From: Roseivivax sediminis
Lineage (GTDB): Bacteria; Pseudomonadota; Alphaproteobacteria; Rhodobacterales; Rhodobacteraceae
Length of the DNA: 58,777 nt
Assembly: GCF_900112685.1 (NCBI RefSeq)
Contig: NZ_FOMS01000018.1
Location: forward strand, 1 to 58,777
Direction: 5' to 3'
Within the stretch, counting starts at the first letter, position 1. Each line of letters opens with the position of its first letter. Shown piece by piece: positions 1 through 58,777 of the stretch. The translations under genes and the position numbers were made by a program. The notes under the pieces are model-generated. The model saw only the letters and a program-made list of their open reading frames with translations, ran no database searches and was not told where the DNA came from.

Positions 1-2
1 AA

Positions 3-629
<627 letters not shown>

Positions 630-686
630 TCGGCGGCGGGTCCCCGCGCGTGCGGGGCCTCGTCCGTTCATCCGTGTGTTGCGTCG

Positions 687-719
687 CGCCCCGTCCTGCC
701 GGACGGGGCGCTTTGCGTT
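687..719 (+). terminator. Rho-independent terminator after tuf
   Basis: A perfect 10-bp stem (687-696 with 701-710) with a TGCC loop is followed by CTTTGCGTT. It lies about 60 nt after the tuf stop codon and before the GNAT gene, so it probably ends tuf transcription. Confidence 0.8.
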
Positions 720-836
720 CTGCCCGGTTCGCGGTGCAGCCGACGTCGAGCCGCGCCCGCCCCCCGCGTGTCGCAACGGCGCTACTGCGGTCCGCAAGGG
801 TGCCAGCGGTTCCGCAGACGTGTTAGATGCTGAGAA

Positions 837-1325
837 ATGAATTCGATCCGCATCATTCCCTACCGCAAGGACGACCGCGACCGGGTCATCGACCTCGCGC
901 TGCGGGCCTGGAGCCCTGCCTTCGCCGTCGCCCGGACCCGGGTCCCCGCCTACGTGCATCGTGCCTTCTATCCGAACGGCTGGCAGGTGAGACAGATCGA
1001 GGATATCGGCCGCCTGCTCGACAGCGCCCCGCAGAACGTGCTTCTGGCTTATGTAGGCGGCGACCTGGTCGGCTTTGTCGGCACCCGCCTGCGTCCTGCC
1101 GACAGCCTGGGCGAGATCCGAATGCTCGCCGCGGCTCCCGACAGTCAGCCGGTGGAGACTGAACGCGCGCTGATGAAAGCGGCCGAGGACCTGTTTCGCA
1201 GGGCCGGCATGGCTATCGCGATGGTGGAGACGTCGGGCGATGCCGGAGAGTCGCCGGCCCGCGACATCTACGCGGCGCTCGGCTACGAAAGCACTCAAGT
1301 GCTCCGGCGTTTCAAGCCACTCTGA
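837..1325 (+). CDS. GNAT-family N-acetyltransferase
   Basis: A 162-residue protein with the GNAT fold pattern: an N-terminal strand ([22 protein letters not shown]), a central strand plus LVGFVGTRL, and a C-terminal [22 protein letters not shown]. The AALGYE segment is the usual motif near the end of GNAT enzymes. Such enzymes move acetyl from acetyl-CoA to an amine; the substrate cannot be told. The central A-motif (Q/R-x-x-G-x-G/A) is weakly conserved: the segment [26 protein letters not shown] sits where it should be. It is monocistronic, separated from tuf by a terminator and convergent with the small secreted-protein genes downstream. Confidence 0.75.
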
Positions 1326-1403
1326 AGTCCGCGGCGACACTGCGGCCGGGCATCGCCGCGCGGCCGGAGCGCATGCCGCGGAGTCATCCGCGCCGTAGCC
1401 TGC

Positions 1404-1601
1404 TCAGCGTGCACCGGGCGCCGAGAGATACAGTGGCGCAAACGCGTCGCGGATCATGGATGCCGTGGAGGCGGGCAGGGCGAGCGCCGGCTGGAACCGC
1501 GTGTTCGGACGATCGGTCACCGGCGCCTCGGTCTTCAGCGCAAGCGCCGGTTCGGCGGCAAGCGATGCGGTCAGCACGGCCAGGGCAAGAAGCGGTTTCA
1601 T
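1404..1601 (-). CDS. Small putative secreted protein, 65 aa
   Basis: Unrecognised. The protein starts MKPLLALAVLTASLAAEPALA, a good Sec signal peptide with a probable AxA-type cleavage near residue 21, followed by about 44 residues rich in Pro, Ala and Thr. It shares strand and neighbourhood with the two 76-residue exported proteins upstream but does not carry their module. AGG lies about 9 nt before the ATG. The signal peptide is the main reason to believe it is real; the mature part is low in information. Confidence 0.45.
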   Translation of the reverse strand: MKPLLALAVLTASLAAEPALALKTEAPVTDRPNTRFQPALALPASTASMIRDAFAPLYLSAPGAR

Positions 1602-1624
1602 GGCGAACCTAGTGGGAAGGGAAG

Positions 1625-1649
1625 GCGGGGTGCCAGGGCGGCACCCCGC
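1625..1649 (-). terminator. Hairpin after the first 76-aa gene
   Basis: A perfect 10-bp GC-rich stem (1625-1634 with 1640-1649, 5-nt loop) lies just downstream of the minus-strand gene ending at 1664. The downstream side is pyrimidine-rich but has no run of T, so termination is plausible rather than certain. Confidence 0.5.
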
Positions 1650-1663
1650 GCTGCCACGCGGGT

Positions 1664-1894
1664 TTACTGGTAGGCGCGGACGAGTCTTTCGATCTTGGCG
1701 CCGACGTCGCTGTTGCTGTCGCCGGAGTTGATCACGTTGAGCAGCGTGACGATTTCGGCGTTCGAGAGCGTGGAGACATCCACGTTCGGAGCATAACGCT
1801 CGATCTTGACCTGAGCGGCATCGTGCGAGGTCACAGCGGCGGCGGGGATCGCGGCGGTTGCGGCGACGGCGAGGGAAGCGAGGAGGGTTTTCAT
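1664..1894 (-). CDS. Small secreted single-module protein, copy 1 (76 aa)
   Basis: Unknown function. Residues 1-23 are a Sec signal peptide (MKTLLASLAVAATAAIPAAA). The rest is one copy of a ~42-residue module with the pattern Y-A-P-N-V-D-V-S-T-L-S-N-A-E, then a hydrophobic helix TLLNVIN and S-x-D-S-x-S-D before a final amphipathic helix. By my count it is identical at 67 of 76 positions to the next gene upstream (1959-2189), including the signal peptide, and the leader before the ATG (GACAAAGGA) is also duplicated, so the pair is a recent tandem duplication. Three diverged copies of the module make up the protein at 3048-3626. Confidence 0.8.
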   Translation of the reverse strand: MKTLLASLAVAATAAIPAAAVTSHDAAQVKIERYAPNVDVSTLSNAEIVTLLNVINSGDSNSDVGAKIERLVRAYQ

Positions 1895-1958
1895 CGGTGT
1901 ATCCTTTGTCTTGCGTGTCTGAAGCAGCTCGGGCGCACGAGGCCCGGGGCCGAAGAGG

Positions 1959-2189
1959 TTATTGGTAGGCGCGGACGAGGCTTTCGATCTTGGCGCTGAC
2001 GTCGCTGCGGCTGTCGCCGGAGTTGATCACGTTGAGCAGCGTGGCGACTTCGGCGTTCGAGAGCGCGGCGACATCCACGTTCGGCGCGTACCGCTGGATC
2101 TTGACCTGTGCGGCGTCGTGCGAGGTCACGGCGGCTGCGGGGATTGCGGCGGTTGCGGCGACGGCGAGGGAAGCGAGGAAGGTTTTCAT
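1959..2189 (-). CDS. Small secreted single-module protein, copy 2 (76 aa)
   Basis: Tandem paralogue of the 1664-1894 gene with nine substitutions by eye; three of these cluster in the S-D-S-x-S-D region and the following helix. The chosen start is the ATG at 2189, preceded by AAAGGA, which gives a protein the same length as copy 1 with the signal peptide at the N-terminus. The frame is open further upstream, but that extension has no signal character. Function unknown. The product is expected in the periplasm or outside the cell. Confidence 0.8.
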   Translation of the reverse strand: MKTFLASLAVAATAAIPAAAVTSHDAAQVKIQRYAPNVDVAALSNAEVATLLNVINSGDSRSDVSAKIESLVRAYQ

Positions 2190-2763
2190 CGGTGTGTCCT
2201 TTGTCATGTGGCGGCACCCGAAGGTGCTATGAGAGGGTCGGAGTGTCTTGCCCTCCGATGATTGGGAGTTGGGATGCCGCGGCGGACCTGCCAATCTGCG
2301 CAAGTTCAGTGCAGGGCTCACCGGAACTTGCGCTTGAATGTGATTTGCAGTCGCCCCATCGCGTGATTACGCCGAATAAATGCTTTTATAATCAATAAGA
2401 TGATTGATATCTTTGCGGTCCGCTCCCGGCATTTTCCGTGATATGGGCTGGGCCTGTAGCCCCTAGAATAGCCGAGAACAGGTTCTGTTTTTAAGCGCAC
2501 AAGTCAAAAGTGAAATGTGCCTCGCGGCGCGTTTACGATCAATGGCCGCTGCGTGATCCATATTGCAGTTTTGGGCGGTGATCGCGCTCTGTGGCGACGC
2601 AAAAGAAAAGGCGCCGGAGCAGCAGGGACTGTCTCCGACGCCAAGGCGTGTCCAAATGGTGGACGGGTATAATACGTTATATCGTAATAATTCCGGGATG
2701 CAACCTGTTTCGAGATTTCACGCCTGAGGCTCACTTGGCGCTGCGTGGCGGCGCGATAACCGG
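2190..2763. other. Long non-coding stretch before tRNA-Trp
   Basis: No convincing gene. Two minus-strand open frames (2318-2500 and 2504-2734) lack family features, signal peptides or good ribosome sites. Parts near 2370-2420 and 2660-2700 are much richer in A and T than the rest of the window and could hold promoters for the minus-strand 76-aa genes, but I cannot pick a clear -35/-10 pair. Confidence 0.5.
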
Positions 2764-2790
2764 TTGACGCTCCCGCGCCGAAAATTTAAT
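2764..2790 (+). promoter_or_regulatory. Probable promoter of tRNA-Trp
   Basis: TTGACG (2764-2769) and TTTAAT (2785-2790) resemble sigma-70 -35 and -10 boxes; each matches the consensus at five of six positions. The 15-nt gap is shorter than the ideal 17. The -10 box ends 13 nt before the mature tRNA. Confidence 0.55.
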
Positions 2791-2803
2791 GAGCGCTGGC
2801 CGG

Positions 2804-2879
2804 AGGGGTATAGCTCAGTTGGTAGAGCGACGGTCTCCAAAACCGTAGGTCCCGGGTTCGAGCCCTGGTGCCCCTGCCA
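2804..2879 (+). tRNA. tRNA-Trp (CCA)
   Basis: A 76-nt cloverleaf. The 7-bp acceptor stem pairs AGGGGTA with TGCCCCT. There is a D-arm (AGCTCAGTTGGTAGAGC), an anticodon loop CTCCAAA with anticodon CCA, a TTCGAGC T-loop, discriminator G and an encoded CCA end. A run of T follows at once. It lies upstream of secE as in many alphaproteobacteria. Confidence 0.97.
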
Positions 2880-2993
2880 TTTTTTCTTTCCTGAAAGCAG
2901 CGCGTAATCGGCGCGGCCCGGGTGTCTCCCAGACACGTGTCCGGCCGGCCGGACGCCGCAAGCCGGCCGCTGCGATCGGTGTGGGCCATCCAC

Positions 2994-3023
2994 ACGAAAA
3001 CGGCGGGCCCGAAGGACCCGCCG
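2994..3023 (-). terminator. Terminator of the three-module secreted protein gene
   Basis: Read on the minus strand, a 9-10 bp GC stem with one bulged T is capped by a TTCG tetraloop and followed by TTTTCGTG. It lies about 25 nt after the stop codon at 3048 and faces the tRNA-Trp gene, so it separates the two converging units. Confidence 0.8.
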
Positions 3024-3047
3024 GTTCGTCAGATGTATGCCATGTCC

Positions 3048-3626
3048 TTACTGGACGTAGGCTTCGATCTCGTTCTCGATGTCGGCGGAATCCGACTGCT
3101 CGATCATCACCAGGATCGCGTCGACCTGCGGATCGCTCAGCGTGGAGACATCCACGTTCGGTGCCGCCTGGTTGATCATGGCGATCTCGGCTTCCGTGGC
3201 GCTATTGCCCAAAGCGGCCATGTCGTCGCCCATCAGAAGCTCTTCGATGCGGCCCGCACGATCCGATTCCGACATCTCGCTGTTGAGGACGCTCAGAGCG
3301 GCATCCACTCGTGCCTGCGGCAGCTGGCTGTAGTCCACGCCGTCGACGTATTGGTCAAGCTGCGTGCGCTCTGCCTCGGTCAGCTCTGCGCCGCTAACGG
3401 CGGTCATGTCGTCGCTCATCAGCGCCTGCAGCTGCGCTTCCGCGTCGCTGCGGTTGTCGGTGCTGTTGATGATGTTGAGCGCCTGATCGACCTGCGGCTG
3501 CGACCAAGTGGAGATGTCGGCATCGGGCACGTATTGCTGGATGCGTGCGATCTCGTTCGAGGTGGCCGACATCGCGGCGGTTGCTGCGGTCAGGGTCAGG
3601 GCGGAAGCCATCAGGATGCGTTTCAT
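3048..3626 (-). CDS. Secreted protein with three tandem modules (192 aa)
   Basis: Unknown function. After the signal peptide (MKRILMASALTLTAATAAMSA) come three repeats of about 42 residues, starting near IQQYVPDADIS, LDQYVDGVDYS and INQAAPNVDVS. Each runs Y/A-x-P-D/N-x-D-x-S, then x-V-D-x-A/I-L-x-x-I/L-N/E, then S-x-x-x-x-D, then a short helix ending EELLM or EAYV. The third repeat contains PNVDVSTLS, identical to the 76-residue proteins at 1664-1894. The start is the ATG at 3626, with AAGGAG about 9 nt upstream; an ATG at 3671 would push the signal peptide inward. The gene is monocistronic and convergent with tRNA-Trp. Confidence 0.85.
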   Translation of the reverse strand: MKRILMASALTLTAATAAMSATSNEIARIQQYVPDADISTWSQPQVDQALNIINSTDNRSDAEAQLQALMSDDMTAVSGAELTEAERTQLDQYVDGVDYSQLPQARVDAALSVLNSEMSESDRAGRIEELLMGDDMAALGNSATEAEIAMINQAAPNVDVSTLSDPQVDAILVMIEQSDSADIENEIEAYVQ

Positions 3627-3902
3627 GTCTCGATCTCCTTCGATCAACTCGTCTCGTGTCATTCTTTTCATCCGCGGCGGCGCCGCGGCGCTGCGAATGC
3701 CAATTCGGCTTCGCTATGGTCCAAGAACGGCACCGATCGCTTGGTCGTTCCGACAGAAATTTCCGTCTTCACGGCCAGTTGACGGAACTTGAGCGGAGGG
3801 GGGCGCGGCGGCCGCGGCGACCGATGGTCCTGGGTCTTGCGTCCCGCCGCCCTTGGCCGTATGTCGCGTCCGTTGGCTGACACCAGATCGAAAGGCTGCC
3901 AG

Positions 3903-4100
3903 ATGGCGCGTACCAACCCGCTTCAATTCGTTCAGCAGGTCCGCGCCGAGGTCGCCAAGGTGGTCTGGCCCACCCGCCGCGAGGTCCTGCTGACCACGGT
4001 CATGGTGTTCATCATGGCAACGCTCACGGCGATCTTCTTCGCGCTCGTCGACCTGGCGATCCGCGGCGGCCTGCAGGGCCTTCTCGGCATCTTCAGCTGA
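3903..4100 (+). CDS. secE: Preprotein translocase subunit SecE
   Basis: A 65-residue protein of the short, single-span SecE type. The amphipathic N-terminal helix (NPLQFVQQVRAEVAKVVWPTRRE) carries the conserved V-x-W-P-T-R motif. One membrane segment follows, around residues 27-48. SecE clamps SecY in the SecYEG channel of the inner membrane. The start at 3903 fits the family length and has AAAGG upstream; the open frame extends back to 3789 without family support. It precedes nusG as in most bacteria. Confidence 0.95.
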   Translation: MARTNPLQFVQQVRAEVAKVVWPTRREVLLTTVMVFIMATLTAIFFALVDLAIRGGLQGLLGIFS

Positions 4101-4280
4101 AACGCGGCGGCGCAGCGCGCGCCCCTTGAATTCGCCGGGGCCATGGCGTAGGGCACACGCCACTCTCCCGGGTGCGGCGTGCAATGAGTCGTGTTGCGCG
4201 CCGATTTGCGCTGGCGCCGCTCGAGGAACGGATCGAAGTCGCGCATTGGGCGCGCACGGAAACGGAAAGGTCGAGGCCAG

Positions 4281-4814
4281 ATGGCGAAGCGGTGGTATTC
4301 GGTAAGCGTTCTCTCGAATTTCGAGAAGAAGGTGGCCGAACAGATCCGGACATCGGTGGCCGAGCAGGGGCTCGAGGACCAGATCGAGGAAGTTCTGGTC
4401 CCGACCGAAGAGGTCATCGAGATCCGCCGCGGCAAGAAGGTGTCGACAGAGCGTCGCTTCATGCCCGGCTACGTGCTGGTCCGGATGGAGATGTCGGACG
4501 CGGGTTACCACCTGATCAACTCGATCAACCGGGTGACCGGCTTTCTCGGCCCGCAGGGCCGGCCGATGCCGATGCGCGACGCGGAGGTCGAGGCGATCCT
4601 CGGCCGGGTGCAGGAGGGCGAGGAAGCCCCGCGCACACTCATCCATTTCGAGGTGGGCGAGAAGGTCAAGGTCAACGACGGCCCGTTCGAGGATTTCGAC
4701 GGCATGGTCGAGGGCGTCGACGAGGACAACCAGCGCCTGCGCGTGTCGGTGTCCATCTTCGGCCGCGAAACGCCCGTCGAGCTCGAGTTCACCCAGGTGA
4801 CCAAGCAGTCCTGA
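4281..4814 (+). CDS. nusG: Transcription termination/antitermination factor NusG
   Basis: A 177-residue protein. The N-terminal NGN domain begins AKRWYSVSVLSNFEKKVAEQI and contains RFMPGYVLVRMEMSD. The C-terminal KOW domain begins near FEVGEKVKVNDGPFEDFDG. NusG binds RNA polymerase and links it to Rho or to the ribosome (S10). The start at 4281 gives the normal length; frames that begin upstream add non-conserved sequence. secE is 180 nt upstream. The neighbour downstream is a DUF1801-type gene rather than rplK, which is a small departure from the usual order. Confidence 0.96.
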   Translation: MAKRWYSVSVLSNFEKKVAEQIRTSVAEQGLEDQIEEVLVPTEEVIEIRRGKKVSTERRFMPGYVLVRMEMSDAGYHLINSINRVTGFLGPQGRPMPMRDAEVEAILGRVQEGEEAPRTLIHFEVGEKVKVNDGPFEDFDGMVEGVDEDNQRLRVSVSIFGRETPVELEFTQVTKQS

Positions 4815-4917
4815 GCTTTCGGCCATGGGCGACTTTCGCGCCCTACCGGTAACGGCCCGACATGTGATAGCCTTGACGCCGCCGGGCCTGCCGCCCGGCG
4901 CTTGGGATGTGACCGAC

Positions 4918-5505
4918 ATGGGCCAGGCCGACCCCCGGATCGAGCGATATCTCGCTAGGGAGAGGCCGTGGCGCGACGAAATTGCCGCGCTTCGCCGCGT
5001 CGTGCTGGACGAGGGCCTGACCGAGACGCTGAAATGGCGCTCTCCTTGCTACACCGCGCATGGCGGCAACGTCTGCATGGTCGACGCGCTGAAAGACACG
5101 GCCTTCGTGTCCTTCTTCAAGGGTGTCCTTCTTGAGGATCCGGAGGGCACCCTGGTCCCGCCGGGTCCGAACTCCCGCTCCGCGCGCTATTTCAAGTGCG
5201 GGTCCGTCGAGGAGCTGGTGCGGACAGAGCCGATTCTGCGAGGCTTCCTGCGGCAGGCGGTCGACAATGAGCGGCTCGGCCGCCGGGTCGATCTGCCGCC
5301 GGACGATCTCGATCTGCCGGACGAGCTCGTGGCCGCGCTTCATGCCGACCCCGACCTTGCCGCTGCCTGGGAGTCGCTGACGCCGGGGCGCCGTCGCGGC
5401 TATGTCGTGGCCATTGCCGGGGCGCGTAAATCCGAGACCCGGTCGGCCCGCATCGACAAGCACCGCGCAGCCATACTCGCCGGCAGGGGGCTGCACGATC
5501 GCTGA
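4918..5505 (+). CDS. DUF1801/YdeI-OmdA-like protein
   Basis: About 195 residues. The N-terminal half (IERYLARERPWRDEIAALRRVVLDEGLTETLKWRSPCY with VSFFKGVLL) matches the YdhG/DUF1801 fold. The C-terminal half has the bacteriocin-protection YdeI/OmdA pattern (PDELVAALHADPDLAAAWESLTPGRRRGYVVAIAGARKSETRSARI). Biochemical function is unknown; family members are linked to stress or peptide tolerance. The start is uncertain: ATG at 4918 or GTG at 4909, with no strong ribosome site for either. It is inserted between nusG and rplK. Confidence 0.8.
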   Translation: MGQADPRIERYLARERPWRDEIAALRRVVLDEGLTETLKWRSPCYTAHGGNVCMVDALKDTAFVSFFKGVLLEDPEGTLVPPGPNSRSARYFKCGSVEELVRTEPILRGFLRQAVDNERLGRRVDLPPDDLDLPDELVAALHADPDLAAAWESLTPGRRRGYVVAIAGARKSETRSARIDKHRAAILAGRGLHDR

Positions 5506-5510
5506 GGTCG

Positions 5511-5565
5511 CCCCGCTTCCTTGGGCCTCAAATACTCCGGGTGCGCGAGGGCCGGCCCCTCGCTG
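5511..5565 (+). repeat. GAGTATTT-type intergenic repeat, copy R1
   Basis: Contains CTTCC-N-AAATACTCCGGG followed by a hairpin (GCGAGGG with CCCTCGC). It starts a few bases after the DUF1801 stop codon. Same family as the repeats at 15138, 17167, 24632, 28137, 38471 and 41491. Confidence 0.7.
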
Positions 5566-5738
5566 CCGGACGGCAGATCCTATTGCGCCCGGCGGGCAAA
5601 GGGTGTACGCGCGCGTCCTGTCCTTCGATGAAGGCATCCGCCACGTGGGAGGCGAGGGCGCGCGCGCTCCGGACCTGACCACGCCACGATAACGCCCCGG
5701 GGACGCGTCCCGAGGGGAGATGGAAAAGGAGACGCCAG

Positions 5739-6188
5739 ATGGCCAAGAAGCTCGCTGGCAAGATGAAGCTGCAGATCCCTGCAGGCAAGGCCAACCCGTC
5801 GCCGCCCGTTGGCCCCGCGCTGGGTCAGCGCGGCATCAACATCATGGAGTTCTGCAAGGCGTTCAACGCCAAGACGCAGGAGATGGAGCCCGGCGCCCCG
5901 TGTCCGACCCTGATCACGTATTATCAGGACAAGTCGTTCACGATGGACATCAAGACGCCGCCGGCGTCCTACTACCTCAAGAAAGCCGCCGGCATGAAGC
6001 CCGTGGGCAAGCGCAACCGCCCTCGCGGCGCCGAGAAGCCGGGCCGCGAGACCGTGGCCACCGTCACCCGCAAGCAAGTGCGCGAGATCGCCGAGGCGAA
6101 GATGCGCGATCTGTCGGCGCATTCCGTCGACGACGCGATGAAGATCATTCTGGGCTCGGCGAAGTCCATGGGCATCGAGGTGAAGTGA
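5739..6188 (+). CDS. rplK: 50S ribosomal protein L11
   Basis: 149 residues. The N-terminal domain begins [37 protein letters not shown] and the C-terminal rRNA-binding domain contains [21 protein letters not shown]11 forms the GTPase-associated centre of the large subunit and is needed for the stringent response. AAGGAG lies about 8 nt upstream of the ATG. It is followed after 1 nt by rplA, forming the usual L11-L1 operon. Confidence 0.97.
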
Positions 6189-6189
6189 C

Positions 6190-6888
6190 ATGGGCAAGAT
6201 CGGCAAGCGCATGAAGGCCGCGCAGGCGGCGTTCGAAGGCAAGGAAAACCTCACGGTCGAGGAAGCGGTCAGCCTTATCAAGTCGAACTGCAACACCAAG
6301 TTCGACCAGACCATGGAGATCGCGGTGAACCTCGGCGTCGATCCGCGGCACGCTGACCAGATGGTCCGCGGCGTCGTCGGCCTGCCCAACGGCACCGGCA
6401 AGACCACCCGCGTGGCGGTCTTCGCCCGCGGCGCGAAGGCGGAAGAGGCGCAGGAAGCCGGGGCCGACATCGTCGGCGCCGAGGACCTGATGGAGACGAT
6501 TCAGGGCGGCACGATCGAATTCGACCGCTGCATCGCCACGCCCGACATGATGCCGGTGGTCGGCCGTCTCGGCAAGATCCTTGGCCCGCGGAACCTCATG
6601 CCGAACCCCAAGGTCGGCACGGTCACCATGGACGTCGCGCAGGCGGTCAAGGACGCCAAGGGCGGCCAGGTCCAATTCAAGGCCGAGAAGAAGGGCATCG
6701 TCCATGCCGGCGTCGGCAAGGTGTCGTTCGACGAGGCGCAGCTGACCGAGAACATCCGAGCCTTCGTCGACGCGGTCTCCAAGGCCAAGCCGGCCGGTGC
6801 GAAGGGCACCTACATGAAGAAGGTCACGCTGTCCTCTTCGATGGGCCCGGGCGTCTCCGTGGACGTGTCGAACGCCACGCAGGGCTGA
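6190..6888 (+). CDS. rplA: 50S ribosomal protein L1
   Basis: 232 residues, full length. It contains [34 protein letters not shown] and [16 protein letters not shown], the two conserved L1 stretches. L1 builds the L1 stalk of the ribosome and in many bacteria represses its own L11-L1 mRNA. The gene is coupled to rplK. A strong terminator follows at 6911-6945, and no rplJ or rplL is found afterwards, which differs from the common secE-nusG-rplKAJL-rpoBC order. Confidence 0.97.
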
Positions 6889-6910
6889 AAGCTTCGCACC
6901 TGAACAACGA

Positions 6911-6945
6911 CCGGCCCCGGGCGCTGCCCCGGGGCCTTTTCGTTT
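6911..6945 (+). terminator. Rho-independent terminator after rplA
   Basis: A 9-bp GC stem (6913-6921 with 6928-6936, 6-nt loop) is followed by TTTTCGTTT. It lies 22 nt after the L1 stop and closes the ribosomal unit. Confidence 0.9.
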
Positions 6946-7011
6946 CAGGCGTCACATCGTCCCGCTCGAACGCTGCCTCCGCGCGGACGCAAGGTCGTCA
7001 CGCCGCCGCCC

Positions 7012-7100
7012 CTCGCCGGGCCGCCCCCGGACCTGCGATTGGCAGGCGCTTCCGTGACGCTCGGAGGTCGCCCGGATGTGGCAGGCATGAAGCGCAGCCG
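7012..7100 (-). repeat. Type II intergenic repeat, copy F
   Basis: Shares its layout with 42911-43000. A GC palindrome-like end (CGCCGGGCCGCCCCCGGACC) is followed by GTGACGCT, GAGGTC and GGCAGGCATGAAGCGC in the same order and at similar spacing. It fills most of the 360-nt gap between the rplA terminator and the methyltransferase. No coding potential seen. Confidence 0.55.
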
Positions 7101-7252
7101 ATCATCGCCATGATTGCCAGCCCGCTCCCCGTCGACGCGCGGGTCGGCGCGTTCGGGCACCCGGCCCCTGCCGTCTCCATCCGAACGCACCGCCCCTCGC
7201 GCGTCCGCGCCGAACCGGCTATCACCACGCTTGCAGGCAGCGCGAGCGCACC

Positions 7253-8449
7253 ATGGTCACCGTCACCGAACACTACGACGCCTATCCCTACCCGGAACGC
7301 GATCCCGCGGATGAGGCCAGGCGCCTCATCACCGGCTCCCCCTCGCACCCGCTGGAGATGGACGATGCGCTCTGGGCCGGCGCGCGCGACTGGTCGCGGC
7401 CGCTCCGCGCGCTTGTCGCCGGGGGCGGGACCGGCGACGGCCTCATTCAGCTGGCTCAGATCCTGAAGAGCGCGGAACGCACGGCGGAGATCACCTATCT
7501 CGACCTCTCCCCTCGCGCGCGCGAAATTGCGGAGGCGCGGGCGGAGGCGCGCGGCCTCGACACCATCACGTTCCGCACCGGCTCGCTTCTCGATGCGCCG
7601 GAATATGGCACGTTCGACTACATCGATTGCTGCGGCGTGCTGCATCACTTGTCCGAGCCGGCCGAGGGCTTCCGCGCGCTGCGCGCCGCGCTCTCCCCCG
7701 GCGGCGGGCTCGGGTTCATGGTCTACGCGCCGCTTGGCCGCTCTGGGGTCTACCCGCTGCAGGAGGCGTTCGGCACACTCTTCGATGGGCTCGCCCCTGA
7801 CGCCCGCCTCGGCGCCGCGCGGGAACTCTTCGAGGCTGTGCCGGAGGGCCATCCCTTCCGCAGCAATCCCGGGTTGGTGGATCACCGCGCCTCGGAAGCG
7901 GGCTTCTATGACCTGTTGCTGCATGGCCAGGACCGTCCGTTTTCCGTCCCCGAGCTTCTGGAGATGTTGGACGAGACCGGCTGGCGGCTCGCGCGGTTCG
8001 CGATGCCTGGGCTCTACGATCTGTCGACACTCACCGGCCACGGCGCGGATCTGCCGGAGGCGGATCGCATGGCGCTGGCCGAGAAACTGCGCGGTACGAT
8101 CAAGACCCATATCGCCTATGCCGTCCCCGAGGGTGCCGCGCATCATGCGCCCTCGCATCGCGACACCGGGCTGGTGCCGCACCTGCGCGGGGTGAAACCC
8201 GATGCCGCCGCGCGTGCCGTCTCGTCAGGCAAGCCACTGCCGCTGCGGCTCGGCTCCGAATCGCGCGCGCTGACACTGCCGGCGCGCGCCGCGCCGCTTC
8301 TGGCGCGCATCGACGGCCGGCGTTCCATGCGTGAAATCGCCGGCGCGGCCGGGCTCGATCCCATCGTGGCCGCGGGGCTCTGGGCAAAAATTGAGGCGAC
8401 GCTCGGCCCCTGGGGGCTGTTCCTCTATTCCGGCCTCCTGCGTCGCTGA
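7253..8449 (+). CDS. Class I SAM-dependent methyltransferase with C-terminal extension
   Basis: 398 residues. Near the N-terminus is a YDAYPYPERDP motif found in a branch of class I methyltransferases. The SAM-binding motif I is LVAGGGTGDGLIQLA (around residue 54), an acidic residue ends strand 2 (ITYLDLS), and motif IV is FDYIDCCGVLHHLSEP. The last ~70 residues (LPARAAPLLARIDGRRSMREIAGAAGLDP) look like a small winged-helix-type module of the kind that follows a Rossmann domain in some peptide or protein methyltransferases. The substrate is unknown. It is 16 nt from the SRAP gene and probably cotranscribed with it. Confidence 0.8.
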   Translation: MVTVTEHYDAYPYPERDPADEARRLITGSPSHPLEMDDALWAGARDWSRPLRALVAGGGTGDGLIQLAQILKSAERTAEITYLDLSPRAREIAEARAEARGLDTITFRTGSLLDAPEYGTFDYIDCCGVLHHLSEPAEGFRALRAALSPGGGLGFMVYAPLGRSGVYPLQEAFGTLFDGLAPDARLGAARELFEAVPEGHPFRSNPGLVDHRASEAGFYDLLLHGQDRPFSVPELLEMLDETGWRLARFAMPGLYDLSTLTGHGADLPEADRMALAEKLRGTIKTHIAYAVPEGAAHHAPSHRDTGLVPHLRGVKPDAAARAVSSGKPLPLRLGSESRALTLPARAAPLLARIDGRRSMREIAGAAGLDPIVAAGLWAKIEATLGPWGLFLYSGLLRR

Positions 8450-8465
8450 CCCGAAGGACCAGCCC

Positions 8466-9083
8466 ATGTGCGGACGTTTCGCCGTGACCTTGCCGCCCGA
8501 TGCGATGGCCCGCCTGTTCGATGCGGTGCCCGGCAACGACGTGCCGGGCGCGCAGAACCTCAACGTCTGTCCGACCCAGACCATCGCCGCCGTACGCACC
8601 GACGAGGCTGGCGTCCGCCGGCTCGAGGGGATGCGCTGGGGGTTCCTTCCGCACTGGTACAAGAACATGAAGGATGGCCCGCTTCTGATCAACGCAAGGT
8701 CCGAGACGGTGGCCGACAAGCCCGCCTTCCGCGCCGCGGCACGCAGCCGCCGTTGCCTGATCCCGTCGGCGGGCTTCTACGAATGGAGACGCTACGAGGA
8801 CGGCACCAAGCAGCCCTATCTGATCACCCGCGCCGACGACTTGCCGCTGGTCATGGCCGGCATCTGGCAGCGCTGGGAGCGGGATGGGGAAACACTCACG
8901 ACCTGCGCCATCGTCACCACGGAGGCGACCGGGGGGATGGCGCGGATCCACAACCGCGTGCCGGTAATCGTCGAACCCGCGGATTGGCCGCTCTGGCTCG
9001 GGGAGGCGGGCACCGGCGCCGCGCGCCTGATGCAGCCGCCGCAGGACGGCGCGCTGGTCTTTACAGAACGCGCACCCGGTTGA
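8466..9083 (+). CDS. SRAP-family abasic-site DNA-protein crosslink protein (YedK/HMCES type)
   Basis: 205 residues. The start at MCGRF places the catalytic Cys at position 2, as the family requires. Other conserved parts are LINARSETV, PSAGFYEW (Glu) and ARIHNRVPVIV (His). SRAP proteins form a thiazolidine crosslink with abasic sites in single-stranded DNA, which shields them during replication. The ATG at 8466 was chosen because an upstream start would bury the catalytic Cys. It follows the methyltransferase closely and converges with the exported protein at 9099-9581. Confidence 0.93.
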   Translation: MCGRFAVTLPPDAMARLFDAVPGNDVPGAQNLNVCPTQTIAAVRTDEAGVRRLEGMRWGFLPHWYKNMKDGPLLINARSETVADKPAFRAAARSRRCLIPSAGFYEWRRYEDGTKQPYLITRADDLPLVMAGIWQRWERDGETLTTCAIVTTEATGGMARIHNRVPVIVEPADWPLWLGEAGTGAARLMQPPQDGALVFTERAPG

Positions 9084-9098
9084 GCGGCGGGCCGTCGG

Positions 9099-9581
9099 TC
9101 AGGGGGAGGTCGTGCTATCCGCGTTTGTCGCCTCAATCGGTGCGCCCAAGGCGTCAAGCTGAACGGGCGCGGGATTTTCCCATTCGAGCAAGGCCTCCGA
9201 TGTCGCGCTCTCCGGATCCCAGTCCACGTTCTCCGCTTCGGTCGCGGAGTCGTCAGTGGTCGTCTCGGCCTGCGTCGTCGTCGTCGTTGTCGCGACGGCC
9301 GGCATCCTGTTGTCGAACGGCTTGCTCATCCCCGCGACAACCTCGATCATGACCTCACCGGCGGGGGGCATAACGCCCGTGGACCAGGTCTCGTCGGTGG
9401 CTGTCGCTGCGGCCTCGCCGTCGCCGGCGTTGACGAAACGCACCGTATCGCCGGGAACTGCGTAGACGACGCCTGGAAAGAACCCGTCCCCGAGAATCAC
9501 CACTTCGTGTTCCTCCGCCCGGACCGCGCCGGCGGTCAGCCAGAGGGCCGCGGCGATGGCCGCCATCATCGTGCGACGCAT
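9099..9581 (-). CDS. Exported cupredoxin-like protein without clear copper ligands
   Basis: 160 residues. A signal peptide (MRRTMMAAIAAALWLTAGAVRA) precedes a short plastocyanin-like beta region (VVYAVPGDTVRFVNAGDG). The Cys and Met of a type 1 copper site are not visible, so copper binding is doubtful. The C-terminal third is low in complexity, Thr- and acid-rich, and is encoded by a short trinucleotide-like stretch around 9265-9300. The start at 9581 puts the signal peptide at the N-terminus; the open frame reaches 9746 but overlaps tRNA-Gly, so the longer form is rejected. Confidence 0.65.
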   Translation of the reverse strand: MRRTMMAAIAAALWLTAGAVRAEEHEVVILGDGFFPGVVYAVPGDTVRFVNAGDGEAAATATDETWSTGVMPPAGEVMIEVVAGMSKPFDNRMPAVATTTTTTQAETTTDDSATEAENVDWDPESATSEALLEWENPAPVQLDALGAPIEATNADSTTSP

Positions 9582-9738
9582 GTCACGCACCTCACCTTCT
9601 GTCACAGATCCCCACCCGTGGCTGGCCGCACCGGTAGCTCGGTTTTGCGGCCGAATTGAGGCACGGGGGCGAAGGCCGCGCTGCCCGGGTCTTTGATCTT
9701 GACCATCCCGGATGTGTCGCATACCCATTCTGCACCTC

Positions 9739-9812
9739 GCGGGCATGGTGAAATGGTATCACACGAGCCTTCCAAGCTCTTGGTGCGGGTTCGATTCCCG
9801 CTGCCCGCTCCA
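9739..9812 (+). tRNA. tRNA-Gly (TCC)
   Basis: 74 nt. The acceptor stem pairs GCGGGCA with TGCCCGC. The anticodon loop CTTCCAA has anticodon TCC, the T-arm is GCGGGTTCGATTCCCGC, and CCA is encoded after discriminator T. It is divergent from the cupredoxin-like gene. Confidence 0.96.
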
Positions 9813-10017
9813 TCTTCCTTTTCTTCGCAGTGCTTCCGGCCGTTTCGCACGCCGATCCTGTCGGCGTAGCGCAGCCCACCTGTCTGATCTGCCGGGAAAT
9901 ACGCCGATGGTCTGGAGGCAGAGCCCCCATCCGCGACATCCATGCGCGGCATGAGGTCGCTTGACCCGGCGGCTCAGAATGGCAGAACAGCCCGGATCGC
10001 ACATGGGGAGGCGCCGC

Positions 10018-11817
10018 ATGGCCCGAAACAGCGCGCCGGCCAAAGCGCAGGAAGAGCGGGAGAAATCGCGCCGGGTTGGGGCACTGGCCCGGCTCTCACC
10101 GTTCCTCGCACCTTATCGGCTGCTCGTGCTCGGCGCGATCGCTGCGCTCGTCGCGACGGCGGTGATCTCTTTGATCCTCCCGCTGGCGGTGCGCCGGGTG
10201 GTCGACAATTTCGAAGGACCCGACGCGGAGCTACTGGACCAGTATTTCCTGGCGGCGCTGGGGATCGCGGGGCTGCTCGCGCTCGGTACCGCGCTGCGCT
10301 ACGCGCTGGTCACGCGGCTCGGCGAACGGGTCGTGGCCGATATCCGCAAGGCGACGTTCGACCGGGTGATCTCGCTCTCGCCGGCGTTCTACGAATCCGT
10401 CCTGACCGGCGAGGTGCTCAGCCGGATCACCACCGACACCACGCTGATCCTGTCGGTGATCGGCTCGTCGATCTCAATCGCGCTGCGCAACGTGCTGCTC
10501 TTCGTGGGCGGCATGGGGCTGATGCTCTACACATCTCCCAAGCTGACGGCGATGGTGCTCTTGATCGTTCCGGCGGTGGTGGTGCCGATCCTGGTGCTCG
10601 GCCGCCGTTTGCGCCAGCTTTCGCGCGAGAGCCAGGACTGGATCGCGGCTTCCTCCGGCAACGCCTCGGAGGCGCTCCAGGCGGTGCAGACGGTGCAGAG
10701 CTACACCCACGAGTCGGTGTCCCAATCCGCCTTCGCGGAGGTCACGGAAAAGAGCTTCGACGCCGCGCGGCGGCGCATCCGCACGCGGGCGTTCCTGACG
10801 GCGATCGTCATCTTCCTTGTGTTCACCGGTATCGTCGGCGTCCTGTGGATCGGCGCGTGGGATGTGCGGGCGGGAACGATGACCGTCGGCGCGCTGGTGC
10901 AGTTCCTGATCTACGCGGTCATGGTCGCCGGTGCCGTCGCCGCCCTGTCGGAGATCTGGGGCGAGCTCCAGCGTGCCGCGGGCGCGACCGAACGGCTGGT
11001 TGAACTGCTCGATGCGGAAGATGCGGTGCAGGACCCCGCCGAGCCCGCCGCACTGCCCGAGCCGGTGCGCGGCCGGGTCGTCTTCGAGGGCGTGTGCTTC
11101 GCCTATCCGTCGCGGCCCGAGCGCTCGGCGCTGGACGATGTCGATCTGGTGGTGGAGCCGGGAGAGACGGTCGCGCTGGTCGGCCCGTCCGGCGCCGGCA
11201 AGACCACGATCATCCAGCTTCTGCAGCGGTTCTATGATCCGCAGGCCGGGCGGGTGACGCTGGATGGCGTGCCGCTCGATACGCTGTCGCGACCCGCGTT
11301 CCGGCGGCATATCGCGCTGGTGCCGCAGGATCCGGTGATCTTCGCCGCCTCGGCGCGTGACAACATCCGCTTCGGCCGTCCGGACGCCAGCGATGCGGAG
11401 ATCGAGGCGGCCGCCCGCGCCGCTGCCGCGCACGACTTCGTGGCCGAACTGCCGCAGGGCTACGACACCTGGCTGGGCGAGCGCGGGGTGATGCTTTCCG
11501 GCGGACAGAAGCAGCGCGTCGCCATCGCCCGTGCCATCCTGCGCGACGCGCCGGTTCTGCTGCTGGACGAGGCGACCTCCGCGCTCGATGCCGAGAGCGA
11601 ACGGGCGGTGCAGGCGGCGGTCGACGATCTTGCGCAGAGCCGCACCACGATCATCGTTGCGCACCGGCTGGCTACGGTGAAGAAGGCGGACCGGATCGTG
11701 GTCATGGAGGCGGGACGTATCGTCGCAATCGGCCGGCATGACGCGCTGGTCGCCGAAGGTGGTCTTTATGCGCGGCTCGCCCGCTTGCAGTTCACCGACG
11801 GCATCGCTGCGGAATAG
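10018..11817 (+). CDS. ABC transporter, fused permease-ATPase (MsbA-related exporter)
   Basis: 599 residues. A six-helix membrane domain (residues ~20-310; first helices LLVLGAIAALVATAVISLIL and YFLAALGIAGLLALGTAL) is followed by an ABC domain with Walker A GPSGAGKTT, Q-loop VPQDP, signature LSGGQKQRVAIARA, Walker B VLLLDEATSALD and H-loop IIVAHRLATV. Half-transporters of this type work as homodimers and export lipids, peptides or drugs; the substrate is unknown. Start at 10018 with GGGAGG 7 nt upstream; an in-frame ATG at 9961 has no such site. Likely monocistronic; converges with the marR gene. Confidence 0.92.
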   Translation: MARNSAPAKAQEEREKSRRVGALARLSPFLAPYRLLVLGAIAALVATAVISLILPLAVRRVVDNFEGPDAELLDQYFLAALGIAGLLALGTALRYALVTRLGERVVADIRKATFDRVISLSPAFYESVLTGEVLSRITTDTTLILSVIGSSISIALRNVLLFVGGMGLMLYTSPKLTAMVLLIVPAVVVPILVLGRRLRQLSRESQDWIAASSGNASEALQAVQTVQSYTHESVSQSAFAEVTEKSFDAARRRIRTRAFLTAIVIFLVFTGIVGVLWIGAWDVRAGTMTVGALVQFLIYAVMVAGAVAALSEIWGELQRAAGATERLVELLDAEDAVQDPAEPAALPEPVRGRVVFEGVCFAYPSRPERSALDDVDLVVEPGETVALVGPSGAGKTTIIQLLQRFYDPQAGRVTLDGVPLDTLSRPAFRRHIALVPQDPVIFAASARDNIRFGRPDASDAEIEAAARAAAAHDFVAELPQGYDTWLGERGVMLSGGQKQRVAIARAILRDAPVLLLDEATSALDAESERAVQAAVDDLAQSRTTIIVAHRLATVKKADRIVVMEAGRIVAIGRHDALVAEGGLYARLARLQFTDGIAAE

Positions 11818-11972
11818 CTTCCAGGTGCAAGCCGCGCGGCGACGGACCGCGGTCCGGCGATCCGCACCGCCGAGCGGGTGTGCCTTATGATTGGCATGTC
11901 CGGAAGACCGTGGAACGAAGCGCAAGCGTCACCCAATCGCGGGTCACGGGGCTTGGGCACGTTCCGTCCGCC

Positions 11973-12395
11973 TCAGAGCTTGTCCAGCAGCGCCAGCAGC
12001 CGTTCCCGTTCGCGTTGCGTCAGCCGCGCCAGCGTATCGTCCGAAATCTGTCGCGCCTGCGCCACTGCCTCGGCGGCAAAGACGCGTCCCGCCTCGGTCA
12101 ACGAAATATCCAGCCGCCGCAGGTCGGTGGTGGAGGGTTTGCGCTCAACCAGCCCCTTGCCGCGCAGCCGGTCGACCACGCCCTTGGTCGTGGCGGCGTC
12201 CATCCCCACGAGCCGCCCCAGCTGGTTCTGGCTGATCGCCCCCTCGTCGCCGAGCTTGGCCAGGATCGCCCATTGCGTCGGCGTCACCTCCGGCATCCGC
12301 CGAGCGAAGATCTCCAGGTGCTTCTGGTTCGCCAGCCGCAGCTTGAAGCCAATCTGCTCTTCCAGCCGGTACGGCATCGGGGTCGCGTCATCCAT
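11973..12395 (-). CDS. MarR-family transcriptional regulator
   Basis: 140 residues with the winged-helix pattern of MarR: PTQWAILAKLGDEGAISQNQLGRLVGMDAATTKGVVDRLRGKGLV, then the wing (STTDLRRLDISLTEAG) and a C-terminal dimer helix. MarR dimers bind palindromes and are released by small phenolic or similar ligands. It is divergent from the Rieske oxygenase and importer genes, and the shared 213-nt gap carries a 14-bp perfect palindrome, so it most likely controls that operon and itself. Confidence 0.92.
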   Translation of the reverse strand: MDDATPMPYRLEEQIGFKLRLANQKHLEIFARRMPEVTPTQWAILAKLGDEGAISQNQLGRLVGMDAATTKGVVDRLRGKGLVERKPSTTDLRRLDISLTEAGRVFAAEAVAQARQISDDTLARLTQRERERLLALLDKL

Positions 12396-12448
12396 GGTTC
12401 CTGATCCCGCTCATGCGCCGCCGGGCGCGCCGATTGCAAACCGGGTAA

Positions 12449-12462
12449 ATCTTGCGCAAGAT
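12449..12462. promoter_or_regulatory. Candidate MarR operator
   Basis: ATCTTGCGCAAGAT is a perfect 14-bp palindrome between the divergent marR and oxygenase genes. It lies 54 nt from the marR start codon and 147 nt from the oxygenase start. An 8-bp palindrome (GCAATTGC, 12475-12482) is close by. Size and place fit a MarR dimer site. Confidence 0.6.
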
Positions 12463-12517
12463 CCGCCCACAAACGCAATTGCCAATCCGCGCAAGCCGTC
12501 CGGACGAAAAAGTTTGT

Positions 12518-12523
12518 TTGACA
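12518..12523 (+). promoter_or_regulatory. -35-like TTGACA upstream of the oxygenase operon
   Basis: A perfect TTGACA lies 85 nt before the oxygenase start codon. No good -10 box is seen 16-18 nt downstream, so the promoter is only tentative. Confidence 0.35.
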
Positions 12524-12608
12524 GCTAACGATTCTAACCGCTCCAATGGGCCTGCCGAAGGAGGCCGTCAAGGGGCGGCCCGATCCGTCGCAAGAGGGGG
12601 AACGAACG

Positions 12609-13676
12609 ATGCCTTTCGTCCGCAACGCCTGGTACGTGGCCGGCTGGTCACGCGATTTCGCCGAAGCGCTGACGCCGCTGACGATCTGCGATCGCCGCAT
12701 GGTGATGTTCCGCGCCTCGGACGGGCGCGTCGCCGCGCTCGAGGATCGCTGCCCGCACCGGCTCCTGCCGCTGTCGAAGGGCAAGCGCATCGGCGACACT
12801 GTGCAGTGCGGCTATCACGGCATGACTTTCGATACCGGCGGCAAGTGCGTGCGCGTGCCGGGGCAGGACAACCTGCCGGCGTCGGCCTATGTCGACACCT
12901 TCCCGGTGCACGAGGCGCACGGCATCGTCTGGGTCTGGCCCGGCGAGGCGGACAAGGCCGACCCGGCGTCCGTCTTCGACATGCCCGAGCTGTCCGACCC
13001 CGCCTGGCACCTGCACCACGGCGACAAGCTGCACATCCGGGCCAATTACCTCAACGTGGCCGAGAACCTCGTCGATCCGGCGCATGTCAGCTTCGTGCAT
13101 CCCACGACCCTCGGCAATGCCGCGTCCGAAAACGTGCCGGTGCACGTCCGCACCGCCGGGGAGGCGATCGTCGCCTGGCGCTGGATCCGCAATTCCGAGC
13201 CTATCGGGTTCTTCCAGAAGTTCGGCGGGTTCGAGGGTAACGTGGATCGCTGGCACTACTACTACCTGCATCTGCCCTCGACGGCGGTGATCGACTTCGG
13301 CTCGGTCGATACAGGCCTCAACTGCCCCGAGGACGAAAGGGATCGCGGCGTGCGCATCTTCGCGCTGCATTTCGTCACCCCGGTGACGGAGGGCTACACG
13401 ATCGACCACTGGCTGCACCTGCGCAACACCGCGCTCGGTGACGACGCGGCCTCGGACCAGATGGACGCGATGTTCCGCACCGCCTTCGACGAGGACAAGG
13501 AGGTGCTGGAGGCGATCCACGAGGAGGAATGCCGGCCGCAGCGCCGCAAGCCGATCCGCATCGCCATCGACAAGGGCCCGAACGTGTACCGCAAGCGCAT
13601 CCGGGAGCTGATCGAGGCCGAGGCGACCGAGGATCTCGGCGCGCCCGAGGCACCCGTATACGTCCACCACGATTGA
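12609..13676 (+). CDS. Rieske non-heme iron oxygenase, VanA-like
   Basis: 355 residues. The Rieske [2Fe-2S] centre is formed by CPHR and, 17 residues on, CGYHG. The catalytic domain has NVAENLVDPAHVSFVHPTT, holding the bridging Asp and the two His iron ligands. Family members such as vanillate demethylase hydroxylate or O-demethylate aromatic acids with electrons from a separate reductase. No reductase gene lies in the operon, so electrons must come from elsewhere. The start at 12609 is preceded by GAGGGGG; the frame from 12546 adds non-conserved residues. It heads an operon with a HAAT-type importer, suggesting uptake and first oxidation of the same substrate. Confidence 0.9.
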   Translation: MPFVRNAWYVAGWSRDFAEALTPLTICDRRMVMFRASDGRVAALEDRCPHRLLPLSKGKRIGDTVQCGYHGMTFDTGGKCVRVPGQDNLPASAYVDTFPVHEAHGIVWVWPGEADKADPASVFDMPELSDPAWHLHHGDKLHIRANYLNVAENLVDPAHVSFVHPTTLGNAASENVPVHVRTAGEAIVAWRWIRNSEPIGFFQKFGGFEGNVDRWHYYYLHLPSTAVIDFGSVDTGLNCPEDERDRGVRIFALHFVTPVTEGYTIDHWLHLRNTALGDDAASDQMDAMFRTAFDEDKEVLEAIHEEECRPQRRKPIRIAIDKGPNVYRKRIRELIEAEATEDLGAPEAPVYVHHD

Positions 13677-13744
13677 CGGGCCGCAAGAGCCCGCCCACCC
13701 GGCCGGCGGCAGCGCCCGGCCATCCGACAGAGAGGACCCGACCC

Positions 13745-14956
13745 ATGCACCGCAAGAGCTTCCTCACCGGCCTCGCCGCCTGCGCCGGCCTGGCGCTGAC
13801 CGGTCTTCCCGCCATCGCGCAGGAGGGCGAGCCGATCAAGATCGGCGAGATCAACCATTACAAGCGCATGGCCGCCTTCGCCGAGCCCTACAAGAAGGGC
13901 ATCGACATGGCGGTGGAAGAGATCAACGAGGCCGGCGGCGTGATGGGCCGGCCGCTGGAATTCGTCTACCGCGACGACCAGGGCGAGCCGGGCGAGGCGA
14001 TCAAGATCGCCGAGGAACTGATGACCCGCGAAGGCACCGTGATGCTGACCGGCTCGATCCTGTCGAATGTGGGCCTCGCCATCGCCTCTCTCGCCGGCAA
14101 CCGCGAATGGGTCTATCTGGCCGCCGAGCCGCTCGCCGACGCGGTGACCTGGGAGCAGGGCAATCCCTGGACCTTCCGCCTGCGCGCCTCGACCTACATG
14201 CAGGCGGCGATGCTGGCGGAGGCGGCGGCGGAGACCGACGCCACCACCTATGCGACCATCGCGCCCAACTACGCTTACGGCAAGGACGCCGTCGCCGCCT
14301 TCAAGGAGGTGCTGACCGAGCTGAAACCGGACGTGGAATTCGTCGCCGAGCAATGGCCCGCGCTCTTCGGCATCGATGCCGGCGCCGAGGTGCAGGCGAT
14401 CGAGCGCGCCAAGCCCGACGCGATCTACAACGTCACCTTCGGTCCCGACCTTGCCAAGTTCGTGCGCGAGGGCAACACCCGCGGCCTCTTCGAGGACCGC
14501 GAGGTCTACGGCCTTTTGTCGGGTGAGCCCGAATACATGGAGCCGCTGGGCGGCGAGGCCCCGGAAGGTTGGACCGTCACCGGCTATCCCTGGTACGATT
14601 TCGAGGGTGACGCCAACGCCGAGTTCGTGACTGCCTATCAGGAGCGCTGGGACGAAACGCCCAAGATCGGCTCGCTCGTCGGTTACGCCACCGCGCAATC
14701 CATCGCCGCGGCGCTGGAGAAGGCCGGATCGACCGAGAGCGACGCGATCCGTCAGGCGTTCGAGGGGCTCGAAGTCGCGACCCCGGCGGGCGAGATCGTC
14801 TACCGCGAGATCGACAACCAGTCGACGCTCGGCGCCTGGGTCGGCACCACCGCGCTGGAAGACGGCCAGGGCGTGATGGTCGACTGGGACTACAAGGACG
14901 GTGCCGACTACCTGCCCGACGACGACGCCGTCCGCGAACTGCGCCCGTCCGAATGA
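13745..14956 (+). CDS. ABC transporter substrate-binding protein (LivJ/HAAT type)
   Basis: 403 residues. A signal peptide (MHRKSFLTGLAACAGLALTG, cut near AIAQ) precedes a periplasmic-binding-protein type 1 fold: GINMAVEEINEAGG-like text (IDMAVEEINEAGGV), LEFVYRDDQGEPGEAIKIAEELM and YAYGKDAVAAFKEVL. It binds the ligand in the periplasm for the permease and ATPases that follow. The mature protein is strongly acidic, as is common in marine or salt-adapted bacteria. GAGAGGA lies upstream of the ATG. A 296-nt gap with a GAGTATTT repeat separates it from the permease gene. Confidence 0.9.
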   Translation: MHRKSFLTGLAACAGLALTGLPAIAQEGEPIKIGEINHYKRMAAFAEPYKKGIDMAVEEINEAGGVMGRPLEFVYRDDQGEPGEAIKIAEELMTREGTVMLTGSILSNVGLAIASLAGNREWVYLAAEPLADAVTWEQGNPWTFRLRASTYMQAAMLAEAAAETDATTYATIAPNYAYGKDAVAAFKEVLTELKPDVEFVAEQWPALFGIDAGAEVQAIERAKPDAIYNVTFGPDLAKFVREGNTRGLFEDREVYGLLSGEPEYMEPLGGEAPEGWTVTGYPWYDFEGDANAEFVTAYQERWDETPKIGSLVGYATAQSIAAALEKAGSTESDAIRQAFEGLEVATPAGEIVYREIDNQSTLGAWVGTTALEDGQGVMVDWDYKDGADYLPDDDAVRELRPSE

Positions 14957-15137
14957 GGCCGCTCCGGGCGGGCCCGGCACCCGCCCGGACCCGCGCCTGC
15001 CGCCATGTCCGCCATTCGCCCCGCCGGAGACCCGAGATCCGGCGGGAGGCCCCTCGACCACGCGACGCATCGGCTTGGATCTTCCCCAAAGTCGCCGCCC
15101 GTGCCCACCGAAAGCCCCCGAATGACCCGCCCCTGTC

Positions 15138-15190
15138 TTCATCTGCCTGAAAATATCCCGGGGAGCGCGAGGGGCTGGCCCCTCGCTCCC
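15138..15190 (+). repeat. GAGTATTT-type intergenic repeat, copy R2
   Basis: TCTTCATCTGCCTGAAAATATCCCGG is followed by an 8-bp hairpin (GCGAGGGG with CCCCTCGC). It lies within the importer operon, between the binding protein and the permease. Confidence 0.7.
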
Positions 15191-15252
15191 ATGGGCTCAG
15201 CCGCCTCGGCCTTCCGGACCGCGTGCCACGTAGCAACCGGGACAGGTGCACG

Positions 15253-17136
15253 ATGGGCCTGATCCTCGCGCAATTGCTGACCGGGCTCGCCAATGCCGGC
15301 GCGCTCTTCATGGTTGCCTCCGGGCTGTCGCTCATCTTCGGCGTCACGCGGATCGTCAATTTCGCCCATGGCTCGTTCTACATGCTCGGCGCCTATGTCG
15401 GGTACAGCTTCATGCAGGTTCTGCCCGGCGCGGTCGGCTTCTGGGGGGCGATCCTGCTCGCCGGTCTCGCGGTCGGCCTGATCGGCGCGCTGGTGGAGAT
15501 CCTCGTCCTGCGCCCGGTCTATTCCGCGCCCGAGCTCTTCCAGCTCGTCGCCACCTTCGGCGTGATCCTCGTGGTGCAGGATCTGGCGCTGATGATCTGG
15601 GGGCCGACGGACCTTCTCGGCCCGCGTGCGCCCGGGCTCGGTTCCATCGTGCGGATCATGGGCGAGCCGGTGCCGCAATACGATCTTGCGCTCATCGCCA
15701 TCACCCCCTTCGTGGCGCTCGGGCTTTGGTATCTCATCACTCGCACCCGCGTCGGCGTGCTCGTACGGGCCGCCACCCAGGATCGCGAGATGGTCGGCGC
15801 GCTCGGCGTCAACCAGCGCTGGCTCTTCACCGGGACCTTCTTTCTCGGCTGCGCGCTCGCCGGGCTCGGCGGCGCGTTACAGCTCCCGAAGGGCGGCGCG
15901 GACCTCCTGATGGACTTCACCATCCTCGCGCAGGTCTTCGTGGTGGTGGTGATCGGGGGCATGGGCTCGCTTCCGGGCGCGCTTCTCGCCTCGATCCTGA
16001 TCTCGGTGCTGAACGTCTTCGGGGTGACGTTCCTGCCGCAATCGACGCTGGTCCTGATGTACCTCGTGATGGTCGCGGTGCTGATGTGGCGCCCCTTCGG
16101 CCTTCTCGGCCGCGAAGAGGTGGCGGGCGAGCTCGGCCAGGTCGGGGAGCCCGAGGAACCCATCGCGCCCGCCGGCCGCGCGGTCCAGGCGTTGACCGCG
16201 CTCGGCCTCGCCGCGCTTGCCTCGTTGCCGCTCTGGGGCGGTAACTTCGCGATCGTGCTGGCAACCGACATCCTGATCTTCTGCCTCTTCGCCGCCTCGC
16301 TGCATTTCCTTCTCGGGCAGGGCGGGCTGGTCTCCTTCGGCCACGCCGCGTTCTTCGGAGGCGGCGCCTATGTCGCCGCGCTCTCGGTCAAATACGCGGA
16401 CACGCCGATGGAACTTGCGCTTCTTCTCGCGCCGCTCGGCGCCGGAATCGCCGCAATCGCCATCGGATATGTCGCCCTGCGCGCGACCGGCGTCTATTTC
16501 GCCATGCTGACACTCGCCTTCGGCCAATTGCTGTGGAGCCTCGTCTTTCAGTGGGGCGAGGTCACGGGCGGCGACGACGGCATCGTGGGAGTCTGGCCGG
16601 CAAGCTGGGCCTCGGGCAACGGGGTCTTCTTCTACCTCGCCTTCACCTTTTCGGTCGGCGGCATCCTGCTCCTGCGCCATGCGGCGCACGCGCCCTTCGG
16701 CTACGCGCTCCGCGCCGCGCGCGACGCGCATGCGCGGGCCGAGGCGACGGGCCTCGCCACGCACCGACTGCAATGGGCCGCCTTCGCCTTCGCCGGCATG
16801 CTCGCGGGGCTCGCCGGCGGCCTCTTCGTCTTCTCCAAGGGCTCGGTCTTTCCCAACGAGCTGGAGATCGCGCGCAGCTTCGATGCGCTCATCGTGGTCT
16901 TCCTCGGAGGCGTGAAGACACTCTCCGGCGGTTGGGTCGGCGGCGCGGTGTTCAAGGGTCTGGAGGACACGCTCACCCGCTTCGAATACTGGCGCCTCGC
17001 GCTCGGCCTGACGATCATCGCGGTCGTCATCCTCGCGCCCGAGGGCATCGTCGGCGGCCTGCGCAAGCTCGCCCGCCGTCTCGGCCTCGTGCGCGCCGCC
17101 GACGCGCCCGCTCGTCAGAAGGAGCCCGCCGAATGA
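15253..17136 (+). CDS. Fused LivH-LivM branched-chain-type ABC permease
   Basis: 627 residues, about the sum of LivH and LivM. Residues 1-~290 match LivH (GLTNAG-like LTGLANAGALFMVASGLSLIFGVTRIVNFAHGSFYMLGAYVG, and VVVIGGMGSLPGALL). A linker (EEPIAPAGRAVQA) leads to the LivM part (~310-627: QGGLVSFGHAAFFGGGAYVAAL and KTLSGGWVGGAVFKGLED). Together these form the membrane channel of a HAAT importer. Fused forms are known but less common than separate genes. The ATG at 15253 is chosen from family alignment; the frame opens at 15223. Confidence 0.92.
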   Translation: MGLILAQLLTGLANAGALFMVASGLSLIFGVTRIVNFAHGSFYMLGAYVGYSFMQVLPGAVGFWGAILLAGLAVGLIGALVEILVLRPVYSAPELFQLVATFGVILVVQDLALMIWGPTDLLGPRAPGLGSIVRIMGEPVPQYDLALIAITPFVALGLWYLITRTRVGVLVRAATQDREMVGALGVNQRWLFTGTFFLGCALAGLGGALQLPKGGADLLMDFTILAQVFVVVVIGGMGSLPGALLASILISVLNVFGVTFLPQSTLVLMYLVMVAVLMWRPFGLLGREEVAGELGQVGEPEEPIAPAGRAVQALTALGLAALASLPLWGGNFAIVLATDILIFCLFAASLHFLLGQGGLVSFGHAAFFGGGAYVAALSVKYADTPMELALLLAPLGAGIAAIAIGYVALRATGVYFAMLTLAFGQLLWSLVFQWGEVTGGDDGIVGVWPASWASGNGVFFYLAFTFSVGGILLLRHAAHAPFGYALRAARDAHARAEATGLATHRLQWAAFAFAGMLAGLAGGLFVFSKGSVFPNELEIARSFDALIVVFLGGVKTLSGGWVGGAVFKGLEDTLTRFEYWRLALGLTIIAVVILAPEGIVGGLRKLARRLGLVRAADAPARQKEPAE

Positions 17137-17166
17137 TCCCCGCCCACCGCGCCCGCCCGCGCCGTT

Positions 17167-17220
17167 CCCTGCTTCTTTGGGCCGACAAATACTCCGGGGG
17201 TGTGGGGGCAGAGCCCCCAC
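17167..17220 (+). repeat. GAGTATTT-type intergenic repeat, copy R3
   Basis: CTGCTTCTTTGGGCCGACAAATACTCCGGGGG, then an 8-bp hairpin (17202-17209 with 17213-17220, loop AGA). It lies between the permease and the LivG ATPase, inside one operon, so it is not an absolute terminator. Confidence 0.75.
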
Positions 17221-17245
17221 GACTCTCACGCGATCCGAGGTGCGC

Positions 17246-18004
17246 ATGATGACCCCGATCCTCGAAGCCCGCCACCTGTCGCGCCATTTCGGCGCCATTC
17301 GCGCCGTCGACGACGTCAGCTTCGCGCTTGCGCCGGGGGAACTGCTCGCCATCATCGGTCCAAACGGTGCGGGAAAGTCGACCTGTTTCAACATGCTCAT
17401 GGGCCAGCTCCGGCCGACGCACGGGACGGTGCATCTCGATGGCACCGATATCACGCACTGGCCGACGCGGCGGATCTGGCGGGCGGGGGTTGGGCGCACC
17501 TTCCAGATCACCGCCACCTATCCGTCGATGCGGGTGATCGAGAACGTGCAGATGGCGCTCCTGTCGCATCATGGGCGGGCCTTCTCGATCATCCCCAGGG
17601 CGCGCGGACTCTACCGCGACGACGCGATGGTGCTGCTTGAGACCGTCGGCATGGCCGATCAGGCCGGCCGGCACGCCGCGATTCTCGCCTACGGCGACCT
17701 CAAGCGGCTGGAGCTGGCGATCGCGCTCGCCCACGATCCCAAGCTTCTGCTGATGGACGAGCCGACGGCCGGGATGGCCCCACGCGAGCGCACGGATCTC
17801 ATGCGGCTCGTGGCCGGGATCGTGCGGGATCGCGGCACCGCCGTCCTCTTCACCGAACACGACATGGACGTCGTCTTTACCCATGCGCACCGGATCATGG
17901 TGCTGAACCGCGGCCAGCTCATCGCCGAAGGCGATGCGGACGCGATTCGCGCCGATCCGCGCGTGCAGGAAGTCTATCTCGGCGGCGGCACGCTCGCGCT
18001 TTGA
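17246..18004 (+). CDS. HAAT importer ATPase, LivG type
   Basis: 252 residues. Walker A is GPNGAGKST, the signature region reads LAYGDLKRLELA (LivG proteins often have SYGxxRxLEIA in place of LSGGQ), Walker B is LLLMDEPTAGM, and the switch His is in LFTEHDMDVVF. It energises the fused permease together with LivF. A GAGGTG ribosome site precedes tandem ATG codons at 17246 and 17249. The LivF start lies 27 nt after the stop. Confidence 0.93.
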   Translation: MMTPILEARHLSRHFGAIRAVDDVSFALAPGELLAIIGPNGAGKSTCFNMLMGQLRPTHGTVHLDGTDITHWPTRRIWRAGVGRTFQITATYPSMRVIENVQMALLSHHGRAFSIIPRARGLYRDDAMVLLETVGMADQAGRHAAILAYGDLKRLELAIALAHDPKLLLMDEPTAGMAPRERTDLMRLVAGIVRDRGTAVLFTEHDMDVVFTHAHRIMVLNRGQLIAEGDADAIRADPRVQEVYLGGGTLAL

Positions 18005-18030
18005 TCCCGCACTATAACCCGGAGCCAGAC

Positions 18031-18732
18031 ATGCTCGACGTCAGCGAACTCGATACCTTCTACGGCAAGGCCCAGGTCCTGCACGGCATGTCTTTCGCGG
18101 TGGGGCAGGGGGAGGTGGTGGCGCTGCTGGGCCGCAACGGCGCGGGCAAGACGACGACACTGAAGTCGATCATGCAGCTCGTGCCGCCGCGCGGGGGGCG
18201 TGTGACCTTCGGCGGTCGCGACATTACCGGCTGGCCGCCGCACCGGGTGGCGCAGGCGGGGCTCGGCTACGTGCCGGAGGAACGGCGCATCTTCACACAG
18301 CTTTCGGTTGTCGAGAACCTCGAGGTCGGTCGTCAGCCACCTCGCGACGGTGCCGTCGCCTGGACCGAGGGTTCCCTGTTCGAGCTTTTCCCCAATCTCG
18401 CGGAGCGGCGGCGGAATGCCGGCAAGGCGCTTTCGGGCGGGGAGCAGCAGATGCTGACCATTGCGCGCACGCTGATGGGCAATCCTGCGCTGGTCCTGCT
18501 CGACGAGCCGTCCGAGGGCATCGCCCCGGTGATCGTGGAGCAGATGGCGCATGCGATCCTGCGGCTCAAGGCCGAGGGGCTTACGGTGCTGTTGTCCGAG
18601 CAGAATCTGCATTTTGCCCGCGCCGTCGCCGATCGCGCGGTCATCGTCGAGCATGGCGAAGTGAAGTTCGACGGCACCCTCGCCGACCTCGAGGCCCATC
18701 CCGAGATCCGCGACGCCTACCTGTCGGTCTGA
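18031..18732 (+). CDS. HAAT importer ATPase, LivF type
   Basis: 233 residues. Walker A GRNGAGKTTT, signature LSGGEQQMLTIARTL, Walker B LVLLDEPSEGI, switch region LLSEQNLHFA; YVPEERRIF is typical of LivF. It pairs with the LivG-type ATPase. The ATG at 18031 has GGAG about 7 nt upstream. This is the last gene of the oxygenase-importer operon. Confidence 0.93.
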   Translation: MLDVSELDTFYGKAQVLHGMSFAVGQGEVVALLGRNGAGKTTTLKSIMQLVPPRGGRVTFGGRDITGWPPHRVAQAGLGYVPEERRIFTQLSVVENLEVGRQPPRDGAVAWTEGSLFELFPNLAERRRNAGKALSGGEQQMLTIARTLMGNPALVLLDEPSEGIAPVIVEQMAHAILRLKAEGLTVLLSEQNLHFARAVADRAVIVEHGEVKFDGTLADLEAHPEIRDAYLSV

Positions 18733-18812
18733 ACCGTTCCGCTCCGCTGACCATTCGTCTTGCGGAACACACGTGATGGGTTAATCTTTTTTCCGAAAAG
18801 TCGCCTAAAAGG

Positions 18813-18826
18813 TTAACGCGCCTTAA
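18813..18826 (+). promoter_or_regulatory. Paired TTAA half-sites in an AT-rich leader
   Basis: TTAA at 18813 and 18823 are separated by 6 nt in an unusually AT-rich leader before the 104-residue gene. The known CtrA site is TTAA-N7-TTAA, one base longer, so this is only a near match. Confidence 0.25.
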
Positions 18827-18933
18827 TCTTGCCAGAAACGCAACCCAAGGTTGGGTGTATTCGGAGGTTGTCGCTCTCTTATAGGAAGAGTTGCCGCCGC
18901 CGGACAACGACAGCTCAATCGGGGGTATTTAAG

Positions 18934-19248
18934 ATGTTCGTTGACCGTAGCCTCAAGAAGGACGCCGCCCTGGTGGCGTCGGTGCCGAAGACCACGATCC
19001 GTCGCAATGCCGTGCGCACCGCAATCAAGCGGCTTCAGGCGCTGCCGACCCCGGCCCGGTGGCCGCTGGCCGAATACCGTCTGCGCAAGCGGGAATTCGA
19101 CGAGTTTCGGGCCATCAGCCGCAGGATCCTGAAAGGCGAGGAGCCGCCCGAAGGCGATGTTCTGCGCCTGCAGATGTATGCCTCGATGATCTTCGAGAGC
19201 ATCGACCGCGCCGACAAGGACGAACTGGCCGCCGTCGCGGCCGAGTGA
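18934..19248 (+). CDS. Conserved-looking hypothetical protein, 104 aa
   Basis: Not recognised. A basic N-terminus (FVDRSLKKDAALVASVPKTTIRRNAVRTAIKRLQAL) is followed by a helical region with REFDEFRAISRRILKGEEPPEGDVLRLQMYASMIFESIDRADKDEL. It has no signal peptide or membrane segment, so it is probably cytoplasmic and all-alpha. It stands alone behind an AT-rich leader and ends in a strong hairpin. The start at 18934 fits the change from non-protein-like to charged helical text, though no strong ribosome site is seen. Confidence 0.7.
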   Translation: MFVDRSLKKDAALVASVPKTTIRRNAVRTAIKRLQALPTPARWPLAEYRLRKREFDEFRAISRRILKGEEPPEGDVLRLQMYASMIFESIDRADKDELAAVAAE

Positions 19249-19256
19249 TGCAGCCT

Positions 19257-19295
19257 CGGCGGACGGGGGGTGGGCCCCGTCCGCCGAATATCGTT
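19257..19295. terminator. Bidirectional hairpin between the 104-aa gene and truB
   Basis: A perfect 12-bp stem (19257-19268 with 19275-19286) with a 6-nt loop lies between two converging stop codons. The flanks have only short A/T stretches. Confidence 0.65.
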
Positions 19296-20198
19296 CTACC
19301 GGAAGACCCTGTCGGGCCAGAGTTCGCCACCCTTGAAACGGCCGACGGCGATGGCGCGGCCGCCATGGCTTGCCCAGCAGGGTGCGCCGTAATCCAGCCC
19401 AGATGCCACGACCGTGCCGGGATTCCCGTTGCGCAGCCGCGCCGCGCCGTCATCGGTGCAGCGCGCCTCGGGCAGATCCGTCAGGCCCGCCTCGACCGGC
19501 AACAGTTTTTCGTCCAGCTCCGGGCTCTTGGCGAGCGACTCGATTTCCTCGATGCTCAGACCGTCCTCTGCCTCGAAGGGGCCGGACCAGGTGCGGCGCA
19601 GCGACACGACGTGGCCGAGGCAGCCGAGCGCCTGCCCGAGATCGCGCGCGACGGAGCGGACGTAACCGCCCTTGCCGCAGACCATCTCAAGCTCGACGTG
19701 ATCGGCGTCGGGCCGCTCGGTCATCGTCAGTTCCTCGACCCAGAGCGGGCGGGCCGCGATCTCCATCGTCTCTCCGTCGCGGGCGCGCTTGTAGGCCCTT
19801 TCCCCGTCGATCTTCACCGCCGAGAATTGCGGCGGCACCTGCATGATCTCTCCGACGAAGCCGTGTAGCGCCTCCTTGATCTCGCCGTCCGAGGGGCGGG
19901 CCTGCGCGGTCTCGATCACCTCGCCCTCGGCGTCGTCGGTGTTCGTCGCGGCGCCCAGCCGCACGGTGAAGCGGTAGGCCTTGAGCGCATCGGTCACGTA
20001 GGGGACGGTTTTCGTGGCCTCGCCAATCGCGATGGCCAGCACGCCCGTCGCCTCGGGGTCGAGCGTGCCGGCATGGCCGGCCTTCTTGGCCGCCAGCGCC
20101 CAACGCACCTTGTTCACGACTGCGGTGGAGGTCATGCCGGCCGGCTTGTCGACCACCAACCATCCCGAGATGTCGCGACCCTTGCGTGCGCGCCCCAT
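19296..20198 (-). CDS. truB: tRNA pseudouridine(55) synthase TruB
   Basis: 300 residues. The catalytic loop [13 protein letters not shown] holds the active Asp. [21 protein letters not shown] at the N-terminus and [21 protein letters not shown] are family signatures. The enzyme converts U55 in the T-loop of tRNAs to pseudouridine. Length is normal. It is a single gene, with 126 nt between its start and the divergent methyltransferase gene. Confidence 0.97.
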
Positions 20199-20324
20199 GC
20201 CGATCCCCTTGCTGCGAATGAGGCTGGCCGCGTAGCGAATGCCCGCGCGTCGGTCAAGCCTGACCGCGCTTGACGGACCACTTCGGGGCTTCTACCCGGT
20301 TCGGATGTGCCCGGCCGCAAAGGA

Positions 20325-21200
20325 ATGACATACGTGCAGAGTGTAAAGGCCGCGAAAACGAAACGCCGTGAGGCGTTTCTGAACCGCTTCGACCTGGCGT
20401 CCTGCAAGGGGCTCGAGATCGGGCCGTTCGACCGGCCTGTCTTCAACCGCGATCGGTTCCCGGGGATACTCTACGCCGACGTGCAGGACACGGAAACCTT
20501 GCGCAACATGGCGGCCCGAGCCGCCGAGAAGGGCAAGCCGCGCGACCCCGCTGACGTCGTGCCGGTCGACCACGTCCTCCTCGACCGACAACTCGACGAG
20601 GTGATTCCGCACCGGTCGCTCGACTTCGTGTTCTGCGCCCACGTGCTCGAACATGTGCCGGACATGATCCGCGTGCTGCAGGGGGTGGAGCGGATCCTGC
20701 GGCCCGGGGGGGTGTTCCTCATGGCCTATCCCGACCGACGCTACACCTACGACATCGACCGGCCAGCGACCACACTGGCGCAACTCAGGGACCGGCATAC
20801 GCGCGGACTCACCCGGCCCGACCCGGACATCGTGCGCGAACACTTCCTCATGAACCGGCCAGTCAACGTCCGCGCGTTGTGGGAGGGCAAGTCGCGCGCC
20901 ATAGGTTCGCGCCGCCACACGCCCGAATTCGCCGAGGCCCGCGCCAAGGCGGCGCGCGACGCCTACGTCGACGTGCACTGCAACGTGCTGTCCTCGGCGG
21001 AGTTCGGCCCGCTGATGCAGGCGCTGCGCGCCGAAGGGCTGATCGGGCTGGACCTTGCGCTGGTGGAGGAGACGCGCGCGCCCCAGCACGAGTTCTACGC
21101 CGCGCTCGTGCGCCCCATGCCGCAGATCGAGCGGATTGCACGGGGCCTCCTGCGCCGGGCCGGACGGCCGGGGATCCGCAGCAATCCGCGGATCCGCTGA
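20325..21200 (+). CDS. Class I SAM-dependent methyltransferase
   Basis: About 291 residues. The SAM site is CKGLEIGPFDRPVFNRD, an EIGP variant of motif I seen in glycan- or cell-surface-associated methyltransferases. Motif IV is LDFVFCAHVLEHVPDMIRVLQGVERILRPGGVFLMAYPD. The substrate is unknown. The start is uncertain: ATG at 20325, or GTG at 20334 with AAAGGA at a better 9-nt spacing. It converges with the GFA-type gene with 4 nt between stops. Confidence 0.8.
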   Translation: MTYVQSVKAAKTKRREAFLNRFDLASCKGLEIGPFDRPVFNRDRFPGILYADVQDTETLRNMAARAAEKGKPRDPADVVPVDHVLLDRQLDEVIPHRSLDFVFCAHVLEHVPDMIRVLQGVERILRPGGVFLMAYPDRRYTYDIDRPATTLAQLRDRHTRGLTRPDPDIVREHFLMNRPVNVRALWEGKSRAIGSRRHTPEFAEARAKAARDAYVDVHCNVLSSAEFGPLMQALRAEGLIGLDLALVEETRAPQHEFYAALVRPMPQIERIARGLLRRAGRPGIRSNPRIR

Positions 21201-21204
21201 GCGC

Positions 21205-21681
21205 TCAGGGCCTCTGGCCCTCGGCCGCGAACCGCGCGACGAGGTCCCGCATCTCGTCCATGCCGGGAAAGCCCGGGAAGCTCGCCGCGGTGTCGAGATG
21301 GACGAAGGGCAGTTTCTCCTCGGTCTGGGTCTCCACGAACGGTGCCGCCCAGGCCGGATCGTCGAGCATTGTCGCCCGCATATTGACCATGTTCGGCAGC
21401 ATGTCGGCCCGCGTGAACATCCAGCTCATGCAGTCCGGACAGAAGAAATGGGCCAGCCCGTCACTCCTGGCTCCGCCGCGCACCGGCTCGGGCCCGGAGA
21501 CGACAAAGCCCGCCTCGGGCACGGCGACCGACAGCGAGAACGCGCTGGCCGTCATCCGCTGGCAGCCGCGGCAATGACAGGCCATGGTGACCAGCGGCGG
21601 GGCGGAGATCGTCATTTCCGTCGCGCCGCAGCGACAGCGGGCGGTCAGGGGCAGCTTCCATTCGGCGGCGGGATCGGTCAT
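21205..21681 (-). CDS. GFA/CENP-V (Mss4-like) zinc protein
   Basis: 158 residues. Seven Cys residues fit the family's two zinc sites: C16-x-C18, C35-x-C37-x2-C40 and C81-x2-C84. Members include glutathione-dependent formaldehyde-activating enzymes, but most have no proven reaction. The ATG at 21681 is preceded by GGAAGG, and earlier in-frame starts lie within the divergent gene. It is divergent from the Sua5-type gene with a 60-nt gap. Confidence 0.88.
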   Translation of the reverse strand: MTDPAAEWKLPLTARCRCGATEMTISAPPLVTMACHCRGCQRMTASAFSLSVAVPEAGFVVSGPEPVRGGARSDGLAHFFCPDCMSWMFTRADMLPNMVNMRATMLDDPAWAAPFVETQTEEKLPFVHLDTAASFPGFPGMDEMRDLVARFAAEGQRP

Positions 21682-21741
21682 GGCACTACCTTCCAGGGGC
21701 GGTCGACTCGCCCAATAGCACGCGCCGCCGCAGGAGGGCAG

Positions 21742-22686
21742 ATGCGCAGCACCGAACGGCTGAAGGCCGACAGTCACGGGATCGCCCGTGCCGCCACGCT
21801 CTGGCGTGACGGAGAGGCCGTCGCCTTCCCGACCGAGACGGTCTATGGTCTCGGCGCGGATGCGCGAAACGATCACGCCATCGCGGGGATCTTCGAGGCG
21901 AAGGCGCGACCGAGTTTCAATCCCCTGATCGTGCATGTCGCGGACCTCCCGGCGGCAGAGGCGCTGGTGAACTGGTCCGATGCGGCGCGGGCGGTGGCGC
22001 AGGCGTTCTGGCCGGGGCCGCTGACCCTGGTCCTGCCGCTCCGGCCGGGCGCGGGAGTGTCGAAACTGGTGACGGCGGGGCTGAACACGCTCGCCGTGCG
22101 CATGCCAGCGCATCCGGTCGCGCGGGCGCTACTGGCGGAGTTCGGCGGGCCCGTCGCTGCGCCCTCGGCCAACCGGTCGGGACGGATCAGCCCGACGCAA
22201 GCCGACCATGTCGCCCGGAGCCTCGACGGCCGGATCGCCGCCATCGTCGACGGCGGCGCGGCGGAGGTGGGCCTCGAATCGACCATTCTGGGGTTCGACG
22301 GCGCTCCGATCCTGCTGCGTCCCGGCGGGATTTCGGGCGATGAGTTGAGCGCCGCGCTCGGCGTGCCGGTCGTGGCGCGATCGGACGGCGATGGCGTCTC
22401 CGCGCCGGGCCAGACCGCCTCGCATTACGCTCCGGCGGCGGATGTGAGGCTCGATGCAAAGACGTGGCGCGGCGGCGAGGCGCGGCTCGGCTTCGGACCG
22501 GTGGAGTGCGATCTGAACCTGTCGGCCGCCGGCGACCTGCGCGAGGCGGCGGCGAACCTCTTTGCGCATCTGCACACGCTCGATGCCTGCGGAGCCGGGA
22601 CGATCGCCGTGTCCCCGGTCCCGCGGCGCGGGCTGGGCCTTGCGATCAACGACCGGCTGGCGCGCGCCGCGGCGCCGCGCGGTTGA
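21742..22686 (+). CDS. L-threonylcarbamoyladenylate synthase (Sua5/YwlC type)
   Basis: 314 residues, the long Sua5 form. The YrdC domain (1-~200) has AVAFPTETVYGLGADA, KARPSFNPLIVHV and PSANRSGRISPT. The C-terminal Sua5 domain begins after a linker containing SAPGQTASHYAP. It makes threonylcarbamoyl-AMP from Thr, bicarbonate and ATP for t6A37 in tRNAs reading ANN codons. AGGAGGG lies 4 nt before the ATG. An essential-type gene; the peroxiredoxin gene follows after 75 nt. Confidence 0.95.
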   Translation: MRSTERLKADSHGIARAATLWRDGEAVAFPTETVYGLGADARNDHAIAGIFEAKARPSFNPLIVHVADLPAAEALVNWSDAARAVAQAFWPGPLTLVLPLRPGAGVSKLVTAGLNTLAVRMPAHPVARALLAEFGGPVAAPSANRSGRISPTQADHVARSLDGRIAAIVDGGAAEVGLESTILGFDGAPILLRPGGISGDELSAALGVPVVARSDGDGVSAPGQTASHYAPAADVRLDAKTWRGGEARLGFGPVECDLNLSAAGDLREAAANLFAHLHTLDACGAGTIAVSPVPRRGLGLAINDRLARAAAPRG

Positions 22687-22761
22687 GCGTGCAAGGGGGC
22701 TGCATTCCTCGGCGCAGCACCTTATCTGTGCCGCAACGGCAACCGACACGGAGGACAACCC

Positions 22762-23418
22762 ATGTCCCTGCGAATCAACGACACCATTCCCGACCTGACC
22801 GTGGAAACCGACCAGGGCACGTTCTCGCTCCATGATTTCGTGGGCGACAGCTGGGTGATCCTGTTCTCGCACCCGAAGAACTTCACCCCGGTCTGCACCA
22901 CCGAATTCGGCGCAGTGGCGCAGCTGGCCGACGAATGGGCCAAGCGCAACACCAAGGTGATCGGCATCTCCGTCGATTCGGCCGAGGACCACGGCAAGTG
23001 GAAGCAGGACATCGAAGTGGTCAGCCAGGGCGCCGAGGCCGGCTTCCCGATCATCGCGGACACCTCGCTCGAGGTTTCCAAGGCGTTCGACATGCTCCCG
23101 GCCGAGGCGTACCTGCCCGACGGGCGCACGCCGAACGACACCGCCACCGTGCGGTCCGTCTACATCATCGCGCCGGACAAGACGCTCAAGCTGTCGATGA
23201 CCTATCCGATGAATGTCGGCCGCAACTTCGCGGAAATCCTGCGCGCGCTGGACGGGCTGCAGACGGCCGCCGAGCACGGGGTGGCGACGCCGGCGAACTG
23301 GCAGGTGGGCGACGACGTGGTGATCCCCGCGACCGTGTCGGCGGAGGATGCCACCACGCGCTTCGGCCAGTATCAGACCGTTCTGCCCTATCTGCGCATG
23401 ACCAAGCTGCCGGGCTGA
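22762..23418 (+). CDS. 1-Cys peroxiredoxin (Prx6 type)
   Basis: 218 residues. The peroxidatic Cys is in HPKNFTPVCTTEFG, and the Prx6-like C-terminal domain contains DGLQTAAEHGVATPANW. It reduces peroxides in the cytoplasm. There is no second conserved resolving Cys, as expected of the 1-Cys class. GGAGGA sits upstream of the ATG. A 15-bp hairpin follows. Confidence 0.95.
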   Translation: MSLRINDTIPDLTVETDQGTFSLHDFVGDSWVILFSHPKNFTPVCTTEFGAVAQLADEWAKRNTKVIGISVDSAEDHGKWKQDIEVVSQGAEAGFPIIADTSLEVSKAFDMLPAEAYLPDGRTPNDTATVRSVYIIAPDKTLKLSMTYPMNVGRNFAEILRALDGLQTAAEHGVATPANWQVGDDVVIPATVSAEDATTRFGQYQTVLPYLRMTKLPG

Positions 23419-23466
23419 GACCGGCGGCCGGGCGGCGAGCTGCATAGGCGGCTGGCAGCTGCCACC

Positions 23467-23504
23467 GTGGAGCACCGGCCGCGCCAGGGCGGCCGGTGCT
23501 CCAC
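23467..23504. terminator. Long GC hairpin after the peroxiredoxin gene
   Basis: A perfect 15-bp inverted repeat (23467-23481 with 23490-23504, 8-nt loop) begins 49 nt after the stop codon. No T-tract follows, so it may be an mRNA 3'-end stabiliser or a repeat rather than a classical terminator. Confidence 0.5.
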
Positions 23505-23582
23505 GGGCGGACCGCCCAGCCGGCTCGACCTTGCCAGCCGCGCCGCCATAGGGTCTCATCGCCTCCGCAAAAAGGAGGCCCC

Positions 23583-24623
23583 ATGCCCCAACCCTTCGCC
23601 CTCGGCGGGACCGAGATTGCTCCGGGTAGCCGCCGCACGGTCGATCTGCCGGTATCGGTCCTCTCCGATCACACGCCGGTCACGCTGTCGGCCCATGTGG
23701 TCCATGGCCGGCGTCCGGGTCCTGCGCTCTTCGTTTCCGCGGCCATCCACGGCGACGAGGTCATTGGGGTGGAGATCGTCCGCCGCCTCCTGCGCACGGC
23801 CCCGGTAGCGCGCCTGTCGGGTACGCTGATCGCGGTGCCGATCGTAAACGCCTTCGGTTTTCTCAACCATTCGCGCTATCTGCCGGACCGGCGGGATCTC
23901 AACCGCTGTTTCCCGGGCTTCGCGCAGGGATCGCTCGCCGGACGACTGGCGGCCCTCTTCATGTCCGAGATCGTCACCCGCTGCGACGTGGGCATTGACC
24001 TGCATTCCGCCGCGGTCGGACGTATCAACCTGCCGCAAATTCGCCTGACACCCGGCAATCCGCGCCTGCGCTCGCTCGGAGAGGCGTTCGCGGCGCCGGT
24101 CACGCTGCATTCCCGCGTACGGGAGGGCTCGCTGCGCGCCGCTGCCGAATCCGAGGGCGTCGACGTCCTGCTCTACGAAGCGGGCGAGGGGCTGCGCTTC
24201 GACGAGATGGCCGCGCGCGCCGGCGTCGCCGGCATCCTCCGGGTGATGAAGGCGCTCGGCATGACTTCCGCGCGCGGTGTCCCGCGCAGCCGCGCGCCGG
24301 CGGTGTTCTGCGAAAGCTCCACCTGGGTGCGCGCACCGACCGGCGGGCTCCTTCGGACCCTCAAGCCGCGCGGCGAATACGTGGAGGAGGGGGCGGTCCT
24401 CGGCCTCGTCTCCGACCCGTTCGGCGACGTGGAAGCGGAGGTCCTCGCCCCCGCATCGGGCATCGTCATCGGCCGCACCAACCTTCCGGTGGTGAACGAG
24501 GGCGACGCGCTCTTTCACGTCGCGATGCCCGAACGCCCGGCCGTGGCCGAAGCCGCCGCGCAGGGCTTCGTCGCAGAGCTTCTCGACGCCCCGCCGCTCT
24601 TCGACGAGGACGAAATCATCTGA
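23583..24623 (+). CDS. Succinylglutamate desuccinylase/aspartoacylase-family protein
   Basis: 346 residues. Zinc ligands are visible in AAIHGDEVIG (H-x-x-E) and later GIDLHSAAVG (H). The C-terminal part (WVRAPTGGLLRTLKPRGEYVEEGAVLGLVSDPFG) resembles the beta-barrel of this M14-like family. Such enzymes deacylate N-acyl amino acids or related amides; in Rhodobacteria the substrate is usually unknown. GGAGG precedes the ATG. Single gene, followed by a GAGTATTT repeat. Confidence 0.9.
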   Translation: MPQPFALGGTEIAPGSRRTVDLPVSVLSDHTPVTLSAHVVHGRRPGPALFVSAAIHGDEVIGVEIVRRLLRTAPVARLSGTLIAVPIVNAFGFLNHSRYLPDRRDLNRCFPGFAQGSLAGRLAALFMSEIVTRCDVGIDLHSAAVGRINLPQIRLTPGNPRLRSLGEAFAAPVTLHSRVREGSLRAAAESEGVDVLLYEAGEGLRFDEMAARAGVAGILRVMKALGMTSARGVPRSRAPAVFCESSTWVRAPTGGLLRTLKPRGEYVEEGAVLGLVSDPFGDVEAEVLAPASGIVIGRTNLPVVNEGDALFHVAMPERPAVAEAAAQGFVAELLDAPPLFDEDEII

Positions 24624-24631
24624 GGTGCCCC

Positions 24632-24697
24632 GCCCCCGCTTCTTCTCGTTCGCAATACTCCGGGGGGCGCCGCAGGCGCGGGGGCAGCGCCCCCTCC
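24632..24697 (+). repeat. GAGTATTT-type intergenic repeat, copy R4
   Basis: CGCTTCTTCTCGTTCGCAATACTCCGGGG, then GC-rich short inverted repeats (GGGGGC with GCCCCC). It begins 9 nt after the stop codon of the aspartoacylase-type gene. Confidence 0.7.
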
Positions 24698-24783
24698 GAC
24701 CTCTCCGGGCCGCGCCCTTCCGGGTTGCATTCGCCCGCGCCCGGGCGGCATAGGGGCGGCGCAGCGACAAGGGAGGATCCCCC

Positions 24784-25572
24784 ATGCCCGTCACCCTCGC
24801 CACCTGGAACATCAACTCGGTCCGGCTTCGCGCGGGGCTGGTGACGGAGCTTCTGCGCCAGGAGGCGCCGGACATCCTGTGCCTTCAGGAATGCAAGAGC
24901 CCGGTGGACAAGATCCCCTTGGAAATATTCCACAATATCGGCTACCGGCACATCGCCGCGCGCGGCGAGAAGGGCTATAACGGCGTCGCGATCCTGTCGA
25001 AACTGCCGATGGAGGATGCGGGCGATCTCAACTTCGCCAAGCTCGGCCAGGCCCGGCACGTCGCCGGGCGGCTGGAGGACGGTACCGTCATCCACAACTT
25101 CTACGTGCCCGCGGGCGGCGACGTGCCGGACCGCGAGAAGAACCCCAAGTTCGGCCAGAAGCTCGACTATGTCGCCGACATGCAGAAGCACTTCGGCGCG
25201 GACCGGCCGCACCGGTCGATCCTCGTCGGCGATCTCAACATCGCCCCGCGCGAGGACGACGTCTGGTCGCACAAGCAGCTTCTGAAGGTCGTCTCGCACA
25301 CGCCGGTGGAGACCGAGGCGCTGAACGCGGCGCAGGAGGCCGGCGGCTGGGTCGACGTCACCCGCCAGGACATCCCCGACGGGCAGCTCTATTCGTGGTG
25401 GTCCTACCGCTCGCCGGACTGGAACGCCGCCGACAAGGGCCGCCGGCTCGACCACATCTGGGCCACCCCCGACCTAGCCTCGGGCGCCTCGGGCAGCCGC
25501 ATCCTGCGCGAGGTCCGCGGCTGGGAGAAACCGTCGGACCACGCCCCGGTCTTCGCGACCTTCGACATCTGA
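24784..25572 (+). CDS. xth: Exodeoxyribonuclease III
   Basis: 262 residues with all EEP-fold motifs: ATWNINSVR, ILCLQECK (metal-binding Glu), GYNGVAILS, VGDLNIAPREDD, RRLDHIWA and SDHAPVFATF (catalytic His). It cuts DNA at abasic sites and removes 3' blocks in base-excision repair. GGGAGGA lies about 6 nt before the ATG. Confidence 0.96.
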   Translation: MPVTLATWNINSVRLRAGLVTELLRQEAPDILCLQECKSPVDKIPLEIFHNIGYRHIAARGEKGYNGVAILSKLPMEDAGDLNFAKLGQARHVAGRLEDGTVIHNFYVPAGGDVPDREKNPKFGQKLDYVADMQKHFGADRPHRSILVGDLNIAPREDDVWSHKQLLKVVSHTPVETEALNAAQEAGGWVDVTRQDIPDGQLYSWWSYRSPDWNAADKGRRLDHIWATPDLASGASGSRILREVRGWEKPSDHAPVFATFDI

Positions 25573-25697
25573 GCGGGGGCTGGCCGCCCTCCGGCATCCG
25601 TATGGCTCGCGTATGGCTCCGCCGGCCAGACGCGCAGGCCGGTTGCCGCCCGCCCCGTCCTGACGCAGGATCGCGCCCGGACGGGTGAGGGGACGGC

Positions 25698-26012
25698 ATG
25701 AGCGACGCGGACGCGGCCTTCGCGAAGGCGGAGGAGATGATCGAAGAGGCGACCCGGGACGGGGCGGAGCGGTTGAGCTTCGACCTGGAGGAAATGCGTG
25801 CGTTTGACCGGTTGCCCGCGCGGATCGCCGAGGCCCGAACGCTGCGGCGGATTGAACTCGACAAAACGCAGGTCAGCGACCTTGCCCCGCTCTCCGGACT
25901 GACGGCGCTGAGAGGGCTGTGGCTCAACGGCACGCAAGCCAGCGAGCTCGCCGCGCTTTCAGAGGTTTCCGACCTATATAGGCTGGGTCAGGGACGTTCC
26001 GGGCTACTTTGA
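25698..26012 (+). pseudogene. Leucine-rich-repeat protein remnant (104 aa)
   Basis: An open frame with a helical N-terminal cap (AEEMIEEATRDGAERLSFDLEEMRAFDRLP) and about two internalin-like LRR units (RIELDKTQVSDLAPLSGLTALRGLWLNGTQASELAAL). It then breaks into unrelated sequence and stops only 8 nt before MITE-like copy A. Full-length relatives have many such units, so this looks like the 5' end of a truncated gene, possibly cut by the element. It could still make a short protein. GGTGAGGGG precedes the ATG. Confidence 0.6.
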
Positions 26013-26019
26013 TCGTGGA

Positions 26020-26194
26020 GTCGGGCGCGCGGCGGCCCGCGGGTGGGCGCCGCTGCCTCCGAGATCTACGCTTCATCCCGGCCACGTCCCTCCGCAATAC
26101 GAACGTCGTACAAGGGTGACATCGCGCCGACCCGGCGGGCGGGCCGGCGCGCGCCCGGCGCCTTCGGCGCTGTTCGGGCGGGATCGCTTTGCTC
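26020..26194 (+). repeat. MITE-like intergenic element, copy A
   Basis: Ends in an imperfect ~20-bp inverted repeat (26021-26040 with 26139-26158, 18 of 20 matching). The core CTTCATCCCGGCC...CCTCCGCAATACGAACGTCG...AAGGGTGACATCGCGCC and the end GCCTTCGGCGCTGTTCGGGCGG match copies B, C and D. It carries no gene. Together with its flanks it fills the 300-nt gap before the CnoX-like gene. Confidence 0.75.
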
Positions 26195-26312
26195 GGGCGG
26201 TGCGGGGCGGGCGGTTCGGGCTGCCCGCCCTTGCAACATGGGGCGTGCTGATCCATCTAGCGCTGCAAAGCGACAAGGTGCCCCGGACCCTCACGCACAA
26301 AGGACAACGGCC

Positions 26313-27242
26313 ATGATCGAACTCGGCGGAACGCAACCCCAGCCGCAGGGCGGCGGCGACCTCATCAAGGACGTCTCGGAAGCCACCTTCATGAAGGACG
26401 TGGTCGAGGCCTCGCAGGAGGTGCCGGTCATCGTCGACTTCTGGGCGCCGTGGTGCGGGCCCTGCAAGACGCTCGGGCCGATGCTCGAGGATGCCGTGAA
26501 GGCCGCCAGGGGCGCGGTGAAGATGGCCAAGGTCAATGTCGACGAGGCCCAGCAGATCGCCGCGCAGCTGCGCATCCAGTCGATCCCGACGGTCTACGCC
26601 TTCTACCAGGGCCAGCCCGTCGACGGCTTCCAGGGCGCGGTGCAGCAATCGGAGATCAAGGCCTTCGTCGACCGGCTGGTGCAGCAGGCGGGCGGCGCCG
26701 GCGCCGCCGAGGGCGACGGCCTCGACGAGGCGCTGACCGCGGCCGAGGAGATGGTCGAGAAGGGCGAGACGAACGACGCCCTGCAGGTCTACCAGGCGAT
26801 CCTCGGCGAGGACGAGAAGAACGCCCGCGCCTATGGCGGGCTGGTCAAGACGCTCGTCGCGATGGGATCGGTCGACCAGGCCGAGTCGGTTCTGAACGGC
26901 GCCCCGGCGGAGATCGCCACGGCGCCCGAGCTCGAGGCCGCGCACGCGCAGATCGCGCTCGCCCGGCAGGCCGAGAACGCCGGCCCGGTGGCCGATCTGC
27001 AGGCGAAGGTGGAGGCGAACCCGGACGACCACCAGGCGCGCTACGATCTCGCGCAGGCGCTGCAGGCTGCGGGGCGCACCGAAGAGGCCGTGGATCAGCT
27101 GCTGGAGCTGTTCCGGCGCGAAAAGGAGTGGAACGACGGGGCCGCGAAAACTCTGCTCTTCACCATCTTCGACGCGCTGAAACCGAACGATCCCATCGTG
27201 TTGAACGGGCGGCGAAAACTGTCTTCGATGATATTTGCCTGA
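26313..27242 (+). CDS. Thioredoxin-TPR protein, CnoX/YbbN type
   Basis: 309 residues. An N-terminal thioredoxin domain has an intact WCGPC active site (VIVDFWAPWCGPCKTLGPML) and SIPTVYAF with the cis-Pro. From ~residue 130 the protein is TPR-like (ALTAAEEMVEKGETNDALQVYQAIL, then ARYDLAQALQAAGRTEEAVDQLLEL). Family members act as redox-protective co-chaperones for GroEL. ATG 26313 has AAAGGA upstream. The Lon-substrate-domain gene follows after 28 nt, and the three genes to 28094 probably form an operon. Confidence 0.92.
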   Translation: MIELGGTQPQPQGGGDLIKDVSEATFMKDVVEASQEVPVIVDFWAPWCGPCKTLGPMLEDAVKAARGAVKMAKVNVDEAQQIAAQLRIQSIPTVYAFYQGQPVDGFQGAVQQSEIKAFVDRLVQQAGGAGAAEGDGLDEALTAAEEMVEKGETNDALQVYQAILGEDEKNARAYGGLVKTLVAMGSVDQAESVLNGAPAEIATAPELEAAHAQIALARQAENAGPVADLQAKVEANPDDHQARYDLAQALQAAGRTEEAVDQLLELFRREKEWNDGAAKTLLFTIFDALKPNDPIVLNGRRKLSSMIFA

Positions 27243-27270
27243 GGGGGGCGATGGGCTAGCTGGCAAAGCC

Positions 27271-27915
27271 ATGAGCCGGATGCCTGACCTGCCCGACGTG
27301 ATTCCGATCTTTCCGCTGCCCGGGGCGCTCATGCTGCCCCGCGCGCGGCTGCCGCTGCACCTGTTCGAGCCGCGTTACCTGGCGATGCTCGACGATTGCC
27401 TGAAGACCGAGTCGCGGCTGATCGGCATGGTGCAGCCGGCGCCGACCGCCAATGACCGCGAGGCGCTGCACCGGATCGGCTGCGCCGGCCGCGTCACCCA
27501 GTTCTCGGAGACCGAGGACGGGCGCTACATGATCACCCTGACCGGGATCTCGCGATTCCGGGTCGAGAACGAGGTCGACGGCTTCACGCCCTACCGGCGC
27601 TGCGCTGTGAAGTGGGACGGGTTCGAGGCCGACCGCGGCGGACCGGAAAGCGACGATGCCTTCGCTCGCGCCAAGTTTCTCAAGCTCCTGGATCGCTATT
27701 TCGAGGTGCGCAACCTGTCGGCGGACTGGGAGACGTTGAAGGAGGCCGACGACGAGCTCCTGATCAACTCGCTTTCGATGCTTCTGGATTTCGACCCCGA
27801 GGACAAGCAGGCGCTCCTGGAGGCGCCGTCGCTGATGACCCGGCGCGAGACGCTGGTCACGCTGATCGAATACGCGCTGCGCGGGGGCGGCGGGAACGAG
27901 GGGACGCTGCAATGA
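27271..27915 (+). CDS. LON substrate-binding-domain protein (peptidase S16-like)
   Basis: 214 residues consisting only of the Lon N-terminal domain: [34 protein letters not shown], then [29 protein letters not shown]. No AAA or protease part is present, as in stand-alone members. The function is probably substrate or partner binding. The start is ATG at 27271 or 27280; neither has a strong ribosome site. It overlaps the next gene by ATGA. Confidence 0.92.
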
Positions 27916-28094
27916 CCGAAAGGACGGGCGCCGACAGGCGGATGCTGGAGGCGCTGGTCTGCCCGGTGTCGCATACCACGCTGGAATACGACACCGAGCG
28001 GCAGGAGCTGATCAGCCGCCGCGCCAACCTTGCCTTCCCGATCCGCGACGGGATTCCGGTGATGCTGCGGGACGAGGCGCGGGTGCTCGACTGA
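27912..28094 (+). CDS. Trm112-family protein (YcaR type)
   Basis: 60 residues: [19 protein letters not shown], then [20 protein letters not shown], the pattern of the Trm112/YcaR family. In eukaryotes and archaea Trm112 activates methyltransferases; the bacterial role is not settled. Only one of the usual zinc Cys residues remains. It starts in a 4-nt ATGA overlap with the upstream stop, so translation is coupled. Confidence 0.92.
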
Positions 28095-28136
28095 GGACGT
28101 GCCGCTCTCACCGAGGCGCCGGCGGAGAGTGCCGGA

Positions 28137-28189
28137 GCGGGGGCCAGCCCCCGCACCCCCGGAGTACTTGGAACGAGAAGAAAGGGGGC
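28137..28189 (-). repeat. GAGTATTT-type intergenic repeat, copy R5 (reverse)
   Basis: A hairpin (GCGGGGG with CCCCCGC) followed by CACCCCCGGAGTACTTGGAACGAGAAGAAAG. It lies 42 nt after the Trm112 stop codon, in reverse orientation to R1-R4. Confidence 0.75.
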
Positions 28190-28328
28190 GTCCGGTCCGG
28201 CGTGGGTCGCCCGGCGGCGAAGGCGCCGGGGCCGTGACGCCGCGTTCGAGTTGTCGCGGCGACGGGGCGTTGGCACTTTGGGCTGGCAGGGGGCGCGGTG
28301 CGCCCCGGACCCGTTGGAGGAGCAGACG

Positions 28329-30044
28329 ATGGCCTATCGCGCGCCGGTGGACGAGTTTCGGTTCATGTTCGATCACGTGGTCGACCTGGCGGCGGTAACC
28401 GCCGAGGCGCGCTTCGCGGAGGCCACGCCCGACACGGTCGAGGCGGTGCTGACCGAAGCCGGCCGGGTCTGCGACGAGGTGCTGGCGCCCACGCGCCGGG
28501 ACGGGGACCTGAGCGCCGCGCGGCTCGAGAACGGCGTGGTGCGGACCTCGCCGGGCTTCGACGGCGCCTACCGCGCCATCGCCGAGGGCGGCTGGGTCGC
28601 CGTCTCGGCCGGGGAGGCGCAGGGCGGCATGGGCCTGCCCGCGGCGCTGACCACCGCGATCAACGACATGATGTCGGGCGCGAACCTCGCGCTGCAGCTC
28701 TGCCCGCTGCTGACGCAGGGGCAGATCGAGGCGCTGGAGCATCACGCCAGCGCGGAGATGCAGGCGCTTTACCTGCCCAAGCTGATCTCGGGCGAGTGGA
28801 CCGGGACGATGAACCTCACCGAGGCGCAGGCCGGATCGGATGTCGGCGCGCTGCGCAGCCGGGCGGAGCCGGAGGACGACGGCAGCTACCGGATCTCGGG
28901 GCAGAAGATCTACATCTCCTGGGGCGATCACGACCTGGCGGAGAACGTGTGCCACCTGGTGCTGGCGCGGCTGCCGGGGGCGGAGGCCGGGACAAGGGGG
29001 ATCAGCCTCTTCATGGTGCCGAAGTACCTGCCGAAGGAGGATGGCAGCGTCGGGGCGGCCAACGGCGTGCGGACGGTCAGCCTAGAGCACAAGATGGGGC
29101 TGCACGGCTCGCCCACGGCGGTGCTGTCCTTCGAGGACGCGAAGGGCTGGCTCGTGGGGCCGGAGCATGGCGGCATGAAGGCGATGTTCACGATGATGAA
29201 CAACGCGCGGCTCGGCGTCGGGGCGCAGGGCATCGGCGTGGCCGAGGGCGCCTACCAGCACGCGCTGGCCTACGCGATGGACCGAACGCAGGGCCGCTCG
29301 CCGGTCGAGAACGGCACCGGCAGCATCGTCGATCATGCCGATGTGCGGCGGATGCTGGCGACGATGAAGGCGGAGATCTTCGCGGCGCGCGCCATCGCCA
29401 TGGCCTGCGCGGTGGCGATCGACCGCGGGCGGGGCGCCGGAGGGGCGGAGGCGCAGGCGCGCGCGGCGCTGCTGACGCCGATCGCCAAGGCCTTCGGCAC
29501 CGAGACCGGCATCGCGGTGTCGGACCTCGGCATCCAGGTGCACGGCGGCATGGGCTTCGTGGAGGAGACCGGCGCGGCGCAATTCCTGCGCGACGTGCGC
29601 GTGACCTCGATCTACGAGGGCACCAACGGCATCCAGGCGATGGACCTCGTGGCGCGCAAGATGGCCGATGGCGGCGAGGCGGCGTTCGCGCTCCTCGACG
29701 AGGTCGAGGCCTTTGCGGAAACCGCGAGAGAACACCTGCCGGACCTCGCCGCGCCGGTGTGGGAGGCGGCGGAAACCCTGCGCGAGACGGTCGAATGGCT
29801 GGTCGGGCAGGGCGATCTCAATGCGCGCTTTGCCGGGTCCATGCCGTTCCTGAAAGGGTTCGCCCGGGTGCTGGGCGGGTACTACCACCTGCGCGCGGCA
29901 GTGGCCGAGAGCGGCGGCGCGCGCGAGCGGCTGGCGCGGTTCTATATCATGCGGCTTCTGCCGGAACATGCGGGGCTCTTGGCCCATGCGCGGGCCGGGG
30001 CGGAGGATCTCTATGCGCTGACGCCGGACGACCTGGCGGCGTGA
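28329..30044 (+). CDS. Acyl-CoA dehydrogenase (large, DmdC-like)
   Basis: 571 residues, the large ACAD form. The N-terminus AYRAPVDEFRFMFDHVVDLAAVTA, the FAD region TMNLTEAQAGSDVGALRSRA, GQKIYISWGDHD, and the catalytic-Glu region RVTSIYEGTNGIQAMDLVARK are all present. It would oxidise an acyl-CoA to enoyl-CoA with an ETF acceptor. Close relatives in marine Rhodobacterales are often named methylmercaptopropionyl-CoA dehydrogenase (DmdC), but the sequence does not settle the substrate. GGAGGAGCAG lies upstream of the ATG. Followed 2 nt later by MITE-like copy B. Confidence 0.92.
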   Translation: MAYRAPVDEFRFMFDHVVDLAAVTAEARFAEATPDTVEAVLTEAGRVCDEVLAPTRRDGDLSAARLENGVVRTSPGFDGAYRAIAEGGWVAVSAGEAQGGMGLPAALTTAINDMMSGANLALQLCPLLTQGQIEALEHHASAEMQALYLPKLISGEWTGTMNLTEAQAGSDVGALRSRAEPEDDGSYRISGQKIYISWGDHDLAENVCHLVLARLPGAEAGTRGISLFMVPKYLPKEDGSVGAANGVRTVSLEHKMGLHGSPTAVLSFEDAKGWLVGPEHGGMKAMFTMMNNARLGVGAQGIGVAEGAYQHALAYAMDRTQGRSPVENGTGSIVDHADVRRMLATMKAEIFAARAIAMACAVAIDRGRGAGGAEAQARAALLTPIAKAFGTETGIAVSDLGIQVHGGMGFVEETGAAQFLRDVRVTSIYEGTNGIQAMDLVARKMADGGEAAFALLDEVEAFAETAREHLPDLAAPVWEAAETLRETVEWLVGQGDLNARFAGSMPFLKGFARVLGGYYHLRAAVAESGGARERLARFYIMRLLPEHAGLLAHARAGAEDLYALTPDDLAA

Positions 30045-30045
30045 C

Positions 30046-30260
30046 GCCGGGCGCGCGGCGGACCGGGGGCTGGCGCTGCGCCGTTTGAGGTACGCGCTTT
30101 ATCCCGGCCAAGCCCCTCCGCAATCCGGACGTCGCGCAAGGATGACATCGCGCCAGACCGTCGGGCCGGTGCCGCCATCGTCGCTCGGACCGATGGCGCG
30201 ACGCTGGCGACCGCGCGCCCGGCACCTTCGGTGCTGTTCGGACGGGCAGTGCCTGGTTCG
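30046..30260 (+). repeat. MITE-like intergenic element, copy B
   Basis: It begins just after the dehydrogenase stop codon. It has the left end CGCCGGGCGCGCGG, the core GCTTTATCCCGGCCAAGCC-CTCCGCAATCCGGACGTCG-AAGGATGACATCGCGCCAGACC and the right end GCGCGCCCGGCACCTTCGGTGCTGTTCGG. An inner extra stretch (30160-30205) makes it the longest copy. It covers most of the 304-nt gap before the MBL gene; nothing else is seen there. Confidence 0.75.
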
Positions 30261-30348
30261 GCTGATGCAGACACATTCCGGCGGCCTCCGCGATGGACGG
30301 CCCCGCCGCGCTGTGCGAAGTCCCTGCGCAGCACGAAAAGGAGACCCC

Positions 30349-31413
30349 ATGAGCGACGGCATCCGGTATCCGTGGGCCGAGCCGCCCGCAGAGGGCGCGG
30401 CGGTGGAGGTGGCCGAGGGCGTCCTCTGGATGCGCCTGCCGCTGCCGATGAAGCTCGATCACGTCAACGTCTACGCGCTCGACGACGGCGATGGCTGGAC
30501 CATCCTCGATACCGGTTTTCATTCGCGCCGCGGCACGGCGATCTGGGAGCGATTGCTCGAAGGCCCGCTCGGCGGGCGGCCGGTGCGGCGGGTGATCGTC
30601 ACGCACCACCACCCCGACCATATCGGCAATGCCGGCTGGTTTCAGGAGCGGGGGGCGGAGCTGGTCACCACGCGCACCGCCTGGCTCTTCGCGCGGATGC
30701 TCACGCTCGACGAGCAGGACAGCCCGCCGGAAGAGACGCTGACCTTCTGGCGGCGTTGCGGCATGGACCCGGAGATTCTCGCGAGGCGCGCGGAGGAGCG
30801 GCCGTTCAACTTCGCCGATATCGTCCACCCGATGCCGCTGGGCTTCACCCGCGTGAAACAGGGCGATCGCATCCGCATTGGCGGGCGCGACTGGGACGTG
30901 CATATCGGCAATGGCCACGCCCCCGAACACGCGGCATTCTGGAGCCGGGACGACAACCTCGTCCTTGCCGGCGACCAGATCCTGCCGTCGATCAGCCCCA
31001 ACATCGGCGTCTACGCGACCCAGCCCGAGGCCGACCCGGTGGCCGACTGGCTGGAGGCCTGCGCCCGGCTGGAGACGCTGGCGCGGCCCGATCACCTGGT
31101 GCTCGGCGGACACAAGCTGCCGTTCACCGGGCTGCCGGTGCGGATGCGGCAACTGATCGACAACCACCACGGCGGGCTGGCGCGGCTCGAGGCGCATCTG
31201 GGGGCCGGGAAATCTGCCGGCGAATGTTTCCCGCCGCTGTTCAAGCGCACGATCGGGGAGGGCGAATACGGCCTCGCCCTGGTCGAGGCGGTGGCCCATT
31301 GCCTGCATCTGTGGCACGAGGGCCGGGCGGAGCGGACGCTGGGCGACGACGGCGCGTGGCGCTTTCGCGCCGCCGCCGCCGCGGCGGAGGGGTGCGCGGA
31401 ACGGTCCGCGTGA
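30349..31413 (+). CDS. MBL-fold metallo-hydrolase
   Basis: 354 residues. The metal motif is VTHHHPDHIGNAGW (H-x-H-x-D-H), preceded by WTILDTGF; further ligands are GHAPEHAAFW (His), LVLAGDQIL (Asp) and LVLGGHKLPF (His). The extended C-terminal part (around LIDNHHGGLARLEAHL) is typical of MBL hydrolases near acyl-CoA genes. A glyoxalase II-like thioesterase role is possible but unproven. The start has AAGGAG 6 nt upstream. Confidence 0.9.
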   Translation: MSDGIRYPWAEPPAEGAAVEVAEGVLWMRLPLPMKLDHVNVYALDDGDGWTILDTGFHSRRGTAIWERLLEGPLGGRPVRRVIVTHHHPDHIGNAGWFQERGAELVTTRTAWLFARMLTLDEQDSPPEETLTFWRRCGMDPEILARRAEERPFNFADIVHPMPLGFTRVKQGDRIRIGGRDWDVHIGNGHAPEHAAFWSRDDNLVLAGDQILPSISPNIGVYATQPEADPVADWLEACARLETLARPDHLVLGGHKLPFTGLPVRMRQLIDNHHGGLARLEAHLGAGKSAGECFPPLFKRTIGEGEYGLALVEAVAHCLHLWHEGRAERTLGDDGAWRFRAAAAAAEGCAERSA

Positions 31414-31473
31414 CAGGGCCGGAGGAATCGGCTAACTCGCTGCGCGAACACGACTGGCAGGGACTTGCGAGAC

Positions 31474-31608
31474 ATGGCTGAGCACAAGCACGGCGAGATG
31501 GACATCACCACCCAGAAGAAGACCTTCGACGGCTTCGTCACCTTCACCGTCCGTTCGGTCGTGGTGATCGCGGTTCTGGTCGTCCTGCTTGCCCTCGTCG
31601 GCGCCTGA
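31474..31608 (+). CDS. aa3-type cytochrome c oxidase subunit IV
   Basis: 44 residues, found by direct translation. MAEHKHGEMDITTQKKTFDGFV leads into one membrane span (VVVIAVLVVLLALVGA). This is the pattern of the bacterial aa3 oxidase subunit IV family, a small single-span subunit attached to subunit I. It stands apart from the other oxidase genes, as is common in alphaproteobacteria. The lipoprotein gene begins 10 nt later and may share its message. Confidence 0.9.
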   Translation: MAEHKHGEMDITTQKKTFDGFVTFTVRSVVVIAVLVVLLALVGA

Positions 31609-31618
31609 CACGGCGCCA

Positions 31619-32239
31619 ATGGCATTTCGGAGACTGATCGCCGCCGTTATGGCGGCGAGCTTCGTCGCGGGCTGCGCCACGACGAAATCCGGCCCCGACG
31701 CGCCGCCCGAGGCGGTGGCGCGCGCGGCCTACATGCATGACGGGCCGCCGGCGATCACGCTCTTCACGATGGTGTCCAACCGGTCGGGCGGGGGCGCGCA
31801 TTCCTCGCTGATGATCAACGGCTCGCAGCGCGTGGTCTTCGATCCGGCGGGCTCGGTGAGCCATCCGCAGATGATCGAGCGCGGCGACGTGATCTACGGC
31901 ATCAGCCCTCGGCTCGCCGAGCTTTACGAGAAGGCGCACGCGCGCGAGACCTACCACGTCGTCGTGCAGCGCAAGGAGGTGCCGCCCGAGGTCGCCGAGG
32001 CGGCGCTGGAGCGGGCGATGAATTACGGCACGGTGGCGCAGGGGCTGTGCACGCAGGCGGCGGGCAACGTCCTGGCGGGGCTGCCGGGCTTCGAATCGAT
32101 CCGGCCGACCTTCTTTCCGAACGGGCTGTCCAAGCAGTTCGGCGCGCTGCCCGGCGTGACGACGCGCAAGCGGTTCGAGAACGACAGCGACGACAAGAGC
32201 ATTGCCGTCAATGCCTATTTCGAGGACGGCGAAAGCTGA
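31619..32239 (+). CDS. Lipoprotein, possible permuted NlpC/P60-like (YaeF type) fold
   Basis: 206 residues. A lipoprotein signal (RRLIAAVMAASFVAGC; lipobox F-V-A-G-C) points to membrane anchoring. GGGAHSSLMI-x8-FDPAGSV resembles the His-containing start of circularly permuted NlpC/P60 domains, and NYGTVAQGLCTQAAGNVL the later Cys-containing helix. If so, His comes before Cys, as in YaeF-type hydrolases. This is by motif shape only; a non-catalytic lipoprotein is the alternative. It is next to oxidase subunit IV. Confidence 0.7.
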   Translation: MAFRRLIAAVMAASFVAGCATTKSGPDAPPEAVARAAYMHDGPPAITLFTMVSNRSGGGAHSSLMINGSQRVVFDPAGSVSHPQMIERGDVIYGISPRLAELYEKAHARETYHVVVQRKEVPPEVAEAALERAMNYGTVAQGLCTQAAGNVLAGLPGFESIRPTFFPNGLSKQFGALPGVTTRKRFENDSDDKSIAVNAYFEDGES

Positions 32240-32449
32240 GACGGTGGAATTGGCGGGACGTTCCAGGGTCTGCGACAGGCCCCGGAGGGTCGCCTCGCGC
32301 GCTGCGCCTCCGGCGTCTTTCCGATCACAAGCGAATCGAGTGGCAAGGTTTCGGGGCTGACACGGATGCGGCGCTCCGTGCCGGGATCGAGGCGCGGTGT
32401 TCCCGGGGGTCCGAAAGAAGGCGATCTGATCTTCGTCCGGGGCGGGGTG

Positions 32450-32776
32450 TCAGCCCACGATGTAGAGGCCGGTGGTCAGGACCACCGCCCCCGCCACCAT
32501 CGCCGCCAGCACGTTCTTGGTCAGGTACGCCATCGCGAGCGTCGCGGCGGCGGCGGCCAGGCGCACCGGGTCGGGTTCTCCGTCCGTTGCGGAGGGCCAG
32601 AGGACCAGCGGCGCCACCAGCGCCGGCAGGATCGCCGCGGCGGTGTAGCGCAGATGGCGCAGGAGCCAGGGCGGCAGCGGCCGGTCTCCGACGAGGCCGA
32701 GGAACGCGAAGCGCAAGGCGAAGCTGCCGATGCCGAGGCCGACGATCACGAGCCAGAGCGTGCCGGTATCGATCAT
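32450..32776 (-). CDS. azlD: AzlD-family small membrane subunit
   Basis: 108 residues, with four hydrophobic stretches (TLWLVIVGLGIGSFALRFAFL, YTAAAILPALVAPLVLW, AATLAMAYLTKNVLAAMVAG and so on). The pairing with AzlC immediately upstream is diagnostic. AzlCD exports branched-chain amino acids. It starts 31 nt after the azlC stop; both belong to one minus-strand operon. Confidence 0.9.
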   Translation of the reverse strand: MIDTGTLWLVIVGLGIGSFALRFAFLGLVGDRPLPPWLLRHLRYTAAAILPALVAPLVLWPSATDGEPDPVRLAAAAATLAMAYLTKNVLAAMVAGAVVLTTGLYIVG

Positions 32777-32807
32777 CGCGCGGTCCTTTCCTGCCGTCCG
32801 GGGCGTG

Positions 32808-33530
32808 TCATGCCGCTTCCTCCGGGGCTGCGCGACGCTCGATCACCAGCTCCACCTGCGCGCCGGTCATCATGCCTGCAATGCCGCCGACGATGAGGCC
32901 GAGGTTGTAGGGCAGCCAGGCGAAGGCCAGCGACACGCCCGCCGCCACCAGCGCCGCGGCGATATGCGCCGGGGTGCGCAGCATCGGCCCGATCATCGCC
33001 AGGAACGCCACCGGCACCGCGAAATCGAGACCCATATCGGTGGGGATCGCCGCGCCGGCCCAGGCCCCGGCCAGCGTGAAGAGGTACCATGGCAGGCAGA
33101 TCGGCGTGACGGTCCCGAGGAAATAGGAGAATTTCTCGCCCACGCCCATCTCGCGCCGTTCGAATTCCAGGCTGGAGAGCGCGTAGGTCTGGTCGACGAG
33201 GAAATAGGCGGTGAGCGCGCGTTTCCAGACCGGCAGGTGCCCCAGATGCGGGGTGATGGAGGCCGAGTACATCGCCATGCGCAGGTTCACGGCGAGCGCC
33301 GAGACGAGCACCACGATCGTCGGGGCGTGGTCGGTCATCAGGTGCAGCGCGGTGAACTGCGCCGCCCCCGCGATCACCGCGACGGAAAAGGCGACGGCGT
33401 CGAGGACCGACAGCCCTGCCTCGGCGGAGATCACCCCGAAGAGCAACCCGAACGGCGCGATCACCGCGAGGAAGGGCAGGCCGTCGATCACGCCCCGCAG
33501 GTAAGGTGACTTTACGCCGCGCGTCGTCAT
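32808..33530 (-). CDS. azlC: AzlC-family branched-chain amino acid permease
   Basis: 240 residues. DGLPFLAVIAPFGLLFGVISAEAGLS and AGAAQFTALHLM match the conserved AzlC start; NLRMAMYSASITPHLGHLP is another family block, and several membrane spans follow. With AzlD it forms an exporter for leucine-type amino acids. It is divergent from fdhD, with only 50 nt between start codons. Confidence 0.92.
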   Translation of the reverse strand: MTTRGVKSPYLRGVIDGLPFLAVIAPFGLLFGVISAEAGLSVLDAVAFSVAVIAGAAQFTALHLMTDHAPTIVVLVSALAVNLRMAMYSASITPHLGHLPVWKRALTAYFLVDQTYALSSLEFERREMGVGEKFSYFLGTVTPICLPWYLFTLAGAWAGAAIPTDMGLDFAVPVAFLAMIGPMLRTPAHIAAALVAAGVSLAFAWLPYNLGLIVGGIAGMMTGAQVELVIERRAAPEEAA

Positions 33531-33580
33531 GGCTACCTCTTCGTCACTTGCGTGCCGTAGCTAGAGCGCGCGGGAGGGAG

Positions 33581-34480
33581 ATGCAATTGACCGCACCCGA
33601 AGAGAACGGCCCCGACGCGGGCGGCTACGTCATCGCGCCCGATCCCAAGGCGCCGCGCCTGACGCGCGCGGTGACCGGCGCCGACCAGAGCGGCGAGGCC
33701 ACGGAAATCGCCGTGGTGGAGGAACGCCCCCTGACGATCTTCCTCAACGGGCAGGAGATCGTCACGGCGATGACCATCGGGGATTATCCCGACTACCTCG
33801 CCGTGGGGTTCCTCAGGAACCAGGGCATGCTCGCCGACGGCGAGGAGATCACCGGGATCTCCTACGACGAGGAGCTGGAGACCGTGGTGGTGCGCACCGC
33901 CTCGGCCACCACCTACGAGGAGAAGGTGAAGAAGAAGACCCGCACCTCGGGCTGCGCCGTTGGCACGGTCTTCGGCGACATGATGGAGGGGCTTGCCGGC
34001 GTGACGCTGCCGCAGGCGGAGCTTCGGACCTCGTGGCTTTACGCGCTGTCGCAGCGGATCAACACGACGCCGTCGCTGTATCTCGAGGCCGGGGCGATCC
34101 ACGGCACGGTGCTGTGCAAGGAGGATCGCCCGCTGGTCTACATGGAGGATGTCGGCCGCCACAACGCGGTGGACAAGATCGCCGGCTGGATGGTGCTGGA
34201 GGGCGTGTCGCCGGACGACAAGATCCTCTACACGACCGGGCGGCTGACCTCGGAGATGGTGATCAAGACGGCGCTGATGGGGATCCCGGCGCTCGCCTCG
34301 CGGTCGGGCTTCACCGCCTGGGGGGTGGAGATCGCGCGCGAGGTCGGGCTGACGCTGGTCGGCCGGTTGCGGGGCAAGCGTTTCGTGTGCCTGGCCGGAG
34401 AGGACCGGCTGGTGCGCGACGCCGACCCCGGCAGCGTGCCCGACGAGGCGAAGAAATCGGGCCGGAAGGGCGGCGCATGA
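33581..34480 (+). CDS. fdhD: Formate dehydrogenase accessory sulfurtransferase FdhD
   Basis: 299 residues. ERPLTIFLNGQEIVTAMTIGDYPDYLAVGFL and LVYMEDVGRHNAVDKIAGWMV are family blocks. FdhD passes sulfur from IscS to the molybdenum cofactor of formate dehydrogenase. E. coli FdhD has a C-x-x-C loop; here the matching segment (TSGCAVGTVFG) keeps one Cys. GGGAGGGAG sits just upstream of the ATG at 33581. First gene of the Moco cluster, though MITE-like copy C separates it from the next gene. Confidence 0.93.
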   Translation: MQLTAPEENGPDAGGYVIAPDPKAPRLTRAVTGADQSGEATEIAVVEERPLTIFLNGQEIVTAMTIGDYPDYLAVGFLRNQGMLADGEEITGISYDEELETVVVRTASATTYEEKVKKKTRTSGCAVGTVFGDMMEGLAGVTLPQAELRTSWLYALSQRINTTPSLYLEAGAIHGTVLCKEDRPLVYMEDVGRHNAVDKIAGWMVLEGVSPDDKILYTTGRLTSEMVIKTALMGIPALASRSGFTAWGVEIAREVGLTLVGRLRGKRFVCLAGEDRLVRDADPGSVPDEAKKSGRKGGA

Positions 34481-34568
34481 GACCGGGCGGCAATTGTGCG
34501 GCGCCGGTGCGGCAGTTCGGTGAGCGTGTCCGGAACGCCGGGCGCGACGCCTCCCGCCTGTCCGGGTG

Positions 34569-34749
34569 GAGCAACGCGCTGATCGCCCGAACAGCGCCGA
34601 AGGCGCCGGGCGCGCGCCGACCCGCCCCCCGGGTCGGCGCGATGTCACCCTTGTGCTGCGTTCGTGATGCGGAGGAGCATGGCCGGGATGAAGCGCTGAC
34701 CTCGGAGCGTGTGGCGCCCACCCGCGGGACGGCGCGCGCCCGGCAGCCC
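34569..34749 (-). repeat. MITE-like intergenic element, copy C (reverse)
   Basis: On the minus strand it reads like copies A, B and D: GCTTCATCCCGGCCATGC, CTCCGCATCACGAACG, AAGGGTGACATCGCGCC, then GCGCCTTCGGCGCTGTTCGGGCGATCAGCG. GGGCGCGCGCCG-type ends are inverted. It fills most of the 292-nt gap inside the Moco cluster. Confidence 0.75.
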
Positions 34750-34772
34750 TTGGCAGCCGGCGGAGGTCGCAC

Positions 34773-35189
34773 ATGACCGCGCCGATGAAGATCTCCGAGG
34801 TGCAGGCGGTGGCGGTGGCCGAGGCGCGGCGGTTCATCGCCGAGCGGCAGCGCGGCGACTGGCACTCGGTCGCCTCGGTGGTGCTGACCGCCTCGGGCGG
34901 GCGCTTCGTGGGCATGAACCTCGACAGCACGCTGCCGCGCGCGAGCGTCTGCGCCGAGCCGGTGGCGCTGGGCATGGCGATGGCCGCCGATCCGGACGAC
35001 CGCGTGACCTTCGTCGCCGCGGTCAACCGCCGGGGCGAGGTGATCCCGCCCTGCGGGCCGTGCCGGGAGCTGATGCTCGACTACGCGCCGCATGCGGAGG
35101 TCGCGTTGCCGGGGGGCGGCGACTTCGTCACCCTGCCGATGCGGGAGCTGATGCCGACCGCCTTCAAGCACGACCGGAGGAAGCCGTGA
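34773..35189 (+). CDS. Cytidine deaminase-like protein
   Basis: 138 residues. The zinc and catalytic motifs of small tetrameric cytidine/blasticidin deaminases are present: RASVCAEPVALGMA (C-A-E) and PPCGPCRELMLDYAP (PC-x-x-C). It should deaminate cytidine or a similar base or nucleoside. GGAGG lies upstream of ATG 34773. Its stop overlaps mobA by GTGA. Why a deaminase is coupled to cofactor genes is unclear; nucleotide salvage or a role tied to the cofactor are both possible. Confidence 0.85.
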   Translation: MTAPMKISEVQAVAVAEARRFIAERQRGDWHSVASVVLTASGGRFVGMNLDSTLPRASVCAEPVALGMAMAADPDDRVTFVAAVNRRGEVIPPCGPCRELMLDYAPHAEVALPGGGDFVTLPMRELMPTAFKHDRRKP

Positions 35190-35791
35190 GCGCGCCGCTT
35201 GGGGTGATCCTCGCCGGGGGAAAGGCGACGCGGATGGGCGGCGGCGACAAGGGGCTGCTGACGCTCGGGCGCGAGACGCTGATGGACCGGGTGATCGGCC
35301 GGCTGGCGCCGCAGGCGGGGGCGCTCGCGCTCAATGCCAACGGCGACCCGGCGCGTTTTGCCGCGCTCGGCCTGCCGGTCCTGCCCGACAGCGTCGAAGG
35401 CCATCCCGGACCGCTCGCCGGGGTTCTGGCCGGGCTCGACTGGGCGGCGGGCGAGGGCGCGGAGGCCATCGTGACGGTGGCCGCCGACACGCCGTTCTTC
35501 CCGCGCGACCTCGTGGCGCGGCTGCAGGACGCGGCGGCGGGGATGGCGCATCCCCTGGCGCTCGCCGCGACGCCCGATCCGGAGCGGGGGCGGGTGCGGC
35601 ACCCAACCTTCGGGCTCTGGCCCGTGGCGCTCCGCGACGATCTGCGCGCGGCGCTGGGAGAGGGCGTGCGCAAGGTGGTGCTCTGGACCGACGCGCATGA
35701 CGGGCAAGAGGCGCTCTTCGACGGGCCGGGCGAGCCGTTCTTCAACGTCAACACGCCCGAGGACCTGAAGGCGGCGGAGGAAATGCTGTGA
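35186..35791 (+). CDS. mobA: Molybdenum cofactor guanylyltransferase MobA
   Basis: 201 residues beginning at GTG (35186). GVILAGGKATRMGGGDKGLLTLG is the nucleotide-binding loop of MobA; GPLAGVLAGLDWA and TVAADTPFFPRDLV follow. It joins GMP to Mo-molybdopterin to give the bis-MGD cofactor. The GG-x-x-x-RMGG-x-DK loop fits GTP-using MobA rather than CTP-using MocA. GGAGG lies 6 nt upstream, and the start overlaps the previous stop. Confidence 0.93.
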   Translation: MSAPLGVILAGGKATRMGGGDKGLLTLGRETLMDRVIGRLAPQAGALALNANGDPARFAALGLPVLPDSVEGHPGPLAGVLAGLDWAAGEGAEAIVTVAADTPFFPRDLVARLQDAAAGMAHPLALAATPDPERGRVRHPTFGLWPVALRDDLRAALGEGVRKVVLWTDAHDGQEALFDGPGEPFFNVNTPEDLKAAEEML

Positions 35792-36285
35792 GGATCTACG
35801 GCGTGACCGGCTGGAAGAACTCCGGCAAGACCGGGCTGATGGAGCGGCTGGTGACCGAGGTGAGCGGGCGCGGCTTCTCCGTCAGTACCGTAAAGCACGC
35901 TCATCATCATTTCGACGTCGACCAGGAGGGGCGCGACAGCTGGCGCCACCGCGAGGCCGGCGCGCGGCAGGTGCTGCTCTCTTCGCGCAAGCGCATGGCG
36001 CTGATGACGGAGCTGCGGGGCGCGCCGGAATCGTCGCTGGAGGACCTTCTGGCGCGGCTCGACCCGGTCGATCTGGTGCTGATCGAGGGGTACAAGCGCG
36101 ACCGGCATCCCAAGATCGAGGCGCACCGCGCCGCGACGGGGCAGGACCTGATCGCGCCGGGCGATCAGAGCGTGCGCGCGGTGGCCAGCGACAGCGCGGG
36201 GACGCTGGAGGTGGACCGGCCGGTCTTCGATCTCGACGACACCGCGGGGATTGCAGATTTCGTGCTGCGCGAGGTGGGGCTGTGA
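35788..36285 (+). CDS. mobB: Molybdopterin-guanine dinucleotide biosynthesis adaptor MobB
   Basis: 165 residues, GTG start at 35788 within the mobA stop. The P-loop RIYGVTGWKNSGKTGLMERLV and FSVSTVKHAHHHFDVDQEGRDSWRHREAGA are classic MobB, as is LVLIEGYKRDRHPKIE. MobB is a GTP-binding helper of MobA. Length is normal. The following moeA fusion starts in a GTGA overlap. Confidence 0.95.
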   Translation: MRIYGVTGWKNSGKTGLMERLVTEVSGRGFSVSTVKHAHHHFDVDQEGRDSWRHREAGARQVLLSSRKRMALMTELRGAPESSLEDLLARLDPVDLVLIEGYKRDRHPKIEAHRAATGQDLIAPGDQSVRAVASDSAGTLEVDRPVFDLDDTAGIADFVLREVGL

Positions 36286-38396
36286 GCGGGTTCGATACCA
36301 TCGTCGTGGTCGACTGGTCGGCCCGCTCCGCGCCTTCGCCCGAGGCGCCGACGAAGGACGCGATCTGGATCGGCATGGTCCGGGACGGCGGCGCGGCGGA
36401 GGCGACGTACCTGCGTACCCGCGCGGCGGCCGAGACGCACCTGGCGGAGCTCTTCGCGGCGGAGCGGGAGGCCGGGCGGCGGGTGCTGGCGGGCTTCGAC
36501 TTTCCCTTCGGCTATCCGCGCGGCTTTGCGGCGGCGGTGACGGGGCGGGCCGATCCGCTGGCGCTCTGGGACTGGCTGGAGGCTGCGGTCGAGGACGGCG
36601 CGGACAATGCCAACAACCGCTGGGCGGTGGCGCGGCGCTTGAACGCTCTCTTGCCAGGCACCGGGCCGTTCTGGGGCTGCCCCGAGGGCGAGGCGGGCCC
36701 GGACCTGCCCGCGAAGGGGACCGCGCGGGAAGGTCATGGCCTGCCCGAGCGGCGCGCGGCCGAGGATGGACTGGCGCGGGCGCAGCCGTGCTGGAAACTT
36801 TTCACCACGGGGTCGGTCGGCTCGCAGGCGCTGCTTGGCCTGCCGGTGCTGGCGCGACTGCGGGGGCGCTTTGCCGGGGATATCGCGGTCGCGCCGTTCG
36901 AGGCCGCGGGCGAAGGGATCGTGCTGGCGGAAGTGTTTCCGTCGCTGATCGCCGGGGCGGTCGCGTCGCGTGCCGAGGAAGGGGAGATCCCCGACCGGGC
37001 GCAGGTGCGCGTGCTGGCCGAGGCGCTGGCGCGGCTGCCGGAGACGGAGCTCGCGGCGATGCTGGCAGAGGGTGACGCGGAGGAGGGCTGGATCCTCGGG
37101 CGCGGGCACGAGGCGGCGCTTGTCGCGGCGGCGGAGGGCGGTGTGCGTCCGCCGCCGCTCAAGAACGATTGTTTCGCGTTGCCGCCGGGCGTCGACTGGA
37201 CGCCGGTGGACGAGGCGCTGGCGGCTTTGCGCGCGGGCCTGTCGCCGGTGACGGGACCCGAGTCGGTGCCGCTGGAGGAGGCGGCGGGGCGGGTGCTGGC
37301 GCGGGACGTGGCGGCGCGCCGGTCCAATCCGCCGCAGCCCAACACGGCGGTCGACGGCTACGGCCTCGCCGCGCCTGACGGGGCGGGGGCGGAGAACGTG
37401 CTGCCGCTCGCCGAGGGGCGCGCGGCGGCGGGCGCGCCCTATCCCGGCGCGGTGCCGGCGGGGAACGCGGTGCGCGTCCTGACCGGCGCGGCGCTGCCCG
37501 AGGGCATCGACACCGTGGTGATGGACGAGGACGTGCGCACCGGCGGCGGCGAGGTGGCCTTTCGCGGCCCCGTGCGGCCGGGATCGAACACCCGCAAGGC
37601 CGGCGAGGACCTGGAGGCCGGGGCGCCGGCACTCTCGGCCGGGCGGCGGCTGACGCCGGGCGACGTGGCGCTGGCGGCGGCGGTGGGCCTTGGCGATCTG
37701 CCGGTGCGGGCGCCGCTGCGCGTGGCGGTGATCTCCACCGGCGACGAGTTGCGCGCGCCGGGGGACGCGGTCGGGGCTGGGCAGATCTATGATGCCAACC
37801 GGCCGATGCTGGCGGCGATCCTGGCGCGCTGGGGCCACGAGGTGATCGACCTCGGGCGCTGCCCCGACGACCGCGAGGCGCTGCGCGCGCTTCTGGACCG
37901 GGCGGCGGCGGAGGCCGACGCGGTGCTGACCTCGGGCGGTGCCTCGGCGGGCGACGAGGACCATGTCTCGGCGCTTCTGAGCGAGGCCGGGGCGATGGAG
38001 ACCTGGCGCGTGGCGCTGAAGCCGGGGCGGCCGCTGGCGCTCGGCCTCTGGAACGGCGCACCGGTCTTCGGGCTGCCGGGCAACCCGGTCGCGGCCTTCG
38101 TCTGCACGCTGGTCTTCGCCCGCCCGGCGCTGGCGGTGCTGGCCGGCGAGGACTGGCCGGACCCCGTGGGCTTCGACGTGCCGGCGGCGTTCGAGAAGCG
38201 CAAGAAGGCGGGGCGGCGCGAATTCCTGCGTGCGCGGATCCGCGAGGGGCGCGCGGAGGTCTTTCCCTCCGAAGGATCGGGCCGGGTGTCGGGGCTGAGC
38301 TGGGCCGAGGGGCTGGTGGAGCTGCCGGACGGCCCGCTCGAGGTGGGCAAGGGCGATCCGGTGCGGTTCGTGCCGTTCGGCAGCTTCGGGTTGTGA
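36282..38396 (+). CDS. moeA: DUF429/RNase H-like domain fused to molybdenumtransferase MoeA
   Basis: 704 residues, GTG start at 36282 overlapping the mobB stop. Residues 1-~300 are not MoeA: VVVDWSARS (Asp11), LAGFDFPFGYP (Asp73) and VLAEVFPSLI (Glu217) resemble a DUF429, predicted RNase H-fold domain. Residues ~305-704 are a complete MoeA (NTAVDGYGL, TGDELRAPG, SGGASAGDEDHV, GLPGNPVAAFVC), which inserts molybdate into molybdopterin. No stop or frameshift is seen at the join. The function of the front domain is unknown. Confidence 0.88.
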   Translation: MSGFDTIVVVDWSARSAPSPEAPTKDAIWIGMVRDGGAAEATYLRTRAAAETHLAELFAAEREAGRRVLAGFDFPFGYPRGFAAAVTGRADPLALWDWLEAAVEDGADNANNRWAVARRLNALLPGTGPFWGCPEGEAGPDLPAKGTAREGHGLPERRAAEDGLARAQPCWKLFTTGSVGSQALLGLPVLARLRGRFAGDIAVAPFEAAGEGIVLAEVFPSLIAGAVASRAEEGEIPDRAQVRVLAEALARLPETELAAMLAEGDAEEGWILGRGHEAALVAAAEGGVRPPPLKNDCFALPPGVDWTPVDEALAALRAGLSPVTGPESVPLEEAAGRVLARDVAARRSNPPQPNTAVDGYGLAAPDGAGAENVLPLAEGRAAAGAPYPGAVPAGNAVRVLTGAALPEGIDTVVMDEDVRTGGGEVAFRGPVRPGSNTRKAGEDLEAGAPALSAGRRLTPGDVALAAAVGLGDLPVRAPLRVAVISTGDELRAPGDAVGAGQIYDANRPMLAAILARWGHEVIDLGRCPDDREALRALLDRAAAEADAVLTSGGASAGDEDHVSALLSEAGAMETWRVALKPGRPLALGLWNGAPVFGLPGNPVAAFVCTLVFARPALAVLAGEDWPDPVGFDVPAAFEKRKKAGRREFLRARIREGRAEVFPSEGSGRVSGLSWAEGLVELPDGPLEVGKGDPVRFVPFGSFGL

Positions 38397-38413
38397 GGGG
38401 GCCGGGGGTGGGC

Positions 38414-38432
38414 AGATTGCCCACCCTACGGA
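38414..38432. repeat. GGTGGGCA hairpin
   Basis: GGTGGGCA and TGCCCACC around a 3-nt loop, then CTACG. It lies between the moeA stop and repeat R6. A weak terminator or a common small repeat. Confidence 0.45.
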
Positions 38433-38470
38433 GCGCTTGGCGGCGGGTCGGCGCGGGTGGACAGGTCGGG

Positions 38471-38525
38471 AGCGGGGGCCAGCCCCCACACCCCCGGAGT
38501 ATTTGCCGGCCCAAAGAAGCAGGGG
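38471..38525 (-). repeat. GAGTATTT-type intergenic repeat, copy R6 (reverse)
   Basis: A hairpin (GGGGGCCAGCCCCC) then ACACCCCCGGAGTATTTGCCGGCCCAAAGAAGCAGGG, nearly the exact reverse of R3. It lies after the Moco operon. Confidence 0.8.
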
Positions 38526-38677
38526 CGTGGCCCTGCGGTGCGGCCGTGTTGCGCTGGGGGCGTGCAGTTCGTCGGGGTGGCAAGACGATGTGACGGCACG
38601 CGGCCTGCGGTCGACATGGGCGAGGTCGATCCGCGGGCAAAGCCGGGCGGTGCGGGCCGCCCCGCCCGGCCGGCGGA

Positions 38678-39694
38678 TCAGATCTTCACGAGCTGCTTGC
38701 CGGTGTTGCCGCCTTTCAGCATGGCGATGAAAGCCTCGGGCGCGGCGTCGAGACCGTCCGCGATGTCCTCGCGGTAGGCGATGTTCCCTGCGGCGACGCC
38801 GGGGGAGACCTCGGACAGGAAGTCGGGGTAGCGGTGCCAGTGGTCGAAGATGATGAAGCCGGTGACCGAAAGGCGCTTGACCAGGATCGCGCGCCAGGTG
38901 GCGGGCAGGCGGTCGGCGCTGTCCTCGGCGGCGCCGTACCAGGCGACCGCGCCGCAGACCGGGATGCGGCCATGGGTGTTCATCAGCGGCAGCACCGCCT
39001 CCAGCACCTTGCCGCCGACATTCTCGAAATAGATGTCGACGCCGTCCGGCGCCGCCTCGGAGAGCGCGGCGCGCAGGCCGCCTGCGTCGTCATGGGCGCG
39101 GTGGTCGATGGCGGCGTCGAAGCCGTAGACCTCCTTTGCCATGGCGCATTTCTCCGGCCCGCCGGCGATGGCGATCGTGCGCAGGCCCGCCTGCTTGGCG
39201 AGCTGGCCGACCATGGAGCCGACGGGGCCGGTGGCGGCGGCAACCACGAGCGTCTCGCCGGCCTTGGGGCGGCCGAGGTCGTTGAGGCCGTACCAGCCGG
39301 TGAGGCCGGGCATGCCGAGCACGCCGAGCACGGCCGTCGGCGGCGTGCCGTCCGGGATCTTGCGCAGCTCGGCGCCCGGCAGGGCGGCGTGGCTGGCCCA
39401 GCCGGTCATGCCGGTGACCATGTCGCCCTCCGCGATCCCGTCGGCGCGCGAGGCGATCACCCGGCCGACGCCCTGCGCGCCCATCGTGCCGCCGAGCGGC
39501 ACCGGCTCGGCGTAGCTTTTGGCGTCGTCCATGCGGCCGCGCATGTAGGGATCGAGCGAGAAATGCGTGACCTCGACCAGCGCCTCGCCCTCTTCGGGGC
39601 CGGGCAGGGGCGCGGTGTCGAGGGCGAAATCCTCGGGCACGGGCGCGCCGGACGGGCGGCGGGCGAGCGTGATGCGGCGGAGGCTGTCAGCCAT
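38678..39694 (-). CDS. NADP-dependent MDR oxidoreductase (leukotriene B4 dehydrogenase-like)
   Basis: 338 residues. FSLDPYMRGRMDD, GVLGMPGLTGWYGLNDLG and the Rossmann motif VVAAATGPVGSMVGQLAKQAG are those of zinc-free medium-chain reductases such as YncB/CurA and prostaglandin reductase. They reduce activated double bonds with NADPH. Start at 39694; the frame extends to 39814 without support. Divergent from the ligase gene, with 131 nt between. Confidence 0.93.
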   Translation of the reverse strand: MADSLRRITLARRPSGAPVPEDFALDTAPLPGPEEGEALVEVTHFSLDPYMRGRMDDAKSYAEPVPLGGTMGAQGVGRVIASRADGIAEGDMVTGMTGWASHAALPGAELRKIPDGTPPTAVLGVLGMPGLTGWYGLNDLGRPKAGETLVVAAATGPVGSMVGQLAKQAGLRTIAIAGGPEKCAMAKEVYGFDAAIDHRAHDDAGGLRAALSEAAPDGVDIYFENVGGKVLEAVLPLMNTHGRIPVCGAVAWYGAAEDSADRLPATWRAILVKRLSVTGFIIFDHWHRYPDFLSEVSPGVAAGNIAYREDIADGLDAAPEAFIAMLKGGNTGKQLVKI

Positions 39695-39825
39695 GGCTTT
39701 GTCCTTCGGTCGGGGCAGGGGCGGCGAAATCCGCGTGATCCCGCGCATTTGCGATTGCGCGGGGGGTCGCCGGAGCGTCACATTCCATCTGGCGTTCACA
39801 TCCGCAGACGGCAAGGGAGGGCCCG

Positions 39826-41460
39826 ATGCACGGCATGATGATGCACCAGCCGCTGTCGATCCTGGAGATCCTGCGCTACGCCGCCGGCGCCCATCCGGGC
39901 GGCGAGGTGGTGTCGGCCCGGGTGGAGGGCGATCTTCACCGCGAAAGCTACGCCGGGGCCTGGCGGCGGGCGGCGCAGCTGGCGCACGGGCTGGCGGGCC
40001 TCGGGATCGGCCGGGGCGACCGGGTGGCGACGCTGGCCTGGAACGGGTACCGGCATTTCGAGCTGTATTACGGCGTCTCGGGGATGGGGGCGGTCTGCCA
40101 CACCATCAACCCGCGGCTGTCGGCGGAGCAGATGCTGTATATCCTCGGCCATGCCGGGGACCGGGTCCTGTGCGTCGATCTGACCTTCGTGCCGCTGGTG
40201 GAGAAGCTGGCCGATCACCTGCCGCCGGGCCTGACGCTGGTGGCGCTTTGCGCGCGCGAGGACTTGCCGGAGAGCCGGCTTGAGCTTCTCGCCTACGAGG
40301 ACCTGCTGGCCGGGCAGCCCGAAAACTACGACTGGCCGGACCTGCCCGAGGATACGGCGGCGGGACTGTGCTATACCTCGGGCACGACCGGCAATCCCAA
40401 GGGCGCGCTCTACACCCACCGCTCCAGCGTGCTGCACGCGATGACGGTGTCGATCTGCCTGTCGAAATCTCTTTGCGAGGGCGCGCGGGTGCTGCCGGTG
40501 GTGCCGCTGTTTCATGTCAACGCCTGGGGGCTGCCCTATGCCGCGCCGCTGGCCGGGGCCTCGCTGGTCATGCCGGGGCCGAAGCTGGACGGGGCGTCCT
40601 TGTTCGACCTGATGGAGGCCGAGGGGGTCACCTCGGCCTGGGGCGTGCCGACGGTCTGGCAGGGTCTGCAGGCGGAGATCGCGGAGCGCGGTCGCCATCC
40701 CGAGGGGCTGCGGACCGTGGTGGTCGGCGGCTCGGCCGCGCCACGCTCGATGATCGAGGCGTTCGAGGCCGCGGGCGTGGAGGTGATCCACGCCTGGGGC
40801 ATGACCGAGATGAGCCCGGTCGGCACGCACGGCCTTCTGTCCGAACCGATGCAGGACTTGCCGTTCGAGGAGCGCATGACGCTCAAGTCCAAGCAGGGGC
40901 GGCGGATCTTCGGGGTGGAGCTGAAGATCGTCGGAGAGGACGGGGCGCGCCTGCCGCATGACGGAGAAGCCGCCGGGGAGCTCTTCGTGCGCGGCAATAC
41001 CGTGGTATCGGGCTATTTCGGCAACGAGGCGGCGAGCGCGGAGGCGCTGGACGGCGAGGGGTGGTTCGGGACCGGCGATGTCGCCTCGATCGACCCCGAG
41101 GGGTTCCTGACGATCCGCGACCGGACCAAGGACCTTATCAAGTCCGGGGGCGAGTGGATCAGCTCCATCGACCTGGAGAACATCGCGGTGGCGCATCCCA
41201 AGGTGGCCTCCTGCGCGGTGATCGCGGTGCCGCATCCGAAATGGGACGAGCGGCCGCTGCTGGTGGTGGTCCCGAAGGATGCAGGCGATCCGCCGACGCT
41301 GGAGGAGCTGCACGCGGCGATGCTGGCGCATGTGGCGAAGTGGCAATTGCCCGACGACATGGCGCTGGTGGAGGACCTGCCGCTGACGGCGACGGGCAAG
41401 GTGTCCAAGCTGACGCTGCGGGCGCGGTTCGCCGACCATGTGCTGCCGGGCGGCGGGTGA
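39826..41460 (+). CDS. Fatty-acid/carboxylate-CoA ligase (AMP-forming)
   Basis: 544 residues. The AMP-binding motif is YTSGTTGNPKGALYTHR; WGMTEMSPVGTHG and GWFGTGDVASIDPEGFLTIRDRTKDLIKSGGEWISSIDLEN follow, and the C-terminal Lys is in TATGKVSKLTLR. It activates a carboxylic acid to acyl-CoA. The profile resembles medium-chain ligases and DmdB of marine Rhodobacterales, but the acyl group cannot be read from sequence. AGGGAGG lies upstream of the ATG. Acyl-CoA dehydrogenase and a kinase-fold gene follow on the same strand. Confidence 0.93.
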   Translation: MHGMMMHQPLSILEILRYAAGAHPGGEVVSARVEGDLHRESYAGAWRRAAQLAHGLAGLGIGRGDRVATLAWNGYRHFELYYGVSGMGAVCHTINPRLSAEQMLYILGHAGDRVLCVDLTFVPLVEKLADHLPPGLTLVALCAREDLPESRLELLAYEDLLAGQPENYDWPDLPEDTAAGLCYTSGTTGNPKGALYTHRSSVLHAMTVSICLSKSLCEGARVLPVVPLFHVNAWGLPYAAPLAGASLVMPGPKLDGASLFDLMEAEGVTSAWGVPTVWQGLQAEIAERGRHPEGLRTVVVGGSAAPRSMIEAFEAAGVEVIHAWGMTEMSPVGTHGLLSEPMQDLPFEERMTLKSKQGRRIFGVELKIVGEDGARLPHDGEAAGELFVRGNTVVSGYFGNEAASAEALDGEGWFGTGDVASIDPEGFLTIRDRTKDLIKSGGEWISSIDLENIAVAHPKVASCAVIAVPHPKWDERPLLVVVPKDAGDPPTLEELHAAMLAHVAKWQLPDDMALVEDLPLTATGKVSKLTLRARFADHVLPGGG

Positions 41461-41490
41461 GCGCCGGGCCGGAGGGCGGCGCCGGGCGGC

Positions 41491-41531
41491 GCGGGCGGAT
41501 TTCGAGTATTTGGAACGAGAAGAAGCAGGGG
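41491..41531 (-). repeat. GAGTATTT-type intergenic repeat, copy R7 (reverse, partial)
   Basis: GGATTTCGAGTATTTGGAACGAGAAGAAGCAGGGG; the outer hairpin is degraded. It lies between the ligase and the dehydrogenase. Confidence 0.65.
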
Positions 41532-41584
41532 CCGCCTGACTGCCGATCGGGGCCGGGCGGGCGGCGCGCCTTGCGGGAGGCGAG

Positions 41585-42811
41585 ATGGATCTTGGCATGA
41601 CGGAGCGGGTGCGCCCGCTGGTCGCGGCGGTGCGCCGCATGGTCGAGGACGAGATCGCGCCGGCCGATCGCGCCTACCACGCGGAGGTGGGGCGGCATCC
41701 GTCCGGCGACCGGTTCCGGCTGACCGACCGGCAGCGCGAGATCCTGGAGGAGCTGAAGGCGACGGCGAAGGCGCGTGGGTTGTGGAACTTCTGGCTGACC
41801 GACTCCGAGCGGGGGCTGGGCCTGACGACGGTGGAATACGCCTATCTCGCCGAGGAGATGGGCAAGGTGCCGCTGGCCGCGGAGGTGTTCAACTGCAACG
41901 CGCCCGACACCGGCAACATGGAGGTGCTGGAGCGCTACGGCGCGGACTGGATGAAGGATCGCTGGCTGGCGCCGCTGCTGGCGGGCGAGATCCGGTCCGC
42001 CTACGTGATGTCGGAGCCGGAGGTGGCGTCCTCGGATGCCGCGCAGCTTGCCTTCGCGGCGCGGCGGGAGGGCGACGGATATGTCCTGAACGGCGACAAG
42101 TACTGGATCTCGGGCGCCGGGGATCCGCGCTGCGCGGTCTACATCCTGCTCGCTTGTACCGACCCCGAGGCGGAGAAGCACCGCCGGCACACGATGTTCG
42201 TGCTGGATGCCGATACGCCCGGGGTCGAGGTGCTGCGGCCGATGACGGTGTTCGGCGCCGACGATGCGCCGCACGGGCACATGCACCTGCGCTTCACCGA
42301 CGTGCGGGTGCCGGCGGAGAACGTGGTGCTGGGCGAAGGGCGCGGCTTCGAGGTGGCGCAGGGGCGGCTCGGCCCCGGGCGGATCCACCATTGCATGCGC
42401 GCGATCGGCCAGGCGGAGAAGGCGCTGGCGATGATGTGCGGGCGCGGCCTGGCGCGCGAGGCGTTCGGCAAGCCGCTGGCGGAGCTGGGGGCGAACTACG
42501 ACAAGATCGCCGATGCGCGGATGGAGATCGAGATGGCGCGTCTTCTGTGCCTGAAGGCGGCGTGGGTGATGGACACCGAGGGCACGCGGGCGGCGGCGCC
42601 GTGGATCAGCCAGATCAAGGTGGTGGCGCCGCTGATGGCGGGACGGGTGATCGACGAAGCGATGCAGATGCATGGCGGGTCGGGCATCAGCCAGGATTTC
42701 GACCTGGCGCATATGTGGACGCATGTGCGTACGCTGCGCTTCGCCGACGGGCCGGATGCGGTGCACCGCCGGCAGGTCGCGCGGTGGGAGCTGAAGCGGC
42801 ACGCGGGATAG
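41585..42811 (+). CDS. Acyl-CoA dehydrogenase (ACAD10/11-like)
   Basis: 408 residues. AYVMSEPEVASSDAAQLAF and GDKYWISGAGDPRC form the FAD region; MHGGSGISQDFDLAHMWTHVRTLRFADGPDAVHRRQVAR is the C-terminal block of ACAD10/11-type enzymes, which use unusual substrates such as 4-hydroxyacyl-CoA. The next gene encodes an aminoglycoside-phosphotransferase-fold protein, the partner domain fused to this ACAD in eukaryotic ACAD10/11. GGGAGGCGAG sits directly before the ATG. Confidence 0.92.
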   Translation: MDLGMTERVRPLVAAVRRMVEDEIAPADRAYHAEVGRHPSGDRFRLTDRQREILEELKATAKARGLWNFWLTDSERGLGLTTVEYAYLAEEMGKVPLAAEVFNCNAPDTGNMEVLERYGADWMKDRWLAPLLAGEIRSAYVMSEPEVASSDAAQLAFAARREGDGYVLNGDKYWISGAGDPRCAVYILLACTDPEAEKHRRHTMFVLDADTPGVEVLRPMTVFGADDAPHGHMHLRFTDVRVPAENVVLGEGRGFEVAQGRLGPGRIHHCMRAIGQAEKALAMMCGRGLAREAFGKPLAELGANYDKIADARMEIEMARLLCLKAAWVMDTEGTRAAAPWISQIKVVAPLMAGRVIDEAMQMHGGSGISQDFDLAHMWTHVRTLRFADGPDAVHRRQVARWELKRHAG

Positions 42812-42910
42812 GGTGTCCGTCGGGACTGGATCGAGACGTGGCGCGCGCGGCGCAAAGGGCACGGGTCGATCCGTGCCCGGAGCGGAATCAAGGCCGATAG
42901 GCCGCCGCGC

Positions 42911-43000
42911 ATCGCCGGGCCGCCCCCCGGACCGGCGATTTGGTGACGCTTGGTGCGGCGCTTTGAGGTCTTGCGGGTTTGGCAGCCATAAAGCGCGGCG
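42911..43000 (-). repeat. Type II intergenic repeat, copy G
   Basis: Same layout as copy F at 7012. An imperfect palindrome (ATCGCCGG ... CCGGCGAT, 42911-42939) is followed by GTGACGCT, GAGGTC and TTTGGCAGCCATAAAGCGC. It lies in the 355-nt gap between the dehydrogenase and the kinase-fold gene; no other feature is seen in that gap. Confidence 0.6.
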
Positions 43001-43166
43001 TTCGGCAGGAGGGATCGCCGATCCGCGGCCCGACGCTGCGCGGCTCGTGCTTTGGGTGAGCGGCTTGGGTGGCGGCCGGGAGGGCAGGTCGGGCTTGACC
43101 TCGGGACGCAGGGGGGCTCGGTATTGTGTCAGGTACCTGGAGCGCGCTGCCGCGCGGGGAGGAGAC

Positions 43167-44183
43167 GTGGACAGGGCCGAACTGGACCGCATCGCGCGGT
43201 GGATGGAGCGCAACGTGCCCGGCTTCTCGGGGCCGCTGCGCGCGACCAAGTTCGACGTGGGGCAGTCGAACCCGACCTATCGGCTGAACGCCGCCTCGGG
43301 GGCCTATGTGCTGCGCCGCAAACCCCACGGCGCGCTGCTGAAATCGGCGCATGCGGTCGATCGGGAGTTTCGCGTTCAGGCGGCGCTCTGGCGGACCGCG
43401 GTGCCGGTGCCGCGAGTCATCGCGCTCTGCACCGACGAGAGCGTCATCGGCACCATGTTCTACGTGATGGAGCACGTGTCGGGCCGCGGCATCGACGAGC
43501 CGCAGCAGACAGGATCGGTGCCGGGCGAGCGCGCAGAGGTGATGGCCGAGATGGCGCGCGTGCTGGCGGCGATTCACGATGTCGACCTCACCGCGACGGG
43601 CTTGGAGGAGTACGGCCCGCCCGGCGACTATTACGCACGCCAGTACGGCCGCTGGTCCAAGCAGTACCGCGCCAGCGAGACGGAGCCGCTGCCGCAGATG
43701 GACCGGTTGATCGCCTGGCTGGGCGCGCACCTGCCGGAGGACGACGGCACGCGGACGCTGGTGCACGGCGATTACCGGATCGACAACCTGCTGTTCTCGG
43801 GCGAGGGCACGGATTGCCGCGCGGTGCTCGACTGGGAGCTGTCGACGCTGGGCCACCCGTTCGCCGATCTCGCCGGGGTGATCATGCAATGGCGGCTGCC
43901 GCCGGGGCCGGAGGGGCGCGGGCTCGCCGGGCTCGACCGGGCCGCGCTGGGCCTGCCGACGGATGCCGGGTTCATCGAGATGTACTGTGCCCGTCGCGGC
44001 ATCGCCGTGCCGCAGGATTTCGGCTTTCATGTCGCCTTCGCGTTCTTCCGTATGGGCGCGATCCTGCAGGGGGTGAAGAAGCGGGCGCTTGAGGGCAACG
44101 CCTCGAACCCCGAACAGGGGCTGCGGCTGGGCGCGTTCGTGCCGCGCTTTGCCGAGCTGGGGCTGGAGGCGGCGGAGGCATGA
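43167..44183 (+). CDS. Aminoglycoside-phosphotransferase-fold kinase (ACAD10/11 N-domain type)
   Basis: 338 residues. ATKFDVGQSNPTYRL is the Gly-rich loop region, ALWRTAVPVPRVIALC follows, the catalytic loop is LVHGDYRIDNLLF, and the metal-binding Asp is in AVLDWELSTLGHPFADLAG. In eukaryotic ACAD10/11 this domain phosphorylates the hydroxyl of 4-hydroxyacyl-CoA before elimination by the ACAD part; the same pair here suggests that route. The start is GTG 43167 with GGGGAGGAG upstream. An open frame from 42813 runs through a repeat and is rejected. Confidence 0.9.
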   Translation: MDRAELDRIARWMERNVPGFSGPLRATKFDVGQSNPTYRLNAASGAYVLRRKPHGALLKSAHAVDREFRVQAALWRTAVPVPRVIALCTDESVIGTMFYVMEHVSGRGIDEPQQTGSVPGERAEVMAEMARVLAAIHDVDLTATGLEEYGPPGDYYARQYGRWSKQYRASETEPLPQMDRLIAWLGAHLPEDDGTRTLVHGDYRIDNLLFSGEGTDCRAVLDWELSTLGHPFADLAGVIMQWRLPPGPEGRGLAGLDRAALGLPTDAGFIEMYCARRGIAVPQDFGFHVAFAFFRMGAILQGVKKRALEGNASNPEQGLRLGAFVPRFAELGLEAAEA

Positions 44184-44188
44184 GGCGG

Positions 44189-44656
44189 TCAGAGCCGCTT
44201 TTCGAACCAGTGATGGGCGTAGGGTTCGTCGTTGAAGGCGGGGATCTCGGTCCAACCCGTCGCGCGGTAGAGGGCGATGGCCCCGGTCAGCGCGCGGTTG
44301 GTCTCGAGCCTGAGCCGGGTGATGCCGAGCGCCCGCGCCTCGCGCTCCGCCGCCGTCATCAGCCGCCGGGCGAGGCCGCGGCCGCGGGCCTCCGGCGCGA
44401 TCCAGAGCCGCTTGATCTCGGCCACCGGCGCGCCCGTGCCCTTGAGGCCGACGCAGCCGACGGCGCGGCCGCCGGTCCGCGCGACGAGGAACGCGCCGCG
44501 CGGCGGGCGCATGTCGGCCGCCTGCGGATCGAGGCTGCGGGACACCTCGAAGCCGGTGTCGAAGGCGGCGGCGAGGTCGGCGTAATACGCCGCGAGGCAG
44601 GCGCGCGAGTCGGGCGCCTCGGGGTCTTCGGTGGCGATGGTGGCGGGCTCTGTCAT
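44189..44656 (-). CDS. GNAT-family N-acetyltransferase
   Basis: 155 residues with a clear motif A: IKRLWIAPEARGRGLARRLMTAAEREARALG (acetyl-CoA loop R-G-R-G-L-A), plus RLETNRALTGAIALYRATGWTEI near the end. Substrate unknown. It converges with the kinase-fold gene (5 nt between stops) and is divergent from the MOSC gene. Confidence 0.93.
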   Translation of the reverse strand: MTEPATIATEDPEAPDSRACLAAYYADLAAAFDTGFEVSRSLDPQAADMRPPRGAFLVARTGGRAVGCVGLKGTGAPVAEIKRLWIAPEARGRGLARRLMTAAEREARALGITRLRLETNRALTGAIALYRATGWTEIPAFNDEPYAHHWFEKRL

Positions 44657-44706
44657 GGCGCGCGATCCTGCGCCCGGAGCGAAGCGGCCGTCAAGGCGCG
44701 GGCAGG

Positions 44707-45189
44707 ATGAAGTCGCTGGGCGAGATGATCGCGCGGCAGGCGCAGGCGGGCCGGGTCGACTGGATCGGGCTGCGGCCCGACCGGCGCGGTGCGATGCGGT
44801 CGGTCCCGGCGGTCGAACTTGAGGCCGGCGGGCTTGCGGGCGATCACGGGCGTGCCGGCAAGCGGGCGGTGACGCTGGTGCAGGCGGAACACCTGGCGGC
44901 GATTGGCGGCTTTCTCGGGCAGGGGCCGGTGGCGCCGGAGGAGCTGCGGCGGAACCTCGTGATCTCGGGCATCAACCTTGCCGGGCTGAAGGGCCGGCGC
45001 ATCGCGATCGGCGCGGCGGTCCTGAGGCTGACGACGATCTGCGCGCCCTGTTCGCGGATGGAAGAGGCGTTCGGCCCCGGCGGCTATTCTGCCGTGCGCG
45101 GCCATGGCGGATGGTGCGCCGAGGTGCTGCGCCCGGGCCGCATCGCGCTGGGCGACACGGTCCGGGCGCTGGCCGATCAGAGCGAATAG
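44707..45189 (+). CDS. MOSC-domain protein (YiiM-like)
   Basis: 160 residues. VDWIGLRPDRRGAMRSVPAVELEAGGLAGDHG, RAVTLVQAEHLAAI and RRNLVISGINL are typical MOSC; the conserved Cys is in ICAPCSRMEE. MOSC proteins bind the molybdenum cofactor or carry sulfur. GGGCAGG lies upstream of the ATG. It overlaps the convergent MBL gene by 13 nt at the 3' end. It may be linked in function to the Moco cluster 6 kb away, but this is inference. Confidence 0.92.
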   Translation: MKSLGEMIARQAQAGRVDWIGLRPDRRGAMRSVPAVELEAGGLAGDHGRAGKRAVTLVQAEHLAAIGGFLGQGPVAPEELRRNLVISGINLAGLKGRRIAIGAAVLRLTTICAPCSRMEEAFGPGGYSAVRGHGGWCAEVLRPGRIALGDTVRALADQSE

Positions 45190-46136
45190 TCCCACTGCGC
45201 CGGCACCATGCGGTAGCCGTCGCCGTCGCGCGCGATCTGAACGAGGCCGGGAAAGCCGATATGCGAGCCGGCGACCATCATCCGGTCGGTGGCGACCCGG
45301 TCGAGGATCTGCCGGCGCGTCTCGACCGCCTGACCCGGGTCCACGTCGAAGCCGATGGCGATGTCGGGCCGGGCCATTTGCACCGGCGCGACGTGCACGA
45401 TGTCGGCCCAGATCAGCAGTTGCGCGTCGCCCGAGGCGATCATGTAGCCCGAATGGCCCGGCGTGTGGCCGGGCAGCGGCATGGCCGTAACGCCGGGGGC
45501 GACCTCGTCTTCGCCGCTGAAGGTGGTCAGGCGGTCCGAATAGGCCGAGAGCACGTTTCGCGCGAGGCTGGCGAAGCCCTGCACCATCTCTCCGGCGCCG
45601 GAGAAGTTCGATTCGTCCGACCAGAATGTCCGGTCGGTCTCGTTCACCACGAGTTCGGCGTTCGGGAAAGCGGCGTCGCCGCCCTTGAGCGCGCCGGCCA
45701 CGTGGTCGGGGTGCAGGTGCGTGGCCAGAAGCTTTGTCACCCCGCGCGGGTCGATGCCGGCGGCGGCGAGGTTCTCCGGCAACCTGCCGAGATCGGGGCC
45801 CATCGCGTCGGCGGTGCCGGCATCGACGAGGATCGTCTCGTCGCCGGTCTGGATGACGAAGGCGTTGACGGCGCTGCGGAAGGTGTCCGGGTCGCGGAAC
45901 CCGGCTTCCATCAGCTCCGAGTAGCCGGCGGCGTCGATGCCGATCAGCGCGTCGGGCCCGATATGCAGGCTGCCGTCGCTGAGGCAGGTGACGGTGATGT
46001 CGCCGACCGCGAAGCGCTGGACCGCCGGGACCTGCCCGCCCGTCGTGGCGAAGCCTTGGGCGAGGGCCGGGACCGCCCCGGTGCCTGCGGCGAGGCCGGC
46101 GAGCGGGGCGGTGGCGAGAAACTGTCTGCGGTGCAT
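45177..46136 (-). CDS. Tat-exported MBL-fold hydrolase
   Basis: 319 residues. A twin-arginine-type signal (HRRQFLATAPLAGLAAG, ending AVPALAQ) is followed by an MBL domain: LVDAGTADAMG, ATHLHPDHVAGAL (H-x-H-x-D-H), MPLPGHTPGHSGYM, LLIWADIVHVAP. It is a periplasmic hydrolase of the lactonase/beta-lactamase superfamily; substrate unknown. The 3' end overlaps the MOSC gene by 13 nt. Confidence 0.92.
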   Translation of the reverse strand: MHRRQFLATAPLAGLAAGTGAVPALAQGFATTGGQVPAVQRFAVGDITVTCLSDGSLHIGPDALIGIDAAGYSELMEAGFRDPDTFRSAVNAFVIQTGDETILVDAGTADAMGPDLGRLPENLAAAGIDPRGVTKLLATHLHPDHVAGALKGGDAAFPNAELVVNETDRTFWSDESNFSGAGEMVQGFASLARNVLSAYSDRLTTFSGEDEVAPGVTAMPLPGHTPGHSGYMIASGDAQLLIWADIVHVAPVQMARPDIAIGFDVDPGQAVETRRQILDRVATDRMMVAGSHIGFPGLVQIARDGDGYRMVPAQWDYSL

Positions 46137-46258
46137 GTGGGAACTCCTCTCCTGTCTGGCGGATGAGATGTATCCTCTGCGCGCGAGGTCAAAAGTCCAT
46201 GATGGCGTTGCGCTTGGCCGCGCTGGGGTGTCTGTAGGGCGTCGAAAAGGGGGCGGGC

Positions 46259-46879
46259 ATGGCCGACAGCAACGCGATCACCGGGTTGAGGCTGCCGCGC
46301 GGCGCGCGGGTGGGCCTTCTGGGCGGGTCGTTCGACCCTGCGCACGAGGGGCATGTGCACATCACCCGCGAGGCGCTGAAACGCTTCGGGCTCGACCGCG
46401 TGGTGTGGCTGGTGTCGCCCGGCAACCCGCTGAAACCGCGCGGGCCGGCGCCGCTGGAGGATCGCCTCGCGGAGGCGCGGGCGCTGGTGGACGACCCCAG
46501 GGTGACGATCAGCGACGCCGAGGCGCGGCTTGGCACGCGCTATACCTCGCAGACGCTGGCGCGGCTTTGCGGGCGCCATTCGGAGGTGCGCTTCGTCTGG
46601 CTGATGGGGGCGGACAACCTGCGCCAGCTGCACCGCTGGGATAATTGGCGCGCGATCATGGACCGGGTGCCGGTGGGGGTGCTGGCGCGGCCCGGCGACC
46701 GGATGTCGGCGCAGACCTCGGTGGCGGCGCGGGTCTATGCGCGGGCGCGGCTGCCGCAGGCGGCGTCTCACCTGCTGCCGCTGATGGCGGCGCCGGCCTG
46801 GTGCTTTCTGAACGTGCCGATGATGGCGGTGAGCTCGACGGAGATCCGTGCCGGCGGGGGCGGTGGAGCAAAGCGCTGA
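46259..46879 (+). CDS. nadD: Nicotinate-nucleotide adenylyltransferase NadD
   Basis: 206 residues. The nucleotide-binding motif [45 protein letters not shown] and the closing [14 protein letters not shown] are all present. It adenylates nicotinate mononucleotide in NAD synthesis. The last codons and the stop (46866-46879) lie inside MITE-like copy D, so the element appears to have supplied the end of the gene. The family normally ends near here, so activity is probably intact. Confidence 0.95.
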
Positions 46880-47050
46880 CCGCCCGAACAGCACCGAAGG
46901 TGCCGGGCGCGCGCCGGACCGGCCCGGCGGTCTGGCGCGATGTCACCCTTGTGCGACGTTCGGATTGCGGAGCGGCTTGGCCGGGATAAAGCGGAGACCT
47001 CGGAGGTCGCGGCGCCAGCCCCCGGTCCGGCGCGCGCCCGGCACCTTCGG
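46866..47050 (-). repeat. MITE-like intergenic element, copy D (reverse), with perfect 29-bp inverted repeats
   Basis: 46894-46922 and 47022-47050 are perfect 29-bp inverted repeats. The core (46941-47000) reads on the minus strand as TCCGCTTTATCCCGGCCAAG, CTCCGCAATCCGAACG and CAAGGGTGACATCGCGCC, very close to copies A-C. It fills the whole space between nadD and the EamA gene and touches both. Confidence 0.85.
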
Positions 47051-47052
47051 CC

Positions 47053-47976
47053 TCAGCGCACCGTTCCGGCGCGGCCGAAGCCCGATCGGCCGGCGCGGGC
47101 GGAGGCGACGCCGGCGGCGATGATCAGCGCAAGCCCGGCCCAGGTCAGCGCGTCGGGCAGATCCCCGAACACCGCCCAGCCGAGCGTCGTCGCCGCGATA
47201 AGCTGGAAGTACACCAGCGGCGCCAGCCCCGAGCCCGTGCCGATCCGGTAGGCCAGCAGCAGCAGCAGGTTGCCAGCCATCGAGAAGAGACCGGAGGCGA
47301 GCAGTAGCAGCGCCTCGGTCCAGCCGATGTCGCCGGGCGTCAGCAGAAGCCCCGGCGAAAGCAGCACCGTTCCGGCGACGAGCTGGGTCAGCAACAAAGA
47401 GCGGGCCGGCGCCAGCCCCGACAGCGCGCGGGATGCGGTCAGGAAACAGCCGTAGAAGAGGCCCGCCAGGAAGGCAAAGCCCAGCCCCGGGGTCATGTCC
47501 ACGCCCGGCCGGATGACCAGCAGCACACCTGCGAATCCGGCTGCCATCAGCGCGGTGCGCAGGGGCGTCACGGCCTCGCGCAGGACCAGGGCGGAGAGCG
47601 CGTAACTCACGATCGGGCCGACGAAGAAGGCGGCGAAGACCGATGCGATCGGCGCCATCGAAAGCGCCACCTGGATCGACACGATGCCCGACGCCATCAG
47701 CGCCCCGCGCCCCCAGACCCGCCAGTCGGAGAAAAGCCGGGCCGTGCCCGCCGGCACGAAGGGCAGTACCGCCAGCGTGCCGACGGCGAAGCGCGCCCAG
47801 GCCACGAAGACCGGCGAGAGCCCGTGTTCGGAGGTCAGCAGCTTCGAGGCGGTGTCGCCCGCGGGGATGCAGGACATCGCCACGAACATCAGCGCCACTG
47901 CGCGCCAGGGCGAGGCGGCACCGATCACGCAGAATTGCCGGGGAAATGCCCCGCGCCCGCGCTTGTCTGCGCCCAC
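47053..47976 (-). CDS. EamA/DMT-family transporter
   Basis: 307 residues with two five-helix halves. The first begins AVALMFVAMSCIPAGDTASKLL and the second begins near ALMAAGFAGVLLVIRPG. These inner-membrane carriers export metabolites or drugs; substrate unknown. The start at 47976 has GGAG 11 nt upstream; an internal GTG would shorten it by 16 residues. Its last codon is 2 nt from the inverted repeat of copy D. Divergent from dacB. Confidence 0.88.
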   Translation of the reverse strand: MGADKRGRGAFPRQFCVIGAASPWRAVALMFVAMSCIPAGDTASKLLTSEHGLSPVFVAWARFAVGTLAVLPFVPAGTARLFSDWRVWGRGALMASGIVSIQVALSMAPIASVFAAFFVGPIVSYALSALVLREAVTPLRTALMAAGFAGVLLVIRPGVDMTPGLGFAFLAGLFYGCFLTASRALSGLAPARSLLLTQLVAGTVLLSPGLLLTPGDIGWTEALLLLASGLFSMAGNLLLLLAYRIGTGSGLAPLVYFQLIAATTLGWAVFGDLPDALTWAGLALIIAAGVASARAGRSGFGRAGTVR

Positions 47977-47997
47977 ATCGTCGGGTTAACTCCGCCC

Positions 47998-49503
47998 ATG
48001 ACCGCGTTCCTGTCCCGCCGCCGTTTCCTTGCCGCGCTCGCGGCCACCACGGCCGCCGCCCCGGCGCTTGCCAATGCGCCGGAGGTGTCCCTGCGTCCCG
48101 TCGCCCGGGGCGAGGACATCTGGAAGCGCTCCATCGAGAGCCTCGAGGACATCATCGGCGATGCCGGGCTTCCCGGCAGCTACGGCTTTTCTGTGGGCAA
48201 TGTCGAGACCGGCGAGGTGCTGGAGGGCCGCAACGCCGCCGCGGGTCTGCCGCCCGCCTCTGTCGCAAAGGCGCTGACGGCCGCCTATGCGCTGGAATTC
48301 CTCGGCGCCGATCACCGCTTTGCCACGCGGCTACTGGCGACGGGCCCGGTGGGAGAGGACGGCACGCTCGACGGCGACCTGATTCTCGCGGGGGGCGGCG
48401 ATCCCCTGCTCGACACCGATGCGCTCGCGGCGCTGGCGGAGGATCTGCGGGCGGCGGGGGTGAATGCCGTGTCGGGCCGCCTTCTCGTCTGGGGCGGCGC
48501 GCAGGTGGAGCAGCGGCAGATCGACCCGGCCCAGCCGGACCATGTCGGCTACAACCCGTCGGTCTCGGGGCTGAACCTCAACTTCAACCGCGTGCATTTC
48601 GAGTGGAACCGCACCGGCGAGAGCTACGCCGTCACCATGGACGGCCGCTCGGGCAGCCGCCGGCCGCCGGTGTCGATGGCGCGCATGGTCGTGGTCGCCC
48701 GCCGCACGCCGGTCTACACCTACCGCGATGCCGAGGGGCGCGACGACTGGACGGTGGCCAAGGGCGCGCTCGGCAGCGGCGGGTCGCGCTGGCTGCCGGT
48801 GCGGCGCGCGGCGTTCTACGCCGGCGAGGTGTTCCAGGCGGTGGCCGGCGCCGAGGGCCTGCGCCTGAAGGCGCCCATAGAGATCGACGCGCTGCCCGAG
48901 GAGACCACGGAACTGGCGGTTCGCGAAAGCCAGCCGCTGGAGACGATCCTGCAAGGCATGCTGAAATACTCCACCAACCTCACGGCGGAGGTGGTGGGCT
49001 GCGCCGCGTCGGCGGCGCGGGGGGAAGAGCCTGCGACGCTGGCCGAGTCGGCCGAGATGATGAACGCCTGGGCGCGCGAGGCGCTGGGCCTCGAGGAGGT
49101 CGCATTGATCGACCATTCGGGGCTGGGCGACGGCAGCCGGATCGCGCCGGCGGACATGTGCCGCGCGCTCGTGGCGCTGCGCCGGCGGATGGAGCTCAAG
49201 CCGCTTCTGAAGCCGATCCCGATCCGGGACGACGCGCGGCGGGTGCTGCCCAACCATCCGCTTGACGTCCATGCCAAGACCGGAACGCTCAACTTCGTCT
49301 CGGGGCTCGCTGGCTATATCGACTGCCCCGACGGGACGGAGCTGGCCTTCGCGATCTTCTCGGGCGATCTGGAGCACCGGGCGACGATTCCGCGCGAGGA
49401 TCGCGAGGGTCCGCCGGGCGCGCGCACCTACAACACCCGTGCCAAGAAGTTCCAGATGGCGCTGATCAAGCGCTGGGGCCTGCTGTACGGCCGGTCGGCC
49501 TAG
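47998..49503 (+). CDS. dacB: D-alanyl-D-alanine carboxypeptidase/endopeptidase DacB (PBP4)
   Basis: 501 residues. A twin-Arg-like signal (SRRRFLAALAATTAAAPALA) leads to the periplasm. Active-site motifs are PPASVAKAL (S88-x-x-K91), KYSTNLTAEV (SxN) and VHAKTGTLNFVSG (KTG). It trims peptidoglycan peptides. The large insert between SxxK and SxN is normal for class C PBPs. It is divergent from the EamA gene, with 21 nt between start codons. Confidence 0.94.
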   Translation: MTAFLSRRRFLAALAATTAAAPALANAPEVSLRPVARGEDIWKRSIESLEDIIGDAGLPGSYGFSVGNVETGEVLEGRNAAAGLPPASVAKALTAAYALEFLGADHRFATRLLATGPVGEDGTLDGDLILAGGGDPLLDTDALAALAEDLRAAGVNAVSGRLLVWGGAQVEQRQIDPAQPDHVGYNPSVSGLNLNFNRVHFEWNRTGESYAVTMDGRSGSRRPPVSMARMVVVARRTPVYTYRDAEGRDDWTVAKGALGSGGSRWLPVRRAAFYAGEVFQAVAGAEGLRLKAPIEIDALPEETTELAVRESQPLETILQGMLKYSTNLTAEVVGCAASAARGEEPATLAESAEMMNAWAREALGLEEVALIDHSGLGDGSRIAPADMCRALVALRRRMELKPLLKPIPIRDDARRVLPNHPLDVHAKTGTLNFVSGLAGYIDCPDGTELAFAIFSGDLEHRATIPREDREGPPGARTYNTRAKKFQMALIKRWGLLYGRSA

Positions 49504-49643
49504 AGCGTCGTGGCCGGCGCTGCGGGTGCCGTGGCCGAGCGTGTCGGCGGCGTATTTGCGGGGTCTTCGCCCCAGGCCGTGCCGATGAGCGGGAGCAGGC
49601 AGAGCACGACGGCTGCAACGATCGTGAAAACGCGTCTGGTCAT
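49500..49643 (-). CDS. Small putative exported protein, 47 aa
   Basis: Direct translation gives MTRRVFTIVAAVVLCLLPLIGTAWGEDP, a good signal peptide, then a short Pro/Thr/Ala tail. Its stop overlaps the dacB stop region by 4 nt. The ribosome site is weak, so this is a tentative gene. Confidence 0.35.
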   Translation of the reverse strand: MTRRVFTIVAAVVLCLLPLIGTAWGEDPANTPPTRSATAPAAPATTL

Positions 49644-49824
49644 AAGGCTTGTCCAGTAATTCCGGGCACCGCGGCGCCAGCTTGACGAAAAAAGAATGAC
49701 CTCAGGTTAACGCGGCCGCGTCCTGGTGGGCAGTCAGGCAAACCCGACCTTTCGGCACGTTGCGCGAGAGATTGGCGCAGCGCCCGACGCATGGCACAGT
49801 GGGAGGAGGACGAAGGAGCGCCCC

Positions 49825-50142
49825 ATGCCACAGATCGAGTCCGACAGCACGGTTCAGACCGTGATCACCACATTCGAGACCAGCCCAGGCGCCTGCCAGG
49901 ACCTGCTCGACGCGCTGCGCCAGGCCTATGCGGAGTTCATCTCCCAGCAGCCCGGCTTCGTCGCGGCGGGGCTGCACGTGAACGACGCACAGACCCGGAT
50001 CGCCAATTATTCGCAATGGCGCCGGCGCGAGGATTTCATGGACATGCTCCGCTCGGACGAGATGCGGGCGCGCAATCGCCGCTTCGCCGAGCTCTGCCAC
50101 CGCTTCGAGCCGGTGATGTACGACGTCGCGGCCGTCTTCTGA
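49825..50142 (+). CDS. Antibiotic-biosynthesis-monooxygenase (ABM)-domain protein
   Basis: 105 residues, one ferredoxin-like ABM domain: VQTVITTFETSPGACQDLLDALRQAYAEFISQQPGFVAAGLHV, then IANYSQWRRREDFMDML. Members act as small monooxygenases or ligand-binding proteins. GAAGGAGC lies 5 nt before the ATG. The hemerythrin gene follows after 39 nt and may be cotranscribed. Confidence 0.9.
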   Translation: MPQIESDSTVQTVITTFETSPGACQDLLDALRQAYAEFISQQPGFVAAGLHVNDAQTRIANYSQWRRREDFMDMLRSDEMRARNRRFAELCHRFEPVMYDVAAVF

Positions 50143-50181
50143 CCCTTGAACGCGCCGCGCCGCGGGTGCAAGTGACGCGGC

Positions 50182-50739
50182 ATGGACAGCGAAGACGATC
50201 TGGCGCTCGGGCGCCGCGAAGGGTTGCCGGACGCGCTGCGCGCGCTCTTGGAGGCCTATCCGCGCGACAGTTGGGAGGCCCATCCCGGTTTCGGCGGGCT
50301 GGTGGAGTTCTGGCTGGAGCGCCACCTGATGTTCCGCAAGCTCTGCGCGATGCTGCGCGAGGATGCCGAGGGCGCGGTCGACGGGCGGCTCGCGCCCGAG
50401 ACCCAGCAGGGGCGGCTGGCGCGCTACGGCACGATGCTGGTGAACGAGCTGCACGGCCATCACCAGATCGAGGATCACCATTACTTCCCGGCGCTGAGCG
50501 GGCTGGAGCCGCAACTCGTGCGCGGGTTCACCCTGCTCGACGGCGATCACCACGCGATGGACGGGCTGCTGGATCGGTTCGCGAAGGCGGGCAATGCGGT
50601 GCTTCAGGGCCAGGGCGAGGTCGGCCCGTTCCGCGAGGAAGTGCTGAGCTTCGAGGCGATGCTCGACCGCCACCTCGTGGACGAGGAGGAACTGATCGTG
50701 CCGGTGATCCTTAAGCACGGGGCCGGGGGGCTCCAGTAG
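50182..50739 (+). CDS. Hemerythrin HHE-domain protein
   Basis: 185 residues. Iron ligands of a four-helix hemerythrin are visible: ERHLMFRKL, HGHHQIEDHHYFPAL, GDHHAMDGLL and LDRHLVDEEELIVPVI. It probably binds O2, NO or other oxidants through a di-iron site. The C-terminus is short after the last ligand. Confidence 0.92.
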   Translation: MDSEDDLALGRREGLPDALRALLEAYPRDSWEAHPGFGGLVEFWLERHLMFRKLCAMLREDAEGAVDGRLAPETQQGRLARYGTMLVNELHGHHQIEDHHYFPALSGLEPQLVRGFTLLDGDHHAMDGLLDRFAKAGNAVLQGQGEVGPFREEVLSFEAMLDRHLVDEEELIVPVILKHGAGGLQ

Positions 50740-50853
50740 GGAGCGGCGCACCGGGGCGGGTCAGCCGTTCCCGCTGGTTTTCGAATTACCTCGGGCCGGT
50801 GGAGCCCGCCGCAAAACTGCGCCAGTTGAGCCAAGAGCTGATGGCCCGAATAG

Positions 50854-50944
50854 CACCGCAGGTGCCGGGCCAGCGTCATGCGCGCTTCGCATGACTTCGG
50901 CATGACCCGCCCCCCGGGTCGGCGCTGGCCCGGCACCTGCGGTG
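50854..50944. repeat. Inverted-repeat element E
   Basis: Perfect 22-bp inverted repeats (50854-50875 and 50923-50944) flank a core with its own 7-bp hairpin (TCATGCG/CGCATGA). GCCCGAATAGCACCG-AGGTGCCGGGC recalls the ends of copies A-D, but the conserved core is absent. It lies in the 309-nt gap after the hemerythrin gene; the rest of that gap shows nothing else. Confidence 0.65.
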
Positions 50945-51048
50945 GTCCCGTGTTCGCGGTGGTGCCTCCGGCATGGGGGCTGTCCTCCGGCTCCGCACCA
51001 GTCGGAGTGAGGCCCAAATGGTCTCCTGCCCAGTTGGTTTTGCCGTTA

Positions 51049-52383
51049 TCAGGCGGGCGGGAAGGTCAGCGTGACGCGCAGGCCGGGGGCGTTGTCCGAC
51101 AGCTCCAGCGCGGCGTCGTGGACCTGGGCGATGGCGGAGACGAGCGCGAGCCCGAGGCCGTTGCCCGGTGTGGTGCGGCTGCGCTCCAGCCGGTAGAGGC
51201 GGCGCAGGACGCGGGGGCGTTCGTCTTCGGGGATGCCGGGGCCGGTATCGGCGACGACGAGCCGGCGGGCGGCATCGGCCGAGACCGTCACCGCGGCGCC
51301 GCGTCCGGCATGGCGCAGGGCGTTCTCCAGAAGGTTGGCGAGCGCCTGGGCGATCAGGTTGCGGTCGCCTTGCACCATCACAGGCGGCCCCTCGGGCAGC
51401 TCGGTTTTCAGCGTCACGCCGGCCTCTTCGGCGGCGGGGTCGTAAAGCTCGGCCATCTCTCCGGCCAGCGCGGTCAGGTCCACCGGCGCGAAGTGCCGGG
51501 CGGGGCTGCCGCCCTCGATCTGCGCGATCTGAAGGAGCGACTGGAAAACCGCCGTGGCGCGCTCAGCTTCGGTTTCCGCGCGCAGGGCAAGGTCGGCCTC
51601 TTCGCCGCCGGGCAGGCGGGTGCGCAGGTCCGACAGCAGCACGGAGATGCGCTGGAGCGGCGTGCGCAGATCGTGCGCGATGTCGGCCGAGACCTGGCGC
51701 AGCGCCTCGGTCGCGGCCTCCTGCTTCTCGGCCATGCGGTTCACGCCGCGGCCGATGCGGGCAAGGTCGTCGCTCGCGCGGTCGCCGGGATCGTAGCGCG
51801 CGGAGAGGTCGCCGGCGCCGAGGGTCGACAGCGTCCGCTCGATCCTCGCCACGCGGCGGGCGGAGCGGCGGGCGATGAGCGTGCCGATCCCGAGCGACAG
51901 GAGCGCTGTCGGCACGAGGCTGAGGACCAGCAGCGCGAGGAACGTCCGCCGCAGCGCGTCGAGCGGGGCGAGGCTCTCGGCGACGATCAGGAAGCCGGAG
52001 GACAGTCGCCGCACCTCCTGCGCGTAGCCGGCCTCTGACAGGGGGCGGTTGGGGCCGAGCGGGACGAGCCGGGGGCGGCCGTCCCGGATCACCGCATCGG
52101 CGTTGCCGGCCCTCCGGCCGTCGTCCCCGACGAAGACGTAGATCCGGTTGCGCGGGTCGGCCGCGCGGGCGCGGGCGCGCACCAGAGTCGCCAGCGCCGC
52201 CGGCGTCGCGGTGACGTCGAGGCCGGCCATCTCGGCGCGCAGCCCCTCCTTGATCTGAGCGCGGGTGGTGGCCGACAGCTGCAGGTAGGCGCCGCCCAAG
52301 GTCGCGCCGTTCACCAGCGTGAAAAGCGCCACCAGCACCAGAGCCAGCCGCACAGGGGTGGAGCTGAGGACCCGCGACGTCAT
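51049..52383 (-). CDS. Sensor histidine kinase
   Basis: 444 residues. Membrane spans at ~11-31 and ~148-170 enclose a ~115-residue periplasmic sensor domain. HAMP (~172-224) is followed by the H-box VSADIAHDLRTPLQR (H237), N-box NLIAQALANLLENALRHAG, G1 DTGPGIPEDE and G2 GNGLGLALVSAIA. It overlaps the regulator stop by ATGA, so the pair is translationally coupled. The signal is unknown. Confidence 0.95.
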   Translation of the reverse strand: MTSRVLSSTPVRLALVLVALFTLVNGATLGGAYLQLSATTRAQIKEGLRAEMAGLDVTATPAALATLVRARARAADPRNRIYVFVGDDGRRAGNADAVIRDGRPRLVPLGPNRPLSEAGYAQEVRRLSSGFLIVAESLAPLDALRRTFLALLVLSLVPTALLSLGIGTLIARRSARRVARIERTLSTLGAGDLSARYDPGDRASDDLARIGRGVNRMAEKQEAATEALRQVSADIAHDLRTPLQRISVLLSDLRTRLPGGEEADLALRAETEAERATAVFQSLLQIAQIEGGSPARHFAPVDLTALAGEMAELYDPAAEEAGVTLKTELPEGPPVMVQGDRNLIAQALANLLENALRHAGRGAAVTVSADAARRLVVADTGPGIPEDERPRVLRRLYRLERSRTTPGNGLGLALVSAIAQVHDAALELSDNAPGLRVTLTFPPA

Positions 52384-53054
52384 CCGTCGATCCGGTAGCC
52401 GGCGCCACGCACGGTGACGATCAGCTCTCGCCCGAAGGGCCGGTCGACCTTCGCGCGCAGGCGCGAGATATGCGTCTCCACCACGTTGGTCTGGGGATCG
52501 AAATGCAGGTTCCACACCGCTTCCAGCAGCATCGTGCGGGTCTGCACGCGGCCCTTGCGGCGCAGCAGGTGTTCGAGAAGCGCGAATTCGCGCGGCAGAA
52601 GGTCGATCTTCTGCCCGGCGCGGGTCACGGTGCGGCGCACGAGGTCCATTTCCAGATCGCCGGCACGCAGCACGGTCTCTGCCTCTTCGGCGAGCGGCAG
52701 GCGGCGGGCGAGCGCGGCGATGCGGGCCGAAAGCTCGCCGAAGGCGAAGGGCTTGGCGAGGTAGTCGTCGCCGCCCGCGCGCAGCCCCTCGATCCGGTCC
52801 TCGGTGTTGCCCATCGCGGTCAGGAAGAGCGCCGGGGTCGGCACCTTGGCGGCGCGCAGCGCTTTCACGAGGCTCAGCCCGTCGAGATCGGGCAGCATCC
52901 GGTCGACGACGATCACGTCGTAGGGCTGGGCCATCGCCTGGGCCAGCGCCTCGCGCCCCGACGACAGGGTGTCGACGGCGTGGCCTTCCTCGGTCAGGCC
53001 CCGGGTGATGAAATCGGCGGTTGTGGGATCGTCCTCGACGACGAGAAGTTTCAT
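52380..53054 (-). CDS. OmpR/PhoB-type response regulator
   Basis: 224 residues. The receiver domain has VEDD acidic residues, phospho-Asp51 in VIVVDRMLPDLDG, Thr in FLTAMGN and Lys in LAKPFAFGEL. The winged-helix DNA-binding domain ends VDRPFGRELIVTVRGAGYRIDG. The start is at 53054 (MKLLVVEDD). It is the first gene of the RR-HK operon and divergent from degP with a 260-nt gap, which would hold its likely target sites. Confidence 0.95.
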   Translation of the reverse strand: MKLLVVEDDPTTADFITRGLTEEGHAVDTLSSGREALAQAMAQPYDVIVVDRMLPDLDGLSLVKALRAAKVPTPALFLTAMGNTEDRIEGLRAGGDDYLAKPFAFGELSARIAALARRLPLAEEAETVLRAGDLEMDLVRRTVTRAGQKIDLLPREFALLEHLLRRKGRVQTRTMLLEAVWNLHFDPQTNVVETHISRLRAKVDRPFGRELIVTVRGAGYRIDG

Positions 53055-53314
53055 GGCAGGTCCGGCGGGCATGTCTCCGCGCCAGATGGCGCCACCGGGT
53101 GGGCGATTTCAAGACGCGCGTCGCCCGCTCCGCCGGGCGTGAAAAGCCTTACGGATTTGTAATCGCGGGGGCGGTGGGTCTGCAATCCGCGCGGGCTCAT
53201 CTGGGGTGTATCCGCGGCGGGGAAGAGCGAGCCCCCCGCGGCAGAACCGTTGTCGTGCGGAGCGTCGCCGGGTCCGGCCCGGCGGCGCATCCACGAATAG
53301 GAGAATTTGGGACC

Positions 53315-54466
53315 ATGACGATCACGAACACACATCCCCGCCGCGCCGCCCCGGCCTTCGCGGTCGCTGCGATGCTGGCCGCCGGCGGGGCGATGACGCT
53401 GAACGGCACGCTGCCCGCCGAAGCCGCGCCGACGCCCGGCAACGATTACGTGGAGCTCGTCTCCGAGCTGTCGCCGGCGGTGGTCACCATCGAGGTGACG
53501 AAGACCCGCCAGAACGCCCAGTTCGAGGGGCAGATGCCGGAAGGCGATTTCCCGTGGGAAGAGTTCATGCGCCGCTTCGGCATGCCGATGCCCGAAGGGC
53601 GCGGCGGCCCGGGACGCGGCATGCCCTCGCCGCAGATGCAGGGCGCGGGCACCGGCTTCGCGATCTCCGAGGACGGGCGCATCGTGACCAACGCGCATGT
53701 CGTCTCCGGCGCCGACGAGGTGACGGTGAAGCTCGAGGACGGGCGCGAGTTCGAGGCCGAAATCGTCGGCGTCGACGAGGCGAGCGATCTGGCGCTGCTG
53801 CAGATCGAGGCCGAGGGGCTCGACTTCGTGGAATTCGGCGACTCGACCGGGCTTCAGGTCGGCCAGAACGTCATCGCCATCGGCAACCCGTTCGGGCTCG
53901 GCAATACCGTGACGACGGGGATCGTCTCGGCGCTTGGCCGTGACATCAACTCCGGCCCCTTCGACGATTTCATCCAGACCGATGCGGCGATCAACCGCGG
54001 CAATTCGGGCGGGCCGCTCTTCAACGAGGCAGGCGAGGTCGTCGGCGTGAACACGGCCATCATCTCGCCCACCGGCGGCTCGGTCGGCATCGGCTTCTCG
54101 GTGCCGTCGGAGCTGGCCTCCGACGTGATCGCGGACCTGTCGGACGACGGCGAGGTGGAGCGCGGCTGGCTCGGCGTGCGCATCGCGCCGGTGTCCGAGG
54201 ACGTGGCCCGCGCGCTGGGTTTCGACGACGATCAGGGCGTGATGATCGAGAACGTGCAGGACGACACCCCGGCCGAGAAGGCAGGCCTGCAGGACGGCGA
54301 CATCGTCATGTCGGTCAACGGCAACGAGATGACCGGGCCGCGCGACCTGACCCGCGCCATCGCGGTCGAGCGCCCGGGGGCCGAGGTCGAGATCGAGGTC
54401 CTGCGCCGCGGCGAGCGCGAGACCGTGACCATCGAGCTCGGCAACCGCGCGGACATGCCGACCTGA
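53315..54466 (+). CDS. Periplasmic DegP/HtrA serine protease (one PDZ)
   Basis: 383 residues. A signal region (FAVAAMLAAGGAMTLNGTLPAEA) is followed by a trypsin-like domain with His128 (TNAHVV), Asp158 (EASDLALL) and Ser231 (NRGNSGGPLF), then a single PDZ domain (~275-370: GWLGVRIAPVSEDVARALG). One PDZ makes it DegS/HhoB-like in build. It degrades or refolds damaged envelope proteins. It is divergent from the two-component genes, which may control it. The EFMRRFG insert near residue 84 is the LA-loop-like region. Confidence 0.93.
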   Translation: MTITNTHPRRAAPAFAVAAMLAAGGAMTLNGTLPAEAAPTPGNDYVELVSELSPAVVTIEVTKTRQNAQFEGQMPEGDFPWEEFMRRFGMPMPEGRGGPGRGMPSPQMQGAGTGFAISEDGRIVTNAHVVSGADEVTVKLEDGREFEAEIVGVDEASDLALLQIEAEGLDFVEFGDSTGLQVGQNVIAIGNPFGLGNTVTTGIVSALGRDINSGPFDDFIQTDAAINRGNSGGPLFNEAGEVVGVNTAIISPTGGSVGIGFSVPSELASDVIADLSDDGEVERGWLGVRIAPVSEDVARALGFDDDQGVMIENVQDDTPAEKAGLQDGDIVMSVNGNEMTGPRDLTRAIAVERPGAEVEIEVLRRGERETVTIELGNRADMPT

Positions 54467-54492
54467 TCGGTGCGATTTGTGCCGGACGGAAG

Positions 54493-54520
54493 AGGCGCCC
54501 CGGGCAGGGGCGCCTTTTTC
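54493..54520 (+). terminator. Rho-independent terminator after degP
   Basis: A perfect 9-bp stem (54493-54501 with 54507-54515, loop GGGCA) then five T residues. It lies 26 nt after the stop codon. Confidence 0.9.
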
Positions 54521-54551
54521 GCATCGGGTATTCGAGGTGGCCTGCCGGCGG

Positions 54552-54908
54552 TCAGTTCAGCAGGTTCGACAACAGGCCGACGATTGCCAGGACCTGCCGG
54601 GTCTCGCGGTCGATACGATAGACGGCATCGCCGGTCCGCGCATAGGTGTACCGGGGATCGAGGCCGTAAGTCCGAGGCTCGCGGAGGATCACGTAGCTGT
54701 CGCCGAGGCGGTCACCCACGCCGTAGCGATACACCGCGTCGTCGCGTCGATCCCGATCGACGCCTTTCTTGGCAAGCCCTGGGGGCGTGCAGCCGTTGTT
54801 CTTCTTGGCCAGTCCGGGCGGACAGCCCTGGGCTGCGACAGGTGTCGCGAGCGGGGTCAGGAACAAGCTGCCCATCACGGCACAGGCGAGGGGGATGGCG
54901 CGTTTCAT
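54552..54908 (-). CDS. Small exported protein, RcnB-like
   Basis: 118 residues. A signal peptide (MKRAIPLACAVMGSLFLTPL, cut after VAAQ) is followed by CPPGLAKKNNGCTPPGLAKK, a motif common to a family of small proteobacterial periplasmic proteins, then YRYGVGDRLGDSYVIL and DAVYRIDRETRQVLAIVGLL, which resemble the RcnB fold. RcnB takes part in nickel/cobalt balance in enterics, but that role cannot be assumed here. Start 54908; the frame opens at 55004. Confidence 0.75.
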   Translation of the reverse strand: MKRAIPLACAVMGSLFLTPLATPVAAQGCPPGLAKKNNGCTPPGLAKKGVDRDRRDDAVYRYGVGDRLGDSYVILREPRTYGLDPRYTYARTGDAVYRIDRETRQVLAIVGLLSNLLN

Positions 54909-55337
54909 CTGGCTCTCCGAAATGTCGCGGGAAAAATCCGCTCCGCCGCAACCGGGTTCCCTGCCGATCGCCGGACCGGCGTAATCTCGCCGCCCGGCCG
55001 GCATCGCGGGCCAAGGGCGGTCGGTCGCCCCGCGAGGGATGAAAGACGTCGGTCTGTAATTCCCGGTGCAGGAACCGGCACAAGGTTCTGCCCCTGAGAG
55101 ACGGAATTTTCCTTTGCCATGGAGGACGCCCCTGTCGCTGGAGAGGTTGAGCGAGTTGAATTGACCGGATCGGAGGGCAGTTCGTCGTGCGTCGTCAGGC
55201 GCTTGCCGGGCATGTCGCCCCCGGCCTCGGTCGTCGGCAGGTCGGGCATTTCACCTTCGCGAAGCGCCAAGACACGGCGAGATCTCGTCCTGCCGGTCAT
55301 CTGGTCGGCGAGCGCCAGGCTGCACTCACGTCTTTTC
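54909..55337. other. Gap without a supported gene
   Basis: About 430 nt. A minus-strand open frame with a possible ATG near 55252 (PDLPTTEAGGDMPGKRLTTHDEL) has GAAGGTG just upstream, but it reads like low-information sequence and I do not call it. No repeat or strong hairpin was seen. Confidence 0.4.
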
Positions 55338-55877
55338 TCACAACACCAGTTGAGCGGCGACAAAGTCAGCGCGGCTTGCGATGTCGGTGCGTGGAAGCTC
55401 CGTGATGTCGTATCCGAGCGCGGCGTATGTCTTGTGCATGAGGGCGCAGGTCGCCTCGGCTTCGGCTCTGTCCTGCTTGCGCTCGGCGTCTTGCTCGAAA
55501 ATGGCATCCCAGAACGGCGCCAGAAAGACGCGACGGTTGTAGCGGTGTGTCGTGGTCGTGGCGGCGACGTGTGGCGGCACGGGCAGGCCGCATAGCGTCA
55601 GGTAGCCCGGGATGTCTGGAATGCCGCGGTCGAAGATCACGGGGCCGGACAGCGCCTGTGCGGCGCTGTGGGCGCTCAGGTCCCGCTCCAGCATCCGTTC
55701 GGCATAGGCCATGCGATCCGCCCAAGGGAGGGCACTGCCGCCGCTCTGCATCTCCTCGCGGATGATCGTGCGGCCGGATTCGGGAATCGTGTGGAAGCCG
55801 CGGCGGGCGAACTCGGTGATCAGGCTGGTCTTGCCCGCACCGGGGCCGCCCGTCACGACAAAGAAATGGTCGCTCAT
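55338..55877 (-). CDS. AAA-family NTPase (AAA_28/NadR-like P-loop)
   Basis: 179 residues. The P-loop FVVTGGPGAGKTSLITEF is followed by GFHTIPESGRTIIREE, VIFDRGIPDIPGYL and NRRVFLAPFWDAIFEQDAERKQDRAEAE, which match the AAA_28 group of small NTPases/kinases. The substrate is unknown; deoxynucleoside-kinase-like activity is a possibility. Single gene. Confidence 0.88.
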   Translation of the reverse strand: MSDHFFVVTGGPGAGKTSLITEFARRGFHTIPESGRTIIREEMQSGGSALPWADRMAYAERMLERDLSAHSAAQALSGPVIFDRGIPDIPGYLTLCGLPVPPHVAATTTTHRYNRRVFLAPFWDAIFEQDAERKQDRAEAEATCALMHKTYAALGYDITELPRTDIASRADFVAAQLVL

Positions 55878-56048
55878 GGGCCATCCTCGGATTTGACAGG
55901 GGAAAGCGCTGCGAAGCGATCAACACGCCACGGGCGCGGATCAAAGCAGCATGAATTTTCGCAGGGAAAACAGCACTAGTCTGCACGGCAGAGGCAAATC
56001 CTCTGACTAGAAAGGCAGAACTATATGGCGCGTTTCATCAGGGAAGTA

Positions 56049-56124
56049 TGGTGGAGCCTAGGGGGATCGAACCCCTGACCTCCTGCATGCCATGCAGGCG
56101 CTCTCCCAGCTGAGCTAAGGCCCC
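56049..56124 (-). tRNA. tRNA-Ala (GGC)
   Basis: 76 nt on the minus strand. The acceptor GGGGCCT pairs with AGGCTCC and includes the G3-U70 wobble, the alanine identity pair. Anticodon loop ATGGCAT with anticodon GGC, T-loop TTCGATC, discriminator A and encoded CCA. Confidence 0.96.
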
Positions 56125-56222
56125 GGTATCACGGCGCGGTGGCCGCGCCGTGCGGCGTCGTCTATCCAAGGCCGGGGGCGGGATCAAGCGGAAAAACGCG
56201 CCTGGCCGCACCCGGGTCCGGA

Positions 56223-56549
56223 TCAGTCGTCGCTGTCGTCCGACACGTCCGCGATGTCGTCGAGCGAGACGTTGCTGTCGTCCTCGTCGTCGTCCAGGAC
56301 ATCATCGTCGTCGAGTTCGACCTCGACGTCCTCGTCCTCTCCGACCGTGCTTTCGCTCTCGTTCGAGGATTTCTGGCTCTTGCGGCTCGCGCCGTCGGCG
56401 GCATCCGCGGCGATCATGCTGCGCTTGCCGGTTTCGATCTCGACGACCTCGCCGGTATAGGGGCTGATGACCGGATTCTGGTTCAGGTCGTAGAAGCGCT
56501 TGCCGGTCGTGGGGCAGACGCGTTTGACACCCCATTCTTCCTTCGGCAT
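56223..56549 (-). CDS. TIGR02300-type FYDLN-acid protein
   Basis: 108 residues. The N-terminus PKEEWGVKRVCPTTGKRFYDLNQNPVISPYTGEVV is the conserved block of the alphaproteobacterial FYDLN family. Residues ~65-108 are almost all Asp, Glu and Ser, a long disordered acidic tail. Function is unknown. Start at 56549; the frame opens at 56606. Its start is 125 nt from the divergent metallopeptidase gene. Confidence 0.93.
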   Translation of the reverse strand: MPKEEWGVKRVCPTTGKRFYDLNQNPVISPYTGEVVEIETGKRSMIAADAADGASRKSQKSSNESESTVGEDEDVEVELDDDDVLDDDEDDSNVSLDDIADVSDDSDD

Positions 56550-56674
56550 GGGAAGGCCCTTTCGCGAAAACTGTGGCACTTGCAGTGGATCACGGCCCCC
56601 TGCCATAACCCGCGTAAGCCGTCAACGGCCCCGAGGGGCAGAGCGCCCGGCGATCATCGGAAGGAACCGCTCAT

Positions 56675-57376
56675 ATGGGACGCATCGCGCTCCCCGGCAA
56701 CCCGCCCATCTCGGTGGACCTGCGCCGGTCCCGCGCTGCGCGGCGCATGTCGCTGCGGCTCTCGGGGCTTGACGGGCGGGTGACGCTGACGCTGCCGGCG
56801 CGGGTGCCCGAGGCCGAGGGGCTGGCCTTCCTGCGCGACAAGGAGGCTTGGCTGCGGCGGCATCTGTCGGACCAGGCGCCGGCGGTGACGATCGGGCTGG
56901 GCGCGACGATCCCTGTGGAGGGGGAGCCGTGCGAGATCGCCCCCGGCACCGGCCGGGCGGTGCGCCGGGAGGGCGACGTGCTGCACGTGCCGGGCGATCC
57001 GGAGCGCGTGGCGTCGCGGCTGCAGGCCTGGCTGAAGGCGCGCGCGCGGGACCGGCTGGCGGCGGCGAGCGACCGGCACGCCGCGGCACTGGGGCGGGGG
57101 ATCAAGCGGATCACCCTGCGCGACACCCGCTCGCGCTGGGGATCGTGTTCGCACGAGGGGGCGCTGATGTATTCCTGGCGGCTGATCCTCGCGCCGCCCG
57201 AGGTGCTCGATTACGTCGCGGCGCACGAGGTGGCGCATCTGGTGGAGATGAACCATTCGCAGGCGTTCTGGGACGTGGTGACGCGGCTCTACGGCGACTG
57301 GAAGGCGCCGCGCGACTGGCTGCGGCACGAGGGCAGCGGGCTGCACCGCTACCGGTTCGACCGCGCCGACACGTGA
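56675..57376 (+). CDS. YgjP-like (SprT/DUF45) zinc metallopeptidase
   Basis: 233 residues. The zinc motif is YVAAHEVAHLVEMNHSQAFWDVV (H-E-x-x-H, with the later His of NHS). RITLRDTRSRWGSCS and LMYSWRLILAP are further family blocks. Members of this group are predicted cytoplasmic metallopeptidases; their substrate is unknown. GGAAGGA lies upstream of the ATG. Confidence 0.92.
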   Translation: MGRIALPGNPPISVDLRRSRAARRMSLRLSGLDGRVTLTLPARVPEAEGLAFLRDKEAWLRRHLSDQAPAVTIGLGATIPVEGEPCEIAPGTGRAVRREGDVLHVPGDPERVASRLQAWLKARARDRLAAASDRHAAALGRGIKRITLRDTRSRWGSCSHEGALMYSWRLILAPPEVLDYVAAHEVAHLVEMNHSQAFWDVVTRLYGDWKAPRDWLRHEGSGLHRYRFDRADT

Positions 57377-57434
57377 CGCGCCCGGTTGGGGGCCGGGCGC
57401 GCGCGTGGTGCAGCAAGGCAGGACGGGTCGCCGT

Positions 57435-57707
57435 CTATTCGGCGCGCCGGCCGGTCTCGTTGAGGTCCGCGTCTAGGGTGATGTCGAACTGACCGCCTTC
57501 GGCGCAGATCACGTCGTCCAGATCGTAGCCGTCGTCCTCGCGTTCGATGTCGTCAGGGTCCATCTCGCACTGCATGTCCTCGAGCATGGCCATGATGCTG
57601 TCGACGGTCTCCTGCGGGATCGCGTCGTCGTCGCCGGACGTCTCCTGTGCCCAGGCCGGCAGCGCCATGAAGGCCGAGACGGTCGTGGTCAGTATCAGTT
57701 TTCTCAT
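57435..57707 (-). CDS. Small exported acidic protein, PepSY-like
   Basis: 90 residues. A signal peptide (MRKLILTTTVSAFMALPAWA) precedes a short acidic domain: MLEDMQCEMDPDDIEREDDGYDLDDVICAEGGQFDITLDADLNETGRR, which resembles half a PepSY unit. Two Cys residues could form a disulfide. AAAGGA precedes the ATG. It is probably part of the PQQ-linked minus-strand group. Confidence 0.75.
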   Translation of the reverse strand: MRKLILTTTVSAFMALPAWAQETSGDDDAIPQETVDSIMAMLEDMQCEMDPDDIEREDDGYDLDDVICAEGGQFDITLDADLNETGRRAE

Positions 57708-57748
57708 CGGTGGTCCTTTCGGCTCGCGGCCTGTTCGGGTGCGCTATT

Positions 57749-58180
57749 TCAGCGGATGGTGATATCGACACGCTGCGCGTCGCCGGTCGAACCGGGAATG
57801 CGCAGGAAATACTGGCCGGGCTTGATGGCGATGAACTCGATCTCCATCGTGCCGGCCTGGTCGAATTCCACGGATTCGAGGCCGTAGGGCCGGATTTCCA
57901 GCCCGTTGATGACGACCTCGTTCACCCAGATATTGCGAAAGAAGCCCGGGCCTTCGAGCGCGAGCTCGGCCGTGCCGTCGGCCTCGATTTCAATCTCGTA
58001 GACCTTGCCGGACTCGAGCGTGATCGGCCCGTCGGTGACGGGCTTGCCCGAGCCGAGGACGAAGGTTGGCAGATCCTCGCCCTGGTTGGTGTTCGACAGG
58101 ATTCCGGCAAAGCCGAAGTCATGGGCCGCGGCGGGCGCGGCGATGGTGCAGGCGACAAGCGCGCAAGCGATGCGTTTCAT
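57749..58180 (-). CDS. Exported beta-sandwich protein near PQQ genes (cupredoxin-like)
   Basis: 143 residues. A signal peptide (MKRIACALVACTIAAPAAA) is followed by a beta-rich domain: ITLESGKVYEIEIEADGTAELALEGPGFFRNIWVNEVVINGLEI, then IKPGQYFLRIPG. The fold looks cupredoxin-like, but no Cys/Met/His copper set is visible. Proteins of this shape occur beside quinoprotein alcohol dehydrogenases. The beta-propeller gene is 43 nt upstream. Confidence 0.78.
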   Translation of the reverse strand: MKRIACALVACTIAAPAAAHDFGFAGILSNTNQGEDLPTFVLGSGKPVTDGPITLESGKVYEIEIEADGTAELALEGPGFFRNIWVNEVVINGLEIRPYGLESVEFDQAGTMEIEFIAIKPGQYFLRIPGSTGDAQRVDITIR

Positions 58181-58223
58181 GGAATGAGTCCTCCCCTTGT
58201 TTCTTTGGTTGTGTTCTGGCCGG

Positions 58224-58777
58224 TCAATCCGGCTGGACGACGACGCCCCAGGGCTGCTGGCCGACCTGGATGGAGCGGATAGCCTCCTCTTCGGCGACGT
58301 CGATCACGGTGACGTCGTTGGAATTGCCGTTGGTGGTGATGAGGTACTGCTCGTCCGGCGTGAACGCCAATTGCCAGACCCGCTGGCCGACCATGATGTA
58401 ATCGAGCACCTCCAGGCTCTCGCCGTCGATCACCGCCACGCGGTTCGAAGGTCCCAGCGCCACGAACACGCGGGAGCCGTCCTCGGTCACCTTCACGCCC
58501 ACCGGCTGCAGCCATTCGGGCTGTACCCCCGGCACCTCGAACTCGATCTTCTGGGTCAGCGTCGGGGTGCCGTCCTCGGCGATGTCCATCACCGACACCG
58601 TGCCGCCGATCTCGGACGAGACGTAAAGCCGGGTGCCGTCCGCGGTGTACTGCGCGTAGCGCGGGCGCTGGTCGACGAGGATGTTGTGGTCGATCTCGTA
58701 GGTCTCGGTGTTGATGAAATGCGCCATGTTCGTGGTCTCGGAGGTGTTGACCACGTATTTCCGGTCGGCGCTGATCC
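58224..58777 (-). CDS. PQQ-associated YVTN beta-propeller protein (5' end outside window)
   Basis: The C-terminal ~184 residues of an exported beta-propeller; the frame is open to base 58777. Repeats such as GTRLYVSSEIGGTVSVMDIAEDG, GSRVFVALGPSNRVAVIDGESL and EQYLITTNGNSNDVTVIDV are YVTN units. The match is to the PQQ-dependent catabolism-associated propeller family, found next to methanol/ethanol quinoprotein dehydrogenase genes. The next genes in that set would lie beyond the right edge of the window. Confidence 0.88.
   Translation of the reverse strand, partial: ISADRKYVVNTSETTNMAHFINTETYEIDHNILVDQRPRYAQYTADGTRLYVSSEIGGTVSVMDIAEDGTPTLTQKIEFEVPGVQPEWLQPVGVKVTEDGSRVFVALGPSNRVAVIDGESLEVLDYIMVGQRVWQLAFTPDEQYLITTNGNSNDVTVIDVAEEEAIRSIQVGQQPWGVVVQPD

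What the first reader, a model, noticed from the sequence alone, without database searches (positions are those of the whole stretch)
1664..3626. Family of exported proteins built from a ~42-residue module, in one and three copies, around tRNA-Trp
Two tandem 76-residue proteins (67 of 76 positions identical by hand count) each carry one module. A 192-residue protein 0.9 kb away carries three diverged modules. All have signal peptides and no family I recognise. The module reads Y-x-P-N/D-x-D-x-S-x-L, a helix with a LL-x-x-I-N pattern, S-D-x-x-S-D, then a second helix: probably a compact two-helix unit. Recent duplication plus internal repetition beside a tRNA suggests an expanding, possibly interaction-related secreted family. 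This is my leading candidate for something undescribed.
Basis: partly seen in the sequence, partly recalled or inferred. Interest (0 to 1): 0.75.

Follow-up and report, generated by a model that had tools for sequence, protein, structure and literature searches.

The report
Stress-linked exported three-helix modules, Roseivivax
Marine roseobacter bacteria carry an apparently undescribed family of small exported proteins built from one helical module; the long form looks to be switched on by the cell's general stress response while the short form has its own separate promoter, and what the proteins do outside the inner membrane is still unknown.

Summary
Two 76-aa exported proteins (67/76 identical) and a 192-aa three-module protein flank tRNA-Trp in a Roseivivax genome. 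The module is about 53 aa and is predicted as three helices, not two helices in 42 aa. The window's proteins match no Pfam or NCBIfam family at its cut-off and no solved fold. The profile hits 66 of 394 genomes sampled from the bacterial family and only the own genome of 385 sampled from the class. In 41 of 56 genomes read the genes lie around tRNA-Trp: single-module arrays towards tuf, the multi-module gene towards secE.

New here: two promoter classes. Multi-module genes carry the EcfG general-stress promoter GGAAC-N17/18-GTT (30 of 35; single-module genes 2 of 95; random windows 2.0%), and the genome has a phyR-nepR-ecfG-kinase locus. Array leaders carry another promoter (32 of 53; followers 0 of 43) followed by a hairpin near the predicted mRNA start.

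Best reading: envelope proteins made of helical beads, one arm stress-induced, one separately expressed. Regulation is well supported by sequence; the biochemical role is inferred.

The parts
1664..1894 (-). single-module exported protein A, 76 aa; second gene (follower) of the two-gene array
   Evidence: 88% identical to B
1959..2189 (-). single-module exported protein B, 76 aa; first gene (leader) of the array
2238..2260 (-). predicted hairpin near the 5' end of the array mRNA
   Evidence: fold of this stretch -9.3 kcal/mol, z -1.72; mean z of the 31 aligned leaders -2.8; 5' end predicted, not mapped
2261..2302 (-). promoter-like element of the array, a diverged form of the GTGATTT ... CCYANNT element
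   Evidence: alignment; model match 2294-2234, E 1e-4 in 677 kb, the window being one of the 31 training rows; it fails the strict pattern
2804..2879 (+). tRNA-Trp (CCA), landmark between the two gene classes
3048..3626 (-). three-module exported protein, 192 aa
3408..3569 (-). module 1 (residues 20-73)
3222..3389 (-). module 2 (residues 80-135)
3051..3203 (-). module 3 (residues 142-192)
3726..3751 (-). EcfG-type promoter GGAAC-N18-GTT upstream of the three-module gene; the only GGAAC-N17/18-GTT in the window

Best explanation
A lineage-restricted family of exported, all-helical proteins of Roseivivax and other roseobacters. One module of about 53 residues (three helices) is used as a single bead, in arrays of small proteins, or as 2-4 beads joined by short linkers. 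The multi-module gene belongs to the EcfG general stress regulon: stress would lead to phosphorylated PhyR, PhyR would take NepR off EcfG, and EcfG would transcribe the gene from GGAAC-N17/18-GTT. The single-module genes are read as an operon from a different conserved promoter, and a hairpin near the start of the mRNA probably protects it. Both products leave the cytoplasm by their signal peptides and act outside the inner membrane, most likely as non-enzymatic envelope-protecting or binding proteins, the long acidic form being the multivalent stress-time version. Shown by sequence: family, module, export signal, two promoter classes, presence of the phyR-nepR-ecfG-kinase locus. Inferred: EcfG-dependent transcription, operon transcription, mRNA protection, place of action, envelope protection.
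For: GGAAC-N-GTT within 250 bases upstream of 30 of 35 multi-module genes, 2 of 95 single-module genes, 398 of 20,000 random windows; of the spacers 15-19 allowed only 17 (19 genes) and 18 (11 genes) occur. The same motif is reported for EcfG in Sphingomonas melonis, GGAAC-N17-20-GTT (PMC6599016, passages). The window genome has phyR (NF006623, 351 bits, cut-off 240), nepR (PF18557, over cut-off), an ECF sigma gene (NF009198, over cut-off) and an HWE/HisKA_2 kinase side by side with GGAAC-N17-GTT and GGAAC-N18-GTT in the phyR/nepR gap. NepR is found in 20 of 21 genomes with a multi-module gene and 9 of 23 with only single-module genes seen (P 9e-5); the one multi-module genome without NepR hit (L075) also lacks the motif. 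Multi-module genes away from the tRNA site (L093, L094, L103, L105) still have it. Array leaders: strict GTGA...CCxAxxT pattern in 32 of 53, followers 0 of 43, multi-module genes 0 of 35, random windows 110 of 20,000; hairpin in the 31 aligned leaders, mean z -2.8. Signal-like N-termini 129 of 131. PhyR of R. sphaeroides is reported to act in membrane stress (PMC5830050, passages).
Against: No expression, localisation or mutant data. Five multi-module genes lack the exact motif: L026 (GGAAAC, near miss), L075, two ORFs in L083, L102; the genomes of L083 and L102 do have NepR. One of nine Roseivivax (G003) has NepR but no multi-module gene at the locus. Genome-wide the bare pattern is only slightly above its control (208 against 161). 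21 of 53 leaders, the window's among them, fail the strict array pattern. NepR presence and gene presence share ancestry, so P is optimistic, and NepR was called at E 0.001, which may miss diverged ones. AlphaFold confidence is moderate (pLDDT 74 and 72; pTM 0.34 and 0.51). Nothing shows envelope protection itself.
Confidence: 0.5

Rival explanations
1. Secreted interaction family: the modules bind outside partners (surfaces, other cells, polymers), like tandem three-helix binding modules of surface proteins; arrays expand because partners change, and stress control of the long form is secondary.
For: Repeated module in 1-4 copies, array turnover (72 within-locus pairs, median identity 0.86, against 0.32 between loci), export signals. 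One weak fold neighbour is an albumin-binding three-helix module (1gjs, E 3.5).
Against: That fold match is not significant. The window pair shows dN 0.061, dS 0.172, that is constraint rather than diversifying change, from one pair. No secretion genes or partner genes were noted beside the arrays.
Confidence: 0.25
2. Single-module arrays are under the CenK-CenR envelope two-component system, which would make both arms envelope-stress genes.
For: GTGA sits just upstream of the -35 position, and 28 of 31 CenR sites (TGA-N8-TGA) in R. sphaeroides lie directly upstream of the -35 (PMC9275681, passages and part 1 of section 11). By eye several leaders show (A/T)GATT.. repeated after 11 bases.
Against: The first half-site is weak and was judged by eye; TTTC after GTGA is more conserved than in the published CenR list. 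The -10 geometry resembles RpoH promoters instead (A-12, T-9; PMC3441632, passages), but most leaders lack TTG at -36 to -34. No regulon member other than the arrays was found with the model in four genomes, which speaks against a broad regulator seen through the whole element.
Confidence: 0.2
3. Secreted antagonism: small identical proteins as bacteriocin-like toxins with the array as dosage.
For: Small, exported, nearly identical tandem copies in many loci.
Against: I noted no immunity-like or export-system gene beside the arrays (a partial survey); no PADLOC match beyond one weak AbiEi hit (E 0.005); mature single proteins are near neutral (median net charge -2) and the multi form is acidic (-21); control by a conserved housekeeping-like locus in 41 of 56 genomes.
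Confidence: 0.05
4. The promoter association is an accident of shared ancestry at one locus and says nothing about the gene.
For: Most multi-module genes compared sit at the same site (24 of 35 on the secE side with tRNA-Trp in the locus).
Against: Four multi-module genes outside the site keep the motif, the surrounding bases differ widely between genera, and random windows from the same loci have it in 2.0%.
Confidence: 0.07

Closest known systems
EcfG (PhyR-NepR) general stress regulon of Alphaproteobacteria
   Same: Promoter GGAAC-N17/18-GTT, matching the published Sphingomonas motif GGAAC-N17-20-GTT; cognate phyR, nepR, ecfG and kinase genes in the genome; that Sphingomonas table also lists a 'predicted small secreted protein'.
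   Different: The protein family itself is not one I could find described; EcfG dependence is not measured.
CenKR envelope regulon of Rhodobacter sphaeroides
   Same: Mostly exported or envelope proteins; TGA-type site just upstream of the -35.
   Different: First half-site weak in the arrays; extra conserved TTTC, -10 and hairpin.
RpoHI/RpoHII promoters of Rhodobacter sphaeroides
   Same: A-12 and T-9 spacing of the array -10.
   Different: TTG of the -35 is missing in most leaders.
GA-type albumin-binding three-helix module (PDB 1gjs)
   Same: Exported protein built of small three-helix units (architecture recalled).
   Different: Foldseek E 3.5, TM 0.34/0.38, not significant.
Pfam DUF4148 / DUF6491 (small exported proteins)
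   Same: Weak matches in 5 and 3 of 19 single-module proteins (best E 0.005 and 0.02).
   Different: Not matched by the window proteins; the call does not show cut-offs for these members; likely signal-peptide similarity (inference).

Membership tests
EcfG general stress regulon (multi-module gene) | GGAAC-N16..20-GTT promoter upstream | tested here: met
   window 3751-3726; 30 of 35 multi-module genes
EcfG general stress regulon (multi-module gene) | phyR, nepR and ecfG in the genome | tested here: met
EcfG general stress regulon (multi-module gene) | EcfG-dependent transcription under stress | not testable with these tools
   needs a mutant
EcfG general stress regulon (single-module genes) | GGAAC-N-GTT promoter upstream | tested here: not met
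   2 of 95; neither window gene
CenR regulon (single-module leader) | TGA-N8-TGA directly upstream of the -35 | tested here: inconclusive
   second half conserved, first half weak, judged by eye
RpoH promoter (single-module leader) | TTG at -36 to -34 with A-12 and T-9 | tested here: inconclusive
   -10 fits; TTG present only in a minority by eye
Any Pfam or NCBIfam family | score over the curated cut-off | tested here: not met
   window proteins; for relatives only E-values are shown, best 0.0013
GA-type albumin-binding three-helix module | significant fold or sequence match | tested here: not met
Mobile or phage-borne gene | relatives in plasmids, phages or viral contigs | tested here: not met
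   (three-module protein or its alignment only)

The most novel reading that the evidence does not exclude
An undescribed exported module family forms a two-arm envelope system of roseobacters. One arm is an expanding array of single beads, strongly expressed from its own promoter on a hairpin-protected mRNA. The other is a multivalent stress version under EcfG, one of the first defined exported effectors of the general stress response in this lineage. The two arms share a target outside the inner membrane, so that stress changes the valency of the same binding unit.
Probability: 0.25. Interest if true: 0.65.

Novelty: new variant of a known kind. Interest (0 to 1): 0.5.

Why it matters
Little is known of the general stress response in this order: a 2018 paper on R. 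sphaeroides states that PhyR had until then not been analysed in any member of the Rhodobacterales (PMC5830050, passages). This family offers a testable exported marker of that response in roseobacters: one promoter class, one gene class, kept together across genera and found with NepR in 20 of 21 genomes. It also offers a natural comparison, one module under two unrelated promoters on the two sides of one tRNA gene, and a case of fast array turnover at an old site.

Tried and rejected
Known family: Pfam, NCBIfam, PHROGs, PADLOC and PDB sequence searches gave only weak hits. The window proteins reach no cut-off; among relatives the best were NFACT-R_2 (E 0.0013, 1 of 13), DUF4148 (0.0054, 5 of 19) and SilE (0.006, 1 of 13), where those calls show no cut-off. 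Known fold: Foldseek against PDB, best E 1.6 and 3.1. Mobile origin: nothing in plasmids, phages or viral contigs. Known RNA element: in seven sources only tRNA and Rhodo-rpoB. Enzyme: Cys in 1 of 96 single and 0 of 35 multi mature proteins, His in 73 of 96 and 11 of 35, with no column of the 173-module alignment above 0.81 identity. A wider regulon for the array element: in four genomes the best match outside module arrays had E 0.1. Age of the triplication: module identities do not settle it. Literature: nine searches listed no paper on this family; the library holds only openly licensed PMC papers.

Rows dropped. Of the 66 positive genomes, 44 were fetched; the 22 left out had the weaker hits. 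L049-L054, L056, L059, L062 and L063 were left out of counts as repeats of genomes already counted, judged by equal contig length. L095 had no usable start and is missing from promoter counts. 'Single-module only' means only single-module genes in the stretches fetched. Gene starts were chosen by rule. The 31 leaders were picked mainly by the GTGA pattern, so the GTGA conservation there is partly by construction; the -10 and the hairpin are not, and one search gives counts over all 53 leaders. One search's CA after the -10 was seen by eye.

Full report
Observation. The finding is real and in place. The two small genes (1664-1894 and 1959-2189, minus strand) encode 76-aa proteins identical at 67 of 76 positions; the third (3048-3626, minus) encodes 192 aa. 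The pair lies on the tuf side of tRNA-Trp (2804-2879), the long gene on the secE side, and all three run against secE, nusG and rplK. Searching the own genome with the long protein returned the two short ones at E 3e-9 and 8e-9; the only other match had E 0.2. A profile of the five modules placed three in the long protein.

Module. The unit is longer than reported. With relatives aligned (173 unique modules) the consensus runs from T-E-x-E-x-x-x-I-x-x-Y-A-P-N-V-D-V-S-T-L-T/S-D-x-Q-V to S-G-D-S-x-S-E-K and a last helix. AlphaFold2 gives three helices per module in both the single protein (pLDDT 72.1, 82-87 from residue 31 on) and the triple protein (pLDDT 74.2, pTM 0.34); the low pTM means that the arrangement of the modules is not predicted. 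No column is conserved like a catalytic residue (highest identity 0.81), so an enzyme is unlikely (inference).

Distribution. The genome belongs to Roseivivax: six of its eight same-genus genomes have contigs equal in length to named Roseivivax contigs. A single-module query hit 13 of 61 genomes, own included, with 9 of 9 of the genus. The 29-module profile hit 66 of 394 genomes of the family. In a class-wide sample of 385 it hit only the own genome; at least four of the others are of the same family. Named carriers besides Roseivivax are Puniceibacterium, Thalassococcus, Tropicibacter, Citreicella, Sagittula, Pseudoponticoccus and an uncultured Rhodobacteraceae bacterium.

Location. I read 56 genomes: 44 of the 66 positives, seven more Roseivivax and five named ones. 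In 41 the fetched locus holds tRNA-Trp. There, 24 of 27 multi-module genes lie on the secE side and 77 of 78 single-module genes on the tuf side, 73 of these antisense to the tRNA; a further 8 multi-module and 19 single-module genes lie in loci without it. The site is therefore old. The arrays are young: 72 within-locus pairs have median identity 0.86, leading copies of different loci 0.32. One Roseivivax (G003) has an array but no multi-module gene there. In 22 three-module proteins the same position is more alike between genomes (0.29-0.34) than different positions between genomes (0.23-0.29), but positions 1 and 3 of one protein are as alike (0.35), so the age of the triplication is open.

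Promoter of the multi-module genes. Aligning 24 upstream regions showed GGAAC, 17-18 bases, GTT. Counted over all usable genes, the exact pattern with spacers 15-19 lies within 250 bases of 30 of 35 multi-module and 2 of 95 single-module genes and in 398 of 20,000 random windows; the spacers used are 17 (19 genes) and 18 (11 genes). Of the two single-module exceptions one (L074) lies on the secE side and may be a reduced multi-module gene; the other (L037) has the match 235 bases upstream in a genome without a NepR hit. The five multi-module ORFs without it are L026 (GGAAAC, near miss), L075, two in L083 and L102. The motif is that published for EcfG in Sphingomonas melonis, GGAAC-N17-20-GTT (PMC6599016, passages). 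In the whole own genome the bare pattern is only weakly above its control, 208 against 161, so context matters; in the window the 17/18 form occurs once, at 3751-3726.

The regulator. Around the NepR gene of the own genome lie phyR, and divergently nepR, an ECF sigma gene and a kinase: PhyR family NF006623 351 bits over 240, NepR over the Pfam cut-off, sigma factor NF009198 324 over 270, HisKA_2 and HWE kinase domains over cut-off (the name EcfG rests on this neighbourhood). NF051865, NCBI's own NepR model, was matched only below its cut-off. The phyR/nepR gap holds GGAAC-N18-GTT towards nepR and GGAAC-N17-GTT towards phyR; two more matches in the 9 kb are probably chance. NepR was found in 188 of 394 family genomes and 9 of 9 Roseivivax. 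Of the 44 sampled genomes read, 20 of 21 with a multi-module gene have NepR and 9 of 23 with only single-module genes seen (P 9e-5). The exception, L075, also lacks the promoter. Shared ancestry makes this P optimistic.

Array promoter. The first gene of arrays has another element: GTGATTT, then CC(T/C)A..T at a nearly fixed distance. The strict pattern is upstream of 32 of 53 leaders, 0 of 43 followers and 0 of 35 multi-module genes, and in 110 of 20,000 random windows. A sequence model gave 35 matches at E up to 0.0014 in 63 sources, one per locus, including loci not used to build it such as L039 and L081; in four whole genomes the best match outside module arrays had E 0.1. The window's leader has a diverged form and fails the strict pattern. 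The 31 aligned leaders each fold a hairpin in the first 30 bases after the predicted start, mean z -2.8 against shuffles, single z from -1.3 to -4.7, with differing stem sequences. Hairpins at mRNA ends can slow decay (recalled), so these may be stable messages. The regulator is open: the GTGA position recalls CenR (PMC9275681), the -10 recalls RpoH (PMC3441632), and neither is met cleanly.

Mechanism. I commit to this: exported helical beads of the envelope, with a multivalent acidic form (median net charge -21, against -2 for single forms) made under EcfG in stress, and single beads made from a separate operon. Export rests on signal-like N-termini in 129 of 131 against 31 of 804 controls; the envelope-stress setting rests on the report that PhyR of R. 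sphaeroides acts in membrane stress (PMC5830050, passages). What the beads bind or protect is not shown.

Novelty. No family, fold or paper was found with the searches named. As an exported unknown in an EcfG-type regulon it is of a known kind; the modular build and the split of one module between two promoters at one locus are what I had not met before.

Noticed in passing
window 1404-1601 (-): A further small exported-looking ORF, 65 aa, just downstream of the array. It has one relative in the loci compared, in L027 at 50% identity (E 8e-10), also beside an array, so it is probably real.
   Followed up: partly
L068 6636-7539 and L069 6548-7451: A block of three single-module genes with its promoter lies twice in one genome (G402), once by tRNA-Trp and once on another contig: a segmental duplication of a whole array.
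   Followed up: partly
L093, L102, L105: Multi-module genes away from tRNA-Trp lie near an ORF that looks like ptsP (named by eye from its start), in three genomes: perhaps a second conserved site.
   Followed up: no
L026 827-1126 (-), L101 5846-6397 (-): Two of 132 module proteins have a lipobox-like signal (LAQC and LACA), so a few may be membrane-anchored lipoproteins.
   Followed up: no
L027 3999-6395: Roseivivax G003 has an array of five single-module ORFs, no multi-module gene at the locus, two lone single-module genes elsewhere (L028, L029), and still has NepR.
   Followed up: no
L076 11833-11927 (+), L068 1-84 (-): Rhodo-rpoB leader RNA (RF03074) is matched downstream in two of the seven sources scanned.
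   Followed up: no
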